Source: Lysinibacillus louembei
Lineage (GTDB): Bacteria > Bacillota > Bacilli > Bacillales_A > Planococcaceae
Assembly (NCBI RefSeq): GCF_033880585.1
Contig: NZ_CP137624.1
Span: forward strand, 2,162,001-2,226,000
Reading direction: 5' to 3'
Length of the DNA stretch: 64,000 nt
Shown here: positions 1 to 64,000 of the stretch, one piece after another
How positions within the stretch are numbered: position 1 is the stretch's first letter
How the letters are laid out: each line of letters begins with the position of its first letter
Translations under genes and position numbers: made by a program
Notes under the pieces: generated by a model
Databases searched by the model: none
Seen by the model: the letters and a program-made list of their open reading frames with translations, nothing else
Told to the model about the DNA's origin: nothing

Positions 1-27
1 GAAATACTATAACAAGGCTAGATTGGA

Positions 28-61
28 AATTGTGTGAGAATTGTGTGAGTGCCTGGCACTC
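28..61. repeat. 11-bp tandem duplication plus small palindrome upstream of fadE
   Basis: The 11-mer AATTGTGTGAG occurs twice head to tail (28-38 and 39-49). It runs into a 7-bp-arm palindrome, GAGTGCC T GGCACTC (47-61), just before the fadE ribosome site. There is no T-run, so this is not a good terminator. No function is assigned. Confidence 0.5.
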
Positions 62-81
62 AAAATAAGGGGGAACTAATA

Positions 82-1854
82 ATGACAAACATTATTAAAG
101 GTGGAAGCTTTTTAGTAGAAGAAGTAGATATTAATCGCGTAATTACACCAGAGGATTTCATGGATGAGCAAAAAATGATTGCGAAAACAACAGAGGAGTA
201 TGTAGCAAACGAAGTACTACCAGTTGTAGAAAATTTAGAAAACCATGAATTCGACCACTCTGTACGTTTATTAAAAACAGCAGGTGAATTAGGTCTTTTA
301 GCAGCAGATGTACCAGAAGAATATGAAGGCTTAGGCTTAGACAAAATTTCCTCTGCACTAATCGCAGAAAAAATGTCTGTAGCAGGTGGCTTCTCAATCA
401 CACATGGTGCACATGTTGGTATCGGTTCATTACCAATCGTATTGTTCGGAAACCATGAGCAAAAATCAAAATACTTACCAAAGCTTGCTTCAGGTGAATT
501 AATTGCAGCATACGCCTTGACAGAGCCAGGCTCAGGTTCCGATGCATTGGGCGCAAAAACGACAGCAAAGCTAAACGATGCAGGCACACACTACGTATTA
601 AATGGTGAAAAGCAATGGATTACGAACGCAGGCTTTGCGGATGTCTTCGTTGTTTACGCTAAAATTGATGGCGACAAATTCTCTGCATTTATCGTAGAGC
701 GCTCATATCCAGGCGTTTCTGTAGGTCCTGAAGAGAAGAAAATGGGGATTAAATCATCTTCAACACGTACATTAATTTTAGAGGATGCAGAAGTACCTGT
801 TGAAAACTTATTAGGTGAAGTAGGACGCGGTCATATTATTGCCTTCAACATTTTAAATATCGGACGCTATAAATTAGGTGTAGGTACTGTAGGGGGCTCA
901 AAGCGTGCCTTTGAATTAGCTGTACAATATGCCAACCAACGTAAGCAATTCAATACGCCAATTTCAAGCTTCAATTTAACGAAAGAAAAGCTAGCAACGA
1001 TGGCTTCACATATTTATGCATCTGAATCGTTAAACTATCGTACAGTAGGCTACTTCGAAGATCGTCTAGGTCAATTATCAGCTGAAGAACAAAAGGATGG
1101 CAAAGCAATTGCTGGTGCAGTAGCTGAATATGCAATTGAGTGCTCAATCGCTAAAGTATTCGGCTCTGAAACGTTGGACTATGTAGCAGATGAAGCAGTG
1201 CAATTACACGGCGGCTACGGCTTCATGGCAGAATACGAAGTAGAGCGCATTTACCGCGACTCTCGTATTAACCGTATTTTCGAGGGTACAAACGAAATCA
1301 ACCGTATGATTGTACCAGGCACATTTATGAAAAAGGCATTAAAAGGTGAGCTACCATTATTACAAGTTGCGCAAAACCTGCAATCAGAGCTATTAATGAT
1401 GATGCCTGAAGAAGTGGGTGATGAGCCATTAGCACAAGAGCTATACTTAGTGAAAAACGCCAAGAAAATTGGCGTATTAGCAGCAGGCGCAGCAGCTCAG
1501 CGTTTCGGTGTGAAATTAGAGACGGAGCAAGAGGTATTGGTGAAAATCGCCAACATCGCCAACCAATTATACGCAATGGAATCAGCAGTTATCCGCACGC
1601 AAAAAGCAATCGAGCGTGATGGTGCAGAAAAAGCAGCACAAAAGCTTCTATATACGCAAATTTTCTGTCAAGAAGCATTTGCAGAAATCGAAAAAGAAGC
1701 AAAGGATACATTGCTTGCGTCAGTTGAAGGTGATGCAGGTCGTATGACATTATCAGCACTGCGCAAATTAACACGCAACAACCCATACAACTTAATCACG
1801 AAAAAACGTGAAGCTGCTGAGAAATTAATCGAGGCAGAGAAGTACATCGTTTAA
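82..1854 (+). CDS. fadE: acyl-CoA dehydrogenase FadE
   Basis: Long acyl-CoA dehydrogenase of fatty-acid beta-oxidation: FAD-dependent oxidation of acyl-CoA to trans-2-enoyl-CoA, with electrons passed to ETF. The 590-residue length, with an extra helical C-terminal part, fits Bacillus FadE rather than the ~380-residue short/medium-chain enzymes. Visible motifs are YALTEPGSGSDA (about 144-155, substrate/flavin loop) and IFEGTNEINR with the likely catalytic Glu401. The ATG at 82 follows AAGGGGG by 8 bases; an in-frame upstream ATG at 49 has no ribosome site. In B. subtilis fadN-fadA precede fadE, so those genes are expected just left of the window. A strong terminator follows. Confidence 0.95.
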   Translation: MTNIIKGGSFLVEEVDINRVITPEDFMDEQKMIAKTTEEYVANEVLPVVENLENHEFDHSVRLLKTAGELGLLAADVPEEYEGLGLDKISSALIAEKMSVAGGFSITHGAHVGIGSLPIVLFGNHEQKSKYLPKLASGELIAAYALTEPGSGSDALGAKTTAKLNDAGTHYVLNGEKQWITNAGFADVFVVYAKIDGDKFSAFIVERSYPGVSVGPEEKKMGIKSSSTRTLILEDAEVPVENLLGEVGRGHIIAFNILNIGRYKLGVGTVGGSKRAFELAVQYANQRKQFNTPISSFNLTKEKLATMASHIYASESLNYRTVGYFEDRLGQLSAEEQKDGKAIAGAVAEYAIECSIAKVFGSETLDYVADEAVQLHGGYGFMAEYEVERIYRDSRINRIFEGTNEINRMIVPGTFMKKALKGELPLLQVAQNLQSELLMMMPEEVGDEPLAQELYLVKNAKKIGVLAAGAAAQRFGVKLETEQEVLVKIANIANQLYAMESAVIRTQKAIERDGAEKAAQKLLYTQIFCQEAFAEIEKEAKDTLLASVEGDAGRMTLSALRKLTRNNPYNLITKKREAAEKLIEAEKYIV

Positions 1855-1862
1855 TATTGTGG

Positions 1863-1893
1863 GGCTATCCAAATATTTTGGATAGCCTTCTAT
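1863..1893 (+). terminator. fadE terminator
   Basis: Perfect 11-bp stem GGCTATCCAAA / TTTGGATAGCC with a 3-nt loop directly after the fadE stop codon, followed by a T-rich tail. Confidence 0.75.
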
Positions 1894-1949
1894 TTATGTT
1901 TGGTAGAGCGAATTGTTACTTTTGAATTAAAAAATAACAGCACTACCCT

Positions 1950-2399
1950 TTACTGAATAGGCACTAATATTTCGCATAAATGCTGATTAATCATTTGAGC
2001 CGTATATCTCTCAATAATCGGCTGCTCCCTAATAGATAAATGATTTTTTTCAATCGCATTAAAAATATTTTTCCAAAATTCGCTCACAGCCTCTTTTGTA
2101 TGATCAAGCAAGAAAACAGCGTATTTTCCACCTGAAAATTGCCCAGTTTGAGCGGGCGCTGTGACGTTAAAATCTTCACTTACAATAGCACAAACATCAT
2201 AACGACATTCCTCTTTCAGAACAATTTGTGGATTATCCTGTGGTATGCCTAAAATAATAGATTGCTCAAATATATTTTGCAATTTTGCCCATTCTTTAAA
2301 AGCTTCCATCAATTCTTGGTTTTTCTCTCCCCCATACTCCCCGATGCTTCGGAAATAGGCGATTCTTGATGAGGGTAGTTGTTCAATTGTCATGTTCAT
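1950..2399 (-). CDS. GyrI-like / AraC effector-binding domain protein
   Basis: 149-residue protein that looks like a stand-alone effector-binding (GyrI-like, SbmC/AraC C-terminal type) domain without a DNA-binding part. Such proteins bind small hydrophobic ligands or cations, and some bind gyrase; the ligand here cannot be told from sequence. Features typical of the fold are the N-terminal strand with RIAYFRSIGEYG, a central GIPQDNP turn and the C-terminal Ile-Leu-Val-Pro-Ile strand. The start at 2399 (MNMTIEQ) sits 8 bases after AAAGGGG; the next Met, two codons in, is spaced less well. Transcribed convergently with fadE and divergently from yusI. Confidence 0.7.
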   Translation of the reverse strand: MNMTIEQLPSSRIAYFRSIGEYGGEKNQELMEAFKEWAKLQNIFEQSIILGIPQDNPQIVLKEECRYDVCAIVSEDFNVTAPAQTGQFSGGKYAVFLLDHTKEAVSEFWKNIFNAIEKNHLSIREQPIIERYTAQMINQHLCEILVPIQ

Positions 2400-2513
2400 A
2401 CTTCAGTCCCCTTTCTAGAACAAGGTAATATGATATAAAATGTTTTTCAAGGTCTTTTTAAAAGAATTTATGATATGATTTTTAAGAAGCAATGAAAAAG
2501 GAGCGACTGGCAA

Positions 2514-2870
2514 ATGACAATTCAAATTTATCAATATCCAAAATGTTCAACATGTAAAAAAGCGCAAAAATGGTTGGACGATCAGCATATTACGTATGAG
2601 TCGATACATATTGTAGAAGAAACACCGACAAAGGAGCAGCTACAAGCAATTTATGAGGCGAGCGGGCTGCCGTTGAAGAAATTTTTTAATACATCTGGGA
2701 TGAAGTATAAGGAGCTAGGCTTGAAGGATAAGCTAGCAGAAATGACAGAGGATGAGCAATTAGCCTTGCTGGCGTCTGATGGTATGCTGATTAAGCGACC
2801 GCTTGTAACGGATGGCAAAAAAGTGACGTTAGGCTTCAAGGAGTCTGACTTCTTAGAATCGTGGAAATAA
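2514..2870 (+). CDS. yusI: ArsC/Spx-family protein YusI
   Basis: 118-residue thioredoxin-fold protein of the ArsC/Spx/MgsR family. It has the redox pair C11-S-T-C14 near the N-terminus (YPKCSTCKKA) and the family's RPL segment (about residue 95). B. subtilis YusI sits between gcvH and fadE exactly as here, which supports the name. The role is unknown: it could be an arsenate-reductase-like thiol enzyme or a Spx-type RNA-polymerase-binding regulator, but it lacks features diagnostic of Spx itself. AAAGGAG precedes the ATG. Confidence 0.85.
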   Translation: MTIQIYQYPKCSTCKKAQKWLDDQHITYESIHIVEETPTKEQLQAIYEASGLPLKKFFNTSGMKYKELGLKDKLAEMTEDEQLALLASDGMLIKRPLVTDGKKVTLGFKESDFLESWK

Positions 2871-2947
2871 CGTGAATAGTAGCTTGTTTTTACGTAAGAA
2901 ATATGGCAAACTGAAAATGAATGTATTACATATTTGGAGGGGTTTTC

Positions 2948-3328
2948 ATGAGCACACCAACAGAATTACGTTATTCTAAAGAGCACGAATGGGTAAAAGT
3001 TGAAGACGGCAAGGCGCGTATCGGTATTACGCATTTTGCACAAAATGAACTAGGCGATATCGTATTCGTTGAACTACCAGAAGTAGGCGACGAATTAACG
3101 TTGAACGAGCCATTTGGTAGCGTTGAGTCAGTTAAAACTGTATCGGAGCTATATGCGCCCGTATCAGGCAAAGTTGTAGAAGTAAACGAAGAGTTAGGTG
3201 ATAGCCCAGAATTCGTGAACGAGTCTCCATATGAGCAAGCATGGATGGTTGTTGTTGAGCTATCGAACCCATCTGAAGTAGATGAGTTAATGACTTCTGA
3301 GCAATACGACGAAATGACTGCAGAGTAA
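2948..3328 (+). CDS. gcvH: glycine cleavage system H protein (lipoyl carrier)
   Basis: 126-residue lipoyl carrier that shuttles the aminomethyl intermediate in glycine cleavage. In Firmicutes it is also the relay on which lipoate is assembled before transfer to other E2 enzymes. The lipoylated lysine is K63 in [12 protein letters not shown]. The ATG at 2948 lies 7-8 bases after TTTGGAGGGG; a longer reading frame from 2921 lacks a ribosome site. No gcvT/P genes are nearby, which suits the relay role. The lipoate-inserting partner lipA is in this window at 36526. Confidence 0.95.
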
Positions 3329-3341
3329 AACAAATATAAAG

Positions 3342-3385
3342 GGGGTGTCGGTAAAACAGATGTTGATCTGCTTTCCTGGCACCCC
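3342..3385. other. structured gcvH-yusF intergenic element
   Basis: GGGGTGTC (3342-3349) can pair with GGCACCCC (3378-3385), with a second inner hairpin CAGAT GTTG ATCTG (3357-3370). There is no T-run, so it is not a canonical terminator. It ends 25 bases before the yusF start. It may be an RNA processing or stability element; this is inference. Confidence 0.4.
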
Positions 3386-3410
3386 ATTTGCGTATGAAAG
3401 GAGAATTTTG

Positions 3411-3728
3411 ATGATTTGTATGGTTGTAGAAGGGCGTTCGGATAAATTAAAGCTGGAGCAAGTAATTGCCGAGGATGCGATTATATTATGTACAAACGGA
3501 ACGATGAGTGAAGACAATTTGCTTGAACTTTTAGCACCATATGAGTATCTTAAATTTTATACGCTTTTTGATGCGGATGTATCAGGGCAAAAAATGCGTA
3601 AGCTAATGAAGCGAGTTTATTCAGAGGCTATTCAGCTCGAAATACCTGCACAATATAAAGAGGTTGCAACAACCCCAACAACTGTGTTAGCTACACTTTT
3701 GAAAAAAGCAAATATACGTACAAAGTAG
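3411..3728 (+). CDS. yusF: Toprim-domain protein YusF
   Basis: 105-residue protein that is essentially a stand-alone Toprim domain. The conserved Glu lies in VVEGRSD (residue 7) and the acidic pair in LFDADVSGQKM, as in the small OLD/RNase M5-like Toprim proteins. RNase M5-like or related metal-dependent nucleic-acid cleavage is possible but unproven. The ATG at 3411 is preceded by AAAGGAG; the upstream in-frame start at 3345 would fall in the structured intergenic element. It stands between gcvH and yusE as in B. subtilis. Confidence 0.8.
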   Translation: MICMVVEGRSDKLKLEQVIAEDAIILCTNGTMSEDNLLELLAPYEYLKFYTLFDADVSGQKMRKLMKRVYSEAIQLEIPAQYKEVATTPTTVLATLLKKANIRTK

Positions 3729-3738
3729 GACAATGATA

Positions 3739-4044
3739 ATGGAAGAATGGACAATCGAGCAGTGGCAACAGCAGCTAACTAATAATGATGTTGTCACGCT
3801 ATATTTATATACGCCAATATGTGGAACATGTGCCATCGCATCGAAAATGATGGATGTCGTGGAACAGCTATTACCTACTATGCCAATAGGAAAAATGAAT
3901 TTAAACTATTCTGAAAAATTAGCCTTGGAGTTGCAAGTAGAAAGTGTTCCATGCCTAGTAATAGCAAGGGATGACGGCACAATGGAAAAAATTTATGCCT
4001 TTCAATCCGTACTAAATTTATATGAAATATTAAAAAGTAGTTGA
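3739..4044 (+). CDS. yusE: thioredoxin-like protein YusE
   Basis: 101-residue thioredoxin-fold protein with the redox motif C28-G-T-C31 (TPICGTCAIA) and the cis-proline context SVPCLVIAR. The GT dipeptide between the cysteines differs from the GP of general thioredoxins, so the partner is probably specific. Two in-frame ATGs compete (3733 and 3739). The AGGA overlapping the yusF stop is 8 bases from 3739 but only 2 from 3733, so 3739 is preferred. Its TGA stop overlaps the -35 box of the methionine-transporter promoter. Confidence 0.8.
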   Translation: MEEWTIEQWQQQLTNNDVVTLYLYTPICGTCAIASKMMDVVEQLLPTMPIGKMNLNYSEKLALELQVESVPCLVIARDDGTMEKIYAFQSVLNLYEILKSS

Positions 4045-4069
4045 CGCACTTTTTATATCGTGATAAAGT
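4041..4069 (+). promoter_or_regulatory. promoter of the metNIQ operon
   Basis: TTGACG, a 17-nt spacer, then TAAAGT. It starts at the yusE stop codon and lies about 35 bases upstream of the S-box aptamer. Confidence 0.6.
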
Positions 4070-4102
4070 ACATTCATACTAAATTTACAAATTAAATAAA
4101 TC

Positions 4103-4207
4103 CTCTTATAAAGAGCGGCGGAGGGAAGTGCCCTATGAAGCCCGGCAACCATCACGAATGTGAAAAGGTGCCAAGTCACACAAAGTATACACTTTGAAAG
4201 ATGAGAG
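4103..4207 (+). ncRNA. SAM-I (S-box) riboswitch aptamer
   Basis: Classic S-box. The closing stem P1 pairs CTCTTAT (4103-4109) with ATGAGAG (4201-4207). Then come GGCGGAGGGA, the conserved CCCTATGAAGCCCGGCAACC (4131-4150), and GGTGCCAA on the 3' side. S-adenosylmethionine binding is known to stabilise the aptamer and let the downstream terminator form. It precedes a methionine importer, the expected regulon member. Confidence 0.95.
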
Positions 4208-4233
4208 AATGGTTCAACATAAATTCATTATGT

Positions 4234-4271
4234 AAAACCTTTCTGCTTGCTCAAAGTGGAAAGGTTTTTTT
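4234..4271 (+). terminator. SAM-riboswitch expression-platform terminator
   Basis: 10-bp stem AAAACCTTTC / GAAAGGTTTT followed by T7. It lies between the aptamer and metN and should form when SAM is bound. Confidence 0.85.
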
Positions 4272-4293
4272 GATTTTTAAAAGGAGAATAACG

Positions 4294-5319
4294 ATGATTC
4301 AATTATCTAATATAACGAAAGTTTACAAAACGAAAAATGGCGATTTGACCGCTGTTCGTGATGTTAATTTAACAATCAATCAAGGCGAAATATTTGGCAT
4401 TATCGGCTACAGCGGTGCGGGTAAAAGTACAATGATTCGCTTGCTCAACGGTTTGGAAAAGCCAACAACTGGAGAAGTCATTGTCAATGGTGAGGATATT
4501 GCGCATACTTCTGGTGCAAGCTTACGCCAAGCACGTCAGAAAATAAGCATGATTTTTCAACATTTTAATTTGCTTTGGTCACGTACGGTTGAGGAAAATA
4601 TCGCATTTCCATTAGAAATTGCGGGTGTCAGCAAAAGCGAGCGAGCAAGCCGCGTGCAGGAGCTAGTGGAGCTAGTCGGTTTAAACGGAAGGGAGAAAGC
4701 ATATCCTTCACAGCTATCAGGAGGGCAAAAGCAGCGAGTTGGCATTGCCCGCGCATTAGCAAATAACCCAGAAGTATTGCTCTGTGATGAGGCAACTTCA
4801 GCGCTAGACCCTGAAACGACGGATGCTATTTTAGAGCTACTCTTGAATATTAATAAAAAGCTAGGGCTGACAATTGTTTTAATTACACATGAAATGCATG
4901 TTATTCGTAAAATTTGTCATCGCGTTGCAGTGATGGAAGCTGGACAAGTTGTGGAGCAAGGCAAGGTGCTAGATATATTCCAAAATCCACAGGCAACGAT
5001 TACGAAAAACTTTGTGTCGCAAGTTTCTGATTCAAGTGAGACGAAGGAATCAATCGAGCAAATTGTGACAAACTATCCGACTGGCAAAATTGTACGTGTT
5101 ACCTTTGTTGGTCAATCAACAAAAGAGCCTATTATGTCGCAGTTAATTAAGCAATTTGATGTAGATATTAATATTTTGCATGGCGCTATTTCACATACGG
5201 CAAATGGTCCTTACGGTACGCTCATCGTGCATATTGATGGAGGTAAAGAAAATATTGAAAGTGCATTGCAGCTATTAGCAACAAACAATATTCAAGCGGA
5301 GGTGATTGAACGTGGTTGA
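4294..5319 (+). CDS. metN: methionine ABC importer, ATP-binding protein MetN
   Basis: 341-residue ATPase energising uptake of D/L-methionine. Walker A is GYSGAGKST (38-46), followed by signature LSGGQKQR, Walker B VLLCDEATSALD and the switch His in LITHEMHV. The last ~75 residues form the C2/NIL domain that in MetN proteins binds methionine and feeds back on transport. The ATG at 4294 follows AAAGGAG; a longer frame beginning at 4201 lies inside the riboswitch and is not real. It overlaps metI by 8 bases. Confidence 0.95.
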   Translation: MIQLSNITKVYKTKNGDLTAVRDVNLTINQGEIFGIIGYSGAGKSTMIRLLNGLEKPTTGEVIVNGEDIAHTSGASLRQARQKISMIFQHFNLLWSRTVEENIAFPLEIAGVSKSERASRVQELVELVGLNGREKAYPSQLSGGQKQRVGIARALANNPEVLLCDEATSALDPETTDAILELLLNINKKLGLTIVLITHEMHVIRKICHRVAVMEAGQVVEQGKVLDIFQNPQATITKNFVSQVSDSSETKESIEQIVTNYPTGKIVRVTFVGQSTKEPIMSQLIKQFDVDINILHGAISHTANGPYGTLIVHIDGGKENIESALQLLATNNIQAEVIERG

Positions 5320-5980
5320 GCAATTATTTCCGAACGTCAATTGGGACAAAATGTGGCAAGCAGCCTATGAAACGATTTATATGACAACAATTTCTACTGT
5401 AATTACATTTATTTTAGGACTAGCAATCGGGATTGTACTATTTTTAACAAGCCCACATCAGTTGTGGGCAAATAAAATTGTCAATTTTATTACAGGGTCA
5501 CTCGTTAATATTTTTCGTTCCATTCCATTTGTCGTTTTAATTATTTTATTAATTCCTTTTACGTTATTCATCGTTGGAACAATTCGCGGAACGAATGCCG
5601 CTCTACCAGCTTTAATTGTTGGGGCAGCACCGTTTTATGCGCGCATGGTACTTATTGCATTGCGTGAAATTGATAAAGGTGTTATCGAGGCAGCACGTTC
5701 AATGGGGGCGAAAACATCGACGATTATTTGGAAGGTCTTGATTCCTGAATCATTGCCTGCCTTGATTTCAGGTATTACAGTAACAGCCGTTGCACTTGTT
5801 GGCTATACAGCAATGTCAGGGATTATCGGCGCAGGTGGTTTAGGTCAGCTTGCCTATATCGATGGCTTCCAACGTAGCCGTAGCGATGTAACACAAGTAG
5901 CAACAATTTTTATTTTAGTCATCGTCTTTATTATTCAATGGATTGGCGATATTTTGACAGTCAAAGTAGATAAACGTTAG
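5312..5980 (+). CDS. metI: methionine ABC importer, permease MetI/MetP
   Basis: 222-residue integral membrane subunit with five or so hydrophobic segments and the permease EAA-type loop (AARSMGAKTSTIIWKVLIPESLP) that docks on MetN. A GTG start at 5312 is preferred because GGAGGTG ends 7 bases upstream; an in-frame TTG at 5306 is too close to it. The ribosome site and start lie within the end of metN, so the two are translationally coupled. MetP is the B. subtilis name. Confidence 0.93.
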   Translation: MVEQLFPNVNWDKMWQAAYETIYMTTISTVITFILGLAIGIVLFLTSPHQLWANKIVNFITGSLVNIFRSIPFVVLIILLIPFTLFIVGTIRGTNAALPALIVGAAPFYARMVLIALREIDKGVIEAARSMGAKTSTIIWKVLIPESLPALISGITVTAVALVGYTAMSGIIGAGGLGQLAYIDGFQRSRSDVTQVATIFILVIVFIIQWIGDILTVKVDKR

Positions 5981-6038
5981 GTCTTTACAAGGTAACTTGT
6001 TGACATATAGAAAGTGAAAAAAGAGAGGAAGAAAAAAC

Positions 6039-6911
6039 ATGAAAAAATGGTTATCAATCTTATTATTCTCAGCACTTGCGCTAGTATTAGCAGCTTGTGG
6101 TGCTAAAGAAGATAAAGAGCAAGAAACAACAGGTAGCAACACAGAAGGTGACAATGGTACAACAGAAACAGCAGAGCCAACAAAATTAGTAGTAGGTGCA
6201 TCATACGGTTTACATGATATTATTTTAGAAAAAGCGAAGCCAATTTTAGCTGAGCAAGGCGTTGAAATTGAAGTTCGTCCATACCAAGATTATATATTGC
6301 CAAACCAAGATTTAGATTCTGGTGAATTAGATGCGAACTATTTCCAAACGATTCCATATTTCGAAAATGAAATGAAGGAAAAAGGCTATGACTTTGCGAA
6401 TGCAGGTGGTATTCATATTGAGCCAATCGGTGTTTACTCACAAAAATATAAATCACTTGATGAATTACCAGACGGCGCAACAATTATTATTTCAAACTCT
6501 GTAACAGAGCAAGGTCGTATTTTAACATTGTTTGAAAGCTTAGGTTTAATTACTTTAAAAGAAGGCGTTGTAAAATCTGAGGCGCGTTTAGAGGATATTG
6601 TAGAAAATCCAAAAAATCTTGTATTTGATGCAGACTCTGCACCAGAAATGTTAGTTACTTATTTTGAAAATGGTGAAGGCGACGTTGTTGTCATTAATTC
6701 AAACTTTGCTATCGATGCAGGCATTAGCCCAATTAACGATTCAATCGCAATCGAGAGCTCAGATTCTCCATATGTAAACATTATCGCTACACGTACAGGC
6801 GATGAAAACAGCGATTCAATTAAAAAATTAGTAGATGTATTAACATCAAAAGAAATCCAAGACTTTATTTTAGAGGAATGGGACGGCGCTGTTGTACCAG
6901 TTGAAAAATAA
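6039..6911 (+). CDS. metQ: methionine ABC importer, substrate-binding lipoprotein MetQ
   Basis: 290-residue lipoprotein with lipobox LAAC (Cys20) and a short polar linker rich in Glu, Thr and Gly. The NlpA-family methionine-binding domain follows (KLVVGASYGLHDIILEKAKP at its start; YFQTIPYFENE later). It delivers methionine to MetNI at the outer face of the membrane. It is the last gene of the riboswitch-controlled operon and is followed by a long-stem terminator. Confidence 0.95.
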   Translation: MKKWLSILLFSALALVLAACGAKEDKEQETTGSNTEGDNGTTETAEPTKLVVGASYGLHDIILEKAKPILAEQGVEIEVRPYQDYILPNQDLDSGELDANYFQTIPYFENEMKEKGYDFANAGGIHIEPIGVYSQKYKSLDELPDGATIIISNSVTEQGRILTLFESLGLITLKEGVVKSEARLEDIVENPKNLVFDADSAPEMLVTYFENGEGDVVVINSNFAIDAGISPINDSIAIESSDSPYVNIIATRTGDENSDSIKKLVDVLTSKEIQDFILEEWDGAVVPVEK

Positions 6912-6963
6912 TAGATAACTTTCTAAATCGCTTACAACTATTATGAAAGTTCTCCCTTAAAAC

Positions 6964-7010
6964 AGAGGCTACCTGAAAAGATGATTCTTTTCAGGTAGCC
7001 TCTACTTTTA
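6964..7010. terminator. metQ / gltC convergent terminator
   Basis: 17-bp perfect stem, AGAGGCTACCTGAAAAG (6964-6980) with its complement (6987-7003), loop ATGATT. A T-rich tail lies on the + side and TTTT on the - side, so it probably serves both genes. Confidence 0.85.
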
Positions 7011-7054
7011 CATTACATAATGTGTGCTCCTGTGGTGGTCACGATCCACATTCT

Positions 7055-7957
7055 TTACTGAAACTGCGTCAGCCTTGAGAAAAAATCGCCAACAAACGAT
7101 AAAAAGATTTGCTCTGATGGTGCTAAATCGCGAGTTGTCGGATAAATGACACCAACTGTGCGGCGGATAACAGGCATTGCAATAGGTACTTTGACGGTTA
7201 AGCGCGGTGTGGAGTCATAGAGCGAGCTCTCAGGTAATAGTGTAATACCAATACCAGCTGCAACAAGCCCCTTCAATGCATCCATATCCTCACCCTCAGA
7301 TGTAATGTTTGGCAAAAAGCCTACTGAACGACATGCATCGACGACCACCTTTTGCAAAACATAGCCCTCAGGAAAGAGTACAAAGTTTTCATGACGTAAA
7401 TCAATTAAATTAATCGATTCATTTTTAGCTAATGGATGTGATGTTGGCAGCAGTGCATACATATTTTCGCTAAAAAGCACACGGACATCAATTAACTCAT
7501 CCTTTGGTGGAATCGGCCCTAATAAAGCTAAATTGAGCTCTCGATTTTTTACAGCTTCAATTAAGTATTTATAAGACCCTTGACGCAGCTGAAAGGCGAC
7601 ATCGGGATATTGGCGTTTAAAGGCGGAAATCACAGTTGGTAAAACATAGCTTGCTAAGCTTGTTGGGAAGCCAACTTTAATGACCCCTTTTTGTGGGTCT
7701 AAATATTCCTCAACTTGCTTTGTAGCAAAATCTATTGCCTTTAAAGCGGTTAAGCTATGCTCTAAAAAGATTTTCCCAACTGGTGTCAGCTTGACATTGC
7801 GACCAACACGCTCAAAAAGGGGGGTACCTAATTCCTCCTCTAAATTGGCAATTTGCCGACTAATTGCTGATTGTGCCACATGTAAATGCTCTGCTGCTGC
7901 TGAAATATGCTCGCGTTCAGCCACTTCAACAAAGTAACGCAATTGACGTAACTCCAA
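7055..7957 (-). CDS. gltC: LysR-family activator of glutamate synthase, GltC
   Basis: LysR-type regulator with an N-terminal winged HTH (residues ~1-60, HLHVAQSAISRQIANLEEELG) and a periplasmic-binding-like effector domain. In B. subtilis GltC activates gltAB and senses 2-oxoglutarate/glutamate status. The sequence agrees closely with my memory of GltC (SEGEDMDALKGLVAAGIGITLLPES region). A TTG start at 7957 gives 300 residues, as in B. subtilis, and has GGGGTGG 5 bases upstream; the ATG at 7975 lacks a ribosome site. It is divergent from gltB. Confidence 0.92.
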   Translation of the reverse strand: MELRQLRYFVEVAEREHISAAAEHLHVAQSAISRQIANLEEELGTPLFERVGRNVKLTPVGKIFLEHSLTALKAIDFATKQVEEYLDPQKGVIKVGFPTSLASYVLPTVISAFKRQYPDVAFQLRQGSYKYLIEAVKNRELNLALLGPIPPKDELIDVRVLFSENMYALLPTSHPLAKNESINLIDLRHENFVLFPEGYVLQKVVVDACRSVGFLPNITSEGEDMDALKGLVAAGIGITLLPESSLYDSTPRLTVKVPIAMPVIRRTVGVIYPTTRDLAPSEQIFLSFVGDFFSRLTQFQ

Positions 7958-8009
7958 CGTTTCCACCCCATTCATCTGATTTTTAGATAGATTATATCCA
8001 AACTATATA

Positions 8010-8037
8010 TTGTTTATATTATTCTGAAAAATATAAA
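8010..8037 (+). promoter_or_regulatory. gltB promoter region
   Basis: TTGTTT, a 16-nt spacer, then TATAAA in the AT-rich gap between divergent gltC and gltB. The -35 is weak, as expected for a promoter needing the GltC activator. GltC operators should lie in 7958-8015, but I cannot define them by eye. Confidence 0.5.
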
Positions 8038-8075
8038 ATGTAAATACGTTATTGAAAAAATTGGGGGGATCATCT

Positions 8076-11000
8076 ATGACTTTTCATCAATTGCCAGTCA
8101 CACAAGGTCTTTATTCACCAGAGTTTGAACATGATGCATGTGGTATTGGCATGTACGCAAATATTAAAGGGCAACCTTCTCATGATATTGTCAAAAATGG
8201 TTTAGAAATGCTATGTCGCTTAGAGCATCGTGCAGGGCGTGGAAGCGATGGGAAAACTGGGGATGGTGCAGGGCTGATGGTGCAAATTCCAGATGCCTTT
8301 TTTAAAACGCAATGTCCAGAGCTACAATTACCTAATAAAGGGATGTACGGTGTTGGGCAATTATTTTTTACAAATAATGAGGAACAGCGCAAGGCAATCG
8401 AAGAAAAAATAAATGAATTGATTGCGCAAGAAGGGCAGCAACTAATTGCTTGGCGTACAGTACCGATTAATAAAGAATGTTTAAGCGAGGTAGCAAAAGC
8501 GACAGCGCCGATTGTTCGTCAAGTATTTATCGCAGCTAATACAACAGACAATCTTGCCTTTGAACGCAAGCTATATTTAATTCGCAAACAGGCAGAGCAT
8601 TGGGCAAAAGCGCAAAATTATACCTTTTATTGTCCAAGTATGTCCAGTCAAACAATTGTATTCAAAGGGCTGCTAGCACCTGAGGAAGTACGTGAATTTT
8701 ATTTAGATTTACAAGATGAGCATTTTGTTTCCGCATTAGCACTTGTCCATTCACGCTATTCTACAAATACATTCCCATCGTGGGAGCGAGCACATCCAAA
8801 TCGCTACATTATTCATAATGGTGAAATTAATACGTTGCGTGGCAATATTAACTGGATGCAAGCACGTGAACAGCAATTTATTTCAGAGGCTTTCGGGGAA
8901 GATTTACAAAAAATCTTACCGATTATCGATACGACAGGCTCAGACTCATCAATGCTAGACAATGCCTTTGAGTTTTTCGTACTAGCAGGACGCACACCTG
9001 CACATACAGCAATGATGCTAATTCCTGAGCCATGGACAGAAAATCCACGCATTGCAAAAGAGCGCAAAGCATTTTATCAATATCATGCAAGCTTAATGGA
9101 GCCTTGGGATGGGCCAACAGCAATTTGCTTTACAGATGGCAAGCAAATTGGCGCTATTTTAGACCGCAATGGCTTACGTCCAGGTCGCTTGTATGTAACT
9201 AAGGACGACCATATTATCTTCTCTTCTGAAACAGGTGTTATTGATATAGCAGAGGAAAACGTTTTATATAAGGACCGTCTTAGTCCAGGGCGAATGCTGC
9301 TTGTTGATTTAGAGCAAGGGAAAATCATCTCAGATGATGAGCTAAAGGCTGAAATGGCTGCAGCATATCCATATGCAGAGTGGCTAGAGGAGCATATGGT
9401 CAAGCTTGAAGCAAAGGAAGAGCCATCTGTACAAGTGCAAAATATTACACGTCAGCAGCAAATTTATGGCTATACATTTGAGGATATTCAAAAATATATT
9501 GTGCCTTTAGCGAAGGAAGGGAAGGATCCACTTGGTGCTATGGGCAATGATACACCGCTTGCTGTACTATCTGAGCGCCCACAATCGCTGTTCAATTACT
9601 TTAAACAGCTATTTGCGCAAGTAACAAATCCACCGATTGATTCCATACGTGAGCATGTTGTCACATCGACCATGACATTGCTTGGCGCTGAAGGTAATTT
9701 ATTGCATCCGACAGCAGCAAATGCACGTAGAATTTTCCTTGATACACCAATTTTAACGCATGGGGAATATACCGAGCTACTAAAACAATCAGATTTCCAG
9801 TACACTGTGATGGATTTAACATTTAAGGAAAGCTTAGCAGAAGAATTACAGCGTATACAGCAGCAAGCGAAAAAGGCGATTGGGCATGGTGCAACATTGT
9901 TAATTTTAACAGATCAAAATGAGGATATCACAATACCAACAGTGCCAATTTTATTAGCTGCAAGTAGCTTACATCAATATTTAGTGCGAACAGGCTTACG
10001 CACTAAGGTAAGCATTATTGTTAGCAGTGGCGAGGCGAGAGAGGTGCACCACTTTGCTGCATTAATTGGCTTTGGTGTTGATGCAATTTATCCGTATTTA
10101 GCATATGCAACGATTGAGCAGGCAATTCAGAAAGGGCATATTCCACTCCATTATCAAACAGCGATTCAAAAATACCGTAAGGGCATAACGGATGGCGTTG
10201 TCAAAGTGATGTCAAAAATGGGTATTTCAACAGTGCAATCCTATCGTGGTGCGCAAATATTTGAAGCTGTAGGGATTAGTAAAGCTGTTATTGAGGAGCA
10301 TTTCACAGGAACAGCCTCGCAAATTGATGGCATTGATTTAGAAACGATCGGTGAAGAAACGAAAAAGCGCCATCAAGCTGCACTACAAATGAAGCAGCAG
10401 GAGCTTGATTCAGGCAGTGACTTCCAGTGGCGTGCAAATGGTGAGCATCATGCCTTCAACCCAAAAACAATTCATACATTGCAATGGGCAACACGTAAAA
10501 ATGATTACGGCTTATATCGTATGTATGCCGAAATGGCAAATGAAGAGCGCATCGGCTTTTTACGCAATTTATTCGACTTTAAAAAGGCGGAGAAGCGTTT
10601 GCCTTTAGAGGAAGTGGAATCGGTGGAATCAATTGTTAAACGCTTTAAATCAGGGGCAATGTCATTTGGTTCATTATCGAAAGAAGCTCATGAAACATTG
10701 GCGATTGCGATGAATCGCCTTGGTGCACGCTCAAATTCTGGAGAAGGTGGCGAAGACCCTGCTCGCTATATACAAGACGCAAACGGTGATAGCCGTCGCA
10801 GTGCGATTAAGCAAATTGCCTCAGGACGTTTTGGTGTTAAATCGCATTATTTAGTGAATGCAGAGGAATTGCAAATTAAAATGGCACAAGGGGCAAAGCC
10901 TGGTGAAGGCGGACAATTGCCGGGCAATAAAGTATATCCATGGGTGGCAGAGGTACGTGGCTCCACGCCAGGTGTTGGTTTAATTTCTCCACCACCACAT

Positions 11001-12587
11001 CACGATATTTATTCTATTGAGGATATGGCTGAGCTCATTCATGATTTGAAAAATGCCAATCGCTATGCACGAATTTCTGTCAAGCTTGTGGCAAAGGCAG
11101 GCGTTGGTACAATTGCAGCTGGCGTAGCAAAAGGAGCGGCAGATGTCATCGTTATTTCAGGCTACGATGGCGGTACAGGTGCTTCACCGAAAACATCAAT
11201 TAAGCATACAGGCTTACCATGGGAGCTAGGCTTAGCAGAGGCGCATCAAACGCTGATGTTAAATGGCTTGCGTGACCGTGTCGTATTAGAAACAGATGGC
11301 AAGCTAATGACAGGAAAAGATGTCATTATGGCAGCACTTTTTGGAGCTGAGGAATATGGCTTTGCGACAGCACCATTAATCGTTTTAGGCTGTGTGATGA
11401 TGCGTGTTTGTCATTTAGATACATGCCCGGTAGGTGTAGCAACGCAAAATCCAGAGCTACGTGCGAAGTTTATGGGGAATGCAGACCATGTTGTGAACTA
11501 TTTCCGCTTTGTAGCAGAGGAAATGCGTGAGTATATGGCATTGCTAGGCTTCCGCACAGTAGAGGAAATGGTTGGACGCACAGATGTCCTTGAAGTGTCT
11601 AAACGTGCGAAGGCGCATTGGAAGGCAGGACAGCTCGATTTAACAGCGTTACTATATCAGGTGCAAGGCGTGCGTACGAAAGAGCAGGAGCAAGACCATA
11701 AAATTGCAGAAAGCTTTGATATGCGTGAGCTGTTGCCAAAGGTGAAACAGAGCATTGCAAGCAGAACACCTATTACATTACACTATCCAATTAAAAATAC
11801 AGACCGTGTTGTCGGCACAATTATCGGCAGTGAAATATCTCGCTGCTATGGAGAGCAAGGCTTACCAGAGCATACGATTCGCCTAAATTTCACAGGACAT
11901 GCAGGACAGAGCTTTGGTGCGTTTACGCCTCGTGGTATGACATTAAGCTGTGCAGGAGATGTCAACGATTACTTTGGGAAAGGCTTATCTGGTGGCAAAG
12001 TGCTTGCGATTGCACCGATTAAAGGACAGCAAGAGCGCAATGTCATTGCAGGCAATGTTTGTTTATATGGCGCAACAAGTGGTCAGGCATTTATTAATGG
12101 GCGAGCAGGGCATCGCTTTGCAGTTCGTAATTCAGGTGCACATATCGTTGTTGAAGGCATTGGAGACCATGGCTGTGAATATATGACAGGTGGCAAAATT
12201 ATTGTGCTAGGCGATGTAGGACAAAACTTTGCAGCAGGTATGTCAGGCGGTATTGCCTATGTGCTGCCAACAGACGAGGCAGCATTTAAAGCGCAGTGCA
12301 ATATGGAAATGATTGAATTTGCGAAGCTTGAAGAAAAACAGGAGATGGATATCATCCATGCAATGATTACACAGCACTATGATTATACAAATAGCTCAAA
12401 GGCTTATGAGGTGTTAGAAAATTGGGAGCAAACTGTTCAGCGCTTGATCAAAGTTGTGCCAACAGATTATCAGGCGATGCTGAATAAAATTGCTCAGCAT
12501 GAGGCACAGGGGTTAACAACTGATTTAGCAGCAATGCAGGCATTTGTCGAAGCAACGAGCATAAAAGAGCTAGCTATTTCCAAGTAA
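8076..12587 (+). CDS. gltB: glutamate synthase large subunit
   Basis: 1503-residue glutamine-hydrolysing, synthase subunit of NADPH-GOGAT (called GltA in B. subtilis). It makes two glutamates from glutamine and 2-oxoglutarate. A 21-residue propeptide precedes the amidotransferase nucleophile Cys22 (HDACGIG). The central and FMN-binding synthase domains follow, with 3Fe-4S ligands Cys1106, Cys1112 and Cys1117 (CVMMRVCHLDTCPVG). The C-terminal beta-helix carries GAxxG repeats (GATSGQAFINGRAG). The ATG at 8076 follows GGGGGGAT; an upstream TTG at 8052 is rejected. The gltD start lies 14 bases after the stop. Confidence 0.97.
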   Translation: MTFHQLPVTQGLYSPEFEHDACGIGMYANIKGQPSHDIVKNGLEMLCRLEHRAGRGSDGKTGDGAGLMVQIPDAFFKTQCPELQLPNKGMYGVGQLFFTNNEEQRKAIEEKINELIAQEGQQLIAWRTVPINKECLSEVAKATAPIVRQVFIAANTTDNLAFERKLYLIRKQAEHWAKAQNYTFYCPSMSSQTIVFKGLLAPEEVREFYLDLQDEHFVSALALVHSRYSTNTFPSWERAHPNRYIIHNGEINTLRGNINWMQAREQQFISEAFGEDLQKILPIIDTTGSDSSMLDNAFEFFVLAGRTPAHTAMMLIPEPWTENPRIAKERKAFYQYHASLMEPWDGPTAICFTDGKQIGAILDRNGLRPGRLYVTKDDHIIFSSETGVIDIAEENVLYKDRLSPGRMLLVDLEQGKIISDDELKAEMAAAYPYAEWLEEHMVKLEAKEEPSVQVQNITRQQQIYGYTFEDIQKYIVPLAKEGKDPLGAMGNDTPLAVLSERPQSLFNYFKQLFAQVTNPPIDSIREHVVTSTMTLLGAEGNLLHPTAANARRIFLDTPILTHGEYTELLKQSDFQYTVMDLTFKESLAEELQRIQQQAKKAIGHGATLLILTDQNEDITIPTVPILLAASSLHQYLVRTGLRTKVSIIVSSGEAREVHHFAALIGFGVDAIYPYLAYATIEQAIQKGHIPLHYQTAIQKYRKGITDGVVKVMSKMGISTVQSYRGAQIFEAVGISKAVIEEHFTGTASQIDGIDLETIGEETKKRHQAALQMKQQELDSGSDFQWRANGEHHAFNPKTIHTLQWATRKNDYGLYRMYAEMANEERIGFLRNLFDFKKAEKRLPLEEVESVESIVKRFKSGAMSFGSLSKEAHETLAIAMNRLGARSNSGEGGEDPARYIQDANGDSRRSAIKQIASGRFGVKSHYLVNAEELQIKMAQGAKPGEGGQLPGNKVYPWVAEVRGSTPGVGLISPPPHHDIYSIEDMAELIHDLKNANRYARISVKLVAKAGVGTIAAGVAKGAADVIVISGYDGGTGASPKTSIKHTGLPWELGLAEAHQTLMLNGLRDRVVLETDGKLMTGKDVIMAALFGAEEYGFATAPLIVLGCVMMRVCHLDTCPVGVATQNPELRAKFMGNADHVVNYFRFVAEEMREYMALLGFRTVEEMVGRTDVLEVSKRAKAHWKAGQLDLTALLYQVQGVRTKEQEQDHKIAESFDMRELLPKVKQSIASRTPITLHYPIKNTDRVVGTIIGSEISRCYGEQGLPEHTIRLNFTGHAGQSFGAFTPRGMTLSCAGDVNDYFGKGLSGGKVLAIAPIKGQQERNVIAGNVCLYGATSGQAFINGRAGHRFAVRNSGAHIVVEGIGDHGCEYMTGGKIIVLGDVGQNFAAGMSGGIAYVLPTDEAAFKAQCNMEMIEFAKLEEKQEMDIIHAMITQHYDYTNSSKAYEVLENWEQTVQRLIKVVPTDYQAMLNKIAQHEAQGLTTDLAAMQAFVEATSIKELAISK

Positions 12588-12601
12588 AGGGGGGGTCTAG
12601 A

Positions 12602-14086
12602 ATGGGAAAAGCTACAGGGTTTATGGAATATAAAAGAGAAAAAACAAAGGAAATCGCGCCACTAGAGCGTATCACAAACTGGAAGGAGTATGCTTCTCGC
12701 TTAACAGATGAAGCATTGCAAATACAAGGCGCACGCTGCATGGACTGCGGCACACCATTTTGCCATATGGGTATTGAAATTCGTGGTACAGCAGCGGGCT
12801 GTCCAATTCAAAATGTAATTCCAGAATGGAATGATTTAGTTTATCGCGGGCAATGGAAGGAAGCACTAGAGCGCTTGCATATGACGAATAATTTTCCAGA
12901 ATTCACAGGGCGTGTTTGTCCAGCACCATGTGAAGGGTCTTGTACATTAGCGATTACAGACCCCGCTGTTGCCATTAAGTCGATTGAGCGTACCGTTATT
13001 GATAAAGGCTTTGAAAATGGCTGGGTAATACCTCGTATTCCAGCACAGCGCACTGGTAAAAAAGTAGCGATTGTTGGCTCAGGTCCAGCAGGCTTAGCAG
13101 CAGCTGACCAATTAAATCAGGCAGGGCATGCTGTGACAGTTTTTGAGCGAGCTGATCGCCTTGGTGGTTTGCTCATGTACGGTATTCCGAATATGAAGCT
13201 AGAAAAGGATATTATTGAGCGTCGTGTTGACCTTTTGAGTCAAGAGGGCATTGAATTTATTGTCAATACAGAGGTAGGGAAAGATATTACTGCCGATGAG
13301 CTACAGAGCACCTATGATGCTGTTATTTTATGTGTAGGTGCACAAAAGCAGCGCTTGCTTCATATGGAGGGCAGCGACGCAAACGGGATTCATTTAGCGA
13401 TGGATTATTTAACAGATGTCACAAAAAGCTTATTAGACTCAAACTTTGAGGACGGGCAAGCATTGAATGTAGAGGGGAAGGATGTCATCGTTATTGGTGG
13501 TGGCGACACAGGGGCTGACTGTGTGGCAACAGCTATTCGCCAAAAATGCAACTCGGTTTACCAATTTGGTAAGCATCCAAAGCTACCGACAGGACGTACA
13601 GAGGAGACACCGTGGCCGAAAGATCCGAATGTTTATACGCTAGATTACGCTTATGCAGAGGTGGAGGCAGCGCAGGGGCATGATCCGCGTGAATATTGCA
13701 TTCAAACAACGAAAATTGAAAAGGATGCGAGTGGTTGTGTGAAAGCATTGCATACAATTCAAATGGAAAAAGTGCTAGGGGATGATGGCTTCTATTATTT
13801 TAAGGAGCTACCTGGCACTGAAAAAATATGGCCAGCTCAGCACGTTTTTGTAGCGATTGGCTTTGAAGGTGTAGAGCATACAGTACCAGAGCATTTTGGT
13901 GTGACGATTGCCAACAATCGTATTCAAGCATCTATTAAGGACTTCTCTACAAATGTACCAGGTATTTTTGCGGCAGGTGATGCACGTAGAGGGCAAAGCT
14001 TAATTGTTTGGGCGATTAAAGAGGGACGCTCTGTCGCTGCGAGTGTGGATGCCTATTTAATGAAAGAACTAGCGATTTCGCAATAA
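12602..14086 (+). CDS. gltD: glutamate synthase small subunit
   Basis: 494-residue NADPH-oxidising subunit that feeds electrons to the large subunit (called GltB in B. subtilis). The N-terminal cysteine-rich part binds two 4Fe-4S clusters (ARCMDCGTPFC, CPAPCEGSC). An FAD-binding Rossmann motif VAIVGSGPAGLAAA (about 150-163) and an NADPH motif VIGGGDTGADC (about 299-309) follow. It forms an operon with gltB after a 14-base gap and is followed by a terminator. Confidence 0.97.
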   Translation: MGKATGFMEYKREKTKEIAPLERITNWKEYASRLTDEALQIQGARCMDCGTPFCHMGIEIRGTAAGCPIQNVIPEWNDLVYRGQWKEALERLHMTNNFPEFTGRVCPAPCEGSCTLAITDPAVAIKSIERTVIDKGFENGWVIPRIPAQRTGKKVAIVGSGPAGLAAADQLNQAGHAVTVFERADRLGGLLMYGIPNMKLEKDIIERRVDLLSQEGIEFIVNTEVGKDITADELQSTYDAVILCVGAQKQRLLHMEGSDANGIHLAMDYLTDVTKSLLDSNFEDGQALNVEGKDVIVIGGGDTGADCVATAIRQKCNSVYQFGKHPKLPTGRTEETPWPKDPNVYTLDYAYAEVEAAQGHDPREYCIQTTKIEKDASGCVKALHTIQMEKVLGDDGFYYFKELPGTEKIWPAQHVFVAIGFEGVEHTVPEHFGVTIANNRIQASIKDFSTNVPGIFAAGDARRGQSLIVWAIKEGRSVAASVDAYLMKELAISQ

Positions 14087-14097
14087 TAATAAATGAG

Positions 14098-14130
14098 GGA
14101 GCGTTCTAATTATGAGCGCTCCTTTATTTG
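14098..14130 (+). terminator. gltD terminator
   Basis: 9-bp stem GGAGCGTTC / GAGCGCTCC (one G-T pair), loop TAATTAT, then a short T-rich tail. Confidence 0.7.
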
Positions 14131-14404
14131 TTAAAAATGCAGATAAAGCAAATTAAAACTTTACGTGCGCTCTAACTATTACTTGAGCCATAATTCTTAT
14201 TGACAATGAGCTAATTGATAATTGTTGCTACTGCATTATTAATAAATTATGAATTGTTGCATACTGGCTACTATCTTTTTTTACAATTATTTAATTAAAA
14301 TTATTCTAAACTATTTGCAACACTAGCTCTTTTCAGTTAAGATTGTACATGACAATAATTATGCAATGGGATACCCATGCAATGAACATTATGGAGGTAA
14401 TTTA
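14131..14404. other. sufC upstream region with 32-bp-spaced direct repeats
   Basis: The gltD-sufC gap holds the gltD terminator, then an AT-rich stretch with no ORF. The 9-mer AATTGTTGC occurs at 14220-14228 and 14252-14260, 32 bp apart. Each copy is followed by TACTGC or ATACTGGC, and an inverted TTGCAACAC overlaps the promoter -35 (14315). These could be sites for a regulator of the suf operon; no known operator was recognised. Confidence 0.4.
14315..14343 (+). promoter_or_regulatory. suf operon promoter
   Basis: TTGCAA, a 17-nt spacer, then TAAGAT, about 60 bases upstream of the sufC start. It is the best sigma-A-like match in the gap. Confidence 0.55.
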
Positions 14405-15184
14405 ATGGCAACTTTAGAAATTAAAGATCTTCACGTTGAAATCGACGGAAAAGAGATTTTAAAAGGTGTAAACCTAACAATCAATACAAATGAAGTACAC
14501 GCAATTATGGGTCCTAACGGTACTGGTAAATCTACGTTAGCATCTGCAATTATGGGTCATCCTAAATATGAAGTAACACAAGGCGAAGTATTATTAGATG
14601 GTGAAAATGTGTTAGAAATGGAAGTTGACGAGCGTGCAAAAGCTGGTTTATTCCTTGCAATGCAATACCCATCTGAAATCGCTGGTGTAACAAACGCAGA
14701 CTTCCTACGCTCAGCAATCAATGCGCGTCGCGAAGAAGGCGATGAAATTTCTTTAATGAAATTTATCCGCGAATTAGATAAAACGATGGACTTTTTAGAA
14801 ATGCCAGAGGAAATGGGTCAACGTTACTTAAACGAAGGCTTCTCTGGTGGTGAGAAAAAGCGTAACGAAATTTTACAATTAATGATGATTAAGCCAACAT
14901 TCGCAATTCTTGATGAAATCGACTCAGGTCTTGATATCGATGCATTAAAAGTGGTATCTAAAGGCATTAACGAAATGCGCGGCGAAGGCTTCGGCTGCTT
15001 AATGATTACGCACTATCAACGCTTATTAAACTATATCACACCAGACCATGTACACGTAATGATGCAAGGTAAAGTTGTGAAATCTGGCGGTGCAGAGCTT
15101 GCACAACGCTTAGAGGCAGATGGTTACGACTGGATTAAGCAAGAGCTAGGTATCGAAGAAGAAACTGTAGAAGCAGAAGCATAA
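14405..15184 (+). CDS. sufC: Fe-S assembly ATPase SufC
   Basis: 259-residue ABC-type ATPase that drives conformational change in the SufBCD scaffold. Walker A is GPNGTGKST, the signature is FSGGEKKRNE, Walker B is FAILDEIDSGLD (the SufC-typical DEIDSGLD), and the switch His is in MITHYQR. The ATG at 14405 follows GGAGGT; an upstream in-frame ATG at 14366 has no ribosome site. It is the first gene of sufCDSUB, the sole Fe-S assembly system of most Bacilli. Confidence 0.97.
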   Translation: MATLEIKDLHVEIDGKEILKGVNLTINTNEVHAIMGPNGTGKSTLASAIMGHPKYEVTQGEVLLDGENVLEMEVDERAKAGLFLAMQYPSEIAGVTNADFLRSAINARREEGDEISLMKFIRELDKTMDFLEMPEEMGQRYLNEGFSGGEKKRNEILQLMMIKPTFAILDEIDSGLDIDALKVVSKGINEMRGEGFGCLMITHYQRLLNYITPDHVHVMMQGKVVKSGGAELAQRLEADGYDWIKQELGIEEETVEAEA

Positions 15185-15203
15185 TTAGAGGAGGACGAAC
15201 AAG

Positions 15204-18170
<2,967 letters not shown>

Positions 18171-18193
18171 TTGTAATGAACGGAGGAGAACTA

Positions 18194-19591
18194 ATGGCTA
18201 AAAAAATGCCTGATATCGGCGATTACAAATATGGCTTCCACGATAAGGACGTATCAATTTTCCGTTCAAAACGTGGGTTAACAGAAGAAATCGTACGAGA
18301 AATCTCAAATATGAAAGAAGAGCCGCAGTGGATGCTTGACTACCGCTTAAAAGCTCTCGAACAATTTTATAAAATGCCAATGCCTCAATGGGGCGGCGAC
18401 CTTTCAGCATTAGACTTCGATGAAATTACGTATTACGTAAAGCCATCTGAAGCAACACAGCGCTCATGGGATGAAGTGCCTGAAGAAATCAAAGCAACAT
18501 TCGATAAATTAGGTATTCCAGAAGCAGAGCAAAAATATTTAGCTGGTGTATCTGCTCAGTACGAATCTGAAGTAGTTTACCACAACATGAAAAAGGATTT
18601 AGAAGACTTAGGTATCGTCTTCAAAGATACAGACTCAGCATTAAAAGAAAATGAAGACATTTTCAAAAAATATTGGGGTACTGTTATTCCTTACGCAGAC
18701 AACAAATTTGCAGCATTAAACTCAGCAGTATGGTCAGGTGGCTCATTCATCTACGTACCACCAGGCGTAAAGGTAGAAACTCCTTTACAAGCGTACTTCC
18801 GTATTAACTCTGAAAACATGGGTCAATTCGAGCGTACATTAATTATCGTAGACGAAGGCGCACATGTACACTATGTAGAAGGCTGTACGGCACCTGTTTA
18901 CACAACAAACTCATTGCACTCAGCAGTAGTAGAAATTATCGTTGGTAAAGACGCATATTGCCGTTATACAACAATCCAAAACTGGGCAAATAACGTTTAC
19001 AATCTTGTAACGAAGCGTACAGTTGTAGATGCAAACGGCACGATGGAATGGGTTGATGGCAACATCGGTTCAAAACTAACAATGAAATATCCAGCATGTA
19101 TTTTACGTGGTGAAGGTGCACGTGGTATGACATTATCAATCGCTTTAGCAGGTAAAGGTCAGCACCAAGATGCAGGGGCAAAAATGATTCACCTTGCACC
19201 AAACACATCTTCAACAATCGTATCGAAATCCATTGCACACCATGGTGGTAAAGTATCATACCGCGGTATCGTTCGCTTCGGTCCAAAAGCGACTGGCGCA
19301 CGTGCAAACATCGAGTGTGATACATTAATTATGGATAACCAATCAACTTCAGATACAATTCCATACAACGAAATTTTAAATGACGATGTGTCATTAGAGC
19401 ACGAAGCAAAAGTTTCAAAAGTATCAGAAGAGCAATTATTCTACTTAATGAGCCGTGGTATTTCAGAAGTAGAAGCGACAGAAATGATCGTAATGGGCTT
19501 CATCGAGCCATTCACAAAAGAATTACCAATGGAATATGCAGTAGAAATGAACCGTTTAATCAACTACGAAATGGAAGGTTCTATCGGTTAA
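18194..19591 (+). CDS. sufB: Fe-S scaffold protein SufB
   Basis: 465-residue scaffold subunit on which the nascent cluster is built with SufC and SufD. Family landmarks are [19 protein letters not shown] (about residue 175), the [10 protein letters not shown] segment and SVGRV-like core FYLMSRGIS near the end. The ATG at 18194 follows CGGAGGAG; an upstream frame from 18113 overlaps sufU and is rejected. It is the last gene of the operon. Confidence 0.97.
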
Positions 19592-19596
19592 TATAT

Positions 19597-19645
19597 AAGG
19601 AGCTGTTCGAAAGGATATCATCTTTTCGAACAGCTCCTTCATTTT
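19597..19645. terminator. sufB terminator, shared with the convergent DJ-1 gene
   Basis: About 16-bp stem AAGGAGCTGTTCGAAA / TTTCGAACAGCTCCTT, followed by a T-rich tail on the + strand. Confidence 0.85.
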
Positions 19646-20334
19646 TATTGAATATGGTTTGACATACTTTTGATAAGTAGCTTTGCAACAGCTCTCACGG
19701 AAAAAGGGTTTTGCCCAGTAATTATATGTCCATCTTGCACAGCAAACTCACTGTAAGCACGCTGTTTCTTAAAATGAGCTCCGCGTTGTTCAGCGATTTC
19801 TTTATTTAAAAACGGCACGACTGATTTTTTGCCAGCTAAAACTTCCTCAGTTGTTGTAAAGCCAGTAATTGCTTTTCCTGCAATTAAATAATTTCCATTG
19901 TCATCCTTAATATTGACTAAACCAGCCATACCATGGCAAACAGCTGAAATGAATCCATTATTTTTGTAAATAGCTAAAGCGATTTGTTGCAATTCCTTAT
20001 TGTCTGGAAAGTCCCACATCACACCATGACCACCAGTGTAGTAAATTGCAGCATAGTCACTCGCATTTACTTGATTGGGGCTCAATGAGGAGGCTAGTGC
20101 TCTTTTTTGAAAGTCAGCTGTTTCATAAATTTGCATAATGGACTCGTCAGCATATTTCATGCTTCTAGGGTCTAATGGTACAAAGCCACCTTTAGGACTG
20201 ACATAATCCACTTCAATATTGGCTTTCAGCATTTCTTCAACGAATTCAGTTGCTTCCCCAAGCCATAAGCCAGTAGCATCTTTAGTTCCTGGATAACGAG
20301 TTACATTTGTTAAAACAACCAATACTTTTTTCAT
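19645..20334 (-). CDS. DJ-1/PfpI (class I glutamine amidotransferase-like) protein
   Basis: 229-residue protein of the Hsp31-like DJ-1/PfpI group. The nucleophile elbow AVCHGMAGL contains the conserved Cys-His, and YYTGGHGVMWDF is the oxyanion-hole region. Related proteins act as glyoxalase III/deglycase or chaperones under carbonyl stress; the exact activity is not shown. The second ATG (20334) is 8 bases from AAAGGAG and is preferred over the ATG at 20340. It is co-transcribed with the ArsR gene directly upstream, whose operator also faces a quinone-reductase-like gene, suggesting a stress-responsive unit. Confidence 0.85.
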   Translation of the reverse strand: MKKVLVVLTNVTRYPGTKDATGLWLGEATEFVEEMLKANIEVDYVSPKGGFVPLDPRSMKYADESIMQIYETADFQKRALASSLSPNQVNASDYAAIYYTGGHGVMWDFPDNKELQQIALAIYKNNGFISAVCHGMAGLVNIKDDNGNYLIAGKAITGFTTTEEVLAGKKSVVPFLNKEIAEQRGAHFKKQRAYSEFAVQDGHIITGQNPFSVRAVAKLLIKSMSNHIQ

Positions 20335-20340
20335 ATGCAT

Positions 20341-20667
20341 TTACTCCTTTGTTAAAATAGCTGTGACATGGTCTAATAGCTTTTTCATCTTATCGATTTC
20401 TGTTGTGTCATGTGAGAGGTAATAATAATTTTTTGTTCCTTCGCTTCGATAATCAACTAAGTTAGCTTGCTTCAATATTTTTAAATGATGAGAGATAGCA
20501 GGGCGAGACAGGTTTGTCACCTCTGTTAAATCATTGACTCTAAGTCCTTCACAGGCTTTGTTTTCAAGGAGAGCAATAATGATTGCTTGTCTTTTTTCAT
20601 CCCCTAAGGCAACTAAAAAGTCACTAAGTGCAGCAAACTCATTTTTTAAATGTTGTAAATTAGGCAT
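20341..20667 (-). CDS. ArsR-family HTH repressor
   Basis: 108-residue winged-helix repressor with recognition helix TNLSRPAISHHLKILKQANLV and wing YRSEGTKNYYYL. It lacks the CxC metal site of ArsR/SmtB metal sensors. One Cys (CEGLRV) lies near the HTH, so a redox or ligand signal is possible; that is inference. It is divergent from the medium-chain reductase at 20836. Related palindromes lie in front of both genes, indicating autoregulation and control of the neighbour. Confidence 0.87.
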   Translation of the reverse strand: MPNLQHLKNEFAALSDFLVALGDEKRQAIIIALLENKACEGLRVNDLTEVTNLSRPAISHHLKILKQANLVDYRSEGTKNYYYLSHDTTEIDKMKKLLDHVTAILTKE

Positions 20668-20676
20668 AATAGATCT

Positions 20677-20712
20677 CCAATGGTTTATATTTTTAAACTA
20701 TTAAACCATTGG
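20677..20712. promoter_or_regulatory. inverted-repeat operator in front of the ArsR gene
   Basis: Arms CCAATGGTTTA (20677-20687) and TAAACCATTGG (20702-20712) are perfect complements with a 14-nt spacer, immediately upstream of the ArsR start. They share TGGTTTA/TAAACCA with the palindrome at 20793. Confidence 0.7.
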
Positions 20713-20792
20713 ATTATTTGCTTGTCAATTTTTTTGATTCGATTGAAATACTTGACGAAATATTTTAGATGCGTTATTATCACATTACTTAA

Positions 20793-20812
20793 TGGTTTAA
20801 AAGTTTAAACCA
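20793..20812. promoter_or_regulatory. palindromic operator in front of the reductase gene
   Basis: Perfect 9-bp arms TGGTTTAAA AG TTTAAACCA, 24 bases before the reductase start. Same half-site as 20677-20712; probable ArsR binding site. Confidence 0.7.
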
Positions 20813-20835
20813 ATGAACTAAAAGGAGAATAGAAA

Positions 20836-21867
20836 ATGACTCAAAAAATGAAAGCCGCTCTTATTCGAAAGTATGGTCAAAAAAACCTAGAAATTGCCGA
20901 GGTGGATATTCCTACTGTTCGAGACAATGATGTGCTTGTCAAAATTGTAGCAGCCAGCATCAACCCAATTGATTTGAAGACGAAAGATGGTAAAGTAAAA
21001 ATGCTTTTAAGCTATAAAATGCCATTAATTTTAGGAAGTGACTTTGCGGGCATTGTTGAAAGTGTAGGGAAGAACGTTACAAAATATAAAATAGGTGACA
21101 AAGTATATGGAAGGGTGCAAAAAAATCGAATTGGAACCTTTGCGGAATATATCGCAGTAGATCAAGGTGATATAGCCCTTAAACCAAAAAACCTTACTTT
21201 TGAAGAGGCTGCCTCTATTCCGTTAGTAGGGCTAACGAGCTATCAAGCATTATATGACATCATGCAATTAAAAGCGGATGATAAAGTATTGATTCAAGCA
21301 GGGGCAGGTGGAATAGGAACAATTGCTATTCAACTAGCAAAATTGACAAGTGCTTATGTAGCAACGACAACAAGTGCAAAAAATGCCGATTTTGTTAAAA
21401 GCTTAGGTGCGGATAAAATTATTGATTATCGAACAGAAAATTTCGAAGAGGTCTTAACAGATTATGACTATGTTTATGATACGATGGGCGGTGAGACATT
21501 AGAAAAGGCTTTTCGTATTATTAAACCAAATGGCAAAGTGGTTTCTTTGTCAGGAATACCAAATAAACGTTTTGCAAAGGAATATGGCTTACCATTATGG
21601 AAACAAATCATTTTAGGAATAGCTACACGAAATATTAGTAAATTAGAGAAAAAAACAAATGCCAGCTACCACTTTTTATTTATGAAACCAAGTGGGCCAC
21701 AACTAGAAATATTGACGAATTTGATAGAGCAAGGAAAAATTCAGCCAATCATTGACCAAGTTGTTTCGTTAAATAATATTCAAACAGCAGTGAATCACTC
21801 ATTATCCGGAAGAGCAAAAGGGAAAATTATTATTAGAGTAGCTGAAAATTTAAAAGATGAAAAATAA
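20836..21867 (+). CDS. NADP-dependent medium-chain reductase (quinone oxidoreductase-like)
   Basis: 343-residue zinc-free member of the MDR superfamily (quinone oxidoreductase / zeta-crystallin type). It has an N-terminal GroES-like substrate domain (SINPIDLKTKDG, LGSDFAGIVESVG) and a Rossmann domain with nucleotide motif AGAGGIGTIAIQLAK (about 150-165). The catalytic-zinc cysteines of alcohol dehydrogenases are absent. It likely reduces quinones or reactive enals with NADPH. AAAGGAG precedes the ATG. The upstream palindrome and the divergent ArsR/DJ-1 genes suggest electrophile-stress induction. Confidence 0.88.
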   Translation: MTQKMKAALIRKYGQKNLEIAEVDIPTVRDNDVLVKIVAASINPIDLKTKDGKVKMLLSYKMPLILGSDFAGIVESVGKNVTKYKIGDKVYGRVQKNRIGTFAEYIAVDQGDIALKPKNLTFEEAASIPLVGLTSYQALYDIMQLKADDKVLIQAGAGGIGTIAIQLAKLTSAYVATTTSAKNADFVKSLGADKIIDYRTENFEEVLTDYDYVYDTMGGETLEKAFRIIKPNGKVVSLSGIPNKRFAKEYGLPLWKQIILGIATRNISKLEKKTNASYHFLFMKPSGPQLEILTNLIEQGKIQPIIDQVVSLNNIQTAVNHSLSGRAKGKIIIRVAENLKDEK

Positions 21868-21969
21868 CCCTATAGTATAAATAGACTTTTAAGGTTTTCA
21901 GTAATAATAAATTGTTAATTGTGGTACGCTAATAAATAGAATTCCAATAATTTTAAAGGAGTGTTCAAA

Positions 21970-22407
21970 ATGGTTGGTGTAGAAATCGATATGGTTGTGA
22001 CGGATAGTTTAAAGGCATTAGCATTATATGAGAAGATTTTTGATATTGAGCGTCTAGAGGTAACAAATTTTCCAGTCGGAAAGAACGAAGCTGTTTTTAA
22101 GTTATATGATGTAAGATTTCATTTATTAGACGAAAATCCTGAATATCAAATGATTGCACCTAAACCAGATGATCCAAAGCCGATTTGGTTTAATATTTTA
22201 GTACCAGACATTGCAGAAACATATGAGAAGGCAATGAAGGCAGGCTGTAAAGAAGTACAAGCAGTAACACAGCTACCTGATTTTGGCGTATCCAATGCGG
22301 TATTTAGCGATGAATTTGGCTATCTTTGGATGTTGCATGAGCTGCACAAAGTAGTGAGCTTTGAAGAGCGTGTAGAATTGCTGAAAGATGAAATGGGCGA
22401 ACATTAA
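21970..22407 (+). CDS. VOC (glyoxalase/bleomycin-resistance) family protein
   Basis: 145-residue protein with two beta-alpha-beta-beta-beta modules of the vicinal-oxygen-chelate fold (VTDSLKALALYEKIF at the first helix; PDFGVSNAVFSDEFGYLWMLHE at the end). Substrate unknown. The ATG at 21970 is 8 bases after AAAGGAG; the GTG at 21961 lies inside that site. The next thing downstream is not a gene but the first CRISPR leader hairpin, 7 bases after its stop. Confidence 0.85.
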   Translation: MVGVEIDMVVTDSLKALALYEKIFDIERLEVTNFPVGKNEAVFKLYDVRFHLLDENPEYQMIAPKPDDPKPIWFNILVPDIAETYEKAMKAGCKEVQAVTQLPDFGVSNAVFSDEFGYLWMLHELHKVVSFEERVELLKDEMGEH

Positions 22408-22414
22408 TAATTAA

Positions 22415-22461
22415 TTACGCGAACCTTAAGTGCCCATAAATATATGGGGAGGTTCGCGTAA
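22415..22461 (+). other. CRISPR leader hairpin A
   Basis: 11-bp perfect stem TTACGCGAACC (22415-22425) / GGTTCGCGTAA (22451-22461), with an inner CCCAT/ATGGG stem (22433-22448). It ends 111 nt before the first repeat of array A. It aligns with hairpin B at 22755 (GCGAA..T.AAG.G..CAT.A then GGGGA..TTCGC). On the + strand it is followed by an A-run, not a T-run, so it is not a standard terminator for the VOC gene. Confidence 0.65.
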
Positions 22462-22572
22462 AAAATAATAGTATAACTTTAATTTTAAGTAATAATCTAT
22501 TGGATATAAGCTAAAGTTTATAACTTTTTCTAAATATAGACGATGCCATAAATAATTAATCTATATATTGCG
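22462..22572 (+). other. AT-rich CRISPR leader A
   Basis: 111 nt, very AT-rich, without an ORF, directly before the first repeat of array A. Landmarks shared in order with leader B are GGATA (71 nt before the repeat) and ACGATG..ATAAAT (33 nt before it). Confidence 0.6.
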
Positions 22573-22736
22573 GTCTCTCTCTGTATGGAGAGAGTGGATT
22601 GAAATACATCCGCATGATCTACGGCATGCCCGTGAAACAGTCTCTCTCTGTATGGAGAGAGTGGATTGAAATTTACGGTGTGAAACGTGCATACCAAGAA
22701 TTATTGTCTCTCTCTGTATGTAGAATGGATTAGAAA
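22573..22736 (+). CRISPR. CRISPR array A (type I-C-like repeat), 2 spacers
   Basis: Full 33-nt repeats at 22573-22605 and 22640-22672, then a degenerate terminal repeat at 22706-22736 that has lost 3 bases in the stem region. Spacers are 22606-22639 (34 nt) and 22673-22705 (33 nt). The repeat begins GTCTCTCTCTGTATGG and ends GTGGATTGAAAT, the I-C-like 3' end. Positions 3-10 and 15-22 form an 8-bp stem with loop GTAT. Repeat decay at the right end and the leader at the left give left-to-right orientation. No cas gene lies in the window. Confidence 0.95.
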
Positions 22737-22754
22737 AATAAAAAGAGTTAGATG

Positions 22755-22803
22755 TTGGTGCGAATGTGAAGCGAACATGATTTTCTAAGGGGATTCGCAC
22801 CAA
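22755..22803 (+). other. CRISPR leader hairpin B
   Basis: 11-bp perfect stem TTGGTGCGAAT (22755-22765) / ATTCGCACCAA (22793-22803), ending 113 nt before the first repeat of array B. It is related to hairpin A, but three stem pairs differ by compensatory change (C-G to T-A, A-T to G-C, C-G to T-A). A's, not T's, follow it. Confidence 0.65.
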
Positions 22804-22916
22804 AAAGAAGCAAGAAATTCTATATACAAGAGAAAAGAATTAGGATAATATTACCTTATAAATTAATTTTTAAGTGAAAAACGGTGATAAATGTTACTTT
22901 TATGCGCTTTTTCACA
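22804..22916 (+). other. AT-rich CRISPR leader B
   Basis: 113 nt AT-rich leader without an ORF before array B. GGATAAT lies 74 nt and ACGGTGATAAAT 36 nt before the first repeat, colinear with leader A. Confidence 0.65.
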
Positions 22917-23406
22917 GTTTCTCTCTGTATAGAGAGAATGGATTGAAATGCCTGCTTCTGCTTCCGATATTGCAGCAGTTGCAGTTTCTCTCTGTATAGA
23001 GAGAATGGATTGAAATCGACCTGTCAAATGCAAATTTAACGGGTTCGAATGTTTCTCTCTGTATAGAGAGAATGGATTGAAATTCGCTTGACGGTTGTTA
23101 GTAGTCCTTGTTTATGTTTCTCTCTGTATAGAGAGAATGGATTGAAATAGCGTATCGATGTAATTACGGGGCAAATTCTGTAGTTTCTCTCTGTATAGAG
23201 AGAATGGATTGAAATAATAGGAGAAATGATAATATCCCTTGTGATAAAACGTTTCTCTCTGTATAGAGAGAATGGATTGAAATTCTACGTCTTTTGTTAT
23301 TTCACTAGATAAAACAATGTTTCTCTCTGTATAGAGAGAATGGATTGAAATCTTAAATTATGAACAACAAGAATATCTTGATGGAGTTTCTCTCTGTATA
23401 GAGAGA
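22917..23406 (+). CRISPR. CRISPR array B (type I-C-like repeat), 7 spacers
   Basis: Seven identical 33-nt repeats start at 22917, 22984, 23051, 23116, 23183, 23251 and 23319. A truncated eighth (23386-23406) keeps only its first 21 bases. Spacers are 32-35 nt. The repeat begins GTTTCTCTCTGTATAG and ends ATGGATTGAAAT. It differs from the array A repeat at positions 3, 15 and 22; 3 pairs with 22 and 15 with 10, so the hairpin is preserved. Leader on the left. No adjacent cas genes, so interference would need Cas proteins encoded elsewhere. Confidence 0.97.
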
Positions 23407-23832
23407 CCCCAAAACATTTTATAAATGCATCATTTTTCATAAAAGGTTATAGGAAATGTAGGTCGATATCTAAATTTCGCTATAGCCTTTTGTGCTTTTT
23501 TTAAGAAGTAATTAGGGTATGTGGACAATCGTAAACTAATGAGTAAGGAGCATGAAATTGATGTTGTAGGGGGAGAATAATGAGAAATATATCAACTATC
23601 GTTTTCTAATCCATATGCATTAATTAAAAGATAAGGTGTATGCGGTGTAATATAATCAATTATGCCGCAAGTTCCTTGATTATTGATATTTAGAAATTAC
23701 TTAAAATGTCTTCTTCTTACTTTCAAAAATTTTGCTGAATCAGGCTCAATGAAGAAATTTGTTTATTAGCAACAAACGGTTGCTTTCTATGTTGAAACAG
23801 TTCAGCTAAAATGAGGGAGAGGTGAGGAGAAA
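23407..23832. other. intergenic region between CRISPR array B and the XRE gene
   Basis: 426 nt, AT-rich. AAAAGGTTATAG (23441-23452) can pair with CTATAGCCTTTT (23480-23491), with T7 at about 23496-23502, a possible array terminator. A 9-codon reading frame with a good ribosome site (ATG at 23580) is too short to call. AGCAAC AAACG GTTGCT (23768-23784) is a small palindrome upstream of the XRE start. No cas remnant was recognised. Confidence 0.45.
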
Positions 23833-24288
23833 ATGGAAACGGCAACGATTATTAAAGAGATTAGAAATAAAAATCAATTATCACAAGGGGCATTTTCAGA
23901 AATACTTTGTGTGACACGCCAAGCTGTTTCAAGGTGGGAAACAGGGAAAACAACACCGAATTATGAAACGTTGAAAACTATTTCTAAGAAATTTAATGTA
24001 ACGATTAATACTTTACTTGGTTCGCCAAAAAGCTTGATTTGTCAATGTTGTGGGATGTGTCTTCATAGCGATGATGTGATAAGCAAGGAATTGGATAATC
24101 AATTTAATGAAGATTACTGTAAATGGTGCTATGTTGATGGGGAGCATCAATACAAAACAATGGAAGAGATACTAAACTTTTTAGTTCCACTTTTAGTAGA
24201 AGAGCGTCAACAGGCACCAGAGGTCGTTCGTCAGCAATTAGAGGATTTTCTTCCTACACTGAAACAGTGGGGAGTTAAAGAAGAATAA
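23833..24288 (+). CDS. XRE-family HTH regulator with zinc-ribbon domain
   Basis: 151-residue protein. Residues 1-60 are a Cro/C1-type HTH (QLSQGAFSEILCVTRQAVSRWETGKTTPNYETLKTI is its core). Residues ~65-105 contain two Cys pairs, CQCCGM and CKWCYVDGEHQYKTME, matching the putative zinc-ribbon family often fused to such HTHs. The C-terminus is an amphipathic helical tail. Target genes are unknown. It stands alone between the CRISPR locus and a convergent lipoprotein pair. Confidence 0.8.
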   Translation: METATIIKEIRNKNQLSQGAFSEILCVTRQAVSRWETGKTTPNYETLKTISKKFNVTINTLLGSPKSLICQCCGMCLHSDDVISKELDNQFNEDYCKWCYVDGEHQYKTMEEILNFLVPLLVEERQQAPEVVRQQLEDFLPTLKQWGVKEE

Positions 24289-24295
24289 AAAATGC

Positions 24296-24335
24296 AAGCC
24301 CTTGTCATCAGTGAAAATGGATGACAAGGGCTTTG
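24296..24335. terminator. bidirectional terminator between XRE gene and lipoprotein
   Basis: 14-bp stem AAGCCCTTGTCATC / GATGACAAGGGCTT (24296-24309, 24320-24333) between convergent genes. Confidence 0.8.
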
Positions 24336-24339
24336 TAGG

Positions 24340-25083
24340 TTATTTTGTATCACTAAATGCATGAAGCCAGTTCAATGTATTTTCGTTAAAATCTTTTAAT
24401 GTAAAGACGATTTCATTTTGTGCCCATTTGACGAATGTCCGTGTTTCATCGTCTGCGTAAAAGTGCATTTGCCCTATAATTTGTGGATGTGGGTAATAGC
24501 CATTTCCTGTACCGTCTGTTATGTCATTAACTAAATCCTTTTCCTTAATCCAATCGACTAGCTCTTGCTCGGATTTTTCCATAGAATAGGCAAACACATA
24601 CCAGCCATGGCTCGTCGTCCAGTTGACAATACTTTCGTCACCTGAAATAAAAGGATAAATTAATTCAGGACCGGCATCCGCGACATAATCATCATGTAAT
24701 GTGAGCTGTACTTTTAAATCATCATCTGCCTTGAGTTCATCTTCATAGCGTGTAATTGTTAATTGTCCGATATAGTAACCCTCTGTTACGTTTGCTGCAT
24801 CGAGTGCAGTTTCTTCATCAAATTCATAAAAATCGAATGTTATTTCATTTTCAGTTGTCGTTGTTTGTGCTGTTAAAAATTTGTCTTTTGCTACAGGAAA
24901 TTTGGTAGGGAGCTGCACTTGCCAATCTGTAGGTATCGCAGATTGAAAGTCAGCATATTGATTGACTTGACCATTGTTTGTTGTCGTTTCCTCAACAGGT
25001 GCTTTATTCGGTTCCTCGCTCGAATCATTGCTACAAGCTACTAGTAATAAGGTGCACGCAAGAAGTATGTTAAGCTTTTTCAT
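24340..25083 (-). CDS. putative lipoprotein of unknown function
   Basis: 247-residue protein with a lipoprotein signal (LLLVAC, Cys17) and a Glu/Thr/Asn-rich linker (~18-45), then a globular, Asp/Glu-rich extracellular domain with many aromatic residues (WTTSHGWYVFAYSM). It has no family motif I recognise. A perfect AGGAGG precedes the ATG. It lies 16 bases after a second lipoprotein gene, so the two are probably one operon on the outer membrane face. Confidence 0.7.
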   Translation of the reverse strand: MKKLNILLACTLLLVACSNDSSEEPNKAPVEETTTNNGQVNQYADFQSAIPTDWQVQLPTKFPVAKDKFLTAQTTTTENEITFDFYEFDEETALDAANVTEGYYIGQLTITRYEDELKADDDLKVQLTLHDDYVADAGPELIYPFISGDESIVNWTTSHGWYVFAYSMEKSEQELVDWIKEKDLVNDITDGTGNGYYPHPQIIGQMHFYADDETRTFVKWAQNEIVFTLKDFNENTLNWLHAFSDTK

Positions 25084-25099
25084 GATCGTTTCCTCCTAG

Positions 25100-25861
25100 T
25101 TAGTTGGGACTTGGAATATCCACAGGCTCTCCCCACTGTAGAAATGTATTGCTCGTTGTCTCAGATAATCCAGCGATTGTCGCTGTTGCAATGTAATAGG
25201 CACCTAAATAGTGATCTGTAATCCAAAGCTGAACATCTGTGAGCATGGCGCCATTTAAATGAATAGGCTGTTCGGGTGTAAGATGCCATGCCGTATCGAC
25301 GAAGGCTTCTGTGTCAGGTACAGCACCTTGCCCAACAACTTTCCATGTAGGGGCTTGTGCAAAGTTTTCTGCAATGGCGATTGGATGACCTAATATCCGC
25401 GTTAATTTTATAACATTTGATGCAATGACTTCCTCGCCATTACTTGGCTCATCTGTTTCCTCAATCCAACCTGTTTCGGGCGTTTTCATCCAACCTGTAT
25501 CTCCATCAATAATAACTGTATTGTCACTGTTTTCGATATGCATTGAAAAGTCAGGATTCCATTGAAAATCTACTTTTGAAGCACCACTTGCGGAATTGAC
25601 TTTATGAGAGCCACTGCCTGCTGCTATCATCGCATCTTTCATGCAGGCTGCTAGTTTTTTTCCTTCAATAACAGCCCCTTGTTCAAATAGTATGCCCTCA
25701 CATGAGGCAGGAGATGCTGGTGTAGCAACAGTTTCTTGCTCTTCGACAGCCTCCTTCGCGGGAGATGTCTCTTGTTTATTTTCCGTTTCGTTAGAGTTTG
25801 CTGTATTCCCACATGCTACTAGTAGCAATAGACAAAAGCATAACCAAAAAAGCTTTTTCAC
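25100..25861 (-). CDS. putative lipoprotein of unknown function
   Basis: 253-residue lipoprotein (LLLVACGN at the lipobox) with a Glu/Ala/Pro linker. The globular domain recalls outer-face LolA/LppX-like lipoproteins of Gram-positives (KVNSASGASKVDFQWNPDF, DGDTGWMKT, VDTAWHLTPEQPIHL), but I am not sure of the family. A GTG start at 25861 is 9 bases after AAGGAGGG; the TTG at 25870 abuts that site. First gene of a two-lipoprotein operon. Confidence 0.7.
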   Translation of the reverse strand: MKKLFWLCFCLLLLVACGNTANSNETENKQETSPAKEAVEEQETVATPASPASCEGILFEQGAVIEGKKLAACMKDAMIAAGSGSHKVNSASGASKVDFQWNPDFSMHIENSDNTVIIDGDTGWMKTPETGWIEETDEPSNGEEVIASNVIKLTRILGHPIAIAENFAQAPTWKVVGQGAVPDTEAFVDTAWHLTPEQPIHLNGAMLTDVQLWITDHYLGAYYIATATIAGLSETTSNTFLQWGEPVDIPSPN

Positions 25862-26002
25862 TATAAGCAACCCTCCTTATATTGAAAATTTTGAAATTTT
25901 ATCTATACAAATTAATGGTAACCTATTGCATAGTTTGAAACAAGAACGATAAAATAAGGTTTATTTAAGCATAAAATGGAATTTTATAGTGAAAAGTATC
26001 TA

Positions 26003-26042
26003 TTGGAAAAGCCATCGGAAGAACGGCGTTTTCCAATGGCTC
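26003..26042 (-). terminator. terminator of the epimerase gene
   Basis: On the - strand, AGCCATTGGAA pairs with TTCCGATGGCT (one G-T pair) and is followed by TTTT. It directly follows the epimerase stop. Confidence 0.7.
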
Positions 26043-26047
26043 CTTTT

Positions 26048-27157
26048 TTAACATATAACACTTTGCTTCACAGTAAGCTTTGCAAGCGTATTTTCATCTA
26101 CATCAACACCTAATCCTGCTTGTCCATTTAAGCGAATGTATGGAATTTCAAATTGCAAATTACCTACATCTTCGCTATATTTTAGCGGACCTGTTAACTC
26201 AACGCTCGTCATCGATTTTTTTGAGAAGGCAACATGATAGCCTGCCGCAGAGCCAACAGATGATTCCACCATTGAGCCAACTTGACATTCGATGTTTGCC
26301 ATTTCTGCCATAATCGCTAGCTTATTTGCTTTATAAATACCGCCACATTTCATTAGCTTAATATTTACTTTATGTGCAGCCTGCTTTTGGATGATTGTGC
26401 GCATTTCTGTCATGCCAACAAGCCCCTCATCAATCATCACAGGCGTTGACGTTTTTTGTTTAATTTCAACCATGCCATCAAAGTCGTGTGCTACAATTGG
26501 CTGCTCAATCCAATCAAGGTGACAATCCTCAAGCAGGGCAAGTGCTTGGAGGGCGGTTGCGCTATTTTTCCAGCCTTGGTTGACATCGACGCGAATAGCG
26601 ATTTCAGGTCCAACTGCTGCTCTTACTGCTTGAATGCGTTTGACATCCTCTAGCATTTTCGCACCAACCTTCAGCTTGAAGGAGCGATAGCCCTCTGCCA
26701 TTTTATCGAGCGCTTCCTGTGCCATGACAGCAGGCTCTTGAATGCTTAATACATGGGTAATCGGAAATTCCTCATGGAAGCGTCCGCCTAGTAAATCATA
26801 AACAGGTACATTTAGTGATTTTGCGGCAGCATCATAGCACGCAATATCTAGTGCAGCCTTTGCTGTTGGTGCAGCTAAAATAGCGCGATCCATTACGTCA
26901 TGAATAGCCTCCATATTTAACGGATTCATACCAATTAAGCGTGGCGCTAAAATTTTCTCAATAATTTCGAAGGCACCATACATGCTTTCGCCTGTTACAT
27001 GCTCATCTGCTACACCTTCACCATAGCCAACAACTCCATTATTTAAAGTCACTTTGACGATTAAGGAAGGCATCGTATAATAGGTAGCATAGCTAATAAT
27101 AAATGGTTCCTTTAATGGTAATTCAATAGCGAATAATTCAATTTTTTCAATTTTCAT
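26048..27157 (-). CDS. enolase-superfamily enzyme, probable dipeptide epimerase
   Basis: 369-residue member of the mandelate racemase/muconate lactonising group. The catalytic set is visible in order: KLKVG lysine (~165), metal ligands in RVDVNQGW, WIEQPI and MIDEG, and the second lysine in NIKLMKCGG. The layout resembles L-Ala-D/L-Glu epimerase YkfB, but N-succinyl- or N-acyl-amino-acid racemase is equally possible. The ATG at 27157 is 9 bases after AAAGGA; an ATG at 27175 is part of that site. It is head to head with a regulator 33 bp away and probably functions with the transporter and amidohydrolase beyond. Confidence 0.85.
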   Translation of the reverse strand: MKIEKIELFAIELPLKEPFIISYATYYTMPSLIVKVTLNNGVVGYGEGVADEHVTGESMYGAFEIIEKILAPRLIGMNPLNMEAIHDVMDRAILAAPTAKAALDIACYDAAAKSLNVPVYDLLGGRFHEEFPITHVLSIQEPAVMAQEALDKMAEGYRSFKLKVGAKMLEDVKRIQAVRAAVGPEIAIRVDVNQGWKNSATALQALALLEDCHLDWIEQPIVAHDFDGMVEIKQKTSTPVMIDEGLVGMTEMRTIIQKQAAHKVNIKLMKCGGIYKANKLAIMAEMANIECQVGSMVESSVGSAAGYHVAFSKKSMTSVELTGPLKYSEDVGNLQFEIPYIRLNGQAGLGVDVDENTLAKLTVKQSVIC

Positions 27158-27190
27158 CGTTCTACATCCTTTCAAAGGGGGTTTTTCTTT

Positions 27191-28417
27191 ATGATAACAA
27201 TTGCTTTAATCGGTTCAGCAAGCTTTTGCCAAAAAGCGCAGGCTCTTGCTGTACAAGATGCTTCATACAAGCTAGTATGCTACGAATATAAAGAGGCAGC
27301 TGAGGCACCACAGCTCGTAAAAACGATTGAGCACTGTGATGCATTAATGTTTTCAGGCTCGCTGCCATATGATTTTTCAAAGCAACAACTTGAGCAGCTA
27401 CAAATACCTGTCATTTATTTACGTCAAGATGTGCAAGCATTAGCGATTACGCTATTAAAGGCTGCACAGCTAGGCTATTCTTTAATGCGTATTTCCCTTG
27501 ACTATCGCCATGAGGAAGAGTGGCAAAGCTTGTGCAAAGATTTGCATCACCCACCAACGGAGCATACGCTATGTTTACAAAGCGCGCAGCCATCTCAGCC
27601 TGTATTGACATTTCATCGTAGGGCATTAGACAGTGGACAAGTGGATTTCGCCATTACGAGTATTCATGCCGTCTATGATCAGCTATGTGAGGAGGGCTAT
27701 CCAGCGATGCGCATTGTAGATACAGATAACGACATCCTACATACGTTAACAAAGGCAAAGGAGCAGGCATTATTAGCAAAAGCACAAGCAGCTCAAGTTG
27801 CTGTCGGGCTAATCCAAGGTCAACATTGCTCACAAGGGGAGCTCGCTGAATTTGCGCAGCTAATGGGTGCGACATTAACGGAAACTGCACATGGGCTTGC
27901 GGCGTATTCCACAGTTGGCAAAGTAAAGGCGGTTATTGCCCATCCATTGTTTACAAAGTGGCACAATGCTTTGCATCCAAATATGCGAATTTCCTTTGGT
28001 AGTGGGCATTCGATGGAAGCAGCGTATAACAATGCACTTGTTGCAAGCTCCTTTACACAATCAAAGCAGTTTTACTTTATGGATGCAAAGCAAATATTGC
28101 ATGGCCCTTATCCAATTGTCACACATCAATCCATACATTCGATAGAGCATCCACAACTCGTAGCACTTGCACAGCAAGTACATATAAGTACACAAAATAT
28201 GTCGCGTATTTTTGCATATGCTGCCTTACAATATAATGAGCCTTTTACTGCTGCACAATTAGCGACGTTTTTACAAGTAACGAGAAGGACAGCAGAGCGC
28301 ATGCTAAAAAAGCTGCATGATGCTAGCTACGTAATGATTATTGGAGAGCAGTCTGCCCATCAAAAGGGTCGTCCATCAGCACTTTATCGCTTGGAGCTTC
28401 CTGCTTTAAAGAAATAA
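27191..28417 (+). CDS. putative transcriptional regulator, sensor domain plus C-terminal winged HTH
   Basis: 408 residues. The N-terminal ~170 residues resemble the PrpR-type sensory domain (IALIGSASFCQKAQAL, ALMFSGSLPYDF). A middle part (~195-300) with MRISFGSGHSMEAAYNNALVA recalls the degenerate GGDEF-like module of CdaR-type regulators. The C-terminal ~65 residues are a winged HTH (TAAQLATFLQVTRRTAERML). This composite assignment is inference; I do not recognise the exact family. AAAGGGGG precedes the ATG. It is divergent from the epimerase and upstream of the transporter, so it probably controls both. Confidence 0.6.
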   Translation: MITIALIGSASFCQKAQALAVQDASYKLVCYEYKEAAEAPQLVKTIEHCDALMFSGSLPYDFSKQQLEQLQIPVIYLRQDVQALAITLLKAAQLGYSLMRISLDYRHEEEWQSLCKDLHHPPTEHTLCLQSAQPSQPVLTFHRRALDSGQVDFAITSIHAVYDQLCEEGYPAMRIVDTDNDILHTLTKAKEQALLAKAQAAQVAVGLIQGQHCSQGELAEFAQLMGATLTETAHGLAAYSTVGKVKAVIAHPLFTKWHNALHPNMRISFGSGHSMEAAYNNALVASSFTQSKQFYFMDAKQILHGPYPIVTHQSIHSIEHPQLVALAQQVHISTQNMSRIFAYAALQYNEPFTAAQLATFLQVTRRTAERMLKKLHDASYVMIIGEQSAHQKGRPSALYRLELPALKK

Positions 28418-28447
28418 TATTTGCTCCTGCGATGATTTGTCGCAAAG

Positions 28448-28483
28448 GAGTCGTCTTGAATTTTTTCAGATGGCTCTTTTTTT
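28448..28483 (+). terminator. regulator terminator
   Basis: GAGTCGTCT (28448-28456) pairs with AGATGGCTC (28468-28476) with G-T pairs, followed by T7. Confidence 0.65.
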
Positions 28484-28499
28484 ATTTTCAGAAAATTCC

Positions 28500-28528
28500 T
28501 TGCATATAACAAAAAATTTTTTTACAAT
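28500..28528 (+). promoter_or_regulatory. promoter of the YfcC-transporter gene
   Basis: TTGCAT, a 17-nt spacer, then TACAAT. Just downstream, GTCGTTA occurs at 28536-28542 and 28547-28553, an 11-bp period that could be an operator. Confidence 0.6.
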
Positions 28529-28618
28529 AAAAGACGTCGTTAGATAGTCGTTAATTGTATCGTACAAAGTAAAAAGGATGAAGTCAAGGGCAAATAAAAG
28601 AGTTATAGGAGTGATAAC

Positions 28619-30022
28619 ATGAAGCAAGTTACAGAGAAGAAAAAGAAATTTTTAATTCCGCATACATATGCAATTATTTTTTCAATTATTATACTTGCAA
28701 CGTTAGCGACATATTTTTTACCAGCAGGACAATATGAAAGAATAGAAGAAGCAGGGCGTACGATTGTTGTTGAAAATAGTTATGCACAGGTAGAGCAAAG
28801 CCCTGTCTCTATTTTTGAGATGTTTAAAGCAATCCCGCTCGGTATGCAGGCAGGAGCACGTATTATTTTCTATATTTTCCTCGTAGGAGGAGCGTTCGGT
28901 ATTATTCGAGCAACAGGGGCAATTGAATCGGGTGTTAATGCACTCGTACAAAAAATGCAAGGCTCAGGTATATGGCTTATTCCAATTTCCATGACTGTCT
29001 TTTCTATTTTAGGCTTTTCAACAGGGATGAGTGAGGAAACAATTATTTTCGTACCAATTGGTATAGCGATTGCGAGAGCACTAGGCTATGATGCGCTTGT
29101 TGGGACAGCGATGGTTTCAACAGGGGCAGCAAGTGGCTTTATTGGCGGGATGCTCAATCCATTTACTGTCGGGATAGCGCAAGAAATAGCGGAAGTAAAG
29201 CTGTTTTCAGGTATCGGCTTCCGTTCAGTTGTCTATGTATTTATTTTGCTCGTAGCGATTATATATGTAATGCGCTATGCAAAAAAAATCCAAGCAGATC
29301 CAACGAAAAGCATTATGTATGATATTGAGCAAAAGATAAAGCTAGTAAAGGTTTCAGATATTGATACATTTGATAAATTTACGACACGCCACATTTTAGT
29401 GCTGTTAACATTGCTTACTGGAATTTTAGTAAATATGTACGGCGTATTTAAATTGGATTGGTTTTTAGATGAATTAGCGGCAAACTTTATTATTGTCGGC
29501 TTTGTAGCAGGGATATTAGGCGGTTTGAACATTAATAAATTATTTGATGCTTTAGTGGATGGCATGAAAATTGTAGCCTTTGGTGCATTAATTGTAGGTT
29601 TTGCTCGCGCAATTTTAGTCATACTTGAATCAGGTGTTATTATTGATACAATTGTTTATAGCTTAGTGCAATTAATTTCACACTTGCCACAAACATTGAA
29701 TGCTGTTGGTATGTTTGCGGTACAAGTAATTATTAATTTCTTTATTCCTTCAGGAAGTGGACAAGCTGCGACAACGATGCCAATTATGGTGCCGATTGCC
29801 GATTTACTTGGAATGGAGCGTCAAGTAGCCGTTTTAGCATTCCAATACGGTGATGCGATTACGAACTCGATTATTCCGACGTCCGCAGCTTTAATGGGTT
29901 ATTTAGCGATTGCAGGTATTCCGTATGAGCGCTGGGTGAAATTTATTTGGAAGCTGATTGTCATTTGGTTAATTATTGCGGCAATTGCTTTAGTTGCTGC
30001 TGTTATGTTAGGAGTTTCTTAA
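28619..30022 (+). CDS. YfcC-family membrane transporter
   Basis: 467-residue protein with about 11-12 hydrophobic segments, of the YfcC/C4-dicarboxylate anaerobic carrier-like (DcuC/ion transporter) group. Typical segments are YFLPAGQYER near the N-terminus, STGMSEETIIFVPIGIAIA, and FFIPSGSGQAATTMPIMVP with the SGSGQA hairpin loop. Substrates in the family are amino acids, peptides or dicarboxylates. The following M20 amidohydrolase, one base on, and the divergent epimerase suggest a dipeptide or N-acyl amino acid. Ribosome site ATAGGAG. Confidence 0.85.
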   Translation: MKQVTEKKKKFLIPHTYAIIFSIIILATLATYFLPAGQYERIEEAGRTIVVENSYAQVEQSPVSIFEMFKAIPLGMQAGARIIFYIFLVGGAFGIIRATGAIESGVNALVQKMQGSGIWLIPISMTVFSILGFSTGMSEETIIFVPIGIAIARALGYDALVGTAMVSTGAASGFIGGMLNPFTVGIAQEIAEVKLFSGIGFRSVVYVFILLVAIIYVMRYAKKIQADPTKSIMYDIEQKIKLVKVSDIDTFDKFTTRHILVLLTLLTGILVNMYGVFKLDWFLDELAANFIIVGFVAGILGGLNINKLFDALVDGMKIVAFGALIVGFARAILVILESGVIIDTIVYSLVQLISHLPQTLNAVGMFAVQVIINFFIPSGSGQAATTMPIMVPIADLLGMERQVAVLAFQYGDAITNSIIPTSAALMGYLAIAGIPYERWVKFIWKLIVIWLIIAAIALVAAVMLGVS

Positions 30023-30023
30023 A

Positions 30024-31136
30024 ATGAAAGAAAAAGTAATGCAAATTTTTGAGCATTTACATGCACATGGTGAAGTAAGCTGGAAAGAGATTGAAACGAC
30101 AAATTATCTCGTAGCATTATTTGAGGAAGCTGGTTTTCAGCCAAAGCGTTTTCAAAATTGTCCAGGCTTTTCAGTAGAAGTTAGCTCTGGTTCACCGAAA
30201 GTAGGGCTGCGTGCAGATATGGATGCACTATGGCAGGAAGTGAATGGAGAAATGAAGGCCAACCATTCATGTGGACATGATGCACATATGGCGATTGTCA
30301 CTGGCGTGATGCATAAATTAAAGGAAATCGGTGATATAGGCGGCACAGTACGCGCCGTGTTTCAGCCAGCGGAGGAGCTTGGTAACGGCTCATTAAGCGT
30401 TATTCAAGAGGGCGTTATCGATGATTTAGATTATTTTTATGGCGTTCATTTACGCCCATTTGATGAAATGGCTTTCCCAAATTGTGCACAAGGTATTCAG
30501 CATGGCTCCTGTGTCTTTGTTAAAGGGCAAATTGGCGGATTGGATCATCACGGTGCGAGACCACATAAAGGCGTTAATGCGATTGAAGTAGCTGCCTCGA
30601 TTGTGCATCATTTAGGATTAACGTACACAGACCCACATGTTGCGGCAACGGTGAAAATGACGAATTTACATGCGGGAACGGAAAATTTTAATATTATTCC
30701 AGGTAAAGCAACTTTCGGCTTAGATTTACGTGCACAAACAAATGCAGTTATGGATGAATTGCAGCATCAAGTAAAAACGGTTTGTGCACAACTAAGTGCA
30801 ATGCATCAAGTGCCGATTGATATTGAATTTTTCGATTACGTTCCAGCGGCAGCAGTGAATGAGGAGGCGGCTGCATTGATGGCACAGTCGATTGAACATG
30901 TACTAGGATGCCCAGCATTACCGACGATTGTCACACCAGGCGCAGATGATTTTCATTTTTATACGATTGAGCGCCCACATTTAAAAGCGACGATGCTTGG
31001 CTTAGGAGCAGATGTAACGCCAGGGTTGCACGATCCGTATATGCTGTTTAATCATGAGGCGATTTTTAACGGAATTGAGATTTTAACAGATGTTTGTTTG
31101 CGCACATTGCAAAGAGAGAAGGAATCGGCTGTCTAA
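30024..31136 (+). CDS. M20 family amidohydrolase (AmhX-like)
   Basis: 370-residue zinc-dependent amidohydrolase of the M20D group. Metal-site motifs are SCGHDAHMA (~83-91) and QPAEELGNGS (~117), then the dimerisation lid with HHGARPHKGVNA and the late His in FNHEA. It resembles N-acyl amino acid hydrolases and B. subtilis AmhX. It starts one base after the transporter stop. It probably hydrolyses the imported N-acyl amino acid or dipeptide in the cytoplasm, with the epimerase correcting stereochemistry. Confidence 0.85.
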   Translation: MKEKVMQIFEHLHAHGEVSWKEIETTNYLVALFEEAGFQPKRFQNCPGFSVEVSSGSPKVGLRADMDALWQEVNGEMKANHSCGHDAHMAIVTGVMHKLKEIGDIGGTVRAVFQPAEELGNGSLSVIQEGVIDDLDYFYGVHLRPFDEMAFPNCAQGIQHGSCVFVKGQIGGLDHHGARPHKGVNAIEVAASIVHHLGLTYTDPHVAATVKMTNLHAGTENFNIIPGKATFGLDLRAQTNAVMDELQHQVKTVCAQLSAMHQVPIDIEFFDYVPAAAVNEEAAALMAQSIEHVLGCPALPTIVTPGADDFHFYTIERPHLKATMLGLGADVTPGLHDPYMLFNHEAIFNGIEILTDVCLRTLQREKESAV

Positions 31137-31292
31137 ATTCGGACAGCTTTTTCCAGTTTGCTGGGTGAAAGGGCATATCGGATGGATGAATTTAAAGCGT
31201 CGTTGGGCGAATAGGGACTTTTGAATGGATATATGCCATATTTGAAAATATGTTATGATAAAGGATACGATAGTAGTGAGGAGGGAGAGGTC

Positions 31293-32150
31293 GTGATTTC
31301 GATTGGGTTAACTGGCTGGGGAGATCACCCTGCGCTATATTCAACAGTGACGACTGCTCGTGATAAATTATTTGACTATAGCGGGCATTTTCCAATCGTA
31401 GAAGTGGATACATCTTTCTACGCAATTCCAAATAATCAACATGTAGAGAAATGGTGCCGTGATACACCTGATAATTTTCAATTTATATTAAAGGCTTATC
31501 AAGGAATGACAGGGCATTTACGTGAGGATTTACCATATGAGACGCGCAATGATATGTTTGAAGCTTTTTTGCAATGTGCACATACATTCCAACGCTTTAA
31601 TAAACTAGCAATGGTGTTAGTACAATTTCCACCGTGGTTTGATTGTACAACTAAAAATGTTAATTATATTCGATATGTTAAAGAGCAATTGCCAGATTTA
31701 CCATTAGCAATTGAGTTTCGCAATCAAACTTGGTATGCGGCAGCGATGCGTGAAAAAACGCTGCAATTTTTACGGGAGCATAGCTTTATTCATACAGTTT
31801 GTGATGAGCCGCAGGCAGGGGTTGGCTCCGTTCCGTTAGTGCCGATTGCGACAGCTAATAAAGCGCTTTTACGTATACATGGACGCAATATTCATGGCTG
31901 GCGCAATAGCGGCAATGCACATAATTGGCGCAAAGTTCGCTTTTTATACGATTACAATGAGGACGAGCTGCAATCCTTAGCTGTGCATATTCGGCAGCTG
32001 CAACAGCAAGCGAAGGATGTTTACGTGCTGTTTAACAATAATTCAGATTACCATGCAGCACCGAACGCACAACGTTTAAAGGAAATATTAGGCTTGCATT
32101 TTGACAATTTATCACCAAAGCAATTAAATATTTTTGAAGGAGAATTTTAA
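31293..32150 (+). CDS. yunF: DUF72 family protein YunF
   Basis: 285-residue TIM-barrel-like DUF72 protein. It matches B. subtilis YunF in my memory: IGLTGWGDHP at the start, VEVDTSFYAIPN, FQFILKAYQGMTGH, LAMVLVQFPPWFDCT and YVLFNNNSDYHAA. Biochemical role unknown. A GTG at 31293 is 7 bases after GAGGAGGG; upstream in-frame starts have no ribosome site. It overlaps yunE by one base, giving a yunFED order opposite to the usual listing but the same neighbours. Confidence 0.9.
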   Translation: MISIGLTGWGDHPALYSTVTTARDKLFDYSGHFPIVEVDTSFYAIPNNQHVEKWCRDTPDNFQFILKAYQGMTGHLREDLPYETRNDMFEAFLQCAHTFQRFNKLAMVLVQFPPWFDCTTKNVNYIRYVKEQLPDLPLAIEFRNQTWYAAAMREKTLQFLREHSFIHTVCDEPQAGVGSVPLVPIATANKALLRIHGRNIHGWRNSGNAHNWRKVRFLYDYNEDELQSLAVHIRQLQQQAKDVYVLFNNNSDYHAAPNAQRLKEILGLHFDNLSPKQLNIFEGEF

Positions 32151-32971
32151 TGGAATTTATACTGCTATTTATTATTGCGGCAGCTTCAGGAATCGTCGGA
32201 GCGCTCGTAGGGTTAGGTGGCGGCGTTATTTTAGTACCGGCTACCTTATTTATAGGAATTAACTTAGGCTATATTCCAGATATTACCCCACAAACGGTTG
32301 TCGGGTTATCTGTTGTGATGATGATTTTTACAGGGCTTGCTTCTACATTATCACAAATGAAATCGAAGACAGTTGATTATAAAACAGGCTTTATTTTTTT
32401 TGCTGGTAGTATCCCAGGTGCGATGCTAGGAGCATGGATTAACAAAGGCTTAGATTTACCATCATTTAATTTATATTTTGGCATTTTATTAATTATTTTA
32501 TCTATCATTTTATTAGTGCGTGATAAATTAAAGCCTGTACGTTGGTTTGTGGAGCATGGAACAAAGCATACATATGTTGATAGTGAAGGTAAGGAATATG
32601 TGTACGGTTATCCGATTTGGTTTGCTTTCATATTAACATTTGTTATTGGCTGTATGTCGGGGCTGTTTGGCATCGGTGGCGGCTCGATGATTGTGCCAGC
32701 AATGCTTATTTTATTTTTATTCCCACCGCATGTGGCAATTGCCACATCGATGTTTTTAGTATTTTTAACGTCAATTGTTAACTCTGCCTCGCATATTTAT
32801 TTAGGGCACGTGCCTTGGCTCTATACGTTGCCAGTCATTCCAGGGGCATATATTGGAGCGAAATTTGGGGCACAATTAAATAAAAAGTTAAAATCGGAAA
32901 CATTAGTGCTTGCATTAAGAATTATTTTATTACTATTAGGGATTCGTTCAATTATCGACGGATTATTTTAA
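32150..32971 (+). CDS. yunE: TauE/SafE family membrane protein YunE
   Basis: 273-residue permease of the sulfite exporter TauE/SafE family, with seven to eight hydrophobic segments. The paired glycine motifs are GIVGALVGLGGGVILVPA (N-half) and GCMSGLFGIGGGSMIVPA (C-half), showing the internal duplication of the family. It may export sulfite or organosulfonates; the substrate is unproven. It overlaps yunF by one base. Confidence 0.9.
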   Translation: MEFILLFIIAAASGIVGALVGLGGGVILVPATLFIGINLGYIPDITPQTVVGLSVVMMIFTGLASTLSQMKSKTVDYKTGFIFFAGSIPGAMLGAWINKGLDLPSFNLYFGILLIILSIILLVRDKLKPVRWFVEHGTKHTYVDSEGKEYVYGYPIWFAFILTFVIGCMSGLFGIGGGSMIVPAMLILFLFPPHVAIATSMFLVFLTSIVNSASHIYLGHVPWLYTLPVIPGAYIGAKFGAQLNKKLKSETLVLALRIILLLLGIRSIIDGLF

Positions 32972-32988
32972 AAAGGATGGTGTGCATT

Positions 32989-34350
32989 GTGCAAGAGAAA
33001 ATTCATTTTTTTCATACAAACGATTTACATAGTCATTTTGAATTTTGGATGCGTACGCAGAGCTATGTCCATGCACAACGCACACTATTAGCACAGCAAG
33101 GTGAGCCTAGCTTTTTACTAGACATTGGCGACCATATTGACCGCTCTCATATTTATACAGAGGCGTTAAAAGGGAAGGGCAATGTGCAAATGCTGAATGA
33201 CGCCAATTATGATGTCGTGACAATCGGCAATAATGAGGGCATTACTTTTGCACATGAAGATTTGATGGACTTATATGAGCATGCTACATTTGAAGTGGTT
33301 GTCGCTAATTTACAGGCATCAGAAGGCCCCCAGCCTGCATGGTTAAAGCCATATACGATTTTAACGACGAAATACGGAACAAAGATTGGCGTTGTTGGTG
33401 CTACGGCACAATTTGAGGCATTTTATCGCTCATTAAAATGGCAGGTGACAGAGCCGCGTATTGCCATTATTCAAATTGTTGAGCAGCTAAAGACACAGGT
33501 AGATATTATTATTTGCTTATCTCATTTAGGAAAAACAGAGGATGAGCTACTTGCAGAGGAATGTCCTGAAATTGATGTCATTTTCGGCTCTCATACGCAT
33601 CATTTATTTGAAACAGGCGAATATGTTGGCAACGTACTACTCACAGGCTGTGGCAAGTTTGGTCAATATATAGGACATTTAATAATAGAGTTTGACCATC
33701 AAACGAAACAATTGACGAGACAGGAAAAAGTCATTGAATGTGCATTGCTCCCTAGTCCAAAAGAAGAGCTACCGTTTTTACAAAATCTATTGAAAGAGGC
33801 GCAGCAAAAGCTCGATAAACCTGCTTTTACAACTGTGAAAACTTATCATAAAGAATGGTTTCATTACTCGCAGCTATCCGATTTGTTTGCAGAGGCAATT
33901 ATTGATTATACAGCAGCAGACTGCGCTTTATTCAATGCAGGTATTTTTTTGGAGGATTTGCACAAAGGCAACGTATCAGCATATGACCTCCATCGCATTT
34001 TGCCACACCCTATTAATTTATGTACGTTAGAGCTAACGGGGACAGAGCTAAAGGAAATTTATATACAATCAATGAATGAAGAATGGCCACAGCTGCAATT
34101 CAAAGGGCTAGGCTTTAGAGGTATCGTATTCGGCAAGCTGCTAACCTATCATTTTAATTTAAATGCCCAGCGTGAGCTTATTATACATGGTGAGGTTGCA
34201 GACTTACAGCGCACGTATAAATTAGTTACGCTCGATTTATTTACATTCGGTTATTTTTTCCCAAGCTTTAAATATGCGAAAAAGCACTATCAGCTCCCTT
34301 TATTTTTGCGCGATATCATGCAGTGGTATGGACAAAACAAATTGAATTAA
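32989..34350 (+). CDS. yunD: 5'-nucleotidase-like metallophosphoesterase YunD
   Basis: 453 residues: calcineurin-like phosphoesterase (FFHTNDLHSH, DIGDHIDR, IGNNEG, LSHLGKTEDE, GSHTHH metal motifs in order), then the 5'-nucleotidase C-terminal domain (FNAGIFLEDL, HPINLCTLELTGTEL). No signal peptide is visible, so it is probably cytosolic, like B. subtilis YunD. A GTG at 32989 is preferred over the ATG at 32977, which is part of the AAAAGGA ribosome site; the choice changes the N-terminus by four residues only. It follows yunE closely. Confidence 0.88.
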   Translation: MQEKIHFFHTNDLHSHFEFWMRTQSYVHAQRTLLAQQGEPSFLLDIGDHIDRSHIYTEALKGKGNVQMLNDANYDVVTIGNNEGITFAHEDLMDLYEHATFEVVVANLQASEGPQPAWLKPYTILTTKYGTKIGVVGATAQFEAFYRSLKWQVTEPRIAIIQIVEQLKTQVDIIICLSHLGKTEDELLAEECPEIDVIFGSHTHHLFETGEYVGNVLLTGCGKFGQYIGHLIIEFDHQTKQLTRQEKVIECALLPSPKEELPFLQNLLKEAQQKLDKPAFTTVKTYHKEWFHYSQLSDLFAEAIIDYTAADCALFNAGIFLEDLHKGNVSAYDLHRILPHPINLCTLELTGTELKEIYIQSMNEEWPQLQFKGLGFRGIVFGKLLTYHFNLNAQRELIIHGEVADLQRTYKLVTLDLFTFGYFFPSFKYAKKHYQLPLFLRDIMQWYGQNKLN

Positions 34351-34368
34351 ATGCAAGAGAAAAAGTGA

Positions 34369-34412
34369 AATATTCTGTCTATCATATAATGGTGAGACAG
34401 GATATTTTTTTT
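34369..34412 (+). terminator. yunD terminator
   Basis: 12-bp stem AATATTCTGTCT / AGACAGGATATT (one G-T pair), followed by T-rich sequence. Confidence 0.8.
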
Positions 34413-34484
34413 ATTGTACATCTATCTTATTTGATTTATTACTTATATAATAAAAAATAATGTATATAGTAGAATCGGGGTTAA

Positions 34485-35594
34485 ATGATAAATATGCGAC
34501 TAATATCATTAAATGTTGTGAAGGAAGGCATGGTCGTTGGCAAGACGATATGGAATGAGGCAGGTCATCCACTCTTGCACCAAGGCGTTGTCATCAATCA
34601 TAGAATAATTGAAAGATTACGGCAATTAAACATTCGATATATTTATATAGATGATTTAATATCTAACGGCATTCAAATAGAGGAAACGGTAAATCCAGTC
34701 GTACGCCATAGGGTAGTAACAGAAATTACTAAAACGTTTGAGACGGTTAAAACGTTAAAGGGCGCCCAAGCTTCATATATAATTGACCAACAATCGAAAG
34801 CGATTAGTGGTATAGTCGAAGGGCTTTTAGATACGATTTTAAATAGTCATGAATTTTTAACGATTTTATCTGACGCATATTTATATGATCAATACTTATA
34901 CCAACACTCTTTCCAAGTCACACTCTATTCAATTGCGATTGCAAAGGAACTAGGATACTCCTATGAGGAGCTACGTTTAATTGGCATTGGTGCAATATTG
35001 CACGACATTGGCAAACTATTAATACCGACAGAAATTTTAAATAAATCAGGAGCACTAACTGAAGAGGAATACAATGAAATGAAGCTGCACACTCGCTATG
35101 GCTTTGATTTATTACGCAATTTACATTCCATCTCCCTATTAGTGGCGCATTGTGCATTTCAACATCATGAACGCTTGGATGGCAGTGGTTATCCTAGAGG
35201 ATTAGTGGAATTTGAAATTCATCCATTTGCTAAAATCATCGGTGTGGCGGATGTTTTTGATGCGGTAACGTCGAATCGTGTTTATCGAGATAAACTACTA
35301 CCTTCAGAAGGGGTAGCCATTCTAGAACAAGGGGCAGGTACATTGTATGATACAAATGTTGTCGAAGCATTGAAAAAATGTGTTGTCCATTATCCGAACG
35401 GCACAGTGCTTACCTTGTCTAATAATCGCCGCGGCATTGTTTCACGACAAAATGAGTTACATCCTGCAACGCCATATGTAAGGATTTTTGAGGAAAACGG
35501 TGAAATGCTTGTTGCTACATATGAAATCAATTTAGCAATTGAATCAGCTAAAATCATTGAAAAAGTCGACACGGAATTTATTCCTTCCGAATAG
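34485..35594 (+). CDS. HD-GYP domain c-di-GMP phosphodiesterase
   Basis: 369 residues. After an N-terminal ~120-residue region of PilZ-less HD-GYP type (VVKEGMVVGKTIWNE), an HD-GYP domain follows. It has HSFQVTLYSIAIAKELG, HDIGKLLIP (metal HD), the late motif HHERLDGSGYPRGL containing the GYP signature, and IIGVADVFDAVTSNRVYR. All the residues usually needed for c-di-GMP hydrolysis appear present. It stands alone between terminators, at the place where B. subtilis has yunC. Confidence 0.88.
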   Translation: MINMRLISLNVVKEGMVVGKTIWNEAGHPLLHQGVVINHRIIERLRQLNIRYIYIDDLISNGIQIEETVNPVVRHRVVTEITKTFETVKTLKGAQASYIIDQQSKAISGIVEGLLDTILNSHEFLTILSDAYLYDQYLYQHSFQVTLYSIAIAKELGYSYEELRLIGIGAILHDIGKLLIPTEILNKSGALTEEEYNEMKLHTRYGFDLLRNLHSISLLVAHCAFQHHERLDGSGYPRGLVEFEIHPFAKIIGVADVFDAVTSNRVYRDKLLPSEGVAILEQGAGTLYDTNVVEALKKCVVHYPNGTVLTLSNNRRGIVSRQNELHPATPYVRIFEENGEMLVATYEINLAIESAKIIEKVDTEFIPSE

Positions 35595-35596
35595 TT

Positions 35597-35637
35597 ATCC
35601 CTTCTTGCTCATACGAATAGAGCAAGGGGGATTTTTC
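35597..35637 (+). terminator. HD-GYP gene terminator
   Basis: CTTGCTC / GAGCAAG core extended by CCC/GGG pairs, loop ATACGAATA, then T5. Confidence 0.75.
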
Positions 35638-35657
35638 TGTTTTTACAACGAAGAAAA

Positions 35658-36404
35658 ATGCGTTTTAGAAAGTATAAAAAAAGAGGAAATTTAGCTTTTT
35701 TCGTTATTTTAACACTAATCATTGTAGTTATTTTATTTTTATACTGGTTGAATGCTCGTCTAATGCCCACCTATTTACAATATGCAGAGGTGCAAACAAA
35801 CAAAGTGGCCTCATTTGTTGTCAATAAAGCGATTAATGCGCGCACATCGAGTGTGTTAGACGTCAATGATATTATTGAAAATTTGCCATCGGGCTCAAGT
35901 GAAATGATTACGACAAAGTTTAACACTGAAATCATTAACCGTGTGCGTGCAGAAACACAGGCTTTAGTAAAGGAATATTTACAGCAGGCGGAAAATGGCG
36001 ACCTAACACATTTGCCAAACTTAGAAAATGTCGAATACGATGTTGGAAAAATGGAGGCGGGCGATGGCATTGTATTTTTTGTGCCGCTTGGTCAGGCAGC
36101 CAACCTTCCTTTGTTAGGAAACTTAGGACCAAAAATACCGATACGCTTTCACATTATTGGCAATGTGCATAGTGATGTACAATCTACAATTCGAGAATTT
36201 GGTATTAATAACGCTTATGTAGAAGTAAATATTCATTTAGAGGTAAATGTTCAAATTATTGTCCCATTTGCAAGCAAATCGTCCACTGTAGAGCAATATA
36301 TCCCAGTTGCCATCGGGTTAGTGCAAGGCTCTGTCCCGCATATTTACACAAATGGGGGAGAAGGTGTACAGCCATCATTAGAGGTGCCAGTGCCTTATGA
36401 TTAA
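35658..36404 (+). CDS. yunB: sporulation protein YunB
   Basis: 248 residues: a basic N-terminus, one membrane segment (FFVILTLIIVVILFLYWL, ~14-32), then a soluble domain matching YunB (VPLGQAANLPLLGNLGPKIPIRFHIIG). In B. subtilis YunB is made under sigma-E in the mother cell and is needed for normal spore formation. Its presence supports a spore-forming host. No sigma-E promoter could be assigned confidently by eye. lipA follows 121 bases on. Confidence 0.9.
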   Translation: MRFRKYKKRGNLAFFVILTLIIVVILFLYWLNARLMPTYLQYAEVQTNKVASFVVNKAINARTSSVLDVNDIIENLPSGSSEMITTKFNTEIINRVRAETQALVKEYLQQAENGDLTHLPNLENVEYDVGKMEAGDGIVFFVPLGQAANLPLLGNLGPKIPIRFHIIGNVHSDVQSTIREFGINNAYVEVNIHLEVNVQIIVPFASKSSTVEQYIPVAIGLVQGSVPHIYTNGGEGVQPSLEVPVPYD

Positions 36405-36525
36405 AGGAAAAACTAGAGGCTTTATAAGCATCCGCTCCTGCTGAATCGAGATAAAGAGTTGTTGTGGCGCATGGAATATGGTACATTGACTACAAGTACT
36501 ATAGTTTTGATAGGGGCGAATTTGA

Positions 36526-37449
36526 ATGACATCTTGTAAACCTACAACAAAAGAAGAGCATTTACGTAAACCGGAATGGTTAAAAATAAAATTAAACACA
36601 AATGATCAATACAAAGGCTTAAAAAAATTAATGCGTGAAAATAACTTGCATACAGTTTGTGAGGAAGCGCGTTGTCCAAATATTCATGAATGCTGGGGCG
36701 AACGCCGTACAGCAACGATGATGATTTTAGGGTCTGTCTGTACGCGTGCATGTCGTTTCTGCGCAGTAAAAACAGGCTTACCGACTGAGCTTGATTTAGC
36801 GGAGCCAGAGCGTGTGGCAGATTCTGTGAAAATCATGGATTTAAAGCATGTTGTTATTACAATGGTAGCGCGTGATGATTTGAAAGACGGTGGCGCAGAA
36901 GTGTTAGCGGAAACAATTCGTGCGATTCGTCGCAAAAGTCCAGCAACATCTGTTGAAGTATTGCCATCTGATTTAGGTGGTATTGAGGAAAACTTACAAA
37001 TGGTTATGGATGCGAAGCCAGATATTTTAAACCATAATATCGAAACGGTTCGCCGTTTAACACCAAGAGTGCGTGCACGTGCAAAATATGATCGCTCATT
37101 AGAATTTTTACGTCGCTCTAAGGAAATGCAGCCTGAGATTCCAACGAAATCTTCTTTAATGATTGGTCTTGGCGAAACATGGGATGAAATTTTAGAGGTA
37201 ATGGATGATTTACGCGCAAACAATGTAGATATTATGACAATTGGTCAATACTTACAGCCAACGAAAAAGCATTTAGCTGTGAAGAAATATTATTCGCCAC
37301 TTGAATTTGGCAAGCTGCGTAAAATTGCGATGGAAAAAGGCTTTAGTCATTGTGAGGCAGGCCCATTAGTGCGCAGTAGCTATCATGCGGATGAGCAAGT
37401 AAATGCAGCAACAAAAGAACGTCAAGAACAGGCAAACGTAAACGCCTAA
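36526..37449 (+). CDS. lipA: lipoyl synthase
   Basis: 307-residue radical SAM enzyme that inserts two sulfurs into octanoyl groups on GcvH/E2 proteins. It has the auxiliary cluster CX4CX5C ([12 protein letters not shown]) and the radical SAM CX3CX2C (CTRACRFC). The C-terminal Ser ligand region is [11 protein letters not shown]. It consumes its auxiliary Fe-S cluster, so it depends on the Suf system at 14-19 kb. AGGGG precedes the ATG. It is followed by yutD, as in B. subtilis (yutB-yutD). Confidence 0.97.
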
Positions 37450-37479
37450 GGCATGTGCAAATAGATAGGTGGGTTTTCA

Positions 37480-37797
37480 ATGATTGTTGCGGAAGGTTAT
37501 ATGTATGAGATAATCGAAAATGTGCGAGAAGGCTTTAATGAAGAAGTATTTTTGGAGCGCTTTTCCGACATTTTAACAAAATACGATTACATCGTAGGTG
37601 ATTGGGGCTATGGTCAGCTTCGTTTAAAAGGATTTTTTGATGATAAAAATCATAAATCGACATTCGACACGAAAATTAGCACATTTGAAGATTATTTATT
37701 TGAATACTGTAATTTTGGCTGTGCTTATTTTATCGTTCAAAAAACAGGGCGAGCACCACAGCAAGAGGCGATGGAAGAAGTTGTAGAGGAATTATAA
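37480..37797 (+). CDS. yutD: YutD family protein
   Basis: 105-residue cytosolic protein matching the Firmicutes YutD (DUF1027) family: YDYIVGDWGYGQLRLKGFF, then DYLFEYCNFGCAYFIV with two cysteines. Function unknown. It starts 30 bases after lipA with AGGTGGG as ribosome site and is probably co-transcribed. Confidence 0.87.
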   Translation: MIVAEGYMYEIIENVREGFNEEVFLERFSDILTKYDYIVGDWGYGQLRLKGFFDDKNHKSTFDTKISTFEDYLFEYCNFGCAYFIVQKTGRAPQQEAMEEVVEEL

Positions 37798-37801
37798 AAA
37801 A

Positions 37802-37833
37802 GGGCTGTAGGAATTTTCCTACAGCCCCTTTTT
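37802..37833 (+). terminator. yutD terminator (AGCTGTAGGG family member)
   Basis: 12-bp stem GGGCTGTAGGAA / TTCCTACAGCCC with a 2-nt separation, then T5. Its core GCTGTAGG recurs in terminators at 46151, 49918 and 51713. Confidence 0.85.
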
Positions 37834-37835
37834 GT

Positions 37836-37884
37836 GTGCGAATTCATGCCTCTTACGTGCGAAATGTCTTCATTAACGTGCGAA
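37836..37884. repeat. GTGCGAA tandem motif, 21-bp period
   Basis: GTGCGAA at 37836, 37857 and 37878, exactly 21 bp apart. The last two copies are preceded by TTAC or TAAC. A partial relative (TTCGAACGAAG) follows at about 37894-37904. It lies between convergent yutD and the DUF3055 gene. It looks like an intergenic repeat unit of the kind dispersed in some Bacillales genomes; other copies cannot be checked here. Confidence 0.6.
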
Positions 37885-37905
37885 TCATGACTTTCGAACG
37901 AAGTT

Positions 37906-38172
37906 TTAGCTCAGCAACTCTGTTAAATAAGCGCGTAAATCTACTGTTTCTTCCTCGCTACGGTTGTACACATGCTCTAAATAGCCTGGCTCCTCGACAT
38001 CGTCTGGACCAATAATAGCAAAGCGACCAAATTGAATATCTAAAACAAGCACTTTACCAAAAAAGCGGCCGCTTTGTAAGATAGCTAAATCATAGCGCTG
38101 CGTTTTTCCTGCGAAGCTAACGAAGCGTGTTTTTGTATCTTCTACATCATCATATAAGAAAAATCTTTCCAT
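37906..38172 (-). CDS. DUF3055 family protein
   Basis: 88-residue cytosolic protein resembling the DUF3055 family of Bacillales (FFLYDDVEDTKTRFVSF, YDLAILQSGRFFGKVLVLD, GRFAIIGPDDVEEPGYLEHVY). Function unknown. It has a good ribosome site (AAGGAG upstream on the - strand) and is divergent from yutE. Confidence 0.75.
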   Translation of the reverse strand: MERFFLYDDVEDTKTRFVSFAGKTQRYDLAILQSGRFFGKVLVLDIQFGRFAIIGPDDVEEPGYLEHVYNRSEEETVDLRAYLTELLS

Positions 38173-38262
38173 TTGTATTTCTATCTCCTTCCGTATCTCT
38201 AGAATATGTTACTATAGATAAGAAAACACTATCAACTTTTTAGGTACTAGGAGGCGTTTGGA

Positions 38263-38712
38263 ATGTATTTCGTGGATCGAAATAAAATTTCATTAAACTT
38301 ACAACATTTAGACACATTGCTCGCTATTTTTGAAGGGCAAGAAAATTGGCTGGAAAGCGATGTGACAAAGCTAGCACTTGAGCGTATCGGTCATAATGTA
38401 ATGGAGTCGATGATGGATGTCGGCAATTTAATGATTGATGGCTTTATTATGCGCGATCCAGGTAGCTATGAAGACATTATTGATATTTTAGTAGATGAAA
38501 AAGTTATTACAGCAGAGATGGATGCTCCTTTAAAGGCTGTTGTTGGCTTGCGTAAAATGCTTGTACGCGAGTTTATTCAAGTGGATGATGAAGAAGTCGT
38601 AAAAGTGTTAACAGGCTCTCTACACGCTTTAAAACAGTTCTCAGACAAAGTGCAAAGTTATTTAACAAATGAGCTTGGTCCTGTATCAGCATTTTTACCA
38701 GAGGAGCAATGA
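38263..38712 (+). CDS. yutE: YutE (DUF86/HepT-like) protein
   Basis: 149-residue alpha-helical protein of the DUF86/HepT group. The HEPN RNase motif Rx4HxY is replaced by R-KMLV-R-E-F in GLRKMLVREFIQ, so the catalytic His and Tyr are missing. No MntA-type nucleotidyltransferase antitoxin gene is adjacent. A toxin role is therefore unlikely, and it is better seen as a conserved housekeeping YutE. It overlaps yutF by 4 bases (ATGA). Confidence 0.85.
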   Translation: MYFVDRNKISLNLQHLDTLLAIFEGQENWLESDVTKLALERIGHNVMESMMDVGNLMIDGFIMRDPGSYEDIIDILVDEKVITAEMDAPLKAVVGLRKMLVREFIQVDDEEVVKVLTGSLHALKQFSDKVQSYLTNELGPVSAFLPEEQ

Positions 38713-39476
38713 TGAAACGTTATAAAGCTTATTGTTTTGATTTAGATGGTACGGTCTATCGTGGCGATGAAGGGATTGCGAGTGCTATTGCCTTTATCCA
38801 AAAATTGCAGCAAGAAGGTATTGAACCGTTTTACATTACAAATAATGCAACGAAAACGCCTGAGCAAGTGCAGCAAAAGCTAGCTGCTTTAGGTATTGCG
38901 GCTCCTTTACAGCATATTTATACGAGCGCACTTGTCACGGCGACATATGTTGAGCAGCATTTTCGACAAATGAAGGTGCAGGTAATTGGCTCAGATGGCA
39001 TTCGTGTTGCTTTAGCAGAAAAAGGCATACATATAACGAATGATGAGGATGCGAGTGCCGTTGTCATGGGATTGGATCGTGAAATCAATTATGCGAAGCT
39101 TGCAAGCGCATGTTTAGCGATTCAAAACGGAGCAAAATTAATCGGAACAAATGGTGATATGAAGTTTCCAACAGAACAAGGCTTTGTTCCTGCCAATGGC
39201 TCCTTCGTTCACCTTGTAGCAACAGTTACAGAAACTGAGCCCCTATTTATAGGCAAGCCCTCTCCAATTATGCTAGAGGCAATTGCACAGGCGCATCATT
39301 ATAGTAAAAACGAAATGGTGATGATTGGCGATAATTATCAAACTGATATTTTATGCGGTATTCGCTTCGGCTGTGATACGATTCACGTAAATACAGGCGT
39401 GACATCTACAGCCCAAGTACAAGTGCAGCAGGAGCAGCCAACATGCTGTCTTTCTTCAATGGCTGAGTGGGCATAG
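38709..39476 (+). CDS. yutF: HAD-superfamily phosphatase YutF (NagD-like)
   Basis: 255-residue HAD type IIA hydrolase. The nucleophile motif is FDLDGTVYRG (DxD), motif II is YITNNATKTP, the cap holds AVVMGLDREINYAKL, and motifs III/IV are FIGKPSP and MIGDNYQTDI. NagD/AraL-type enzymes dephosphorylate sugar phosphates and nucleotides. Start and stop overlap with yutE implies translational coupling. Either of two adjacent ATGs (38709, 38712) could start it. Confidence 0.88.
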   Translation: MMKRYKAYCFDLDGTVYRGDEGIASAIAFIQKLQQEGIEPFYITNNATKTPEQVQQKLAALGIAAPLQHIYTSALVTATYVEQHFRQMKVQVIGSDGIRVALAEKGIHITNDEDASAVVMGLDREINYAKLASACLAIQNGAKLIGTNGDMKFPTEQGFVPANGSFVHLVATVTETEPLFIGKPSPIMLEAIAQAHHYSKNEMVMIGDNYQTDILCGIRFGCDTIHVNTGVTSTAQVQVQQEQPTCCLSSMAEWA

Positions 39477-39486
39477 ATTAGTAGAT

Positions 39487-39524
39487 AAAAAGCTATATTA
39501 AAATTATTTTAATATAGCTTTTTA
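39487..39524 (+). terminator. yutF terminator
   Basis: 17-bp perfect stem AAAAGCTATATTAAAAT with its complement, two-base separation, then T-rich sequence. Confidence 0.8.
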
Positions 39525-39628
39525 TTATTTGTTAAAATTTGATGACAAACAAATTGAATGCAATAGGTATTTATGCGGATTTTCAAAAAGGAATATATGT
39601 TTTCATGAAAATTAAAAAAATGCAAGAG

Positions 39629-39658
39629 TTGTTTTTTTAAAATCGGGTATGTTACAAT
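39629..39658 (+). promoter_or_regulatory. nrdHIEF promoter
   Basis: TTGTTT, an 18-nt spacer ending TGT (extended -10), then TACAAT. Transcription would start about 39665, just before the first NrdR box. Confidence 0.6.
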
Positions 39659-39676
39659 AAATGCAGTTCAAAATAA

Positions 39677-39692
39677 ACACTATATATAGTGT
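39677..39692. promoter_or_regulatory. NrdR box 1
   Basis: Perfect 16-bp palindrome ACACTATATATAGTGT, matching the known NrdR-box consensus (acacwAtATaTwgTgt), upstream of a class Ib ribonucleotide reductase operon. Confidence 0.88.
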
Positions 39693-39708
39693 GGTGGTGT
39701 TTTGATTT

Positions 39709-39724
39709 GCACTACATATAGAAA
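39709..39724. promoter_or_regulatory. NrdR box 2 (degenerate)
   Basis: GCACTACATATAGAAA matches 11 of 16 positions of box 1. It sits 32 bp from it centre to centre, the three-helical-turn phasing usual for paired NrdR boxes. Confidence 0.7.
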
Positions 39725-39952
39725 ATATAGCGAGAATAGCCATATGAAGGGCTTTTCCTCATGTTTTGGCAGGTACCGATGTATATTTTTTGTTTAGATA
39801 TAAATGCATTTGACCAGATAAGGATGATTAAAATTTGAAATTTAGTTTTCAAACTATAAGAATTGTTCGTAATTAATTATGCTAATAAATGAAGAATGAC
39901 GCATTTTGTTGGTACATGCTTTATAAAAAATTAATGGGAAGAGGTTATTATA

Positions 39953-40183
39953 ATGATTTTGTATACAAAAACAGTTTGTCCAAAATGCATGTTTGTTAAA
40001 TCGGAGCTAAATGAAGCTGGTTTAGAAGGCCGCTATGAAACGGTAAATATTGACGTAGATGCAGAAGCAAAAGAAAAAATCGTCAATGCAGGCTTTTTAA
40101 CTGTGCCCATTTTAGAAATCGATGGTCAGCTAATCCATGATTTTTCACAAATTAACGAAGAGATTAGCAAGCTAGTTGGATGA
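39953..40183 (+). CDS. nrdH: NrdH-redoxin
   Basis: 76-residue glutaredoxin-like protein with thioredoxin-like redox centre C9-P-K-C12 (TVCPKCMF), cis-Pro in TVPILEIDG and the C-terminal Gly. It reduces the class Ib ribonucleotide reductase disulfide. In B. subtilis class Ib operons a separate nrdH is not always present, so its inclusion here is notable. It overlaps nrdI by 4 bases. Confidence 0.9.
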   Translation: MILYTKTVCPKCMFVKSELNEAGLEGRYETVNIDVDAEAKEKIVNAGFLTVPILEIDGQLIHDFSQINEEISKLVG

Positions 40184-40551
40184 TTGTCTTTGCAAGTCGA
40201 ACAGGCAATGTGCGCTTTATTATTAATCAGCTCCAATTACCAAACATCGAGATAGCAAAGGGGCTCAAAGTAACTGAGCCCTATTTATTATTTACTTATA
40301 CGGATGGGCTTGGAACGGTGCCACAAATAGTAGAGGAGTTTTTGCAAGACAATGCTGCTTATTGTAAAGGTGTTATTGCAAGTGGTAACTCCAATTTTGG
40401 ACACCATGTTTTTTGTGGCTCTGCTGATAAAATAAGTGCTGCTTATCAAATCCCAATTGTTCGCAAAATAGAGCTTCGCGGGTTTGCGCACGACTATGAA
40501 GTGATTCGAGAATATTATCAAACAGTAATTAAAGGTGGGGAAACGACTTGA
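40180..40551 (+). CDS. nrdI: NrdI flavodoxin
   Basis: 123-residue flavodoxin-like FMN protein that supplies oxidant to assemble the manganese-tyrosyl radical cofactor of NrdF. Visible are the FMN phosphate loop FASRTGNVRFI (about 4-14), FTYTDGLGTVP and SGNSNFGHHVF. The start overlaps the end of nrdH and the stop overlaps the nrdE TTG start. Confidence 0.93.
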   Translation: MIVFASRTGNVRFIINQLQLPNIEIAKGLKVTEPYLLFTYTDGLGTVPQIVEEFLQDNAAYCKGVIASGNSNFGHHVFCGSADKISAAYQIPIVRKIELRGFAHDYEVIREYYQTVIKGGETT

Positions 40552-42641
40552 AAGAGTATTTAAAGCTCAACAATGATTTATTGAATAGTTACAGCTCTAC
40601 AGGTATTTTAGATTTAGATAAAGATAAAGAGGCAACACGTAAATACTTTCTGGAAAATGTAAATGTGAAAATGCGCTACTATATCGATTTAGAGGAAAAG
40701 CTCGAATATTTAGTCGATGAAGGGTATTATGAAAAAGATTTTTTAGAAATGTATCCATTCGAATTTATAAAAAAATTATTTAAAATCGCTTATTCCTATA
40801 AGTTCCGCTTCCCATCCTTTATGAGTGCTAGCAAATTTTATGAAAGCTACGCAATGAAGAGCCGTGACGGTCAGGAAATATTAGAAAAATATGAGGACCG
40901 CATTACAATTATTTCTTTATATTTAGCACAAGGTGATCAAGACCTTGCAGAGCGTGCTGTGCGCAGCATTATGGAGGCGTATCAGCCAGCGACACCAACA
41001 GCATTAAACAGCGGTAAAAAGGCGCGTGGTGAACTTGTTAGCTGCTTTAAATTATCAGTTGATGATACGATGAACTCCATTGCAGAAAATATCGGCTACT
41101 GTTTAGAGCTTTCGCGCTTAGGAGGCGGTGTCGGCACGCTGTTAACCGATTTACGTCCATTAGGCGATCCAATTAAAGGGATTTTAAATCGTGCGAGTGG
41201 TGTGATGCCTGTTGCCAAGCTATTAGAAAACTCCTTCTCTTATTCCAACCAACTAGGCCAACGCAATGGCTCTGGTGTTGTTTATTTAAATATTTTCCAT
41301 GGTGATATCGAGGAATTTATTTCATCGAAAAAGCCAAATGCAGATGAAAAAATTCGCTTAGCGACATTATCAACAGGCGTTATTATTCCATCCATTTTCT
41401 TTGAGTTAATGAAGCGCGATAAAGATATTATTTTATTTAGTCCATACGATATTTATCGTGAATATGGCAAGCGTATGTCAGAAATTAGCATGACGGAAAT
41501 GTATTATGAATTGCTAGACAATCCAAATATCCGAAAACTCAAGCGCGTCAATGCACGCAAGCTTTATACAGAAATTAAGAAAACGCAATTCGAATCGGGC
41601 TACCCATTCGAAGTGTTCGATGATAACGTCAATGACAACCATGCATTAAAAGGCATCGGTCGCGTGAAAATGTCGAATTTGTGTACTGAAATTTTACAAG
41701 TACAAACAACGAGCGAAATTACGGATATGGATCAGCCAAACAACTATGGCTTAGATGTATCGTGTAATTTAGGCTCTATCGACATTCACCGTGCAACGAA
41801 AAGCGAGCACTTTGGTGAGCTGATTACGACGAGTATGCAGCTATTAACGAACGTATCATTAATGACGAATATTACGAATGTGCCATCTGTAGCGAAAGCT
41901 AATAAATTAATGCATTCGGTAGGTCTTGGTGTAATGAACTTGCATGGACATTTAGTGCAATCTAACATTTTATACGGCTCACCAGAATCGATTGAATTCG
42001 TTGACTACTTTATGGAGGCAATGAACTTCTATTCGCTACAGGCATCAATGCAAATTGCAAAGGAAAAAGGTGAGACATTCTATCGCTATGAAGATAGCGA
42101 GTATGCGAATGGTCATTATTTTGATTCGTACGTAGCGAAAGAGGAGAAAGAGCCATCACCAACTGTAAAAGAAGCATTAGGCAATGTGCCGGTTATTACA
42201 GCTGCAATGTGGCAGGAGCTAAAGGAGCAAGTGATGGAGCATGGCGTATTTAATGCCTATCGCTTAGCGGTTGCACCAACAGGAAGCATTTCCTATATCC
42301 GCAGCAGTACTGCTTCACTTGCACCATGTACAGAGCGTGTGGAAATTCGTGACTATGCAGATAGCCGTACAATTTACCCAATGCCATTTTTAAACAATGA
42401 CAACAGACATTTATATGTGGAAGCATATGAAGTAGACCCATACCGCTTAATCGATTTATATGTAGCTGCACAAAAGCATGTCGACCAAGGCATTTCAATG
42501 ACATTGTACGTAACGGACCGCTGGACGACAGAGCAATTGGCGAAAGTGTATATTTATGCTTGGATGAAGGGCATTAAAACAATTTACTATGTGCGCCAAC
42601 GACTACAAACTTTAGAGGAGTGTGTATCATGCTCGATTTAA
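40548..42641 (+). CDS. nrdE: class Ib ribonucleoside-diphosphate reductase alpha subunit
   Basis: 697-residue catalytic subunit converting NDPs to dNDPs. It shows the substrate-site region YQPATPTALNSGKKARGELVSCFKL, the active-site loop NLCTEILQ, and the radical-transfer tail CVSCSI with the redox Cys pair that NrdH reduces. A TTG start at 40548, 7 bases after AAAGGTGGGG, overlaps the nrdI stop. The last bases overlap the start of nrdF. No intein or insertion is seen. Confidence 0.95.
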   Translation: MKEYLKLNNDLLNSYSSTGILDLDKDKEATRKYFLENVNVKMRYYIDLEEKLEYLVDEGYYEKDFLEMYPFEFIKKLFKIAYSYKFRFPSFMSASKFYESYAMKSRDGQEILEKYEDRITIISLYLAQGDQDLAERAVRSIMEAYQPATPTALNSGKKARGELVSCFKLSVDDTMNSIAENIGYCLELSRLGGGVGTLLTDLRPLGDPIKGILNRASGVMPVAKLLENSFSYSNQLGQRNGSGVVYLNIFHGDIEEFISSKKPNADEKIRLATLSTGVIIPSIFFELMKRDKDIILFSPYDIYREYGKRMSEISMTEMYYELLDNPNIRKLKRVNARKLYTEIKKTQFESGYPFEVFDDNVNDNHALKGIGRVKMSNLCTEILQVQTTSEITDMDQPNNYGLDVSCNLGSIDIHRATKSEHFGELITTSMQLLTNVSLMTNITNVPSVAKANKLMHSVGLGVMNLHGHLVQSNILYGSPESIEFVDYFMEAMNFYSLQASMQIAKEKGETFYRYEDSEYANGHYFDSYVAKEEKEPSPTVKEALGNVPVITAAMWQELKEQVMEHGVFNAYRLAVAPTGSISYIRSSTASLAPCTERVEIRDYADSRTIYPMPFLNNDNRHLYVEAYEVDPYRLIDLYVAAQKHVDQGISMTLYVTDRWTTEQLAKVYIYAWMKGIKTIYYVRQRLQTLEECVSCSI

Positions 42642-43609
42642 AACAATATGAGGCGGTTAACTGGAACAAGCCGACAAGTGATTTAGCAAAAGTATTTTGG
42701 GACCAGCAATGGAAGCAGATGTGGCAGCCAGAGGAAATTGCAGTATCAAAGGACATTAAGCAATGGAAAGATTTTGAGCACCAAGATACGTACAAAAAAG
42801 TATTTGGCGGCTTAACGTTATTAGATACAGTGCAAACAAATATTGGAATGAATGAAATTGCAAAATATAACAATGACCTGCAAGAAAAAGCAGTGTTAAC
42901 TGTTTTCGGCTCATTTGAAGCAATTCATGCCAAGTCTTATTCATATATTTTCACAACGCTATGTAATAATGATGAGATCGATGCCGTTTTCGAATGGGTA
43001 AAGAAAAATGAATTTTTACAATATAAAGCAAACCGTATTAGTGAAGTCTATTTAGCAATTCAAGAAAATGATGATGAATCATTGTGGAAAGCGATGTTCG
43101 CCTCTGTTATGCTGGAAAGCTTTTTATTCTATTCAGGCTTCTTCTATCCACTTTATTTAGGTGGGCAAGGTACTTTACGCAATAGTGCAGAGGTGATTTC
43201 ACTTATCTTACGTGACGAATCCATTCACGGTGTAGCTATTGGCTTCTTTGCACAAAATATTTTTAGAAAGTTCTCGCCAGAAAAGCAAGATGAATTAAAA
43301 GTATGGGGCTATGAGCTATTATTAGACTTATATCAAAATGAAATGAAATATACGGAAGATATTTACGCTGAAACAGGGCTATCGCCTGAGGTGAAGGCAT
43401 ATGTGCGCTTTAATGCGAATAAAGCATTAATGAACCTAGGCTTAGACACAATGTTCCCAGAAGAGGAAGTCAACCCAATCGTTATGAACGGTATTCGCAA
43501 TGAAGGCTCGACATACGATTTCTTCTCTCAAAAAGGCTCAACATATGCACTTGCAAAAGTCCAGCCGATTACAGATGATACATTTAACTTTGATTTTTTA
43601 GAAAAATAA
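42629..43609 (+). CDS. nrdF: class Ib ribonucleoside-diphosphate reductase beta subunit
   Basis: 326-residue di-metal/tyrosyl radical subunit. Ligand motifs are the first Glu-x-x-His in SFEAIHAKSYSYIF, with the radical Tyr nearby, and the second in LILRDESIHG. The C-terminal tail that docks NrdE ends DDTFNFDFLEK. The ATG at 42629 is 8 bases after GAGGAG; the GTG at 42620 is part of that site. It overlaps the end of nrdE by 13 bases and is the last gene of the operon. Confidence 0.95.
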   Translation: MLDLKQYEAVNWNKPTSDLAKVFWDQQWKQMWQPEEIAVSKDIKQWKDFEHQDTYKKVFGGLTLLDTVQTNIGMNEIAKYNNDLQEKAVLTVFGSFEAIHAKSYSYIFTTLCNNDEIDAVFEWVKKNEFLQYKANRISEVYLAIQENDDESLWKAMFASVMLESFLFYSGFFYPLYLGGQGTLRNSAEVISLILRDESIHGVAIGFFAQNIFRKFSPEKQDELKVWGYELLLDLYQNEMKYTEDIYAETGLSPEVKAYVRFNANKALMNLGLDTMFPEEEVNPIVMNGIRNEGSTYDFFSQKGSTYALAKVQPITDDTFNFDFLEK

Positions 43610-43618
43610 CAACATGTA

Positions 43619-43657
43619 GGGTAGCAAGGAAGTAAAAAAACTTCTTGCTACCCTTTT
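43619..43657 (+). terminator. nrdF terminator
   Basis: GGGTAGCAAG / CTTGCTACCC plus an inner GAAG/CTTC, with T4 after it. Confidence 0.85.
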
Positions 43658-43725
43658 AACGTTGTATAGTTAAAAGGGCTATTAATAAAGTAACATATAG
43701 CATTTACTAATGGAGGCGAGAGTAG

Positions 43726-44238
43726 ATGATAACAATTGTCGTTTTAAACGAAGCTGATGCGAAGATGTATCGAGAAATACGGTTAAACGCATTAAAAATA
43801 AATCCAGAGGCATTTGGTTCAACCTATGAAAGAGAAGCAGCATTTCCGATAGCAACTTTTGAGGAACGCTTAAAGTCAACAGAAAATCAATTTGTTTTAG
43901 GTGCATTAAAGGATGATGGTTCACTAATTGGCATTGTCGCCTTCAAGCGTGAGGAGAGCCTCAAAATGAATCATAAGGGTAATGTTTTTGCTATGTATGT
44001 AGCACCTGAACATCGGGGACAAGGTGTTGGGAAATTGCTAATGCTGGAATTGATTAGTAAAGCAAAAAACTGTGATGGCTTGGAGCAAATTAATTTGACT
44101 GTTGTGTCTGATAATGATTCAACGAAGCAATTGTATACATCCTTAGGCTTTGAAACCTATGGTGTGGAACGTAATGCATTAAAATTCAATGAACAGTATT
44201 TTGATGAAGATTTGATGGTTTTAAATACAATTATTTGA
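43726..44238 (+). CDS. GNAT-family N-acetyltransferase
   Basis: 170-residue GNAT enzyme. The acetyl-CoA pyrophosphate loop is APEHRGQGVGKLLM (R/Q-x-x-G-x-G/A), preceded by VFAMYV, and the C-terminal part LTVVSDNDSTKQLYTSLGFETYG is typical of the fold. The substrate (amine or protein N-terminus) is unknown. A single gene with its own GGAGG ribosome site after the nrd terminator. Confidence 0.85.
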   Translation: MITIVVLNEADAKMYREIRLNALKINPEAFGSTYEREAAFPIATFEERLKSTENQFVLGALKDDGSLIGIVAFKREESLKMNHKGNVFAMYVAPEHRGQGVGKLLMLELISKAKNCDGLEQINLTVVSDNDSTKQLYTSLGFETYGVERNALKFNEQYFDEDLMVLNTII

Positions 44239-44317
44239 AAAATAATATGATTACTAATAAAGTAACGCTATCCATAACAAGTTTTTGACTGCTTTTTTTC
44301 TTTTTAATAAAAGCTTA

Positions 44318-44345
44318 TTGCATTTACATATAACCCTTCTATACT
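44318..44345 (+). promoter_or_regulatory. promoter of the GGDEF gene
   Basis: TTGCAT, a 16-nt spacer, then TATACT, about 68 bases before the start codon. Confidence 0.5.
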
Positions 44346-44412
44346 TTAAATTGAAGAATCTTTAATTTAAAGGAAATCCTATTAATAGGGGATATTTGTA
44401 AGGGGTGTATAA

Positions 44413-45555
44413 ATGGGCGATTTTTCTGTAAGCTCTAATAAACAGTTTTTTAATTATTTAACTGAAAATAATATAACAAGAGTAAAGTATGCCGCAAAAA
44501 TTGCTATCATCATAGAGCTTATTTTACTGGGGCGCAATATTTATTATTATGGTATTTCGTTCCATTATTATGTAAGGCTTTATTTAGCGATGTTATTTAT
44601 ATCCATCTTCATTTTAATTATATTGCGAAGCGTGCAGCGTATTCAACTAGAGGATAAAAAATACCGCATAGCGCATAGGATGATGTTTGCATACTATTTA
44701 TTTACTTTGTTATGGGGTGTAACAGTCACACTCATTGACCAATTATCTTATGGACATGTAACGGTTTATTTAACCAATTTAGTATTAGCTGCCACCTTAT
44801 TTATTGGCAATAAAAGAACTTTTTTTGCCCTACATATTATTCCTGTTATCGTCTTATTAACAGGCTTTATATTGATTGTACAAACAAAAGTATTAATTGG
44901 ACATATCCTTAATATTTCCTTCTTTTGGACTTTTATTATTATTGGCGCACAGTCTATGTATAAGCAAACCGAAAAAAACTATAAACAAAGGCTGTTATTA
45001 AATGAACAAAATGAAGAATTAATTGCAATGAATCAAACTTTAGAGTTTTATGCCAACCGTGATCCGCTCACAAGGCTGGCGAACCGCTATTATTTGGAGC
45101 GCCATATGAATAAAGTGTTAACGGAAAAATGGCAGATGGCTATTTTTATTTTTGATATAGATTCCTTTAAAATGTATAACGACTTTTATGGACATCCACA
45201 AGGGGATAAAGTGCTGCAAGCTGTCGGAGAAACGTTGACCCATTTTGTAGAAGAAAAAGGCTTATTCGCTTGTCGCTATGGTGGCGAGGAGTTTTTAGTT
45301 GTAGGCTTAAATATGTCAGAGCAGGATGCGGCGATGATTGCTGAAGAAATTCGTTTAGCAATTGAAGCACTGCAAATACCACATGAAAGGTCAGCGGCCG
45401 CTCCGTATGTCACAATAAGCCTTGGCTATGTCGTGCAAGAGGTTGAAAGCTTAGAGCAGTTTGAAAAATACATTGATTTGGCAGACCAAGCACTTTATAC
45501 AGCGAAAAAAGCAGGACGTAATCAAACGGCATTTTTAAGTAAATTGCTTTCTTAA
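44413..45555 (+). CDS. membrane-bound diguanylate cyclase (GGDEF)
   Basis: 380 residues: about six hydrophobic segments in residues ~20-190, a short coiled linker (QRLLLNEQNEELIAMNQTLEFY), and a GGDEF domain (DPLTRLANRYYLERH, DIDSFKMYNDFYGHPQGD, RYGGEEFLVV). The GGEEF signature is intact, so c-di-GMP synthesis is expected. The position of the inhibitory RxxD site upstream of it reads EKGL, so product inhibition at the I-site is probably absent. The input signal is unknown. It stands alone. Confidence 0.88.
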   Translation: MGDFSVSSNKQFFNYLTENNITRVKYAAKIAIIIELILLGRNIYYYGISFHYYVRLYLAMLFISIFILIILRSVQRIQLEDKKYRIAHRMMFAYYLFTLLWGVTVTLIDQLSYGHVTVYLTNLVLAATLFIGNKRTFFALHIIPVIVLLTGFILIVQTKVLIGHILNISFFWTFIIIGAQSMYKQTEKNYKQRLLLNEQNEELIAMNQTLEFYANRDPLTRLANRYYLERHMNKVLTEKWQMAIFIFDIDSFKMYNDFYGHPQGDKVLQAVGETLTHFVEEKGLFACRYGGEEFLVVGLNMSEQDAAMIAEEIRLAIEALQIPHERSAAAPYVTISLGYVVQEVESLEQFEKYIDLADQALYTAKKAGRNQTAFLSKLLS

Positions 45556-45630
45556 AAAATGGATATGGTTTCTCTTTCAACTTAGTTCGTGTATGATTAA
45601 AACTATATTGAAAGAGGAGTAGAAGTTTTT

Positions 45631-46146
45631 ATGAAACAGTTTGCAAACAAATTACAAAACCATGTACGTGACTTCCATGTCGCATTTAGTCACCCCGCAC
45701 CTGAGCAGCTTGTGCCGATGGAACGCGAGCGAGCAATTAATCGTAGCGTTTGGACAGCGGAGGAGGCAATTGAGTTTATTGCCGCTTCTTGTACGACGAA
45801 AGAACAATTCGAAGCAAGCTTTGAAGTATTTTTAGCAGGTATTCACAAAGCATATGAAAAATCATTAAATGGTGAATTCCCACAAACAGCTGAAGAAAAA
45901 GTAATTGCACAGGCAGATGCTTTAGCGGATCAGCTATACTTTTCATTCGGTTCAGCAGTGGAGATTGGTGTTGATATCGAGCCGGTCTTTGATATTGTGC
46001 AAGGTGCAAATATGTCAAAGCTTTTTACAGATGAAAATGGCAATAAATATGCGAAATGTCGCGAGGATGGCAAAATTATTAAATCACCAGATTTTTATAG
46101 CCCTGAGCCATTTATTAAAGAAGAAGTATTAAAACAGATGAAATAG
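45631..46146 (+). CDS. MazG-like / phosphoribosyl-ATP pyrophosphohydrolase-like protein
   Basis: 171-residue, all-alpha NTP-pyrophosphohydrolase-like protein. The metal motif pair is TAEEAIEFI (EExxE-like) and ADALADQLYFSFGSAVEIGVD, with substrate residues in MSKLF and KYAKCREDGKIIKSPDF as in the PRA-PH-like family. It may clear aberrant nucleotides. GAGGAG is its ribosome site, 75 bases after the GGDEF gene. Confidence 0.75.
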   Translation: MKQFANKLQNHVRDFHVAFSHPAPEQLVPMERERAINRSVWTAEEAIEFIAASCTTKEQFEASFEVFLAGIHKAYEKSLNGEFPQTAEEKVIAQADALADQLYFSFGSAVEIGVDIEPVFDIVQGANMSKLFTDENGNKYAKCREDGKIIKSPDFYSPEPFIKEEVLKQMK

Positions 46147-46150
46147 AAAA

Positions 46151-46196
46151 AATAGCTGTAGGGAAGAGCGGATGCTTTCTCTACAGCTATTTTATT
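46151..46196. terminator. bidirectional terminator (AGCTGTAGGG family member)
   Basis: AATAGCTGTAGGGAAGAG pairs with CTTTCTCTACAGCTATT, T-rich on the + side, between convergent genes. A small ATTACGC/GCGTAAT hairpin follows at 46203-46220. Confidence 0.8.
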
Positions 46197-46222
46197 ACGC
46201 AATTACGCTACAGCGTAATTAA

Positions 46223-46459
46223 TCACCAAAGAGGATTTTCCTCAATGTAGTCATATATTTTTTTCGTTAGCTCACTCGGAGAGTCAGCTTCTACGATATC
46301 TCCATTAACAAGTGCATAAAAGGATTCGGAACATTTTGTGCAGAAGCTCAAGCAACCGTATTCTAGCACATCAATATTTGGATCTTTTTCAAGTGCTTCA
46401 TATGTTTCCTGTGCACCGTTTGCCAAATTGCTAATACAAAATTCAACCATTGGATTCAC
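46223..46459 (-). CDS. yuzB: YuzB family protein (DUF1450)
   Basis: 78-residue protein matching B. subtilis Yuz[18 protein letters not shown]-like [23 protein letters not shown] with Cys-x-x-Cys (CTKC) plus a further Cys. It may bind metal or an Fe-S cluster; the function is unknown. A GTG start at 46459, 6 bases after GAGGTGA, gives the B. subtilis length of 78; the ATG three codons in is too far from that site. It is divergent from yutJ, with the Rex boxes between. Confidence 0.88.
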
Positions 46460-46519
46460 AACATGTCACCTCACAATTGTATGCTACTTTTTTTTAGCGA
46501 TTTCGTCAAACATCCTATT

Positions 46520-46537
46520 TTGTGAAATGTTTCACAA
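46520..46537. promoter_or_regulatory. Rex operator 1
   Basis: TTGTGAAATGTTTCACAA: both TTGTGAA/TTCACAA half-sites of the Rex (NADH/NAD-sensing repressor) consensus are exact, upstream of an NADH-dehydrogenase-like gene. Confidence 0.85.
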
Positions 46538-46543
46538 AAGATA

Positions 46544-46561
46544 TTGTGAAATATATCACAA
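46544..46561. promoter_or_regulatory. Rex operator 2 overlapping the yutJ promoter -35
   Basis: TTGTGAAATATATCACAA, 24 bp centre to centre from operator 1. Its first six bases, TTGTGA, double as the -35 of the promoter whose -10 is TATACT (46567-46572, 17-nt spacer). Confidence 0.85.
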
Positions 46562-46572
46562 TGAGCTATACT
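46544..46572 (+). promoter_or_regulatory. yutJ promoter
   Basis: TTGTGA, a 17-nt spacer, then TATACT, about 45 bases before the yutJ ATG. Rex bound at 46544-46561 would occlude it. Confidence 0.7.
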
Positions 46573-46617
46573 CGTATTGGATAAATAAATCGTATAAGTA
46601 AAAAAGGAGATTTTCAT

Positions 46618-47685
46618 ATGAAAAAACTAGTGCTATTAGGTGGCGGCTATGGCAATATGCGTATATTGCTGCGTCTACTACCGAATAATTTACCAGAAGA
46701 TACAGAAATTATTTTAATTGACCGCACATCATTCCATAGCTTAAAAACAGAATTTTATGCGCTTGCTGCAGGTACTTCAACGGATAAAGAAATTCGTGTA
46801 GCCTTTCCAGAGCACCCACGCTTAAAAACAGTTTTTGGTGAAGTAATTCGCATTGACTGTGAAGAGAAAACAGTTTTCCTAGAGGGTGGTCAAGAGGTAC
46901 AGTACGATGATTTAGTAATCGGTCTGGGCTGTGAGGATAAATATCATGGTGTACCAGGAGCTAAAGAAAATACATTTAGCATCCAAACAATTGCAAAATC
47001 ACGTATTACGTTTGAAAAGCTTTGTAGCTTACCACCTGATTCAACTGTTGCCATCGTTGGTGCAGGCTTATCAGGTATTGAAATGGCAAGTGAGCTACGT
47101 GAAAGCCGTGCAGATTTAAAAATTAAATTATTTGATCGCTCGTCACGAATTTTACGCGATTTCCCTGAAAAGCTAAGCAATTACGTGAAGTCATGGTTTA
47201 TTAAACATGATGTAGAAGTAATTGCAGAGTCTAATATTACAAAGGTTGAGGAAAATAAAATTTATAATCATGACCAAGTAATTGATGTAGATGCTGTTGT
47301 TTGGACAGCAGGTGTACAGCCTGTGAAAATTGTACGCGATATGGAAGTTGAGAAAGATAAATTTGGACGCCCAATTGTTACAAAATACTTCACATTACCA
47401 AATGATGAGCATGTGTTTGTCGTAGGGGACTGTGCTTCCTCAGATTTACCACCGACAGCACAGCTTGCGGAGGAGCAAGGCGAGCGTATCGTCAAAGTAT
47501 TGCGTCACCGTTGGAATAACGAGCCACTACCAGAAACAATGCCAGAAATTAAATTAAAAGGCTTTATGGGCGCGTTAGGAAAGAAACAGGGCTTTGTACA
47601 TTTAGCAGATACAACAGTAACAGGACGTATCGCACGCTTAATGAAATCAGGCTTATTGTGGATGTATAAGCGCCAAAACAATTAG
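46618..47685 (+). CDS. yutJ: NADH dehydrogenase-like flavoprotein YutJ
   Basis: 355-residue pyridine nucleotide-disulfide oxidoreductase of the NDH-2 type. The FAD motif is LVLLGGGYGNMR (about 4-15), NADH motif is AIVGAGLSGIEMASEL (about 144-159), and C-terminal FAD contact is VFVVGDCASSDLPPTAQLAEEQG. It matches B. subtilis YutJ, next to yuzB as there. It likely oxidises NADH to quinone at the membrane. The two upstream Rex boxes imply derepression when NADH/NAD is high. Confidence 0.9.
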   Translation: MKKLVLLGGGYGNMRILLRLLPNNLPEDTEIILIDRTSFHSLKTEFYALAAGTSTDKEIRVAFPEHPRLKTVFGEVIRIDCEEKTVFLEGGQEVQYDDLVIGLGCEDKYHGVPGAKENTFSIQTIAKSRITFEKLCSLPPDSTVAIVGAGLSGIEMASELRESRADLKIKLFDRSSRILRDFPEKLSNYVKSWFIKHDVEVIAESNITKVEENKIYNHDQVIDVDAVVWTAGVQPVKIVRDMEVEKDKFGRPIVTKYFTLPNDEHVFVVGDCASSDLPPTAQLAEEQGERIVKVLRHRWNNEPLPETMPEIKLKGFMGALGKKQGFVHLADTTVTGRIARLMKSGLLWMYKRQNN

Positions 47686-47742
47686 GATTGGTAGAAATTG
47701 TGAAATTCGCCCGTAAGATTGCCAAATCACTGAATTAAAAGA

Positions 47743-47768
47743 GGAACGTGTCTGAAAAGGCACGTTCC
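47743..47768. terminator. terminator between convergent yutJ and yuzD
   Basis: GGAACGTG (47743-47750) / CACGTTCC (47761-47768). On the - strand it is followed by CTCTTTT, so it best serves yuzD. Confidence 0.65.
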
Positions 47769-47774
47769 ATTGGA

Positions 47775-48110
47775 TTAGGCTTTTTCTTCAGGGATATAGC
47801 CTAGTTTTTCAAGGGCGGCGTAGACAGGCTTGATTTGAATATAGCCTTCACCGATGACTTCATCATTAATTAAAACGAGTGGGTAGAAAAATTCATCATC
47901 TTGAATGCGGTTGGCATAATCAAGATCTCGATCGTCATTTAGGTCTCCTTCAATATCAACGTAGCGAATTGTAAAAGGCTGATTTGGATATTTGCGATCG
48001 ATGGCAGCTTGTAGCCATTCATATGTGTCCTTAGAAGACGGGGCATTGACACAGCTTGCACAAACAATGTCTGCTCCGTATATTTCGATTACTGCTTTAG
48101 ATGTTGTCAT
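47775..48110 (-). CDS. yuzD: YuzD family thioredoxin-like protein (DUF1462)
   Basis: 111-residue protein matching B. subtilis YuzD. The CASC motif (IVCASCVNAPSSKDTYEWLQ) near residue 17 and the PLVLINDEVIGEG cis-Pro region suggest a thioredoxin fold. It is divergent from the Fe-S carrier gene yutI, as in B. subtilis, so a role in thiol or Fe-S chemistry is plausible but unproven. Confidence 0.85.
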   Translation of the reverse strand: MTTSKAVIEIYGADIVCASCVNAPSSKDTYEWLQAAIDRKYPNQPFTIRYVDIEGDLNDDRDLDYANRIQDDEFFYPLVLINDEVIGEGYIQIKPVYAALEKLGYIPEEKA

Positions 48111-48194
48111 ATAAATTCCGACCTTTCGTAATACAATATTGGCTTTTTTCTCTTGTTCACATTATAATGATTTTAATGAAAGGAGTCGAGAAAA

Positions 48195-48431
48195 ATGACA
48201 GAATTAGAACAACGCGAACAAGTACAAGAAGTTTTAGATAAATTACGTCCGTTTTTACTACGTGACGGTGGAGATTGCGAATTAGTAGATGTAGAAGAAG
48301 GTATTGTGAAATTACGATTACTAGGCGCATGCGGTAGCTGCCCAAGCTCTACAATTACATTAAAAGCTGGTATTGAACGCGCATTATTAGAAGAAGTACC
48401 AGGCATTGTCGAAGTAGAGCAAGTATTCTAA
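48195..48431 (+). CDS. yutI: NifU C-terminal-domain Fe-S carrier YutI
   Basis: 78-residue Nfu-type protein with the cluster-binding CxxC in [20 protein letters not shown]. It carries 4Fe-4S clusters from the Suf machinery to apo-targets. GAAAGGAG precedes the ATG. A single gene with its own terminator. Confidence 0.93.
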
Positions 48432-48444
48432 TATAACTTATATG

Positions 48445-48489
48445 AAAAGTGGAATTGGAAGCAAGCTGTTTCCGAATTCCGCTTTTTTT
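48445..48489 (+). terminator. yutI terminator
   Basis: AAGTGGAATT / AATTCCGCTT core with G-T pairing and flanking complementarity, followed by T7. Confidence 0.75.
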
Positions 48490-48558
48490 ATGTTCATTTC
48501 ATGTATAATGAATAGGTGTGTTTTTTAATATAGTTTTTTACGATGAAGGAGTTTATTT

Positions 48559-49911
48559 ATGGGTCAACAGCAAGAACAATGGACATCAAGATTAGGTTTT
48601 ATTTTAGCAACAGCTGGCTCCGCTATTGGATTAGGCGCGATTTGGAAGTTTCCTTATATAGCTGGAATTTCTGGTGGGGGTGCATTTTTTCTCATCTTTT
48701 TAATTTTTACATTATTTATGGGTCTGCCAATTTTACTTGCAGAGTTTGTTATTGGACGAGGCTCACAAAAGGATGCCGTTTCAGCATATTTAACATTTGC
48801 CCCTAATTCGAAATGGCATTTTGTCGGGATACTTGGCATGGTTACATGCTTTATTTTATTATCCTTTTACAGTGTTGTTGGTGGCTGGATTATTCTTTAC
48901 ATGGTTCAAGCTGTTATTGGGAATTTATCGGGGCTTTCAGAAAGCGCCTATGCACCGCTATTTAATGATTTTATCGCCAATCCGATATATGCGATCCTAT
49001 TCCAATTTATTTTTATGGCGATTACCATTTATGTTGTAGCAAAAGGTGTTCAGCAGGGGATTGAGCGCGCAGGTAAAATTATGATGCCAGCTTTATTTAT
49101 TTCCTTTCTTATTTTAATTATCCGCTCTTTAACATTGGATGGCGTTGGGGAAGGGCTGCACTTTTTCTTATATCCTGATTTTTCAAATATGAGCTCTAAG
49201 ACAATTTTATTTGCATTAGGACAGTCCTTTTTCGCTATTAGTGTCGGGGTGTCTGTTATGGTCACATACAGCTCCTATTTATCGAAAAATGAAGATTTGC
49301 CTAAATCAGCATTGATGATTGTTATGATGAATTTATTTATTTCGCTTTTAGCAGGGCTAGCGATTTTTCCAGCAGTATTTTCATTTGGCTTTGAGCCGAC
49401 TGAAGGCCCTGGGCTATTATTTGTTGTGTTACCTGCTGTGTTCAATCAAATGCCATTTGGAGTATTTTTCTTATTTATCTTTTTAATTTTGTTCTTGTTT
49501 GCGACATTGACATCTGCTTTTTCAATGCTAGAAATCATCGTAGCAGCTGTCACGAAGCAAGATCGTACAAAGCGTAAAAGGACAACATGGATTACGGGAA
49601 TCCTAATCTTTATCGTTGGTATTCCTTCTGCCTTATCTTATGGGGTGTTAAGCGATTTTACGATTTTCGATAAAACGATTTTTGATGCTGCCGATTATCT
49701 TGTATCCAATATTTTAATGCCGTTAGGTGCGTTATTAATCGCCTTATTCGCAGGCTTTAAAATTCCACGCAAAGTGTTACTAGAAGAAATTAGCGATGGG
49801 GCAAGCTATGCCAAAAAAATATTTGCTATATGGTTAATTGCTATTAAATATATAGCACCAATTGCGATTATTATTGTCTTTTTAGATGCGATTGGCATAT
49901 TGAAGTTTTAA
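48559..49911 (+). CDS. sodium-dependent transporter, NSS (SNF) family
   Basis: 450 residues with about 11-12 membrane segments of the neurotransmitter:sodium symporter family. The signature is [26 protein letters not shown] (TM1, Na+/substrate site), then [10 protein letters not shown] and [13 protein letters not shown]. Bacterial members import amino acids such as tryptophan, tyrosine or leucine with Na+. The substrate is not determinable. The start at 48559 follows GAAGGAG. It resembles B. subtilis YhdH/YocR. Confidence 0.9.
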
Positions 49912-49917
49912 GTAAAG

Positions 49918-49953
49918 TAGCTGTAGGGAGAGCGTTCCCCTACAGCTATTTTT
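49918..49953 (+). terminator. NSS-transporter terminator (AGCTGTAGGG family member)
   Basis: 11-bp stem TAGCTGTAGGG / CCCTACAGCTA, then T5. Confidence 0.85.
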
Positions 49954-50091
49954 ATGAAGTTTATTTGTGTGACATATTTGAAGCATATCATGATAAGTAT
50001 AGAGAACACCTCATATCTTATTTTCAAAGTGTTAATTTAGTTATGTTTCAGTATCGTTTTTTTAGACACTGGTCATAGGAGGATTTAACTG

Positions 50092-50421
50092 TTAATTGAT
50101 AAATAAAAAAATATATATATCAATAAAAATAAATATTGTACAAATTGATGGTATTATATATACTATTTTCTTTTTAGATGATAGAAGATTTAGCTTATTT
50201 TTAAATATTAAATATAAAAAAAATGTGATGATGCATAAAATTCCAAACAAAGTCATTGGAAAAAATAATTGATAAAATATTTTTTGAGTAAATGTTATAT
50301 CACCTGGAAAGTTAGAAGCAGCATAACTACGGCTCATATTAATATAAAGATGGCTTCCGTATATCCAAATATAAGTAATCAAAGTGCATATTAATAATTC
50401 GATAGAAATAATAAAAAACAT
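50092..50421 (-). CDS. small hydrophobic membrane protein, unknown
   Basis: 109-residue protein with three strongly hydrophobic segments (about 3-25, 50-70, 84-107) and charged loops. I recognise no family. A good ribosome site, AAAGGAGCGG, precedes the ATG, supporting that it is real. It is distinctly AT-rich (Asn, Ile, Lys, Tyr, Phe codons) compared with flanking genes, as is the divergent secreted-protein gene 84 bases away. An immunity- or partner-type protein for that secreted protein is possible, but this is inference. Confidence 0.6.
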   Translation of the reverse strand: MFFIISIELLICTLITYIWIYGSHLYINMSRSYAASNFPGDITFTQKIFYQLFFPMTLFGILCIITFFLYLIFKNKLNLLSSKKKIVYIIPSICTIFIFIDIYIFLFIN

Positions 50422-50505
50422 ATTTTCCGCTCCTTTTTTAGATATTATACCAGATAATCTATTTTTTATGTTATAATTACAAAAAAAGTTAAAGTAGGGA
50501 TATGA

Positions 50506-51477
50506 ATGAAAAAAATTATTTTGTTGGTTGGCGTATTTTTATTTACTTTGTCACTTGATCCAAATGCTATATCAGCTTCTAATGATTTATTTGTTGATGA
50601 AGATTACATTTTGAGAGATCCTGTTACAAACAAATATTCAAGTGATTGGTCACATTTAGATACTCCTGAAAATCTTCAATTACAACAAGATGTTCGAGAA
50701 TATTTTTTACAAACAAATAGCATAGGGGTTCAAAGTGAAAGTAAATCACTGGATTTAGAAGATTTGAATAAAAGAATTGACGATTTTTTAAGCTTAATAG
50801 ATCCCGAAATTGCTGCTTATAATTCGCAAGCATCAAATTTAATTATTCCTATGAGTTCCTATGGGTTACCAGGGATTGATCAAACATTGGTAAAAATTTA
50901 CGAAGGAAGACTTCACCTTGCTATAGGTAATTTGACTCCTTCTAATATAGCTACAGCTATACAAAATTCTAATGCCGCTAGAGACCATGGGATTAGATAT
51001 GCTGAAAATAATAATTTTTATCATAATGGTAGATTAATAACATGGGAAAATGCAGCAGATGCATTAAGACATTTTGCTTGGAACTATATGAACAGTAATG
51101 ATTTTGGAGTTGCTAAAGCAAAAACTGCTGGTGATATACATGAACTTGCATTAATAGCTTTAAAATATGTGAATAACGATGTAAATGCTGCTCAATTGTG
51201 TAAATTTAATATGAGTTGTATGGAGGCTGCGGCAATACAAAAAACAATAAATAATTCTAACTTAGCTAAAACTAATATAACTGCATTCAATAATATCTTT
51301 GACAATGCCAGTGTTATGGATTTAATAAATAATGCAAAAGGACGTCAAGCGTATTCACAAGGGCATGCTACTTACTCTGTTCCGTTCAATAGAATGCTTG
51401 CTAGTGGTGAGTTAATTAAAGCGCTAAGCAGTGTAAATAGTACAATCAGAAATAATGCTTGGGTTGAATATAAATAA
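50506..51477 (+). CDS. secreted protein with DUF6973-like His-rich motif
   Basis: 323 residues with an N-terminal signal peptide (hydrophobic 4-18, cleavage probably after AISA). The middle is Asn/Leu-rich. The recognisable block at about 185-215 is DALRHFAWNYMNSNDFG...AGDIHELAL. This R-H-x3-W-N...HE pattern occurs in the DUF6973 group and in C-terminal domains of some polymorphic secreted proteins, and suggests a metal- or acid-base-type active site. The exact family is uncertain. AT-rich, with codon use unlike its neighbours, so probably acquired. Followed by a short terminator. Confidence 0.65.
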   Translation: MKKIILLVGVFLFTLSLDPNAISASNDLFVDEDYILRDPVTNKYSSDWSHLDTPENLQLQQDVREYFLQTNSIGVQSESKSLDLEDLNKRIDDFLSLIDPEIAAYNSQASNLIIPMSSYGLPGIDQTLVKIYEGRLHLAIGNLTPSNIATAIQNSNAARDHGIRYAENNNFYHNGRLITWENAADALRHFAWNYMNSNDFGVAKAKTAGDIHELALIALKYVNNDVNAAQLCKFNMSCMEAAAIQKTINNSNLAKTNITAFNNIFDNASVMDLINNAKGRQAYSQGHATYSVPFNRMLASGELIKALSSVNSTIRNNAWVEYK

Positions 51478-51484
51478 AATTGAA

Positions 51485-51510
51485 GGGTAGCTTAATGCTA
51501 CTCTTTTTGT
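51485..51510 (+). terminator. secreted-protein gene terminator
   Basis: GGGTAGC TTAAT GCTACTC hairpin followed by T5. Confidence 0.7.
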
Positions 51511-51712
51511 AAGTATATTGACATTATAATTACAAATGAATAGATTTTGCATGAATAAGCATACATGAGTTTTAGAATTTTCTCTCATTATGATAAACGC
51601 ATGGTAGATGAGGTAAGGAGTTGATTGAAATAGGTAAATGCCTAAATTTATTGTTATTTAATATATCTATATTTTAATCTTTAATACAAAAAATGTATTT
51701 TTAACAGTGTAA

Positions 51713-51745
51713 ATAGCTGTAGGGAGACATTCTCCCTACAGCTAT
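51713..51745 (-). terminator. DUF2225 gene terminator (AGCTGTAGGG family member)
   Basis: 15-bp perfect stem ATAGCTGTAGGGAGA / TCTCCCTACAGCTAT with a 3-nt loop. On the - strand it lies just after the stop of the DUF2225 gene. Confidence 0.8.
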
Positions 51746-51746
51746 G

Positions 51747-52433
51747 TTATTGCTTTGCTCGTTCTTCACGAATAATTTCCCATTGCTCCTTCGCCATATC
51801 AACAAGCCTTGCTTCGCCACCTACACGTTGGCTTTCAATAACTTTAGAGAAGAAGCGTGTCGCCATTTCAGTCTCACCAATGCGACGAGATAGCTCAGCA
51901 ATCATATACATAATTCGCACACCTGACATTTGTGTATTGGCGTAATCCTCAGTAGAATAGGATTCCATATATTGGTCACGAGCTATGTGTAAAAAGCGCT
52001 CTTCCTGTTCTTTATTGTTCAAGGAGCGGTAAAGCCAAGCGAGGCGGAGTGTCAGTCCAGCAATTGTGACAAAGCGTTCTTTTTTGATTGTAGCGCTAAG
52101 CCAAGCAAGCTTATATGCTTGGATTGCTTGGAATACTGTACGCTCACCTTGAAATGAATGGTGCACCCATTTGCGTGAAATTTGCTCATTAATTTGCTCG
52201 CTCACACCAGGGGCAAAATATTTCGAAAAATCCTCTGTAAATGAAAAGCCACAATGCTCACAAACAAAGACATTGTAGTAAAGTGCATTGACATGATTGT
52301 CCTCATAAATAGGCTGAAAGTCTGACTCTGTTGACTTTACTTTAATGGATTTCGTTCGAATTTTAAACGTAGGAAAGCTTTTTTTGCAGTGCAAACAATC
52401 TATTTTTTTTTCGTAAAAAGGTGAGATTTCCAT
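51747..52433 (-). CDS. DUF2225 family protein
   Basis: 228-residue cytosolic protein of the Firmicutes DUF2225 family. It has two zinc-ribbon-like Cys pairs (DCLHCKKSFP near residue 12 and FVCEHCGFSFTEDFS near 59), then a TPR-like helical part (LRLAWLYRSLNNKEQEERFLHIARDQY). Function unknown. The ATG at 52433 is 12 bases from GAGGGG; an adjacent TTG (52436) is an alternative. Stands alone. Confidence 0.82.
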   Translation of the reverse strand: MEISPFYEKKIDCLHCKKSFPTFKIRTKSIKVKSTESDFQPIYEDNHVNALYYNVFVCEHCGFSFTEDFSKYFAPGVSEQINEQISRKWVHHSFQGERTVFQAIQAYKLAWLSATIKKERFVTIAGLTLRLAWLYRSLNNKEQEERFLHIARDQYMESYSTEDYANTQMSGVRIMYMIAELSRRIGETEMATRFFSKVIESQRVGGEARLVDMAKEQWEIIREERAKQ

Positions 52434-52584
52434 CAAATATTCACGCCCCTCATTTATATACATAGTATTATTATAACACTTTTATTTAAGAAAAAAGTAT
52501 GGAATGCGTCAAAATAAAGGCAGTTTTGTTGGCAAGGATAAAGCGAACTTGATATGATAGAAAGCAAGAAGGAAGGTGACTGTG

Positions 52585-52956
52585 ATGAGTACAAAGCAAG
52601 TAATTGAATTAACGGAAGCGGCAGCGTTTCAAGTAAAGGAAATGATGGCGCATAATGAAGAGGAAGGCTCCTATTTACGCGTCGCGGTTAAAGGTGGCGG
52701 TTGTAGCGGTCTTTCATATGGAATGGCCTTTGATACAGAAAGAAATGACGACGATTTTTTAGATGAGCAATATGGCTTACAAATTATCGTCTCAAAAGAA
52801 GATGCAGGTATTCTACAAGGAACAAAAATCGATTTCAAGCAATCGCTCATGGGCGGCGGCTTTACCATCGATAATCCTAACGCCCTTGCATCATGTGGCT
52901 GTGGCACAAGCTTTAAAGCAGCGACACGTGAAGGTACGCCTGAGGTTTGTGATTAA
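52585..52956 (+). CDS. sufA: A-type Fe-S carrier (SufA/ErpA/HesB family)
   Basis: 123-residue A-type carrier with GGGCSGLSYG and CGCGTSF, supplying the three Cys that hold an Fe-S cluster. It would act downstream of SufBCD, as does YutI at 48195; both are unlinked to the suf operon, as in B. subtilis (SufA/YutM). The ATG at 52585 follows GGAAGGTGAC; a GTG three codons up is part of that site. Confidence 0.92.
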   Translation: MSTKQVIELTEAAAFQVKEMMAHNEEEGSYLRVAVKGGGCSGLSYGMAFDTERNDDDFLDEQYGLQIIVSKEDAGILQGTKIDFKQSLMGGGFTIDNPNALASCGCGTSFKAATREGTPEVCD

Positions 52957-52966
52957 CGGATATGGA

Positions 52967-53007
52967 GTCTTTTAGGTTTGTATCATACAAACCTAAAAGG
53001 CTTTTTT
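52967..53007. terminator. bidirectional terminator, sufA / GNAT
   Basis: 15-bp stem CTTTTAGGTTTGTAT / ATACAAACCTAAAAG, T6 on the + side, between convergent genes. Confidence 0.8.
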
Positions 53008-53449
53008 AAATAAGTGCTTTGACCATTGTGTAATAGCTGCTACCAGGTGGGTAATCTTTAATTTCACCAACCACTTGATAGCCTTTTGTTTCATAAAAAG
53101 CACGGGCTTGGAATTCAAATGTAGTTAATAGCACTTTCGTTGCACCCATCTCCTTTGCTATGTTTTCACATTGGGAAAGAAGATTGCCTCCTAGGCCTTT
53201 TCCCCTGTAGTCTTCATGAAACCAAAAATGATTGATTTCTAACCAATTCCAATAAATCTCTGCATATAAGCCACCAATCCAATTTCCGTTGTCATCTGAT
53301 ACGATGATGTTGACTGGCTGTATAGCTTTCTTTTGTCTTATTTCTTTATGATATATAGAGTGTTCATTGTTAAATTCTCGAATTTTTCCTTGTAAAAAGG
53401 CTGCAAAGCTTTCGTTCTGTTGCAATAAAATTTCTATGTGATGATCCAT
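53006..53449 (-). CDS. GNAT-family N-acetyltransferase
   Basis: 147-residue GNAT protein. The acetyl-CoA loop is HEDYRGKGLGGNLLSQCE (about 79-96), then the C-terminal segment ARAFYETKGYQVVGEIKDYPPGSSYYTMVK, typical of a well-known GNAT subgroup in Bacillus. Substrate unknown. It is 15 bases after the phosphatase gene and probably co-transcribed with it. Confidence 0.83.
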   Translation of the reverse strand: MDHHIEILLQQNESFAAFLQGKIREFNNEHSIYHKEIRQKKAIQPVNIIVSDDNGNWIGGLYAEIYWNWLEINHFWFHEDYRGKGLGGNLLSQCENIAKEMGATKVLLTTFEFQARAFYETKGYQVVGEIKDYPPGSSYYTMVKALI

Positions 53450-53464
53450 TTTTGCTCCTCTAAT

Positions 53465-54004
53465 TTATTTCCATATTCGTGTGTAAGTAACTCCATTATT
53501 TATATTTTCTAATAGGAAAATATCTGGGTTACTAAGTTTTTGCCATTCAACAAAGCCAAATTTTTCATTATAATGCTTCAACAGTAATGACAATAGGTTT
53601 CCATGTGTGACAATAACGATATGATTGTTTGAGCTTTGAAAAGCTTCCTCAACAACTGCGATAATGCGTGTCATTGCTTCATAGCTCGATTCGCCACCTT
53701 CAAATTTTAGTTCCATGTCTTGAGATGTTCGTTGCAATTTTTCAAACCAATCTGGCAAGTTTTGAGTGCTAAGCACACGTTCGCTTAATCGGTTGTCCTG
53801 TGCTATGGCAAGATGTGAGCTTTGTGCAAATGGTTGAATGGATTCTAACGCACGTTTATATGGACTTGTAATAATATAATCTATTGTTAAATCAGCAAAA
53901 AAGTTGCTTAGCTCTAAGGCTTGCTTATAGCCTTGTTCTGTTAGGGATGCATCAATATGCTGCCCCTCTGCTTCACAATGTCTCACCAGATATATTTTTT
54001 TCAA
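53465..54004 (-). CDS. histidine phosphatase family protein
   Basis: 179-residue branch-1 histidine phosphatase. The catalytic motif is LVRHCEAEG (RHG variant RHC), then ITSPYKRALESIQP, FEGGESSYEAMTR and the second His in VTHGNLLSLLL. A TTG at 54004 is the likely start (fold starts at KKIYLVRH). The frame extends to an ATG at 54079, but its extra 25 residues are AT-rich and contain a - strand extended -10 (TGTTATAAT, 54057-54065), suggesting they are promoter rather than protein. Confidence 0.75.
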   Translation of the reverse strand: MKKIYLVRHCEAEGQHIDASLTEQGYKQALELSNFFADLTIDYIITSPYKRALESIQPFAQSSHLAIAQDNRLSERVLSTQNLPDWFEKLQRTSQDMELKFEGGESSYEAMTRIIAVVEEAFQSSNNHIVIVTHGNLLSLLLKHYNEKFGFVEWQKLSNPDIFLLENINNGVTYTRIWK

Positions 54005-54102
54005 AGTATCGCATATATCCTTAATTTTGAATTTATAGAAAATTATAATTGGGAGAATTATAACATAATAGGACAACAAATTTTAGCGAAAGGCACAAAA
54101 AA

Positions 54103-54609
54103 TCATTGCTGTATAAATCTTCTCAAATCCCGTTCTGATTTTACTATTACCACTTTACTATGAAACGGCTGTAACTGCTCTTGAATTTTCCACTGACCTG
54201 TTTTTTCATAAAATTTATTCCATTTGTACATATTGCGCAGCATTTTGAGTGTTGGCTTGTAATTTGATTTTTCTAGACCAAACGCTTGCTTAACAAAGCG
54301 CTTATTAATTCGCCATAGCCTTGTCAAATAGGAGGGCTGTAAGTGAACAATATAGTCGGCTTGCTCGAAAAGGGGGGCTACCCAATGCTGGGAGTGTGCT
54401 CCTTCTGTAATCCATTCGCTTTGCTGAAGTATTTGTTGGATTATTTGAGCAATGGCTTCATCCGTGCGGCGGATATCGCCAGTAGGATGACGTTCCCACA
54501 CAATATTATCTAGTTCAATATAATTTATTTGATATTGGCTTGCTAACAGCTTTGCGAAAGTCGATTTACCACTTCCTACACCGCCGATAATATGAATTTT
54601 TTTCTTCAA
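54103..54609 (-). CDS. P-loop kinase-like protein (DNA topology modulation FlaR-like)
   Basis: 168-residue nucleoside/adenylate-kinase-like ATPase. Walker A is GGVGSGKSTFAK (about 9-20), then LDNIVW, ITEGAHSQHWVAPLFEQADYIVHL (LID-like) and an Arg-rich helical end. Members are annotated as FlaR or topology-modulation proteins, but no biochemical role is certain. First gene of the apparent - strand group 54609-53006. Confidence 0.78.
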   Translation of the reverse strand: MKKKIHIIGGVGSGKSTFAKLLASQYQINYIELDNIVWERHPTGDIRRTDEAIAQIIQQILQQSEWITEGAHSQHWVAPLFEQADYIVHLQPSYLTRLWRINKRFVKQAFGLEKSNYKPTLKMLRNMYKWNKFYEKTGQWKIQEQLQPFHSKVVIVKSERDLRRFIQQ

Positions 54610-54692
54610 CTTAGCTCATTCCTTTATTGATTTGCGTACAGCCATTGTAGCATACAGGGGAAGGGGAGAAAGCTAATTTTCCACAATAGGTG

Positions 54693-54720
54693 TTGACAAT
54701 CATTATTTTTAAAATATAAT
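54693..54720 (+). promoter_or_regulatory. promoter of the heme-type ABC operon
   Basis: Consensus TTGACA, a 16-nt spacer, then TATAAT. The Fur box begins at the next base. Confidence 0.8.
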
Positions 54721-54735
54721 TGATAATGATTTTCA
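54721..54735. promoter_or_regulatory. Fur box
   Basis: TGATAATGATTTTCA matches the 7-1-7 Fur consensus (TGATAATNATTATCA) at all but one base, directly after the -10. Iron-loaded Fur would block initiation. Confidence 0.85.
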
Positions 54736-54761
54736 TTATTAATTAAGTGGAGGGTTTTCAG

Positions 54762-55775
54762 TTGAAAAAGTTATTAGCTGTATTTATATGTGCGATGCTT
54801 TTATTAGTGGCATGCGCGGAAAAAAAGGAAGAGCAACAAGTAGAAAAAGAAGATGCTACAGTAGATGAACAAGAGCAAGCAACAAATGAAACAGAGTCAG
54901 AGGAACAAGCAGAAGACGAAGGACTAACATTAGAAAATGATGGGATAGATGAGGCGAAATTCCAAGAATTATTAGCGGCTCTTCCAGCAGAGAAGCCAGA
55001 GCGCATCGTTGTGACATCTGTTCCGTTAACAGAAATGTTGTATTTATTGGATGTGGAGCCAGTTGGGGTACCTACTTCAACAAATCCAATTCCAGAGGCA
55101 TTCCAGCATATCGCACAAATCGGTTCACCGATGACGCCAGATTTAGAGGCGATTACAAATTTAGAAACAGATTTATTAATTGGCGCAAAATCATTGCAGT
55201 CATCGCTTGATAAAAGCTTGGAAGGTCTTAATTTAACAACAGCCTACTTACCAACAGATTCATTTGAGGATTTAAAATTAAGCTTTAAGGTGCTAGGTAC
55301 ATATTTAGGGAAGGAAGAAAAAATGAATGAAGTGCTAAGCTCGATTCTTGATAAAGAAAATGAATTAACGAAGCTAGCAGAAGGAAAAGAGTTACCACGT
55401 GTTTTATTAATGATTGGTACATCAGATTCATTTATGGTGATGAGTGAAAATTCATATTTAGGAAGCTTAGTGAAACGTTTAGGTGCAGAAAATATTGCAA
55501 CAACGGATTTAAAAGTAGATTCGACATACTCAGCGGTTAATTTAGAGGATGTGATTGTTTCTGATCCAGATATTATTTTAGTATTAGCTTCAGGAGATCA
55601 TGGGGCTAGCGAGGAAATGTTCAAGGAAGAAGTAGCCAAAAATGACGCTTGGACAAAGCTATCCGCTTATAAAAATGACCAAATTCATATTTTAGATTAC
55701 AGCACATTCGGTGTGACATCCATTATGAATGTAGAAAATGCATTGACAAAAGTAGCAGATTATTTTGTGAAATAA
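54762..55775 (+). CDS. heme/siderophore ABC transporter substrate-binding lipoprotein
   Basis: 337-residue lipoprotein (LLLVAC, Cys18) with a long Glu-rich linker (~19-50). A class III binding protein domain follows (PERIVVTSVPLTEMLYLLDVEPVGVP, then ITNLETDLLIG and INVENAL-like end). The TTG at 54762 is 7 bases after GGAGGG; the upstream GTG at 54747 is rejected. As first gene of a Fur-controlled operon that ends in a HugZ-family protein it is probably the heme receptor (HmuT-like); a siderophore cannot be excluded. Confidence 0.85.
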   Translation: MKKLLAVFICAMLLLVACAEKKEEQQVEKEDATVDEQEQATNETESEEQAEDEGLTLENDGIDEAKFQELLAALPAEKPERIVVTSVPLTEMLYLLDVEPVGVPTSTNPIPEAFQHIAQIGSPMTPDLEAITNLETDLLIGAKSLQSSLDKSLEGLNLTTAYLPTDSFEDLKLSFKVLGTYLGKEEKMNEVLSSILDKENELTKLAEGKELPRVLLMIGTSDSFMVMSENSYLGSLVKRLGAENIATTDLKVDSTYSAVNLEDVIVSDPDIILVLASGDHGASEEMFKEEVAKNDAWTKLSAYKNDQIHILDYSTFGVTSIMNVENALTKVADYFVK

Positions 55776-55796
55776 GCAAAGGGGTTTGAGGCAATT

Positions 55797-56786
55797 ATGG
55801 TAAGTACAGCTAAAAGTCGTGCTATCATTATCATTACATTTTGCTGCTTACTACTTTTTGCCGTAATCGCAATCGGTTTAGGTAGCGTACGTATAGCAGT
55901 GCCAGATATATTAACGACATTATTCACAGCAGCAGGTGAAACAAAATTTCAAACGATTATTTTTGATATTCGCTTACCGCGTGTACTCCTTGCTTTAATT
56001 ATTGGGGCCAATATCGCCATTTCAGGTGCGTTATTGCAGGCTGTGATGGGCAATCCATTGGCAGACCCAGGTTTAACAGGTGTAACGGCAGGGGCAGCAG
56101 CCTTTGTACTAGTCATTATGCTCGTTTATCCAGAGTATACATACTTAGTGCCAATTGCAGCTTTTGTTGGGGGCATCATTGCAGCCTTTATCGTTTATGC
56201 ATTAGCATGGCGTCGCACTGGTATTACACCTATTACCATCATCTTGTCAGGTGTAGCGGTAAATGCATTATGTGGGGGCATAGTTGGGTTTCTTTCTATC
56301 ATATATAGCGACCGATTGCCATCAGCAGTGCAATGGTTAAATGGTAGCTTGGCGGCGAAGGGAAATAACTCTTTGCTGATGATTTATCCGTATACATTGG
56401 TTGGCTGGATTTTATCTATCTTTGCCATTCGTAAAGCCAATATTATTCGTTTAGGTGACCAAGTGGCAACGAATTTAGGTGAGAATGTCACACGTATCCG
56501 TATTGCGTTATCTTTGCTTGCTGTTTTTTTAACGGCTATTTCTGTAGCGGCTATTGGAATGATTGGCTTTATTGGATTGATTGTGCCACATATGGCGCGC
56601 TTACTTGTTGGCTCAGATTATAAATATATGATGCCAATGAGCATGATTTTAGGGGCGCTTGTACTGTTATTAGCAGATACGGGTGGACGAACATTGTTTG
56701 CACCGCTAGATATTCCTGCTGGTATTTTAATGGCGGTTATTGGTGGACCCTATTTCTTATATTTAATGCGTAGGAGGGCATTTTAA
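55797..56786 (+). CDS. heme/siderophore ABC transporter permease (FecCD family)
   Basis: 329-residue permease with about nine to ten membrane segments of the BtuC/FecCD family. Landmarks are IRLPRVLLALIIGANIAISGALLQAVMGNPLADPGLTG (early) and GFIGLIVPHMARLLVG near the end (ATPase-coupling region). It likely forms a homodimer with the ATPase encoded next (HmuU-like). It overlaps that gene by one base. Confidence 0.92.
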   Translation: MVSTAKSRAIIIITFCCLLLFAVIAIGLGSVRIAVPDILTTLFTAAGETKFQTIIFDIRLPRVLLALIIGANIAISGALLQAVMGNPLADPGLTGVTAGAAAFVLVIMLVYPEYTYLVPIAAFVGGIIAAFIVYALAWRRTGITPITIILSGVAVNALCGGIVGFLSIIYSDRLPSAVQWLNGSLAAKGNNSLLMIYPYTLVGWILSIFAIRKANIIRLGDQVATNLGENVTRIRIALSLLAVFLTAISVAAIGMIGFIGLIVPHMARLLVGSDYKYMMPMSMILGALVLLLADTGGRTLFAPLDIPAGILMAVIGGPYFLYLMRRRAF

Positions 56787-57565
56787 TGCTAGTAGTTGAT
56801 CATGTCTGTATTCGTTATGAACAAAAGCAAGTGATCAAGGACTTTTCCTTTGAAGTAGCAAACGGAGAGATTGTCTCTATTATCGGTCCAAACGGCTCAG
56901 GGAAATCGACATTATTAAAATCAATTGCACGCATGCACCCTTATGATAAAGGTCAGATTACATTAAATAAGACGAATATGAAATCGATGAACTCGAAGGA
57001 AATTGCCAAAAGGCTTTGTATGCTAAGTCAGCGCAATCAAGCGCCAAACGATATTACGGTGGAAAATTTAGTGAGCTATGGTCGTTATCCGCATAAAAAG
57101 TGGTTTGAACGTTTAAATGATGATGATATGCAAATCGTGCACTGGGCTTTAGAAAAAACGCATTTATTACATTATAAGGACCGCCCTATTTCAGCTTTAT
57201 CAGGTGGTGAATCACAGCGTGCTTGGATTGCGATGGCTTTAGCGCAACGGCCACAAATTTTATTGCTTGATGAACCAACGACATACTTAGATATTTCGCA
57301 TCAGCATGAAGTATTGCAGCTTGTGCGTGAGCTGAATGAAGAAATGGGTATGACGGTTGTGATGGTATTGCACGATTTGAATCAAGCAGCTGCCTACAGT
57401 GATAAAATTGTCGTCATACAAGAAGGTAGCTGTAAATGCATTGGCAATCCAAAAGAAGTGATGACAACAGGCATGATTCGTGAGGTCTACAGGATGGAAT
57501 CAGAGGTAGAGTATGTTGCTTGGGATCAAGCGCCGCGCATCCATTTAGTAAGTGCGGTCAAATAG
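56786..57565 (+). CDS. heme/siderophore ABC transporter ATP-binding protein
   Basis: 259-residue FepC/HmuV-type ATPase. Walker A is GPNGSGKSTLLK (about 36-47), Q-loop LSQRNQAP, signature SALSGGESQRAW, Walker B ILLLDEPTTYLD, switch His VLHDLNQA. Coupled to the permease by stop/start overlap. Confidence 0.93.
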   Translation: MLVVDHVCIRYEQKQVIKDFSFEVANGEIVSIIGPNGSGKSTLLKSIARMHPYDKGQITLNKTNMKSMNSKEIAKRLCMLSQRNQAPNDITVENLVSYGRYPHKKWFERLNDDDMQIVHWALEKTHLLHYKDRPISALSGGESQRAWIAMALAQRPQILLLDEPTTYLDISHQHEVLQLVRELNEEMGMTVVMVLHDLNQAAAYSDKIVVIQEGSCKCIGNPKEVMTTGMIREVYRMESEVEYVAWDQAPRIHLVSAVK

Positions 57566-57575
57566 GAGGAAGAAA

Positions 57576-58067
57576 ATGAAACCAGTTAATATTGAAAAAG
57601 AGAAGGAAAACTTTTTACATTTTATCGACAGCAAAAAAACGTGTGTTATGAGTATGTTAAACGCTGAGGGGGAGCCTTTTATTAGCAATTCACCCTTTGT
57701 AAAAATAGGCGATGTTTTTTATATTTATATTAGCCGTATTGCTGACCATTATCGCTTTTTGGAAAATAGCAAATTTGTAGACATAATGTTAATTGCAGAT
57801 GAAGCGAGCACGCATAACCATTTTGCAACAGAGCGACTGCGCTTTAAATGTGTGCCAGAAAATATCGGCAATGAAGGGCATGAGGAAATTTTTGAAGCCT
57901 TTTCAAAAACACACGGCAATCAAATTATGTCATTGTTAAAAACATTGGATTTCTCCCTATTCGCATTAGCACCTGTTGAAGGGCGCTATGTTGTAGGGTT
58001 TGGTAAAGCATTTGAAGTGAATCCTTCAGGCACGAAATTTGAGCATGTTGTAGTAGATAAGAAATAA
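57576..58067 (+). CDS. HugZ-family heme utilisation protein
   Basis: 163-residue split-barrel protein of the HugZ/HutZ family (pyridoxamine-phosphate-oxidase-like fold). It shows SMLNAEGEPFISNSPFV, FYIYISRIADHYRFLENS, a RLRFKC core and a C-terminal RYVVGFGKAFEVNPSG loop. Known members degrade or bind heme and release iron. It lies 10 bases after the ATPase with a perfect AGGAGG. Its place in the Fur operon is the strongest hint that the transporter carries heme. An upstream in-frame start at 57552 is an artefact. Confidence 0.85.
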   Translation: MKPVNIEKEKENFLHFIDSKKTCVMSMLNAEGEPFISNSPFVKIGDVFYIYISRIADHYRFLENSKFVDIMLIADEASTHNHFATERLRFKCVPENIGNEGHEEIFEAFSKTHGNQIMSLLKTLDFSLFALAPVEGRYVVGFGKAFEVNPSGTKFEHVVVDKK

Positions 58068-58078
58068 TGAAAAAAGCG

Positions 58079-58105
58079 GCGTCTGATATTTTCAGACGCT
58101 ATTTT
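58079..58105 (+). terminator. heme operon terminator
   Basis: GCGTCTGA / TCAGACGC stem, 5-nt loop, then T5. Confidence 0.75.
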
Positions 58106-58125
58106 TATGTGGAAGCAATGGATTT

Positions 58126-58596
58126 TTAAATTTGAATAGCCATCTTGCGACTTATGCTCTCCATACCTAAATGCTTGTAAAAATCAATAGCATTTGTATT
58201 GAATTCCCAAACATTGAGCTCTATAGATGTGACATTCATAGTTTGTGCCCAAGTGACACAAGCTGTAAATAATAATTTCCCAACCCCTTGTTTTTGTACA
58301 TCCTTTTTGACACCAAAATCATGGATATACGCATATTGACGCTGAACTAAGGAATCAAAAGATGGAGTAGATTCAATACTAATGACAGCAAAGCCAATGA
58401 CAACTTCTTTATTTTTAGCAATAAAAACCATGCTATTTGAACTTTCAAGTAATTCCTTGTAATAAGCTTCTGGCATAACAGATGCTACACTTTTAAAAAC
58501 AGTTGGAACCTCTGCAACATGTTCGTCATGCCCCTCTTTTACAAGGGTATTGATTGCTTGATAATTCTCTAATGTAGCGCTACAAATTGTCACCAT
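58126..58596 (-). CDS. GNAT-family N-acetyltransferase
   Basis: 156-residue GNAT enzyme with the acetyl-CoA loop VKKDVQKQGVGKLLFTA (about 97-113) and the final ELNVWEFNTNAIDFYKHLGMESISRKM. It is of the type that acetylates small amines; substrate unknown. GGAGGAATTTT precedes the start. It is divergent from the SRPBCC-ArsR pair. Confidence 0.83.
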   Translation of the reverse strand: MVTICSATLENYQAINTLVKEGHDEHVAEVPTVFKSVASVMPEAYYKELLESSNSMVFIAKNKEVVIGFAVISIESTPSFDSLVQRQYAYIHDFGVKKDVQKQGVGKLLFTACVTWAQTMNVTSIELNVWEFNTNAIDFYKHLGMESISRKMAIQI

Positions 58597-58663
58597 AAAA
58601 TTCCTCCAATAATTTTTTAATCAACTATAGCACCATATACTAATAAATGGAATAACTTTATTG

Positions 58664-58691
58664 TTGACATACAACCAAAAGGTGTTATATA
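58664..58691 (+). promoter_or_regulatory. promoter of the SRPBCC-ArsR pair
   Basis: TTGACA, a 16-nt spacer, then TATATA. The -10 falls at the centre of the palindrome 58671-58712. Confidence 0.65.
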
Positions 58692-58712
58692 TTTATAACA
58701 CCTTTTGGTTGT
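58671..58712. promoter_or_regulatory. 42-bp palindrome over the SRPBCC-ArsR promoter
   Basis: 19-bp perfect arms ACAACCAAAAGGTGTTATA (58671-58689) and its exact complement (58694-58712), loop TATT. It covers the -10 and start region. Position and symmetry suggest the operator of the co-encoded ArsR protein; there is no upstream gene for it to terminate. Confidence 0.75.
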
Positions 58713-58737
58713 ACTTTTAATAGGGGGAATTAAAACA

Positions 58738-59151
58738 ATGACAAACGATATTATTAAAACGATATTATTAAATGCACCGATTACGAAGGTTTGGAGCATC
58801 GTATCAACGGCAGAAGGAATTGGCGCATGGTTTATGCCAAATGATTTTCAGGCAATTGAAGGGCATCACTTTACAATTCAATCACCATTTGGACCTTCGC
58901 CATGTGTAGTTGAAAAAATAGAAGCACCACATTTCCTGCGTTTTGCTTGGGATGAGGATGGCTGGTATGTGACATTTGAGTTAAAGGAAATGGGCGAACA
59001 AACAGAGTTTATATTAACGCATGGCGGTTGGAAGGAAGAGGGGCATATTATTCCGAAAGCTAACATGTCTGTTGAAGCGGTGCGTCAAAATATGGATGGT
59101 GGCTGGACAGCGATTGTTGGTAAAAAATTAAAAGAGGTAGTGGAGGCGTAA
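58738..59151 (+). CDS. SRPBCC (AHSA1-like) protein
   Basis: 137-residue START/Bet v1-like protein of the AHSA1 group. KTILLNAPITKVWSIVSTAEGIGAWFMPNDF is the typical start, LRFAWDEDGWYVTFELKE the core, and SVEAVRQNMDGGWTAIVGKKLKEVV the last helix. Such proteins bind small hydrophobic ligands; paired with an ArsR protein they form a common Bacillus module. The ATG at 58738 follows GGGGGA. It overlaps arsR by one base. Confidence 0.87.
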   Translation: MTNDIIKTILLNAPITKVWSIVSTAEGIGAWFMPNDFQAIEGHHFTIQSPFGPSPCVVEKIEAPHFLRFAWDEDGWYVTFELKEMGEQTEFILTHGGWKEEGHIIPKANMSVEAVRQNMDGGWTAIVGKKLKEVVEA

Positions 59152-59471
59152 TGGCACAGCCTGCCGAAAAATACGATGTATTCCAAGCGATTGCTGATTC
59201 GACGAGACGCGATATTTTACAGCTATTAACAAAAGGAGACCAGCCAATTGCCGCTATTTCTGCGCAATTTCCGATGAGTCGCACAGCGGTTGTCAAGCAT
59301 TTAACCGTGCTGGAGCAAGCCTGTCTCGTCGCTACTGAGAAAAAAGGACGCGAAAAAATTTATACGCTGCATGTAGAAGGCTTGAAGGAAGTTGAAGATT
59401 GGTTGCAATATTTTGAGCTATTTTGGGATAATAAATTGTCACAGCTACAGCGTTTAGTGGAGGAGCCTTGA
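59151..59471 (+). CDS. ArsR-family HTH repressor (SRPBCC-linked)
   Basis: 106-residue winged-helix protein. YDVFQAIADSTRRDILQLL is the typical start, QFPMSRTAVVKHLTVLEQACLV the HTH, EKKGREKIYTLH the wing. No metal-binding CxC is present, so a non-metal signal is likely, perhaps a ligand of the SRPBCC partner. Start/stop overlap with that gene implies coupled translation. It probably binds the 42-bp palindrome. Confidence 0.9.
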   Translation: MAQPAEKYDVFQAIADSTRRDILQLLTKGDQPIAAISAQFPMSRTAVVKHLTVLEQACLVATEKKGREKIYTLHVEGLKEVEDWLQYFELFWDNKLSQLQRLVEEP

Positions 59472-59492
59472 AATTCTCAAGGCTCTTTTTGA
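59464..59492 (+). terminator. arsR terminator
   Basis: 9-bp stem GAGCCTTGA / TCAAGGCTC, 5-nt loop, then T5. Confidence 0.8.
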
Positions 59493-59515
59493 ATTTGCAC
59501 ATCCGATTACACAAA

Positions 59516-59896
59516 TTACAGTTCTTTTTCAATTAACGCAAAATAATTGCTTTCCTCATCTGCGAAGTTAAATAATTTCCCTGATGGAATAGTTACTAAA
59601 TCGCCAACTGTAATTCCTTTTTCTTTAAATTCCTCATACAAAGCTTCCACATTTGTTGCATAAAACATGATGGAAGGTGTACCCAAGTTTAACTCAGGCT
59701 GCATTTTAGCAATGACCGCTTTATTATGAAGGATAAAAGAGGTTTGTACATCTTTTGAAGGTGCAATTTCAATTATTCGCATACCATGACTTTCCTCGTC
59801 CTGTATAACAACAAAGCCGATTTTTTCTGTCCAGAACTTTACCGCTGCATCCTGATTGTCTACATAAAGCATAATTTGTCCAATTTGGTGAATCAT
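59516..59896 (-). CDS. VOC (glyoxalase) family protein
   Basis: 126-residue VOC-fold protein (IGQIMLYVDNQDAAVKFWTEKIGF, ending FNFADEESNYFALIEKE), of the type often annotated as glyoxalase or extradiol-dioxygenase-like; substrate unknown. The ATG at 59896 follows AAGGAGG by 6 bases; upstream ATGs in the same frame lie in or before that site. Confidence 0.85.
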   Translation of the reverse strand: MIHQIGQIMLYVDNQDAAVKFWTEKIGFVVIQDEESHGMRIIEIAPSKDVQTSFILHNKAVIAKMQPELNLGTPSIMFYATNVEALYEEFKEKGITVGDLVTIPSGKLFNFADEESNYFALIEKEL

Positions 59897-60028
59897 CGAA
59901 TTCCTCCTTCTCATCAATTACATTCATTGTACCGCAAATGACTACTAATTGAAATTTGTAGCAGACCTTTGAACAAAAAAGCAAGATGGATTATGATTAG
60001 TGTAGAGATGGAATAGGGAGGCTTAGCA

Positions 60029-61225
60029 ATGGATGTGTTAAATGTTTTAGATAAACTTGATCAAATTGAAATATTGTTTGAGCCAATTTATAGTGCAGAT
60101 GAGCATAGTGTTGCCGCATATGAGGTGCTAGGGCAATTAGATGACAATGTCAATTTAAAAACATTTTCTAAAAGTGAGGAAGTGCCAGAAGAAATTCGTG
60201 CAGAAGTTGAACAGCTTGTGATTCGAGCATCTCTACAAAAGGTAGGGCAAAATATCCAAGATGTTGATTTATATATACCTTGTAACCCCAATTTGTTGAT
60301 GCTTGATTTTGGTGAAAGTTATTTCGCTTTATTAAAGGAAATGCTGCCAGAGCATTTATTATCGCATATTGTGCTAGTAATTAGTGAGCATCATTTTAGC
60401 GGAAATATAGAGCAATTACATCATGTCGTAAAATATATGAAAACATATGGAATTAAGGTGGCGCTTGATGATATTGGTCCACACAGCAATTTGAACCATA
60501 TCCTTTTGCTAGAGCCTTACGTGTTAAAAATGAAAGTAGAGCAATTAAACTACAATCACTGGAGTACACAAAACCATGTTTTTTCAACGCTTCGTACATT
60601 AGCTTTAAAAATTGGTGCATCCTTATTAGTAAGCGATATAGATGCAGCGTACCAATTGCAGCATGGCTGGAAAAGCGGTGCACGTTATTATAAAGGAGCC
60701 TATTTAGATAAGCCTTTGAAAGATTTTATTGCACGCGATACATTGAAATCGCGCTTCCATGATGAATGTCAGCAATTTATTTTAACTGAAAAGAAGCTGT
60801 TAGAGAAAAAGTATGAAGCGATGAAAACATTAGAAAGAAAAATCGTTTTAGCGGTAGAGCAAGCAGAGCCAACGAGTGCCAATATCGATAGCTTATTAAA
60901 GTTAGCAGAAAAGCTGCGCCCTTATATTTTTCGTTTATATATTTGCGATGGGGAAGGGTTCCAAACAACGCCGAATATTATGTTAATAGAAGGAAATTGG
61001 CATATTCAAAAAGAAGCAATTCATAAAAATTGGAGCTGGCGACCATATTTTTTACAAAATTTAATTAAAATGCGGCACGATGGGCAAAATAAATTTTCCG
61101 AAATATACAGCGATATTGAAACGGCAGAGTTAACGAGAACTTATTCAATGGCATTACCTAAAAACGAATTCCTATTCGTCGACATCACATATGACTATTT
61201 ATATGAGAATAACATTGTAAGTTAA
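60029..61225 (+). CDS. ykuI: YkuI-like EAL-domain protein, probably a c-di-GMP binder
   Basis: 398 residues: an EAL domain (~15-245) and a C-terminal PAS-like YkuI_C domain (~250-395, SFRIY-like YIFRLYICDGEG, NWSWRPYFLQNLIKMR). It matches my memory of B. subtilis YkuI along its length. EAL reads YEVLGQ, and the catalytic DDFG-type loop reads ALDDIGPHSN, so hydrolysis may be weak or absent, as reported for YkuI, which binds c-di-GMP without turnover. Ribosome site AGGGAGG. Transcribed alone. Confidence 0.85.
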   Translation: MDVLNVLDKLDQIEILFEPIYSADEHSVAAYEVLGQLDDNVNLKTFSKSEEVPEEIRAEVEQLVIRASLQKVGQNIQDVDLYIPCNPNLLMLDFGESYFALLKEMLPEHLLSHIVLVISEHHFSGNIEQLHHVVKYMKTYGIKVALDDIGPHSNLNHILLLEPYVLKMKVEQLNYNHWSTQNHVFSTLRTLALKIGASLLVSDIDAAYQLQHGWKSGARYYKGAYLDKPLKDFIARDTLKSRFHDECQQFILTEKKLLEKKYEAMKTLERKIVLAVEQAEPTSANIDSLLKLAEKLRPYIFRLYICDGEGFQTTPNIMLIEGNWHIQKEAIHKNWSWRPYFLQNLIKMRHDGQNKFSEIYSDIETAELTRTYSMALPKNEFLFVDITYDYLYENNIVS

Positions 61226-61343
61226 TCGAATTTTTGAACTTATAATACTTTCCTTTTAAGGTGTTGAAATTGCTGAATAAAAGGGCTAATATAGTAGGGA
61301 GAGATTTTTGTCGAAAATATGTCGACCTAGCGTAAGTATTAGT

Positions 61344-61368
61344 GAAGTATATCGTACTTCTTTTTTAT
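61344..61368 (+). terminator. ykuI terminator
   Basis: GAAGTA TATCG TACTTC hairpin followed by T6. The stem is short but the T-run is clear. Confidence 0.6.
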
Positions 61369-61412
61369 TTGCCTTGCGCTAGTATAATACAATTAAAGGG
61401 GTTTTGATTTCA

Positions 61413-62624
61413 GTGAAGAGACCGACAATTTTAGTATTAGGCGCGGGCTATGGTGGATTAACAACAACTGTTAATTTACAAAAAATGCTTAGTGGTGAGC
61501 AAGCAGAAATTATTTTAGTGAACAAAAATGATTATCACTATGAAACAACTTGGTTACATGAAGTAGGGGCTGGTACAATTGCACCAGATGCTGCACGTTA
61601 TCCAATTGCAAAAGTAATTAATAACAATGTTCGTTTTGTACAAGCTTCTGTAGAAGGCATTGACGTAAATGAGCGCAAAGTACAAACAACAGCTGGCGAA
61701 ATGACGTATGATTATTTAGTTTTAGGCTTAGGCTTCGAAGGTGAAACTTTCGGCATTCCGGGCTTAGATAAATATGCTTTATCATTAGCTAACTTAAACG
61801 CAGCACGCCAAATTCGTGAGCATATCGAATATCAATTCGCTTCATGGTCATTAGATGAAGTTAAAGATGACAGCAAGCTAACAATCGTTGTTGGTGGTGC
61901 AGGCTTTACAGGTATTGAGCTTTTAGGTGAGCTTGGCAACCGTGTACCAGAGCTTTGCAAAGAGTTTGATATTCCACAAGAAAAAGTGCGCATATTATGT
62001 GTTGAGGCAGCGCCAATGGTGTTACCAGGCTTTGACCCAGAACTAGTAGAGTATGCAAAAACACAATTAGCGAAAAAAGGTGTTGAGTTCTCTATCGGTA
62101 CACCTGTTGTAGAAGCAACAGAAGAAGGCGTAAAAATTAAAAAAGGCGAAGATGAGTTTGAGTTCGTAAAAGCCGGCACAGTGATTTGGGCTGCTGGTGT
62201 TCGCGGTAACAAGCTTGTCGAAACATCTGGCATCGAATCCAATCGTGCTCGTATCGCAGTGCGTAAAGATATGCGTGCACCAGGCTTTGATGATGTGTTC
62301 GTAGTAGGTGACTGTGCGTTTCTATTAAATGAAGAAGCAGGTCGTCCATACCCACCAACAGCACAAATCGCGATGCAGCAAGCGGTAACAATTGCGAAAA
62401 ACATCAAGCACTTAATGGCTGATGAAGATACAGAGGAGTTTGTTTACGATGACAAAGGCGCTGTATGTTCTTTAGGTCATGATGATGCAATTGCGGATGC
62501 AATTGGACGCAAAATGGCAGGTAAAAAAGCTTCTGCATTGAAAAAAATCGTAGATAACCGCGCATTATACTTAGTAGGTGGCGTAGGTTTAACGGTGAAA
62601 AAAGGTAAATTTAAATTCATTTAA
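61413..62624 (+). CDS. yumB: type II NADH dehydrogenase YumB
   Basis: 403-residue NDH-2. FAD motif TILVLGAGYGGL (about 5-16), NADH motif LTIVVGGAGFTGIELLGEL (about 156-174), FAD contact VFVVGDCAFLL, and PPTAQIAMQQA near the quinone site, with the membrane-binding C-terminal tail. It oxidises NADH to menaquinone without pumping. It is a second NDH-2-like gene besides yutJ, but has no Rex box upstream. A GTG at 61413 is 11 bases after AAAGGGG; the TTG at 61404 is too close. Confidence 0.93.
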   Translation: MKRPTILVLGAGYGGLTTTVNLQKMLSGEQAEIILVNKNDYHYETTWLHEVGAGTIAPDAARYPIAKVINNNVRFVQASVEGIDVNERKVQTTAGEMTYDYLVLGLGFEGETFGIPGLDKYALSLANLNAARQIREHIEYQFASWSLDEVKDDSKLTIVVGGAGFTGIELLGELGNRVPELCKEFDIPQEKVRILCVEAAPMVLPGFDPELVEYAKTQLAKKGVEFSIGTPVVEATEEGVKIKKGEDEFEFVKAGTVIWAAGVRGNKLVETSGIESNRARIAVRKDMRAPGFDDVFVVGDCAFLLNEEAGRPYPPTAQIAMQQAVTIAKNIKHLMADEDTEEFVYDDKGAVCSLGHDDAIADAIGRKMAGKKASALKKIVDNRALYLVGGVGLTVKKGKFKFI

Positions 62625-62641
62625 TTCATATAACGTAAAGC

Positions 62642-62689
62642 AGTGTCCGAAAAGGTGGTACATGAAACCACTTTTCGGACACTTTTTGC
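62642..62689 (+). terminator. yumB terminator
   Basis: AGTGTCCGAAAAG / CTTTTCGGACACT 13-bp stem extended by GTGG/CCAC, then T5. Confidence 0.85.
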
Positions 62690-62778
62690 TATTTTGTTGA
62701 AGCGATAGTGGCTGTCTAAACTCTTTCTTACTGGAAGGAGCAAGCTTATAATAATACATAGAGAAGGGGGATATATAG

Positions 62779-63285
62779 ATGAAAAAAGATCGTGGGAAAG
62801 TATGGCTAGGCGTTGCGGCAGTGATTGAAAATCATGCTGGCGAATGGCTTGTAGTTGAAAAAACATACGGTGGATTAAAGGGGCGCTGGTCTTTACCGGC
62901 AGGCTTTGTGCAGCAGGCTGAAACAGCAGACATGGCGGCACAGCGTGAGGTGAAGGAGGAGACGGGTATTGATTGTACAATACAAGGGCTTATTGGCTTC
63001 CGCACAGGGGTTATTCGTGAGGATATAAGTGATAATATGGCTATTTTTTATGGCAAAGCGCTAACGGAGCATATTCAAATACAGGAAGATGAAATTCTCG
63101 CTGCCTTCTGGATTGCACCTGATAAGCTGGCAAAGGATGCAAAATCGTCTGTAATGCTCGCTGAAATGTCTGCATATCATGTACAACAACATCAGTTAGA
63201 TTTATGGACAGACATTGATCCAGGAAAAGTATTTGGTTATACGACATATCATTTATTTTTCAATCAGCATGGGAATAAGCAATGA
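62779..63285 (+). CDS. NUDIX hydrolase
   Basis: 168 residues. The Nudix box is GFVQQAETADMAAQREVKEETGI (about 46-68), with REVKEETGI intact, so metal-dependent pyrophosphate hydrolysis is expected. The N-terminus VWLGVAAVIENHAGEWLVVEK is typical of the fold. Substrate unknown. GAAGGGGG precedes the ATG. The stop overlaps the next gene by 4 bases (ATGA), coupling it to a sensor kinase. Confidence 0.9.
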   Translation: MKKDRGKVWLGVAAVIENHAGEWLVVEKTYGGLKGRWSLPAGFVQQAETADMAAQREVKEETGIDCTIQGLIGFRTGVIREDISDNMAIFYGKALTEHIQIQEDEILAAFWIAPDKLAKDAKSSVMLAEMSAYHVQQHQLDLWTDIDPGKVFGYTTYHLFFNQHGNKQ

Positions 63286-64000
63286 TTGAACTATCTGTTT
63301 ATATGCTGGAGCGTATTGGCATTATTGTGATTTTTGCATTTTTAATTTCGAAATGGCAACCGTTTCAAAGCAGATTATATCGGGAGCAAAATACTTTATC
63401 AAAACTAATCCTTATTTTTGTCTTTGGACTTTTAGGTGTCATTAGCAACTATTTAGGTATCCGCATTGATGATGGAGATATAAGTGCAAAGATTATGAGT
63501 GTACAAGTTGAAGAAACTGCTGCAATCGCCAATACAAGGCTCGTTGGCGTCGCTATTGCAGGCATTTTTGGCGGGCCAGCAGTAGGAATTGGAGCAGGCT
63601 TAATCGCAGGCATTCATCGTATTTTGCTTGGAGGCTATACGGCGGTTGCTTGCGGTATTTCAACTATTTTAGCGGGGATTATTACAGGTTTTTTAGGGCG
63701 TAAGCTCCACGTTGAAAAAACCTTTTCCTATCGTCATGCTATGGGTATTGGTATATTAGCAGAATGCTTGCAAATGCTTGTTATTTTGCTCATTGCTCGC
63801 CCTTTTGATATGGCATTGAATTTAGTACAAATTATTGCAATGCCTATGATTTTTATGAATGCGTTCGGTATTTTTTTATTTTGTCTTATTATTAAAACGT
63901 CGATTGCTGAGGAACGACGTACAAAAGCAACACAAACGCACGAGGCCTTTCAAATCGCCCAAAAAACAGTTATCCATTTTAGGCAAGGCTTGAATGAGGA
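63282..64000 (+). CDS. lytS: LytS-type sensor histidine kinase, N-terminal part (runs off the window)
   Basis: ATG at 63282 overlaps the NUDIX stop; the frame is open to the end of the window (239 codons). The translation has about five to six membrane segments with the 5TMR-LYT pattern (ANTRLVGVAIAGIFGGPAVG, then IAGIHRILLGGYTAVACGIS) and begins a helical linker at the edge. GAF and kinase domains would follow outside. LytS-type kinases respond to cell-envelope state or pyruvate in relatives. A LytR/LytT regulator gene is expected to the right. Confidence 0.85.
   Translation, partial: MIELSVYMLERIGIIVIFAFLISKWQPFQSRLYREQNTLSKLILIFVFGLLGVISNYLGIRIDDGDISAKIMSVQVEETAAIANTRLVGVAIAGIFGGPAVGIGAGLIAGIHRILLGGYTAVACGISTILAGIITGFLGRKLHVEKTFSYRHAMGIGILAECLQMLVILLIARPFDMALNLVQIIAMPMIFMNAFGIFLFCLIIKTSIAEERRTKATQTHEAFQIAQKTVIHFRQGLNE

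What the first reader, a model, noticed from the sequence alone, without database searches (positions are those of the whole stretch)
22415..22803. Two related hairpins at matched distance before two CRISPR arrays, with compensatory base changes
Seen: stems TTACGCGAACC/GGTTCGCGTAA (22415-22461) and TTGGTGCGAAT/ATTCGCACCAA (22755-22803), each 11 bp and perfect. They end 111 and 113 nt before the first repeat of arrays A and B. Aligned on GCGAA they share T.AAG.G..CAT.A in the loop side and GGGGA..TTCGC on the 3' side. Three stem pairs differ by double changes that keep pairing. Both are followed by A's, so neither is a normal terminator. Inference: a conserved leader element, either an inverted protein-binding site for spacer integration, an RNA structure at the end of a former cas2 transcript, or a processing site. 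I have a vague memory of similar hairpins at some type I-C leaders but cannot verify it.
Basis: partly seen in the sequence, partly recalled or inferred. Interest (0 to 1): 0.85.

Follow-up and report, generated by a model that had tools for sequence, protein, structure and literature searches.

The report
Phased docking sites before CRISPR arrays
The two hairpin-like sequences are inverted DNA signposts found before nearly every type I-C CRISPR array examined, held at helically phased distances, and they most likely show the spacer-inserting Cas1-Cas2 machinery where to add new memories of viruses; they are probably not RNA hairpins.

Summary
In detail: two perfect 11-bp inverted repeats lie 111 and 113 nt before two type I-C arrays. 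The element is not local. In this genome a covariance model finds nine strong copies, all before I-C arrays. It follows cas2 in about 105 of 110 I-C loci and recurs in other phyla. It marks arrays served by the Cas1c module, including type III-A and I-G arrays with unrelated repeats.

It behaves as double-stranded DNA, not RNA. Half-sites GTGCGAA/TTCGCAC sit 35-36 bp apart. Their distance to the first repeat falls into six classes about 10.9 bp apart with empty valleys. The DNA between has 10.5-bp periodic A/T tracts. A third GGTTCGC half-site lies 48-49 bp before the repeat in 26 leaders. G·U mismatches are not favoured over A·C.

The 'compensatory' changes are two leader lineages: array A matches a second I-C system whose Cas1 was not found in this genome.

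Best explanation: an integrase docking site for Cas1-Cas2(-Cas4), with the leader wrapped or looped, analogous to I-F leader inverted repeats. Cas1 residue 129 covaries with the half-site, so Cas1 may read it. I-C leader motifs have been catalogued before, in papers I could not read; phasing, portability and the Cas1 link may be new.

The parts
22415..22461 (+). Leader inverted repeat of array A (lineage-2 type; half-sites ACGCGAA 22417-22423 and TTCGCGT 22453-22459)
   Evidence: matches leaders L341/L342 of a second I-C lineage
22428..22439 (+). Conserved central block of inverted repeat A (consensus AAGYGnACATRA)
   Evidence: sequence logo
22462..22572 (+). Leader spacer of array A, 111 bp; no A/T periodicity of its own (p 0.95)
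22573..22672 (+). Array A: two perfect I-C type repeats (22573-22605, 22640-22672)
22706..22738 (+). Degenerate terminal repeat of array A
   Evidence: family D2
22755..22803 (+). Leader inverted repeat of array B (half-sites GTGCGAA 22758-22764 and TTCGCAC 22794-22800)
22769..22780 (+). Conserved central block of inverted repeat B (consensus AAGYGnACATRA)
22804..22916 (+). Leader spacer of array B, 113 bp, with ~10.5-bp A/T periodicity (p 0.0045)
22917..23351 (+). Array B: seven perfect I-C type repeats
23386..23406 (+). Truncated last repeat of array B (leader-distal end)

Best explanation
The 'hairpin' is a double-stranded DNA docking site in the leader of type I-C CRISPR arrays. Two inverted half-sites (GTGCGAA/TTCGCAC, 35-36 bp apart, with an asymmetric AAGYGnACAT block between them) are bound by the I-C adaptation complex Cas1-Cas2(-Cas4). 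The ~115-126 bp of DNA between them and the first repeat carries helically phased A/T tracts and is bent or wrapped, so the docked complex reaches the leader-repeat junction in the right rotational register and inserts the new spacer there. Shown here: conservation, position, phasing, A/T periodicity, third half-site, co-distribution with Cas1c, presence on foreign repeat types. Inferred: that Cas1-Cas2 binds it, that the DNA is wrapped, and that integration needs it. Array B should be served by the resident Cas1c; array A, of another lineage, is probably frozen.
For: Element directly after cas2 in about 105 of 110 I-C loci, in Desulfovibrio, Rhizobium, Zymomonas, Thermus, Deinococcus, Treponema and Bacteroidota plasmids, and before cas-less arrays. 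Distance to repeat in six classes (103.7, 115.6, 126.0, 136.7, 147.2, 158.6 bp), period 10.9; 0 of 2000 smoothed nulls reach it, also after thinning. A/T periodicity 3.7 times shuffles at 10.5 bp, absent in AT-matched controls. Third half-site at -48/-49 in 26 leaders. Fixed arm spacing. No wobble bias, 20 G-U vs 14 A-C, p 0.39. Cas1c co-occurrence odds ratio 31-54. Same leader on III-A and I-G arrays in genomes with Cas1c. Cas1 residue 129 tracks half-site sequence: N with GTGCTAA, E with TCCGCAC (7 of 9 E systems), D with canonical. In I-F, Cas2 binds leader inverted repeats during integration (PMC12259127).
Against: No binding or integration experiment here. In-vitro I-C work used a target with only 10 bp of leader (PMC6519985), so the site is not needed for minimal target binding. 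A few leaders lack a clear 3' arm (L020, L036, L045, L128). Window leader A shows no A/T periodicity. The Cas1-129 link has exceptions (L332, L340, L057), was picked among many columns, and the tree-corrected test is underpowered (p 0.125-0.25). A phased activator site for the pre-crRNA promoter would also show helical phasing.
Confidence: 0.8

Rival explanations
1. Binding site for a transcription activator or repressor of the pre-crRNA promoter, phased to the promoter rather than to the integration site.
For: Phased distances are also typical of activators (own knowledge); Csa3a binds a leader-distal motif (-143 to -94) in Sulfolobus and affects both transcription and adaptation (PMC9456107).
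Against: No regulator gene is shared by the loci; the site recurs across phyla and in an archaeal MAG, so the binder is probably encoded by the Cas module; register is kept to the leader-repeat junction; third half-site at -49 and TTTTYGC at the junction; Cas1c co-distribution including III-A and I-G arrays.
Confidence: 0.1
2. RNA hairpin: structure in the cas2-array transcript acting as attenuator, stabiliser or processing site.
For: Perfect stems, covariation in the 9-bp core, strong predicted folding.
Against: No G-U preference; pairing beyond 8-9 bp at chance; position -1 is often A-C with the 3' C conserved; helical phasing and A/T periodicity; present without cas2; no Rfam family.
Confidence: 0.04
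3. IHF/HU-type host protein site: the inverted repeat itself is read by a host architectural protein.
For: I-E and I-F leaders use IHF; A/T phasing suggests bending.
Against: GTGCGAA is not an IHF consensus (own knowledge); half-site variants change with Cas1 lineage and residue; both flavours coexist in one genome. A bender may still act on the A/T spacer.
Confidence: 0.05

Closest known systems
Upstream motifs of I-C, I-E, I-F and II-C CRISPR leaders (Santiago-Frangos et al. 2021, Curr Biol; Buyukyoruk et al. 2025, CRISPR J)
   Same: Conserved upstream leader motifs, some in I-C, with phase reported as important (2021 abstract, own memory). Probably includes this element.
   Different: Neither paper is held. 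I cannot say whether they report the six distance classes, the A/T periodicity, the -49 half-site, the link to Cas1c residue 129 or use by III-A and I-G arrays.
Type I-F leader inverted repeats bound by Cas2 in the IHF-folded leader (PMC12259127 and works it cites)
   Same: Inverted repeats in the leader contacted by the integrase; folded leader.
   Different: I-F sequences and spacing were not compared here.
Leader-anchoring sequence of type II-A
   Same: Leader DNA guides integration.
   Different: LAS lies next to the repeat; this element is 100-160 bp upstream. The II-A array of the same genome gave no model hit.
Csa3a leader-distal motif in Sulfolobus I-A (PMC9456107)
   Same: Leader-distal motif (-143 to -94) needed for efficient adaptation.
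   Different: Bound by Csa3a, a regulator not seen in the I-C operon read here.

Membership tests
Type I-C CRISPR leader element | Adjacent to I-C repeats (GTCGCACCC...GTGGATTGAAA type) | tested here: met
Type I-C CRISPR leader element | Follows cas2 of a full I-C operon in the same genome | tested here: met
   cas3-cas5c-cas8c-cas7-cas4-cas1-cas2, element, array
Integrase upstream motif | Conserved sequence and constant distance to the leader-repeat junction | tested here: met
Integrase upstream motif | Helical phase kept when the distance changes | tested here: met
   six classes, period 10.9 bp, 0/2000 nulls
Integrase upstream motif | Bound by Cas1-Cas2 and needed for acquisition | not testable with these tools
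   only indirect: co-distribution and Cas1-129 covariation
IHF-dependent leader | IHF consensus in the leader | not tested
   no IHF scan run; A/T periodicity measured instead
Structured RNA | Covariation with tolerance of G-U over A-C | tested here: not met
   20 vs 14, p 0.39
Structured RNA | Match to a described RNA family | tested here: not met
   no Rfam match above gathering score
Intrinsic terminator | Stem followed by a T run | tested here: not met
   followed by A

The most novel reading that the evidence does not exclude
Cas1c itself reads the half-sites base by base (residue 129: Asp/Glu facing C, Asn facing A), and the leader is a nucleosome-like wrapped segment of about 10-15 helical turns that works without IHF; arrays of other CRISPR types are recruited to the same integrase simply by acquiring this leader.
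Probability: 0.4. Interest if true: 0.8.

Novelty: new variant of a known kind. Interest (0 to 1): 0.62.

Why it matters
How integrases find the right array in bacteria that lack IHF is an open question (stated in PMC9456107). I-C is a common subtype, and the in-vitro work read here used a target with only 10 bp of leader (PMC6519985). The element gives exact half-sites, a phase rule and a candidate contact residue, so the question becomes directly testable. It also offers a portable tag predicting which orphan or foreign-type arrays a given Cas1 can extend, useful for annotation and for molecular recorders.

Tried and rejected
RNA hairpin or terminator. Link between half-site and the CRISPR repeat stem: rejected, the half-site stays GTGCGAA-like while repeats vary, even on III-A/I-G repeats. 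E. coli Cas1 alignment to place residue 129: ambiguous there. Looking for the B. halodurans leader through a family search: not found. More TCC variants in the phylum sample: none real, so the variant is rare. Literature searches: the two key motif papers are not held. Position-specific search of Cas2 for the half-site link gave nothing clean.

Full report
Observation. The two inverted repeats are as described: 22415-22461 and 22755-22803, 11 bp and perfect, 111 and 113 nt before the first repeats of arrays A (22573) and B (22917). They fold well as RNA (z -5.9 and -3.1), but no Rfam family matches.

Genome context. The genome holds a full I-C operon (cas3, cas5c, cas8c, cas7, cas4, cas1, cas2; genes named by my reading of the translations, cas1 and cas2 also by family search). 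The cas2 stop is followed after about 13 nt by GGTGCGAATGCCAAGCGAACATGATTTTCCTAGAGGATTCGCACC, then 115 nt, then the array. A covariance model R1, built from 70 elements, finds nine strong copies in this genome (E 1e-13 to 1e-9), all before I-C arrays, eight of them without cas2 directly upstream. The adjacent II-A (Cas9) system gives no hit.

Spread. Cas2 was used to fetch 30 Bacillota loci and 80 loci from the species collection. About 105 of these 110 carry the element, usually starting at the cas2 stop codon. Plasmid-borne I-C systems of Desulfovibrio, Rhizobium, Zymomonas, Thermus, Deinococcus, Treponema and Bacteroidota carry it too; a cyanobacterial Cas2 locus, a Streptomyces locus and an IS-disrupted Lacticaseibacillus locus show no clear copy. 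In 398 genomes of the class, 105 hits were read with their surroundings: 97 sit before a CRISPR repeat, and four or five of the remaining eight sit before visibly decayed I-C repeats.

DNA or RNA. Five tests point to DNA. First, the distance from the 3' half-site to the first repeat in 160 non-redundant leaders falls into six tight classes centred at 103.7, 115.6, 126.0, 136.7, 147.2 and 158.6 bp (SD up to 1.5), with near-empty valleys; the best period is 10.9 bp, R = 0.72, and no smoothed null of 2000 reaches it, also after thinning to 93 leaders. Second, the A/T content between element and repeat has a 10.25-10.5 bp period within single leaders (3.7 times shuffles, z about 30) and in register across leaders; AT-matched window segments, cas1 coding and far-downstream segments do not show it. 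Third, the two half-sites are almost always 35 or 36 bp apart. Fourth, G-U does not exceed A-C (20 vs 14, p 0.39) and covariation ends at the 8-9 bp half-site. Fifth, the supposed loop AAGYGnACAT is as conserved as the arms (G13 2.0 bits, C18 1.9). The coupled changes of the arms then mean two copies of one recognition sequence.

Third half-site. Outside the inverted repeat, TTCGC occurs 58 times in the leaders against 8 in shuffles. 22 are the TTCGC that ends 1 bp before the junction and 26 end exactly 48 or 49 bp before the repeat, all in one orientation, mostly GGTTCGC. Nearly all of these leaders belong to the 126-bp class.

The element follows the adaptation module. Cas1c (TIGR03640) and the element co-occur across 398 genomes (odds ratio 31 for strong hits, 54 with weak hits). 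Two of the 'Cas1c only' genomes inspected (G359, G535) hold what looks like a diverged copy. Four genomes carry the element and the GGTTCGC half-site before arrays with unrelated longer repeats; the loci identified by family search belong to III-A (Csm1/Cas10, Csm3) and I-G (Csb1, Csb2) systems in genomes with Cas1c. So the leader marks which integrase serves an array, not which effector uses it.

Two flavours in the window. A second I-C lineage in related genomes (L341, L342; Cas1 57% identical to the resident one) has leaders TAATTACGCGAACC...GGTTCGCGC and the junction CTATATATTGCG|GTC, as in array A. Only one Cas1c was found in the window's genome. Array A, with two perfect repeats, one degenerate repeat and a leader without A/T periodicity, is therefore probably an orphan of the other lineage.

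Who reads it. Comparing Cas1 and Cas2 columns with half-site variants singled out Cas1 residue 129: N in both GTGCTAA/TTAGCAC systems, E in seven of the ten systems whose 3' half-site is TCCGCAC and in only two others, D nearly everywhere else (Fisher p 1.6e-8, not corrected for kinship or for choosing the column). E129 changed about six times on the Cas1 tree and TCC about seven; independent pairs never go the opposite way, but they are too few for significance. Of three new TCC cases found afterwards with their Cas1, one fitted and two did not. This fits Asp/Glu-cytosine and Asn-adenine contacts (own knowledge). It is a lead, not a proof. The solved B. halodurans Cas1 (8d3l; organism from PMC6519985 and own knowledge) has E129, giving a clear prediction for its leader.

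Mechanism. Best explanation: Cas1-Cas2(-Cas4) docks on the inverted half-sites while the leader is wrapped or looped over 10-15 helical turns, placing the integrase on the junction in fixed rotational register. The closest parallel is type I-F, where Cas2 binds leader inverted repeats in an IHF-folded leader (PMC12259127). Earlier I-C biochemistry used 10 bp of leader (PMC6519985), so the site's role was not tested there. Binding and need for integration remain inferred.

Novelty. I-C leader motifs and the importance of phase have been reported (Santiago-Frangos 2021, by memory of the abstract; Buyukyoruk 2025, cited in PMC12259127); neither could be read here. The inverted repeat as such is probably catalogued. 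The quantised distances, A/T wrap signature, -49 half-site, use by III-A and I-G arrays and the Cas1-129 link may be new.

Noticed in passing
L245 4536 (-), 13992 (-); L246 5260 (-), 15992 (-); L248 498; L249 7993: Type III-A and I-G arrays with quite different, longer repeats carry the I-C leader inverted repeat and the GGTTCGC half-site; their genomes encode Cas1c.
   Followed up: yes
L015 1801-2832 (-), Cas1 residue 129: Cas1c residue 129 (D/E/N) covaries with half-site sequence; solved B. halodurans Cas1 has E129.
   Followed up: partly
L341, L342: A second, diverged I-C lineage (Cas1 57% identical) in genomes of the same genus and family, with its own leader flavour that matches array A of the window.
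   Followed up: partly
L015 11800-18371: A type II-A-like system (Cas9, Cas1, Cas2, probable Csn2) sits about 10 kb from the I-C array in the same genome; its array gives no model hit.
   Followed up: partly
L193, L199, L192, L205: Some genomes of the class hold several I-C arrays within 10-20 kb, each with its own element, often in the 137, 147 or 158 bp distance class.
   Followed up: no
L244 801 (-); L242 801 (+); L236 801 (-): Element-like hits without any visible CRISPR repeat nearby; may be relics or chance.
   Followed up: no
window 22561-22803 (-): An 80-aa open frame runs antisense through array A and inverted repeat B; probably meaningless.
   Followed up: no
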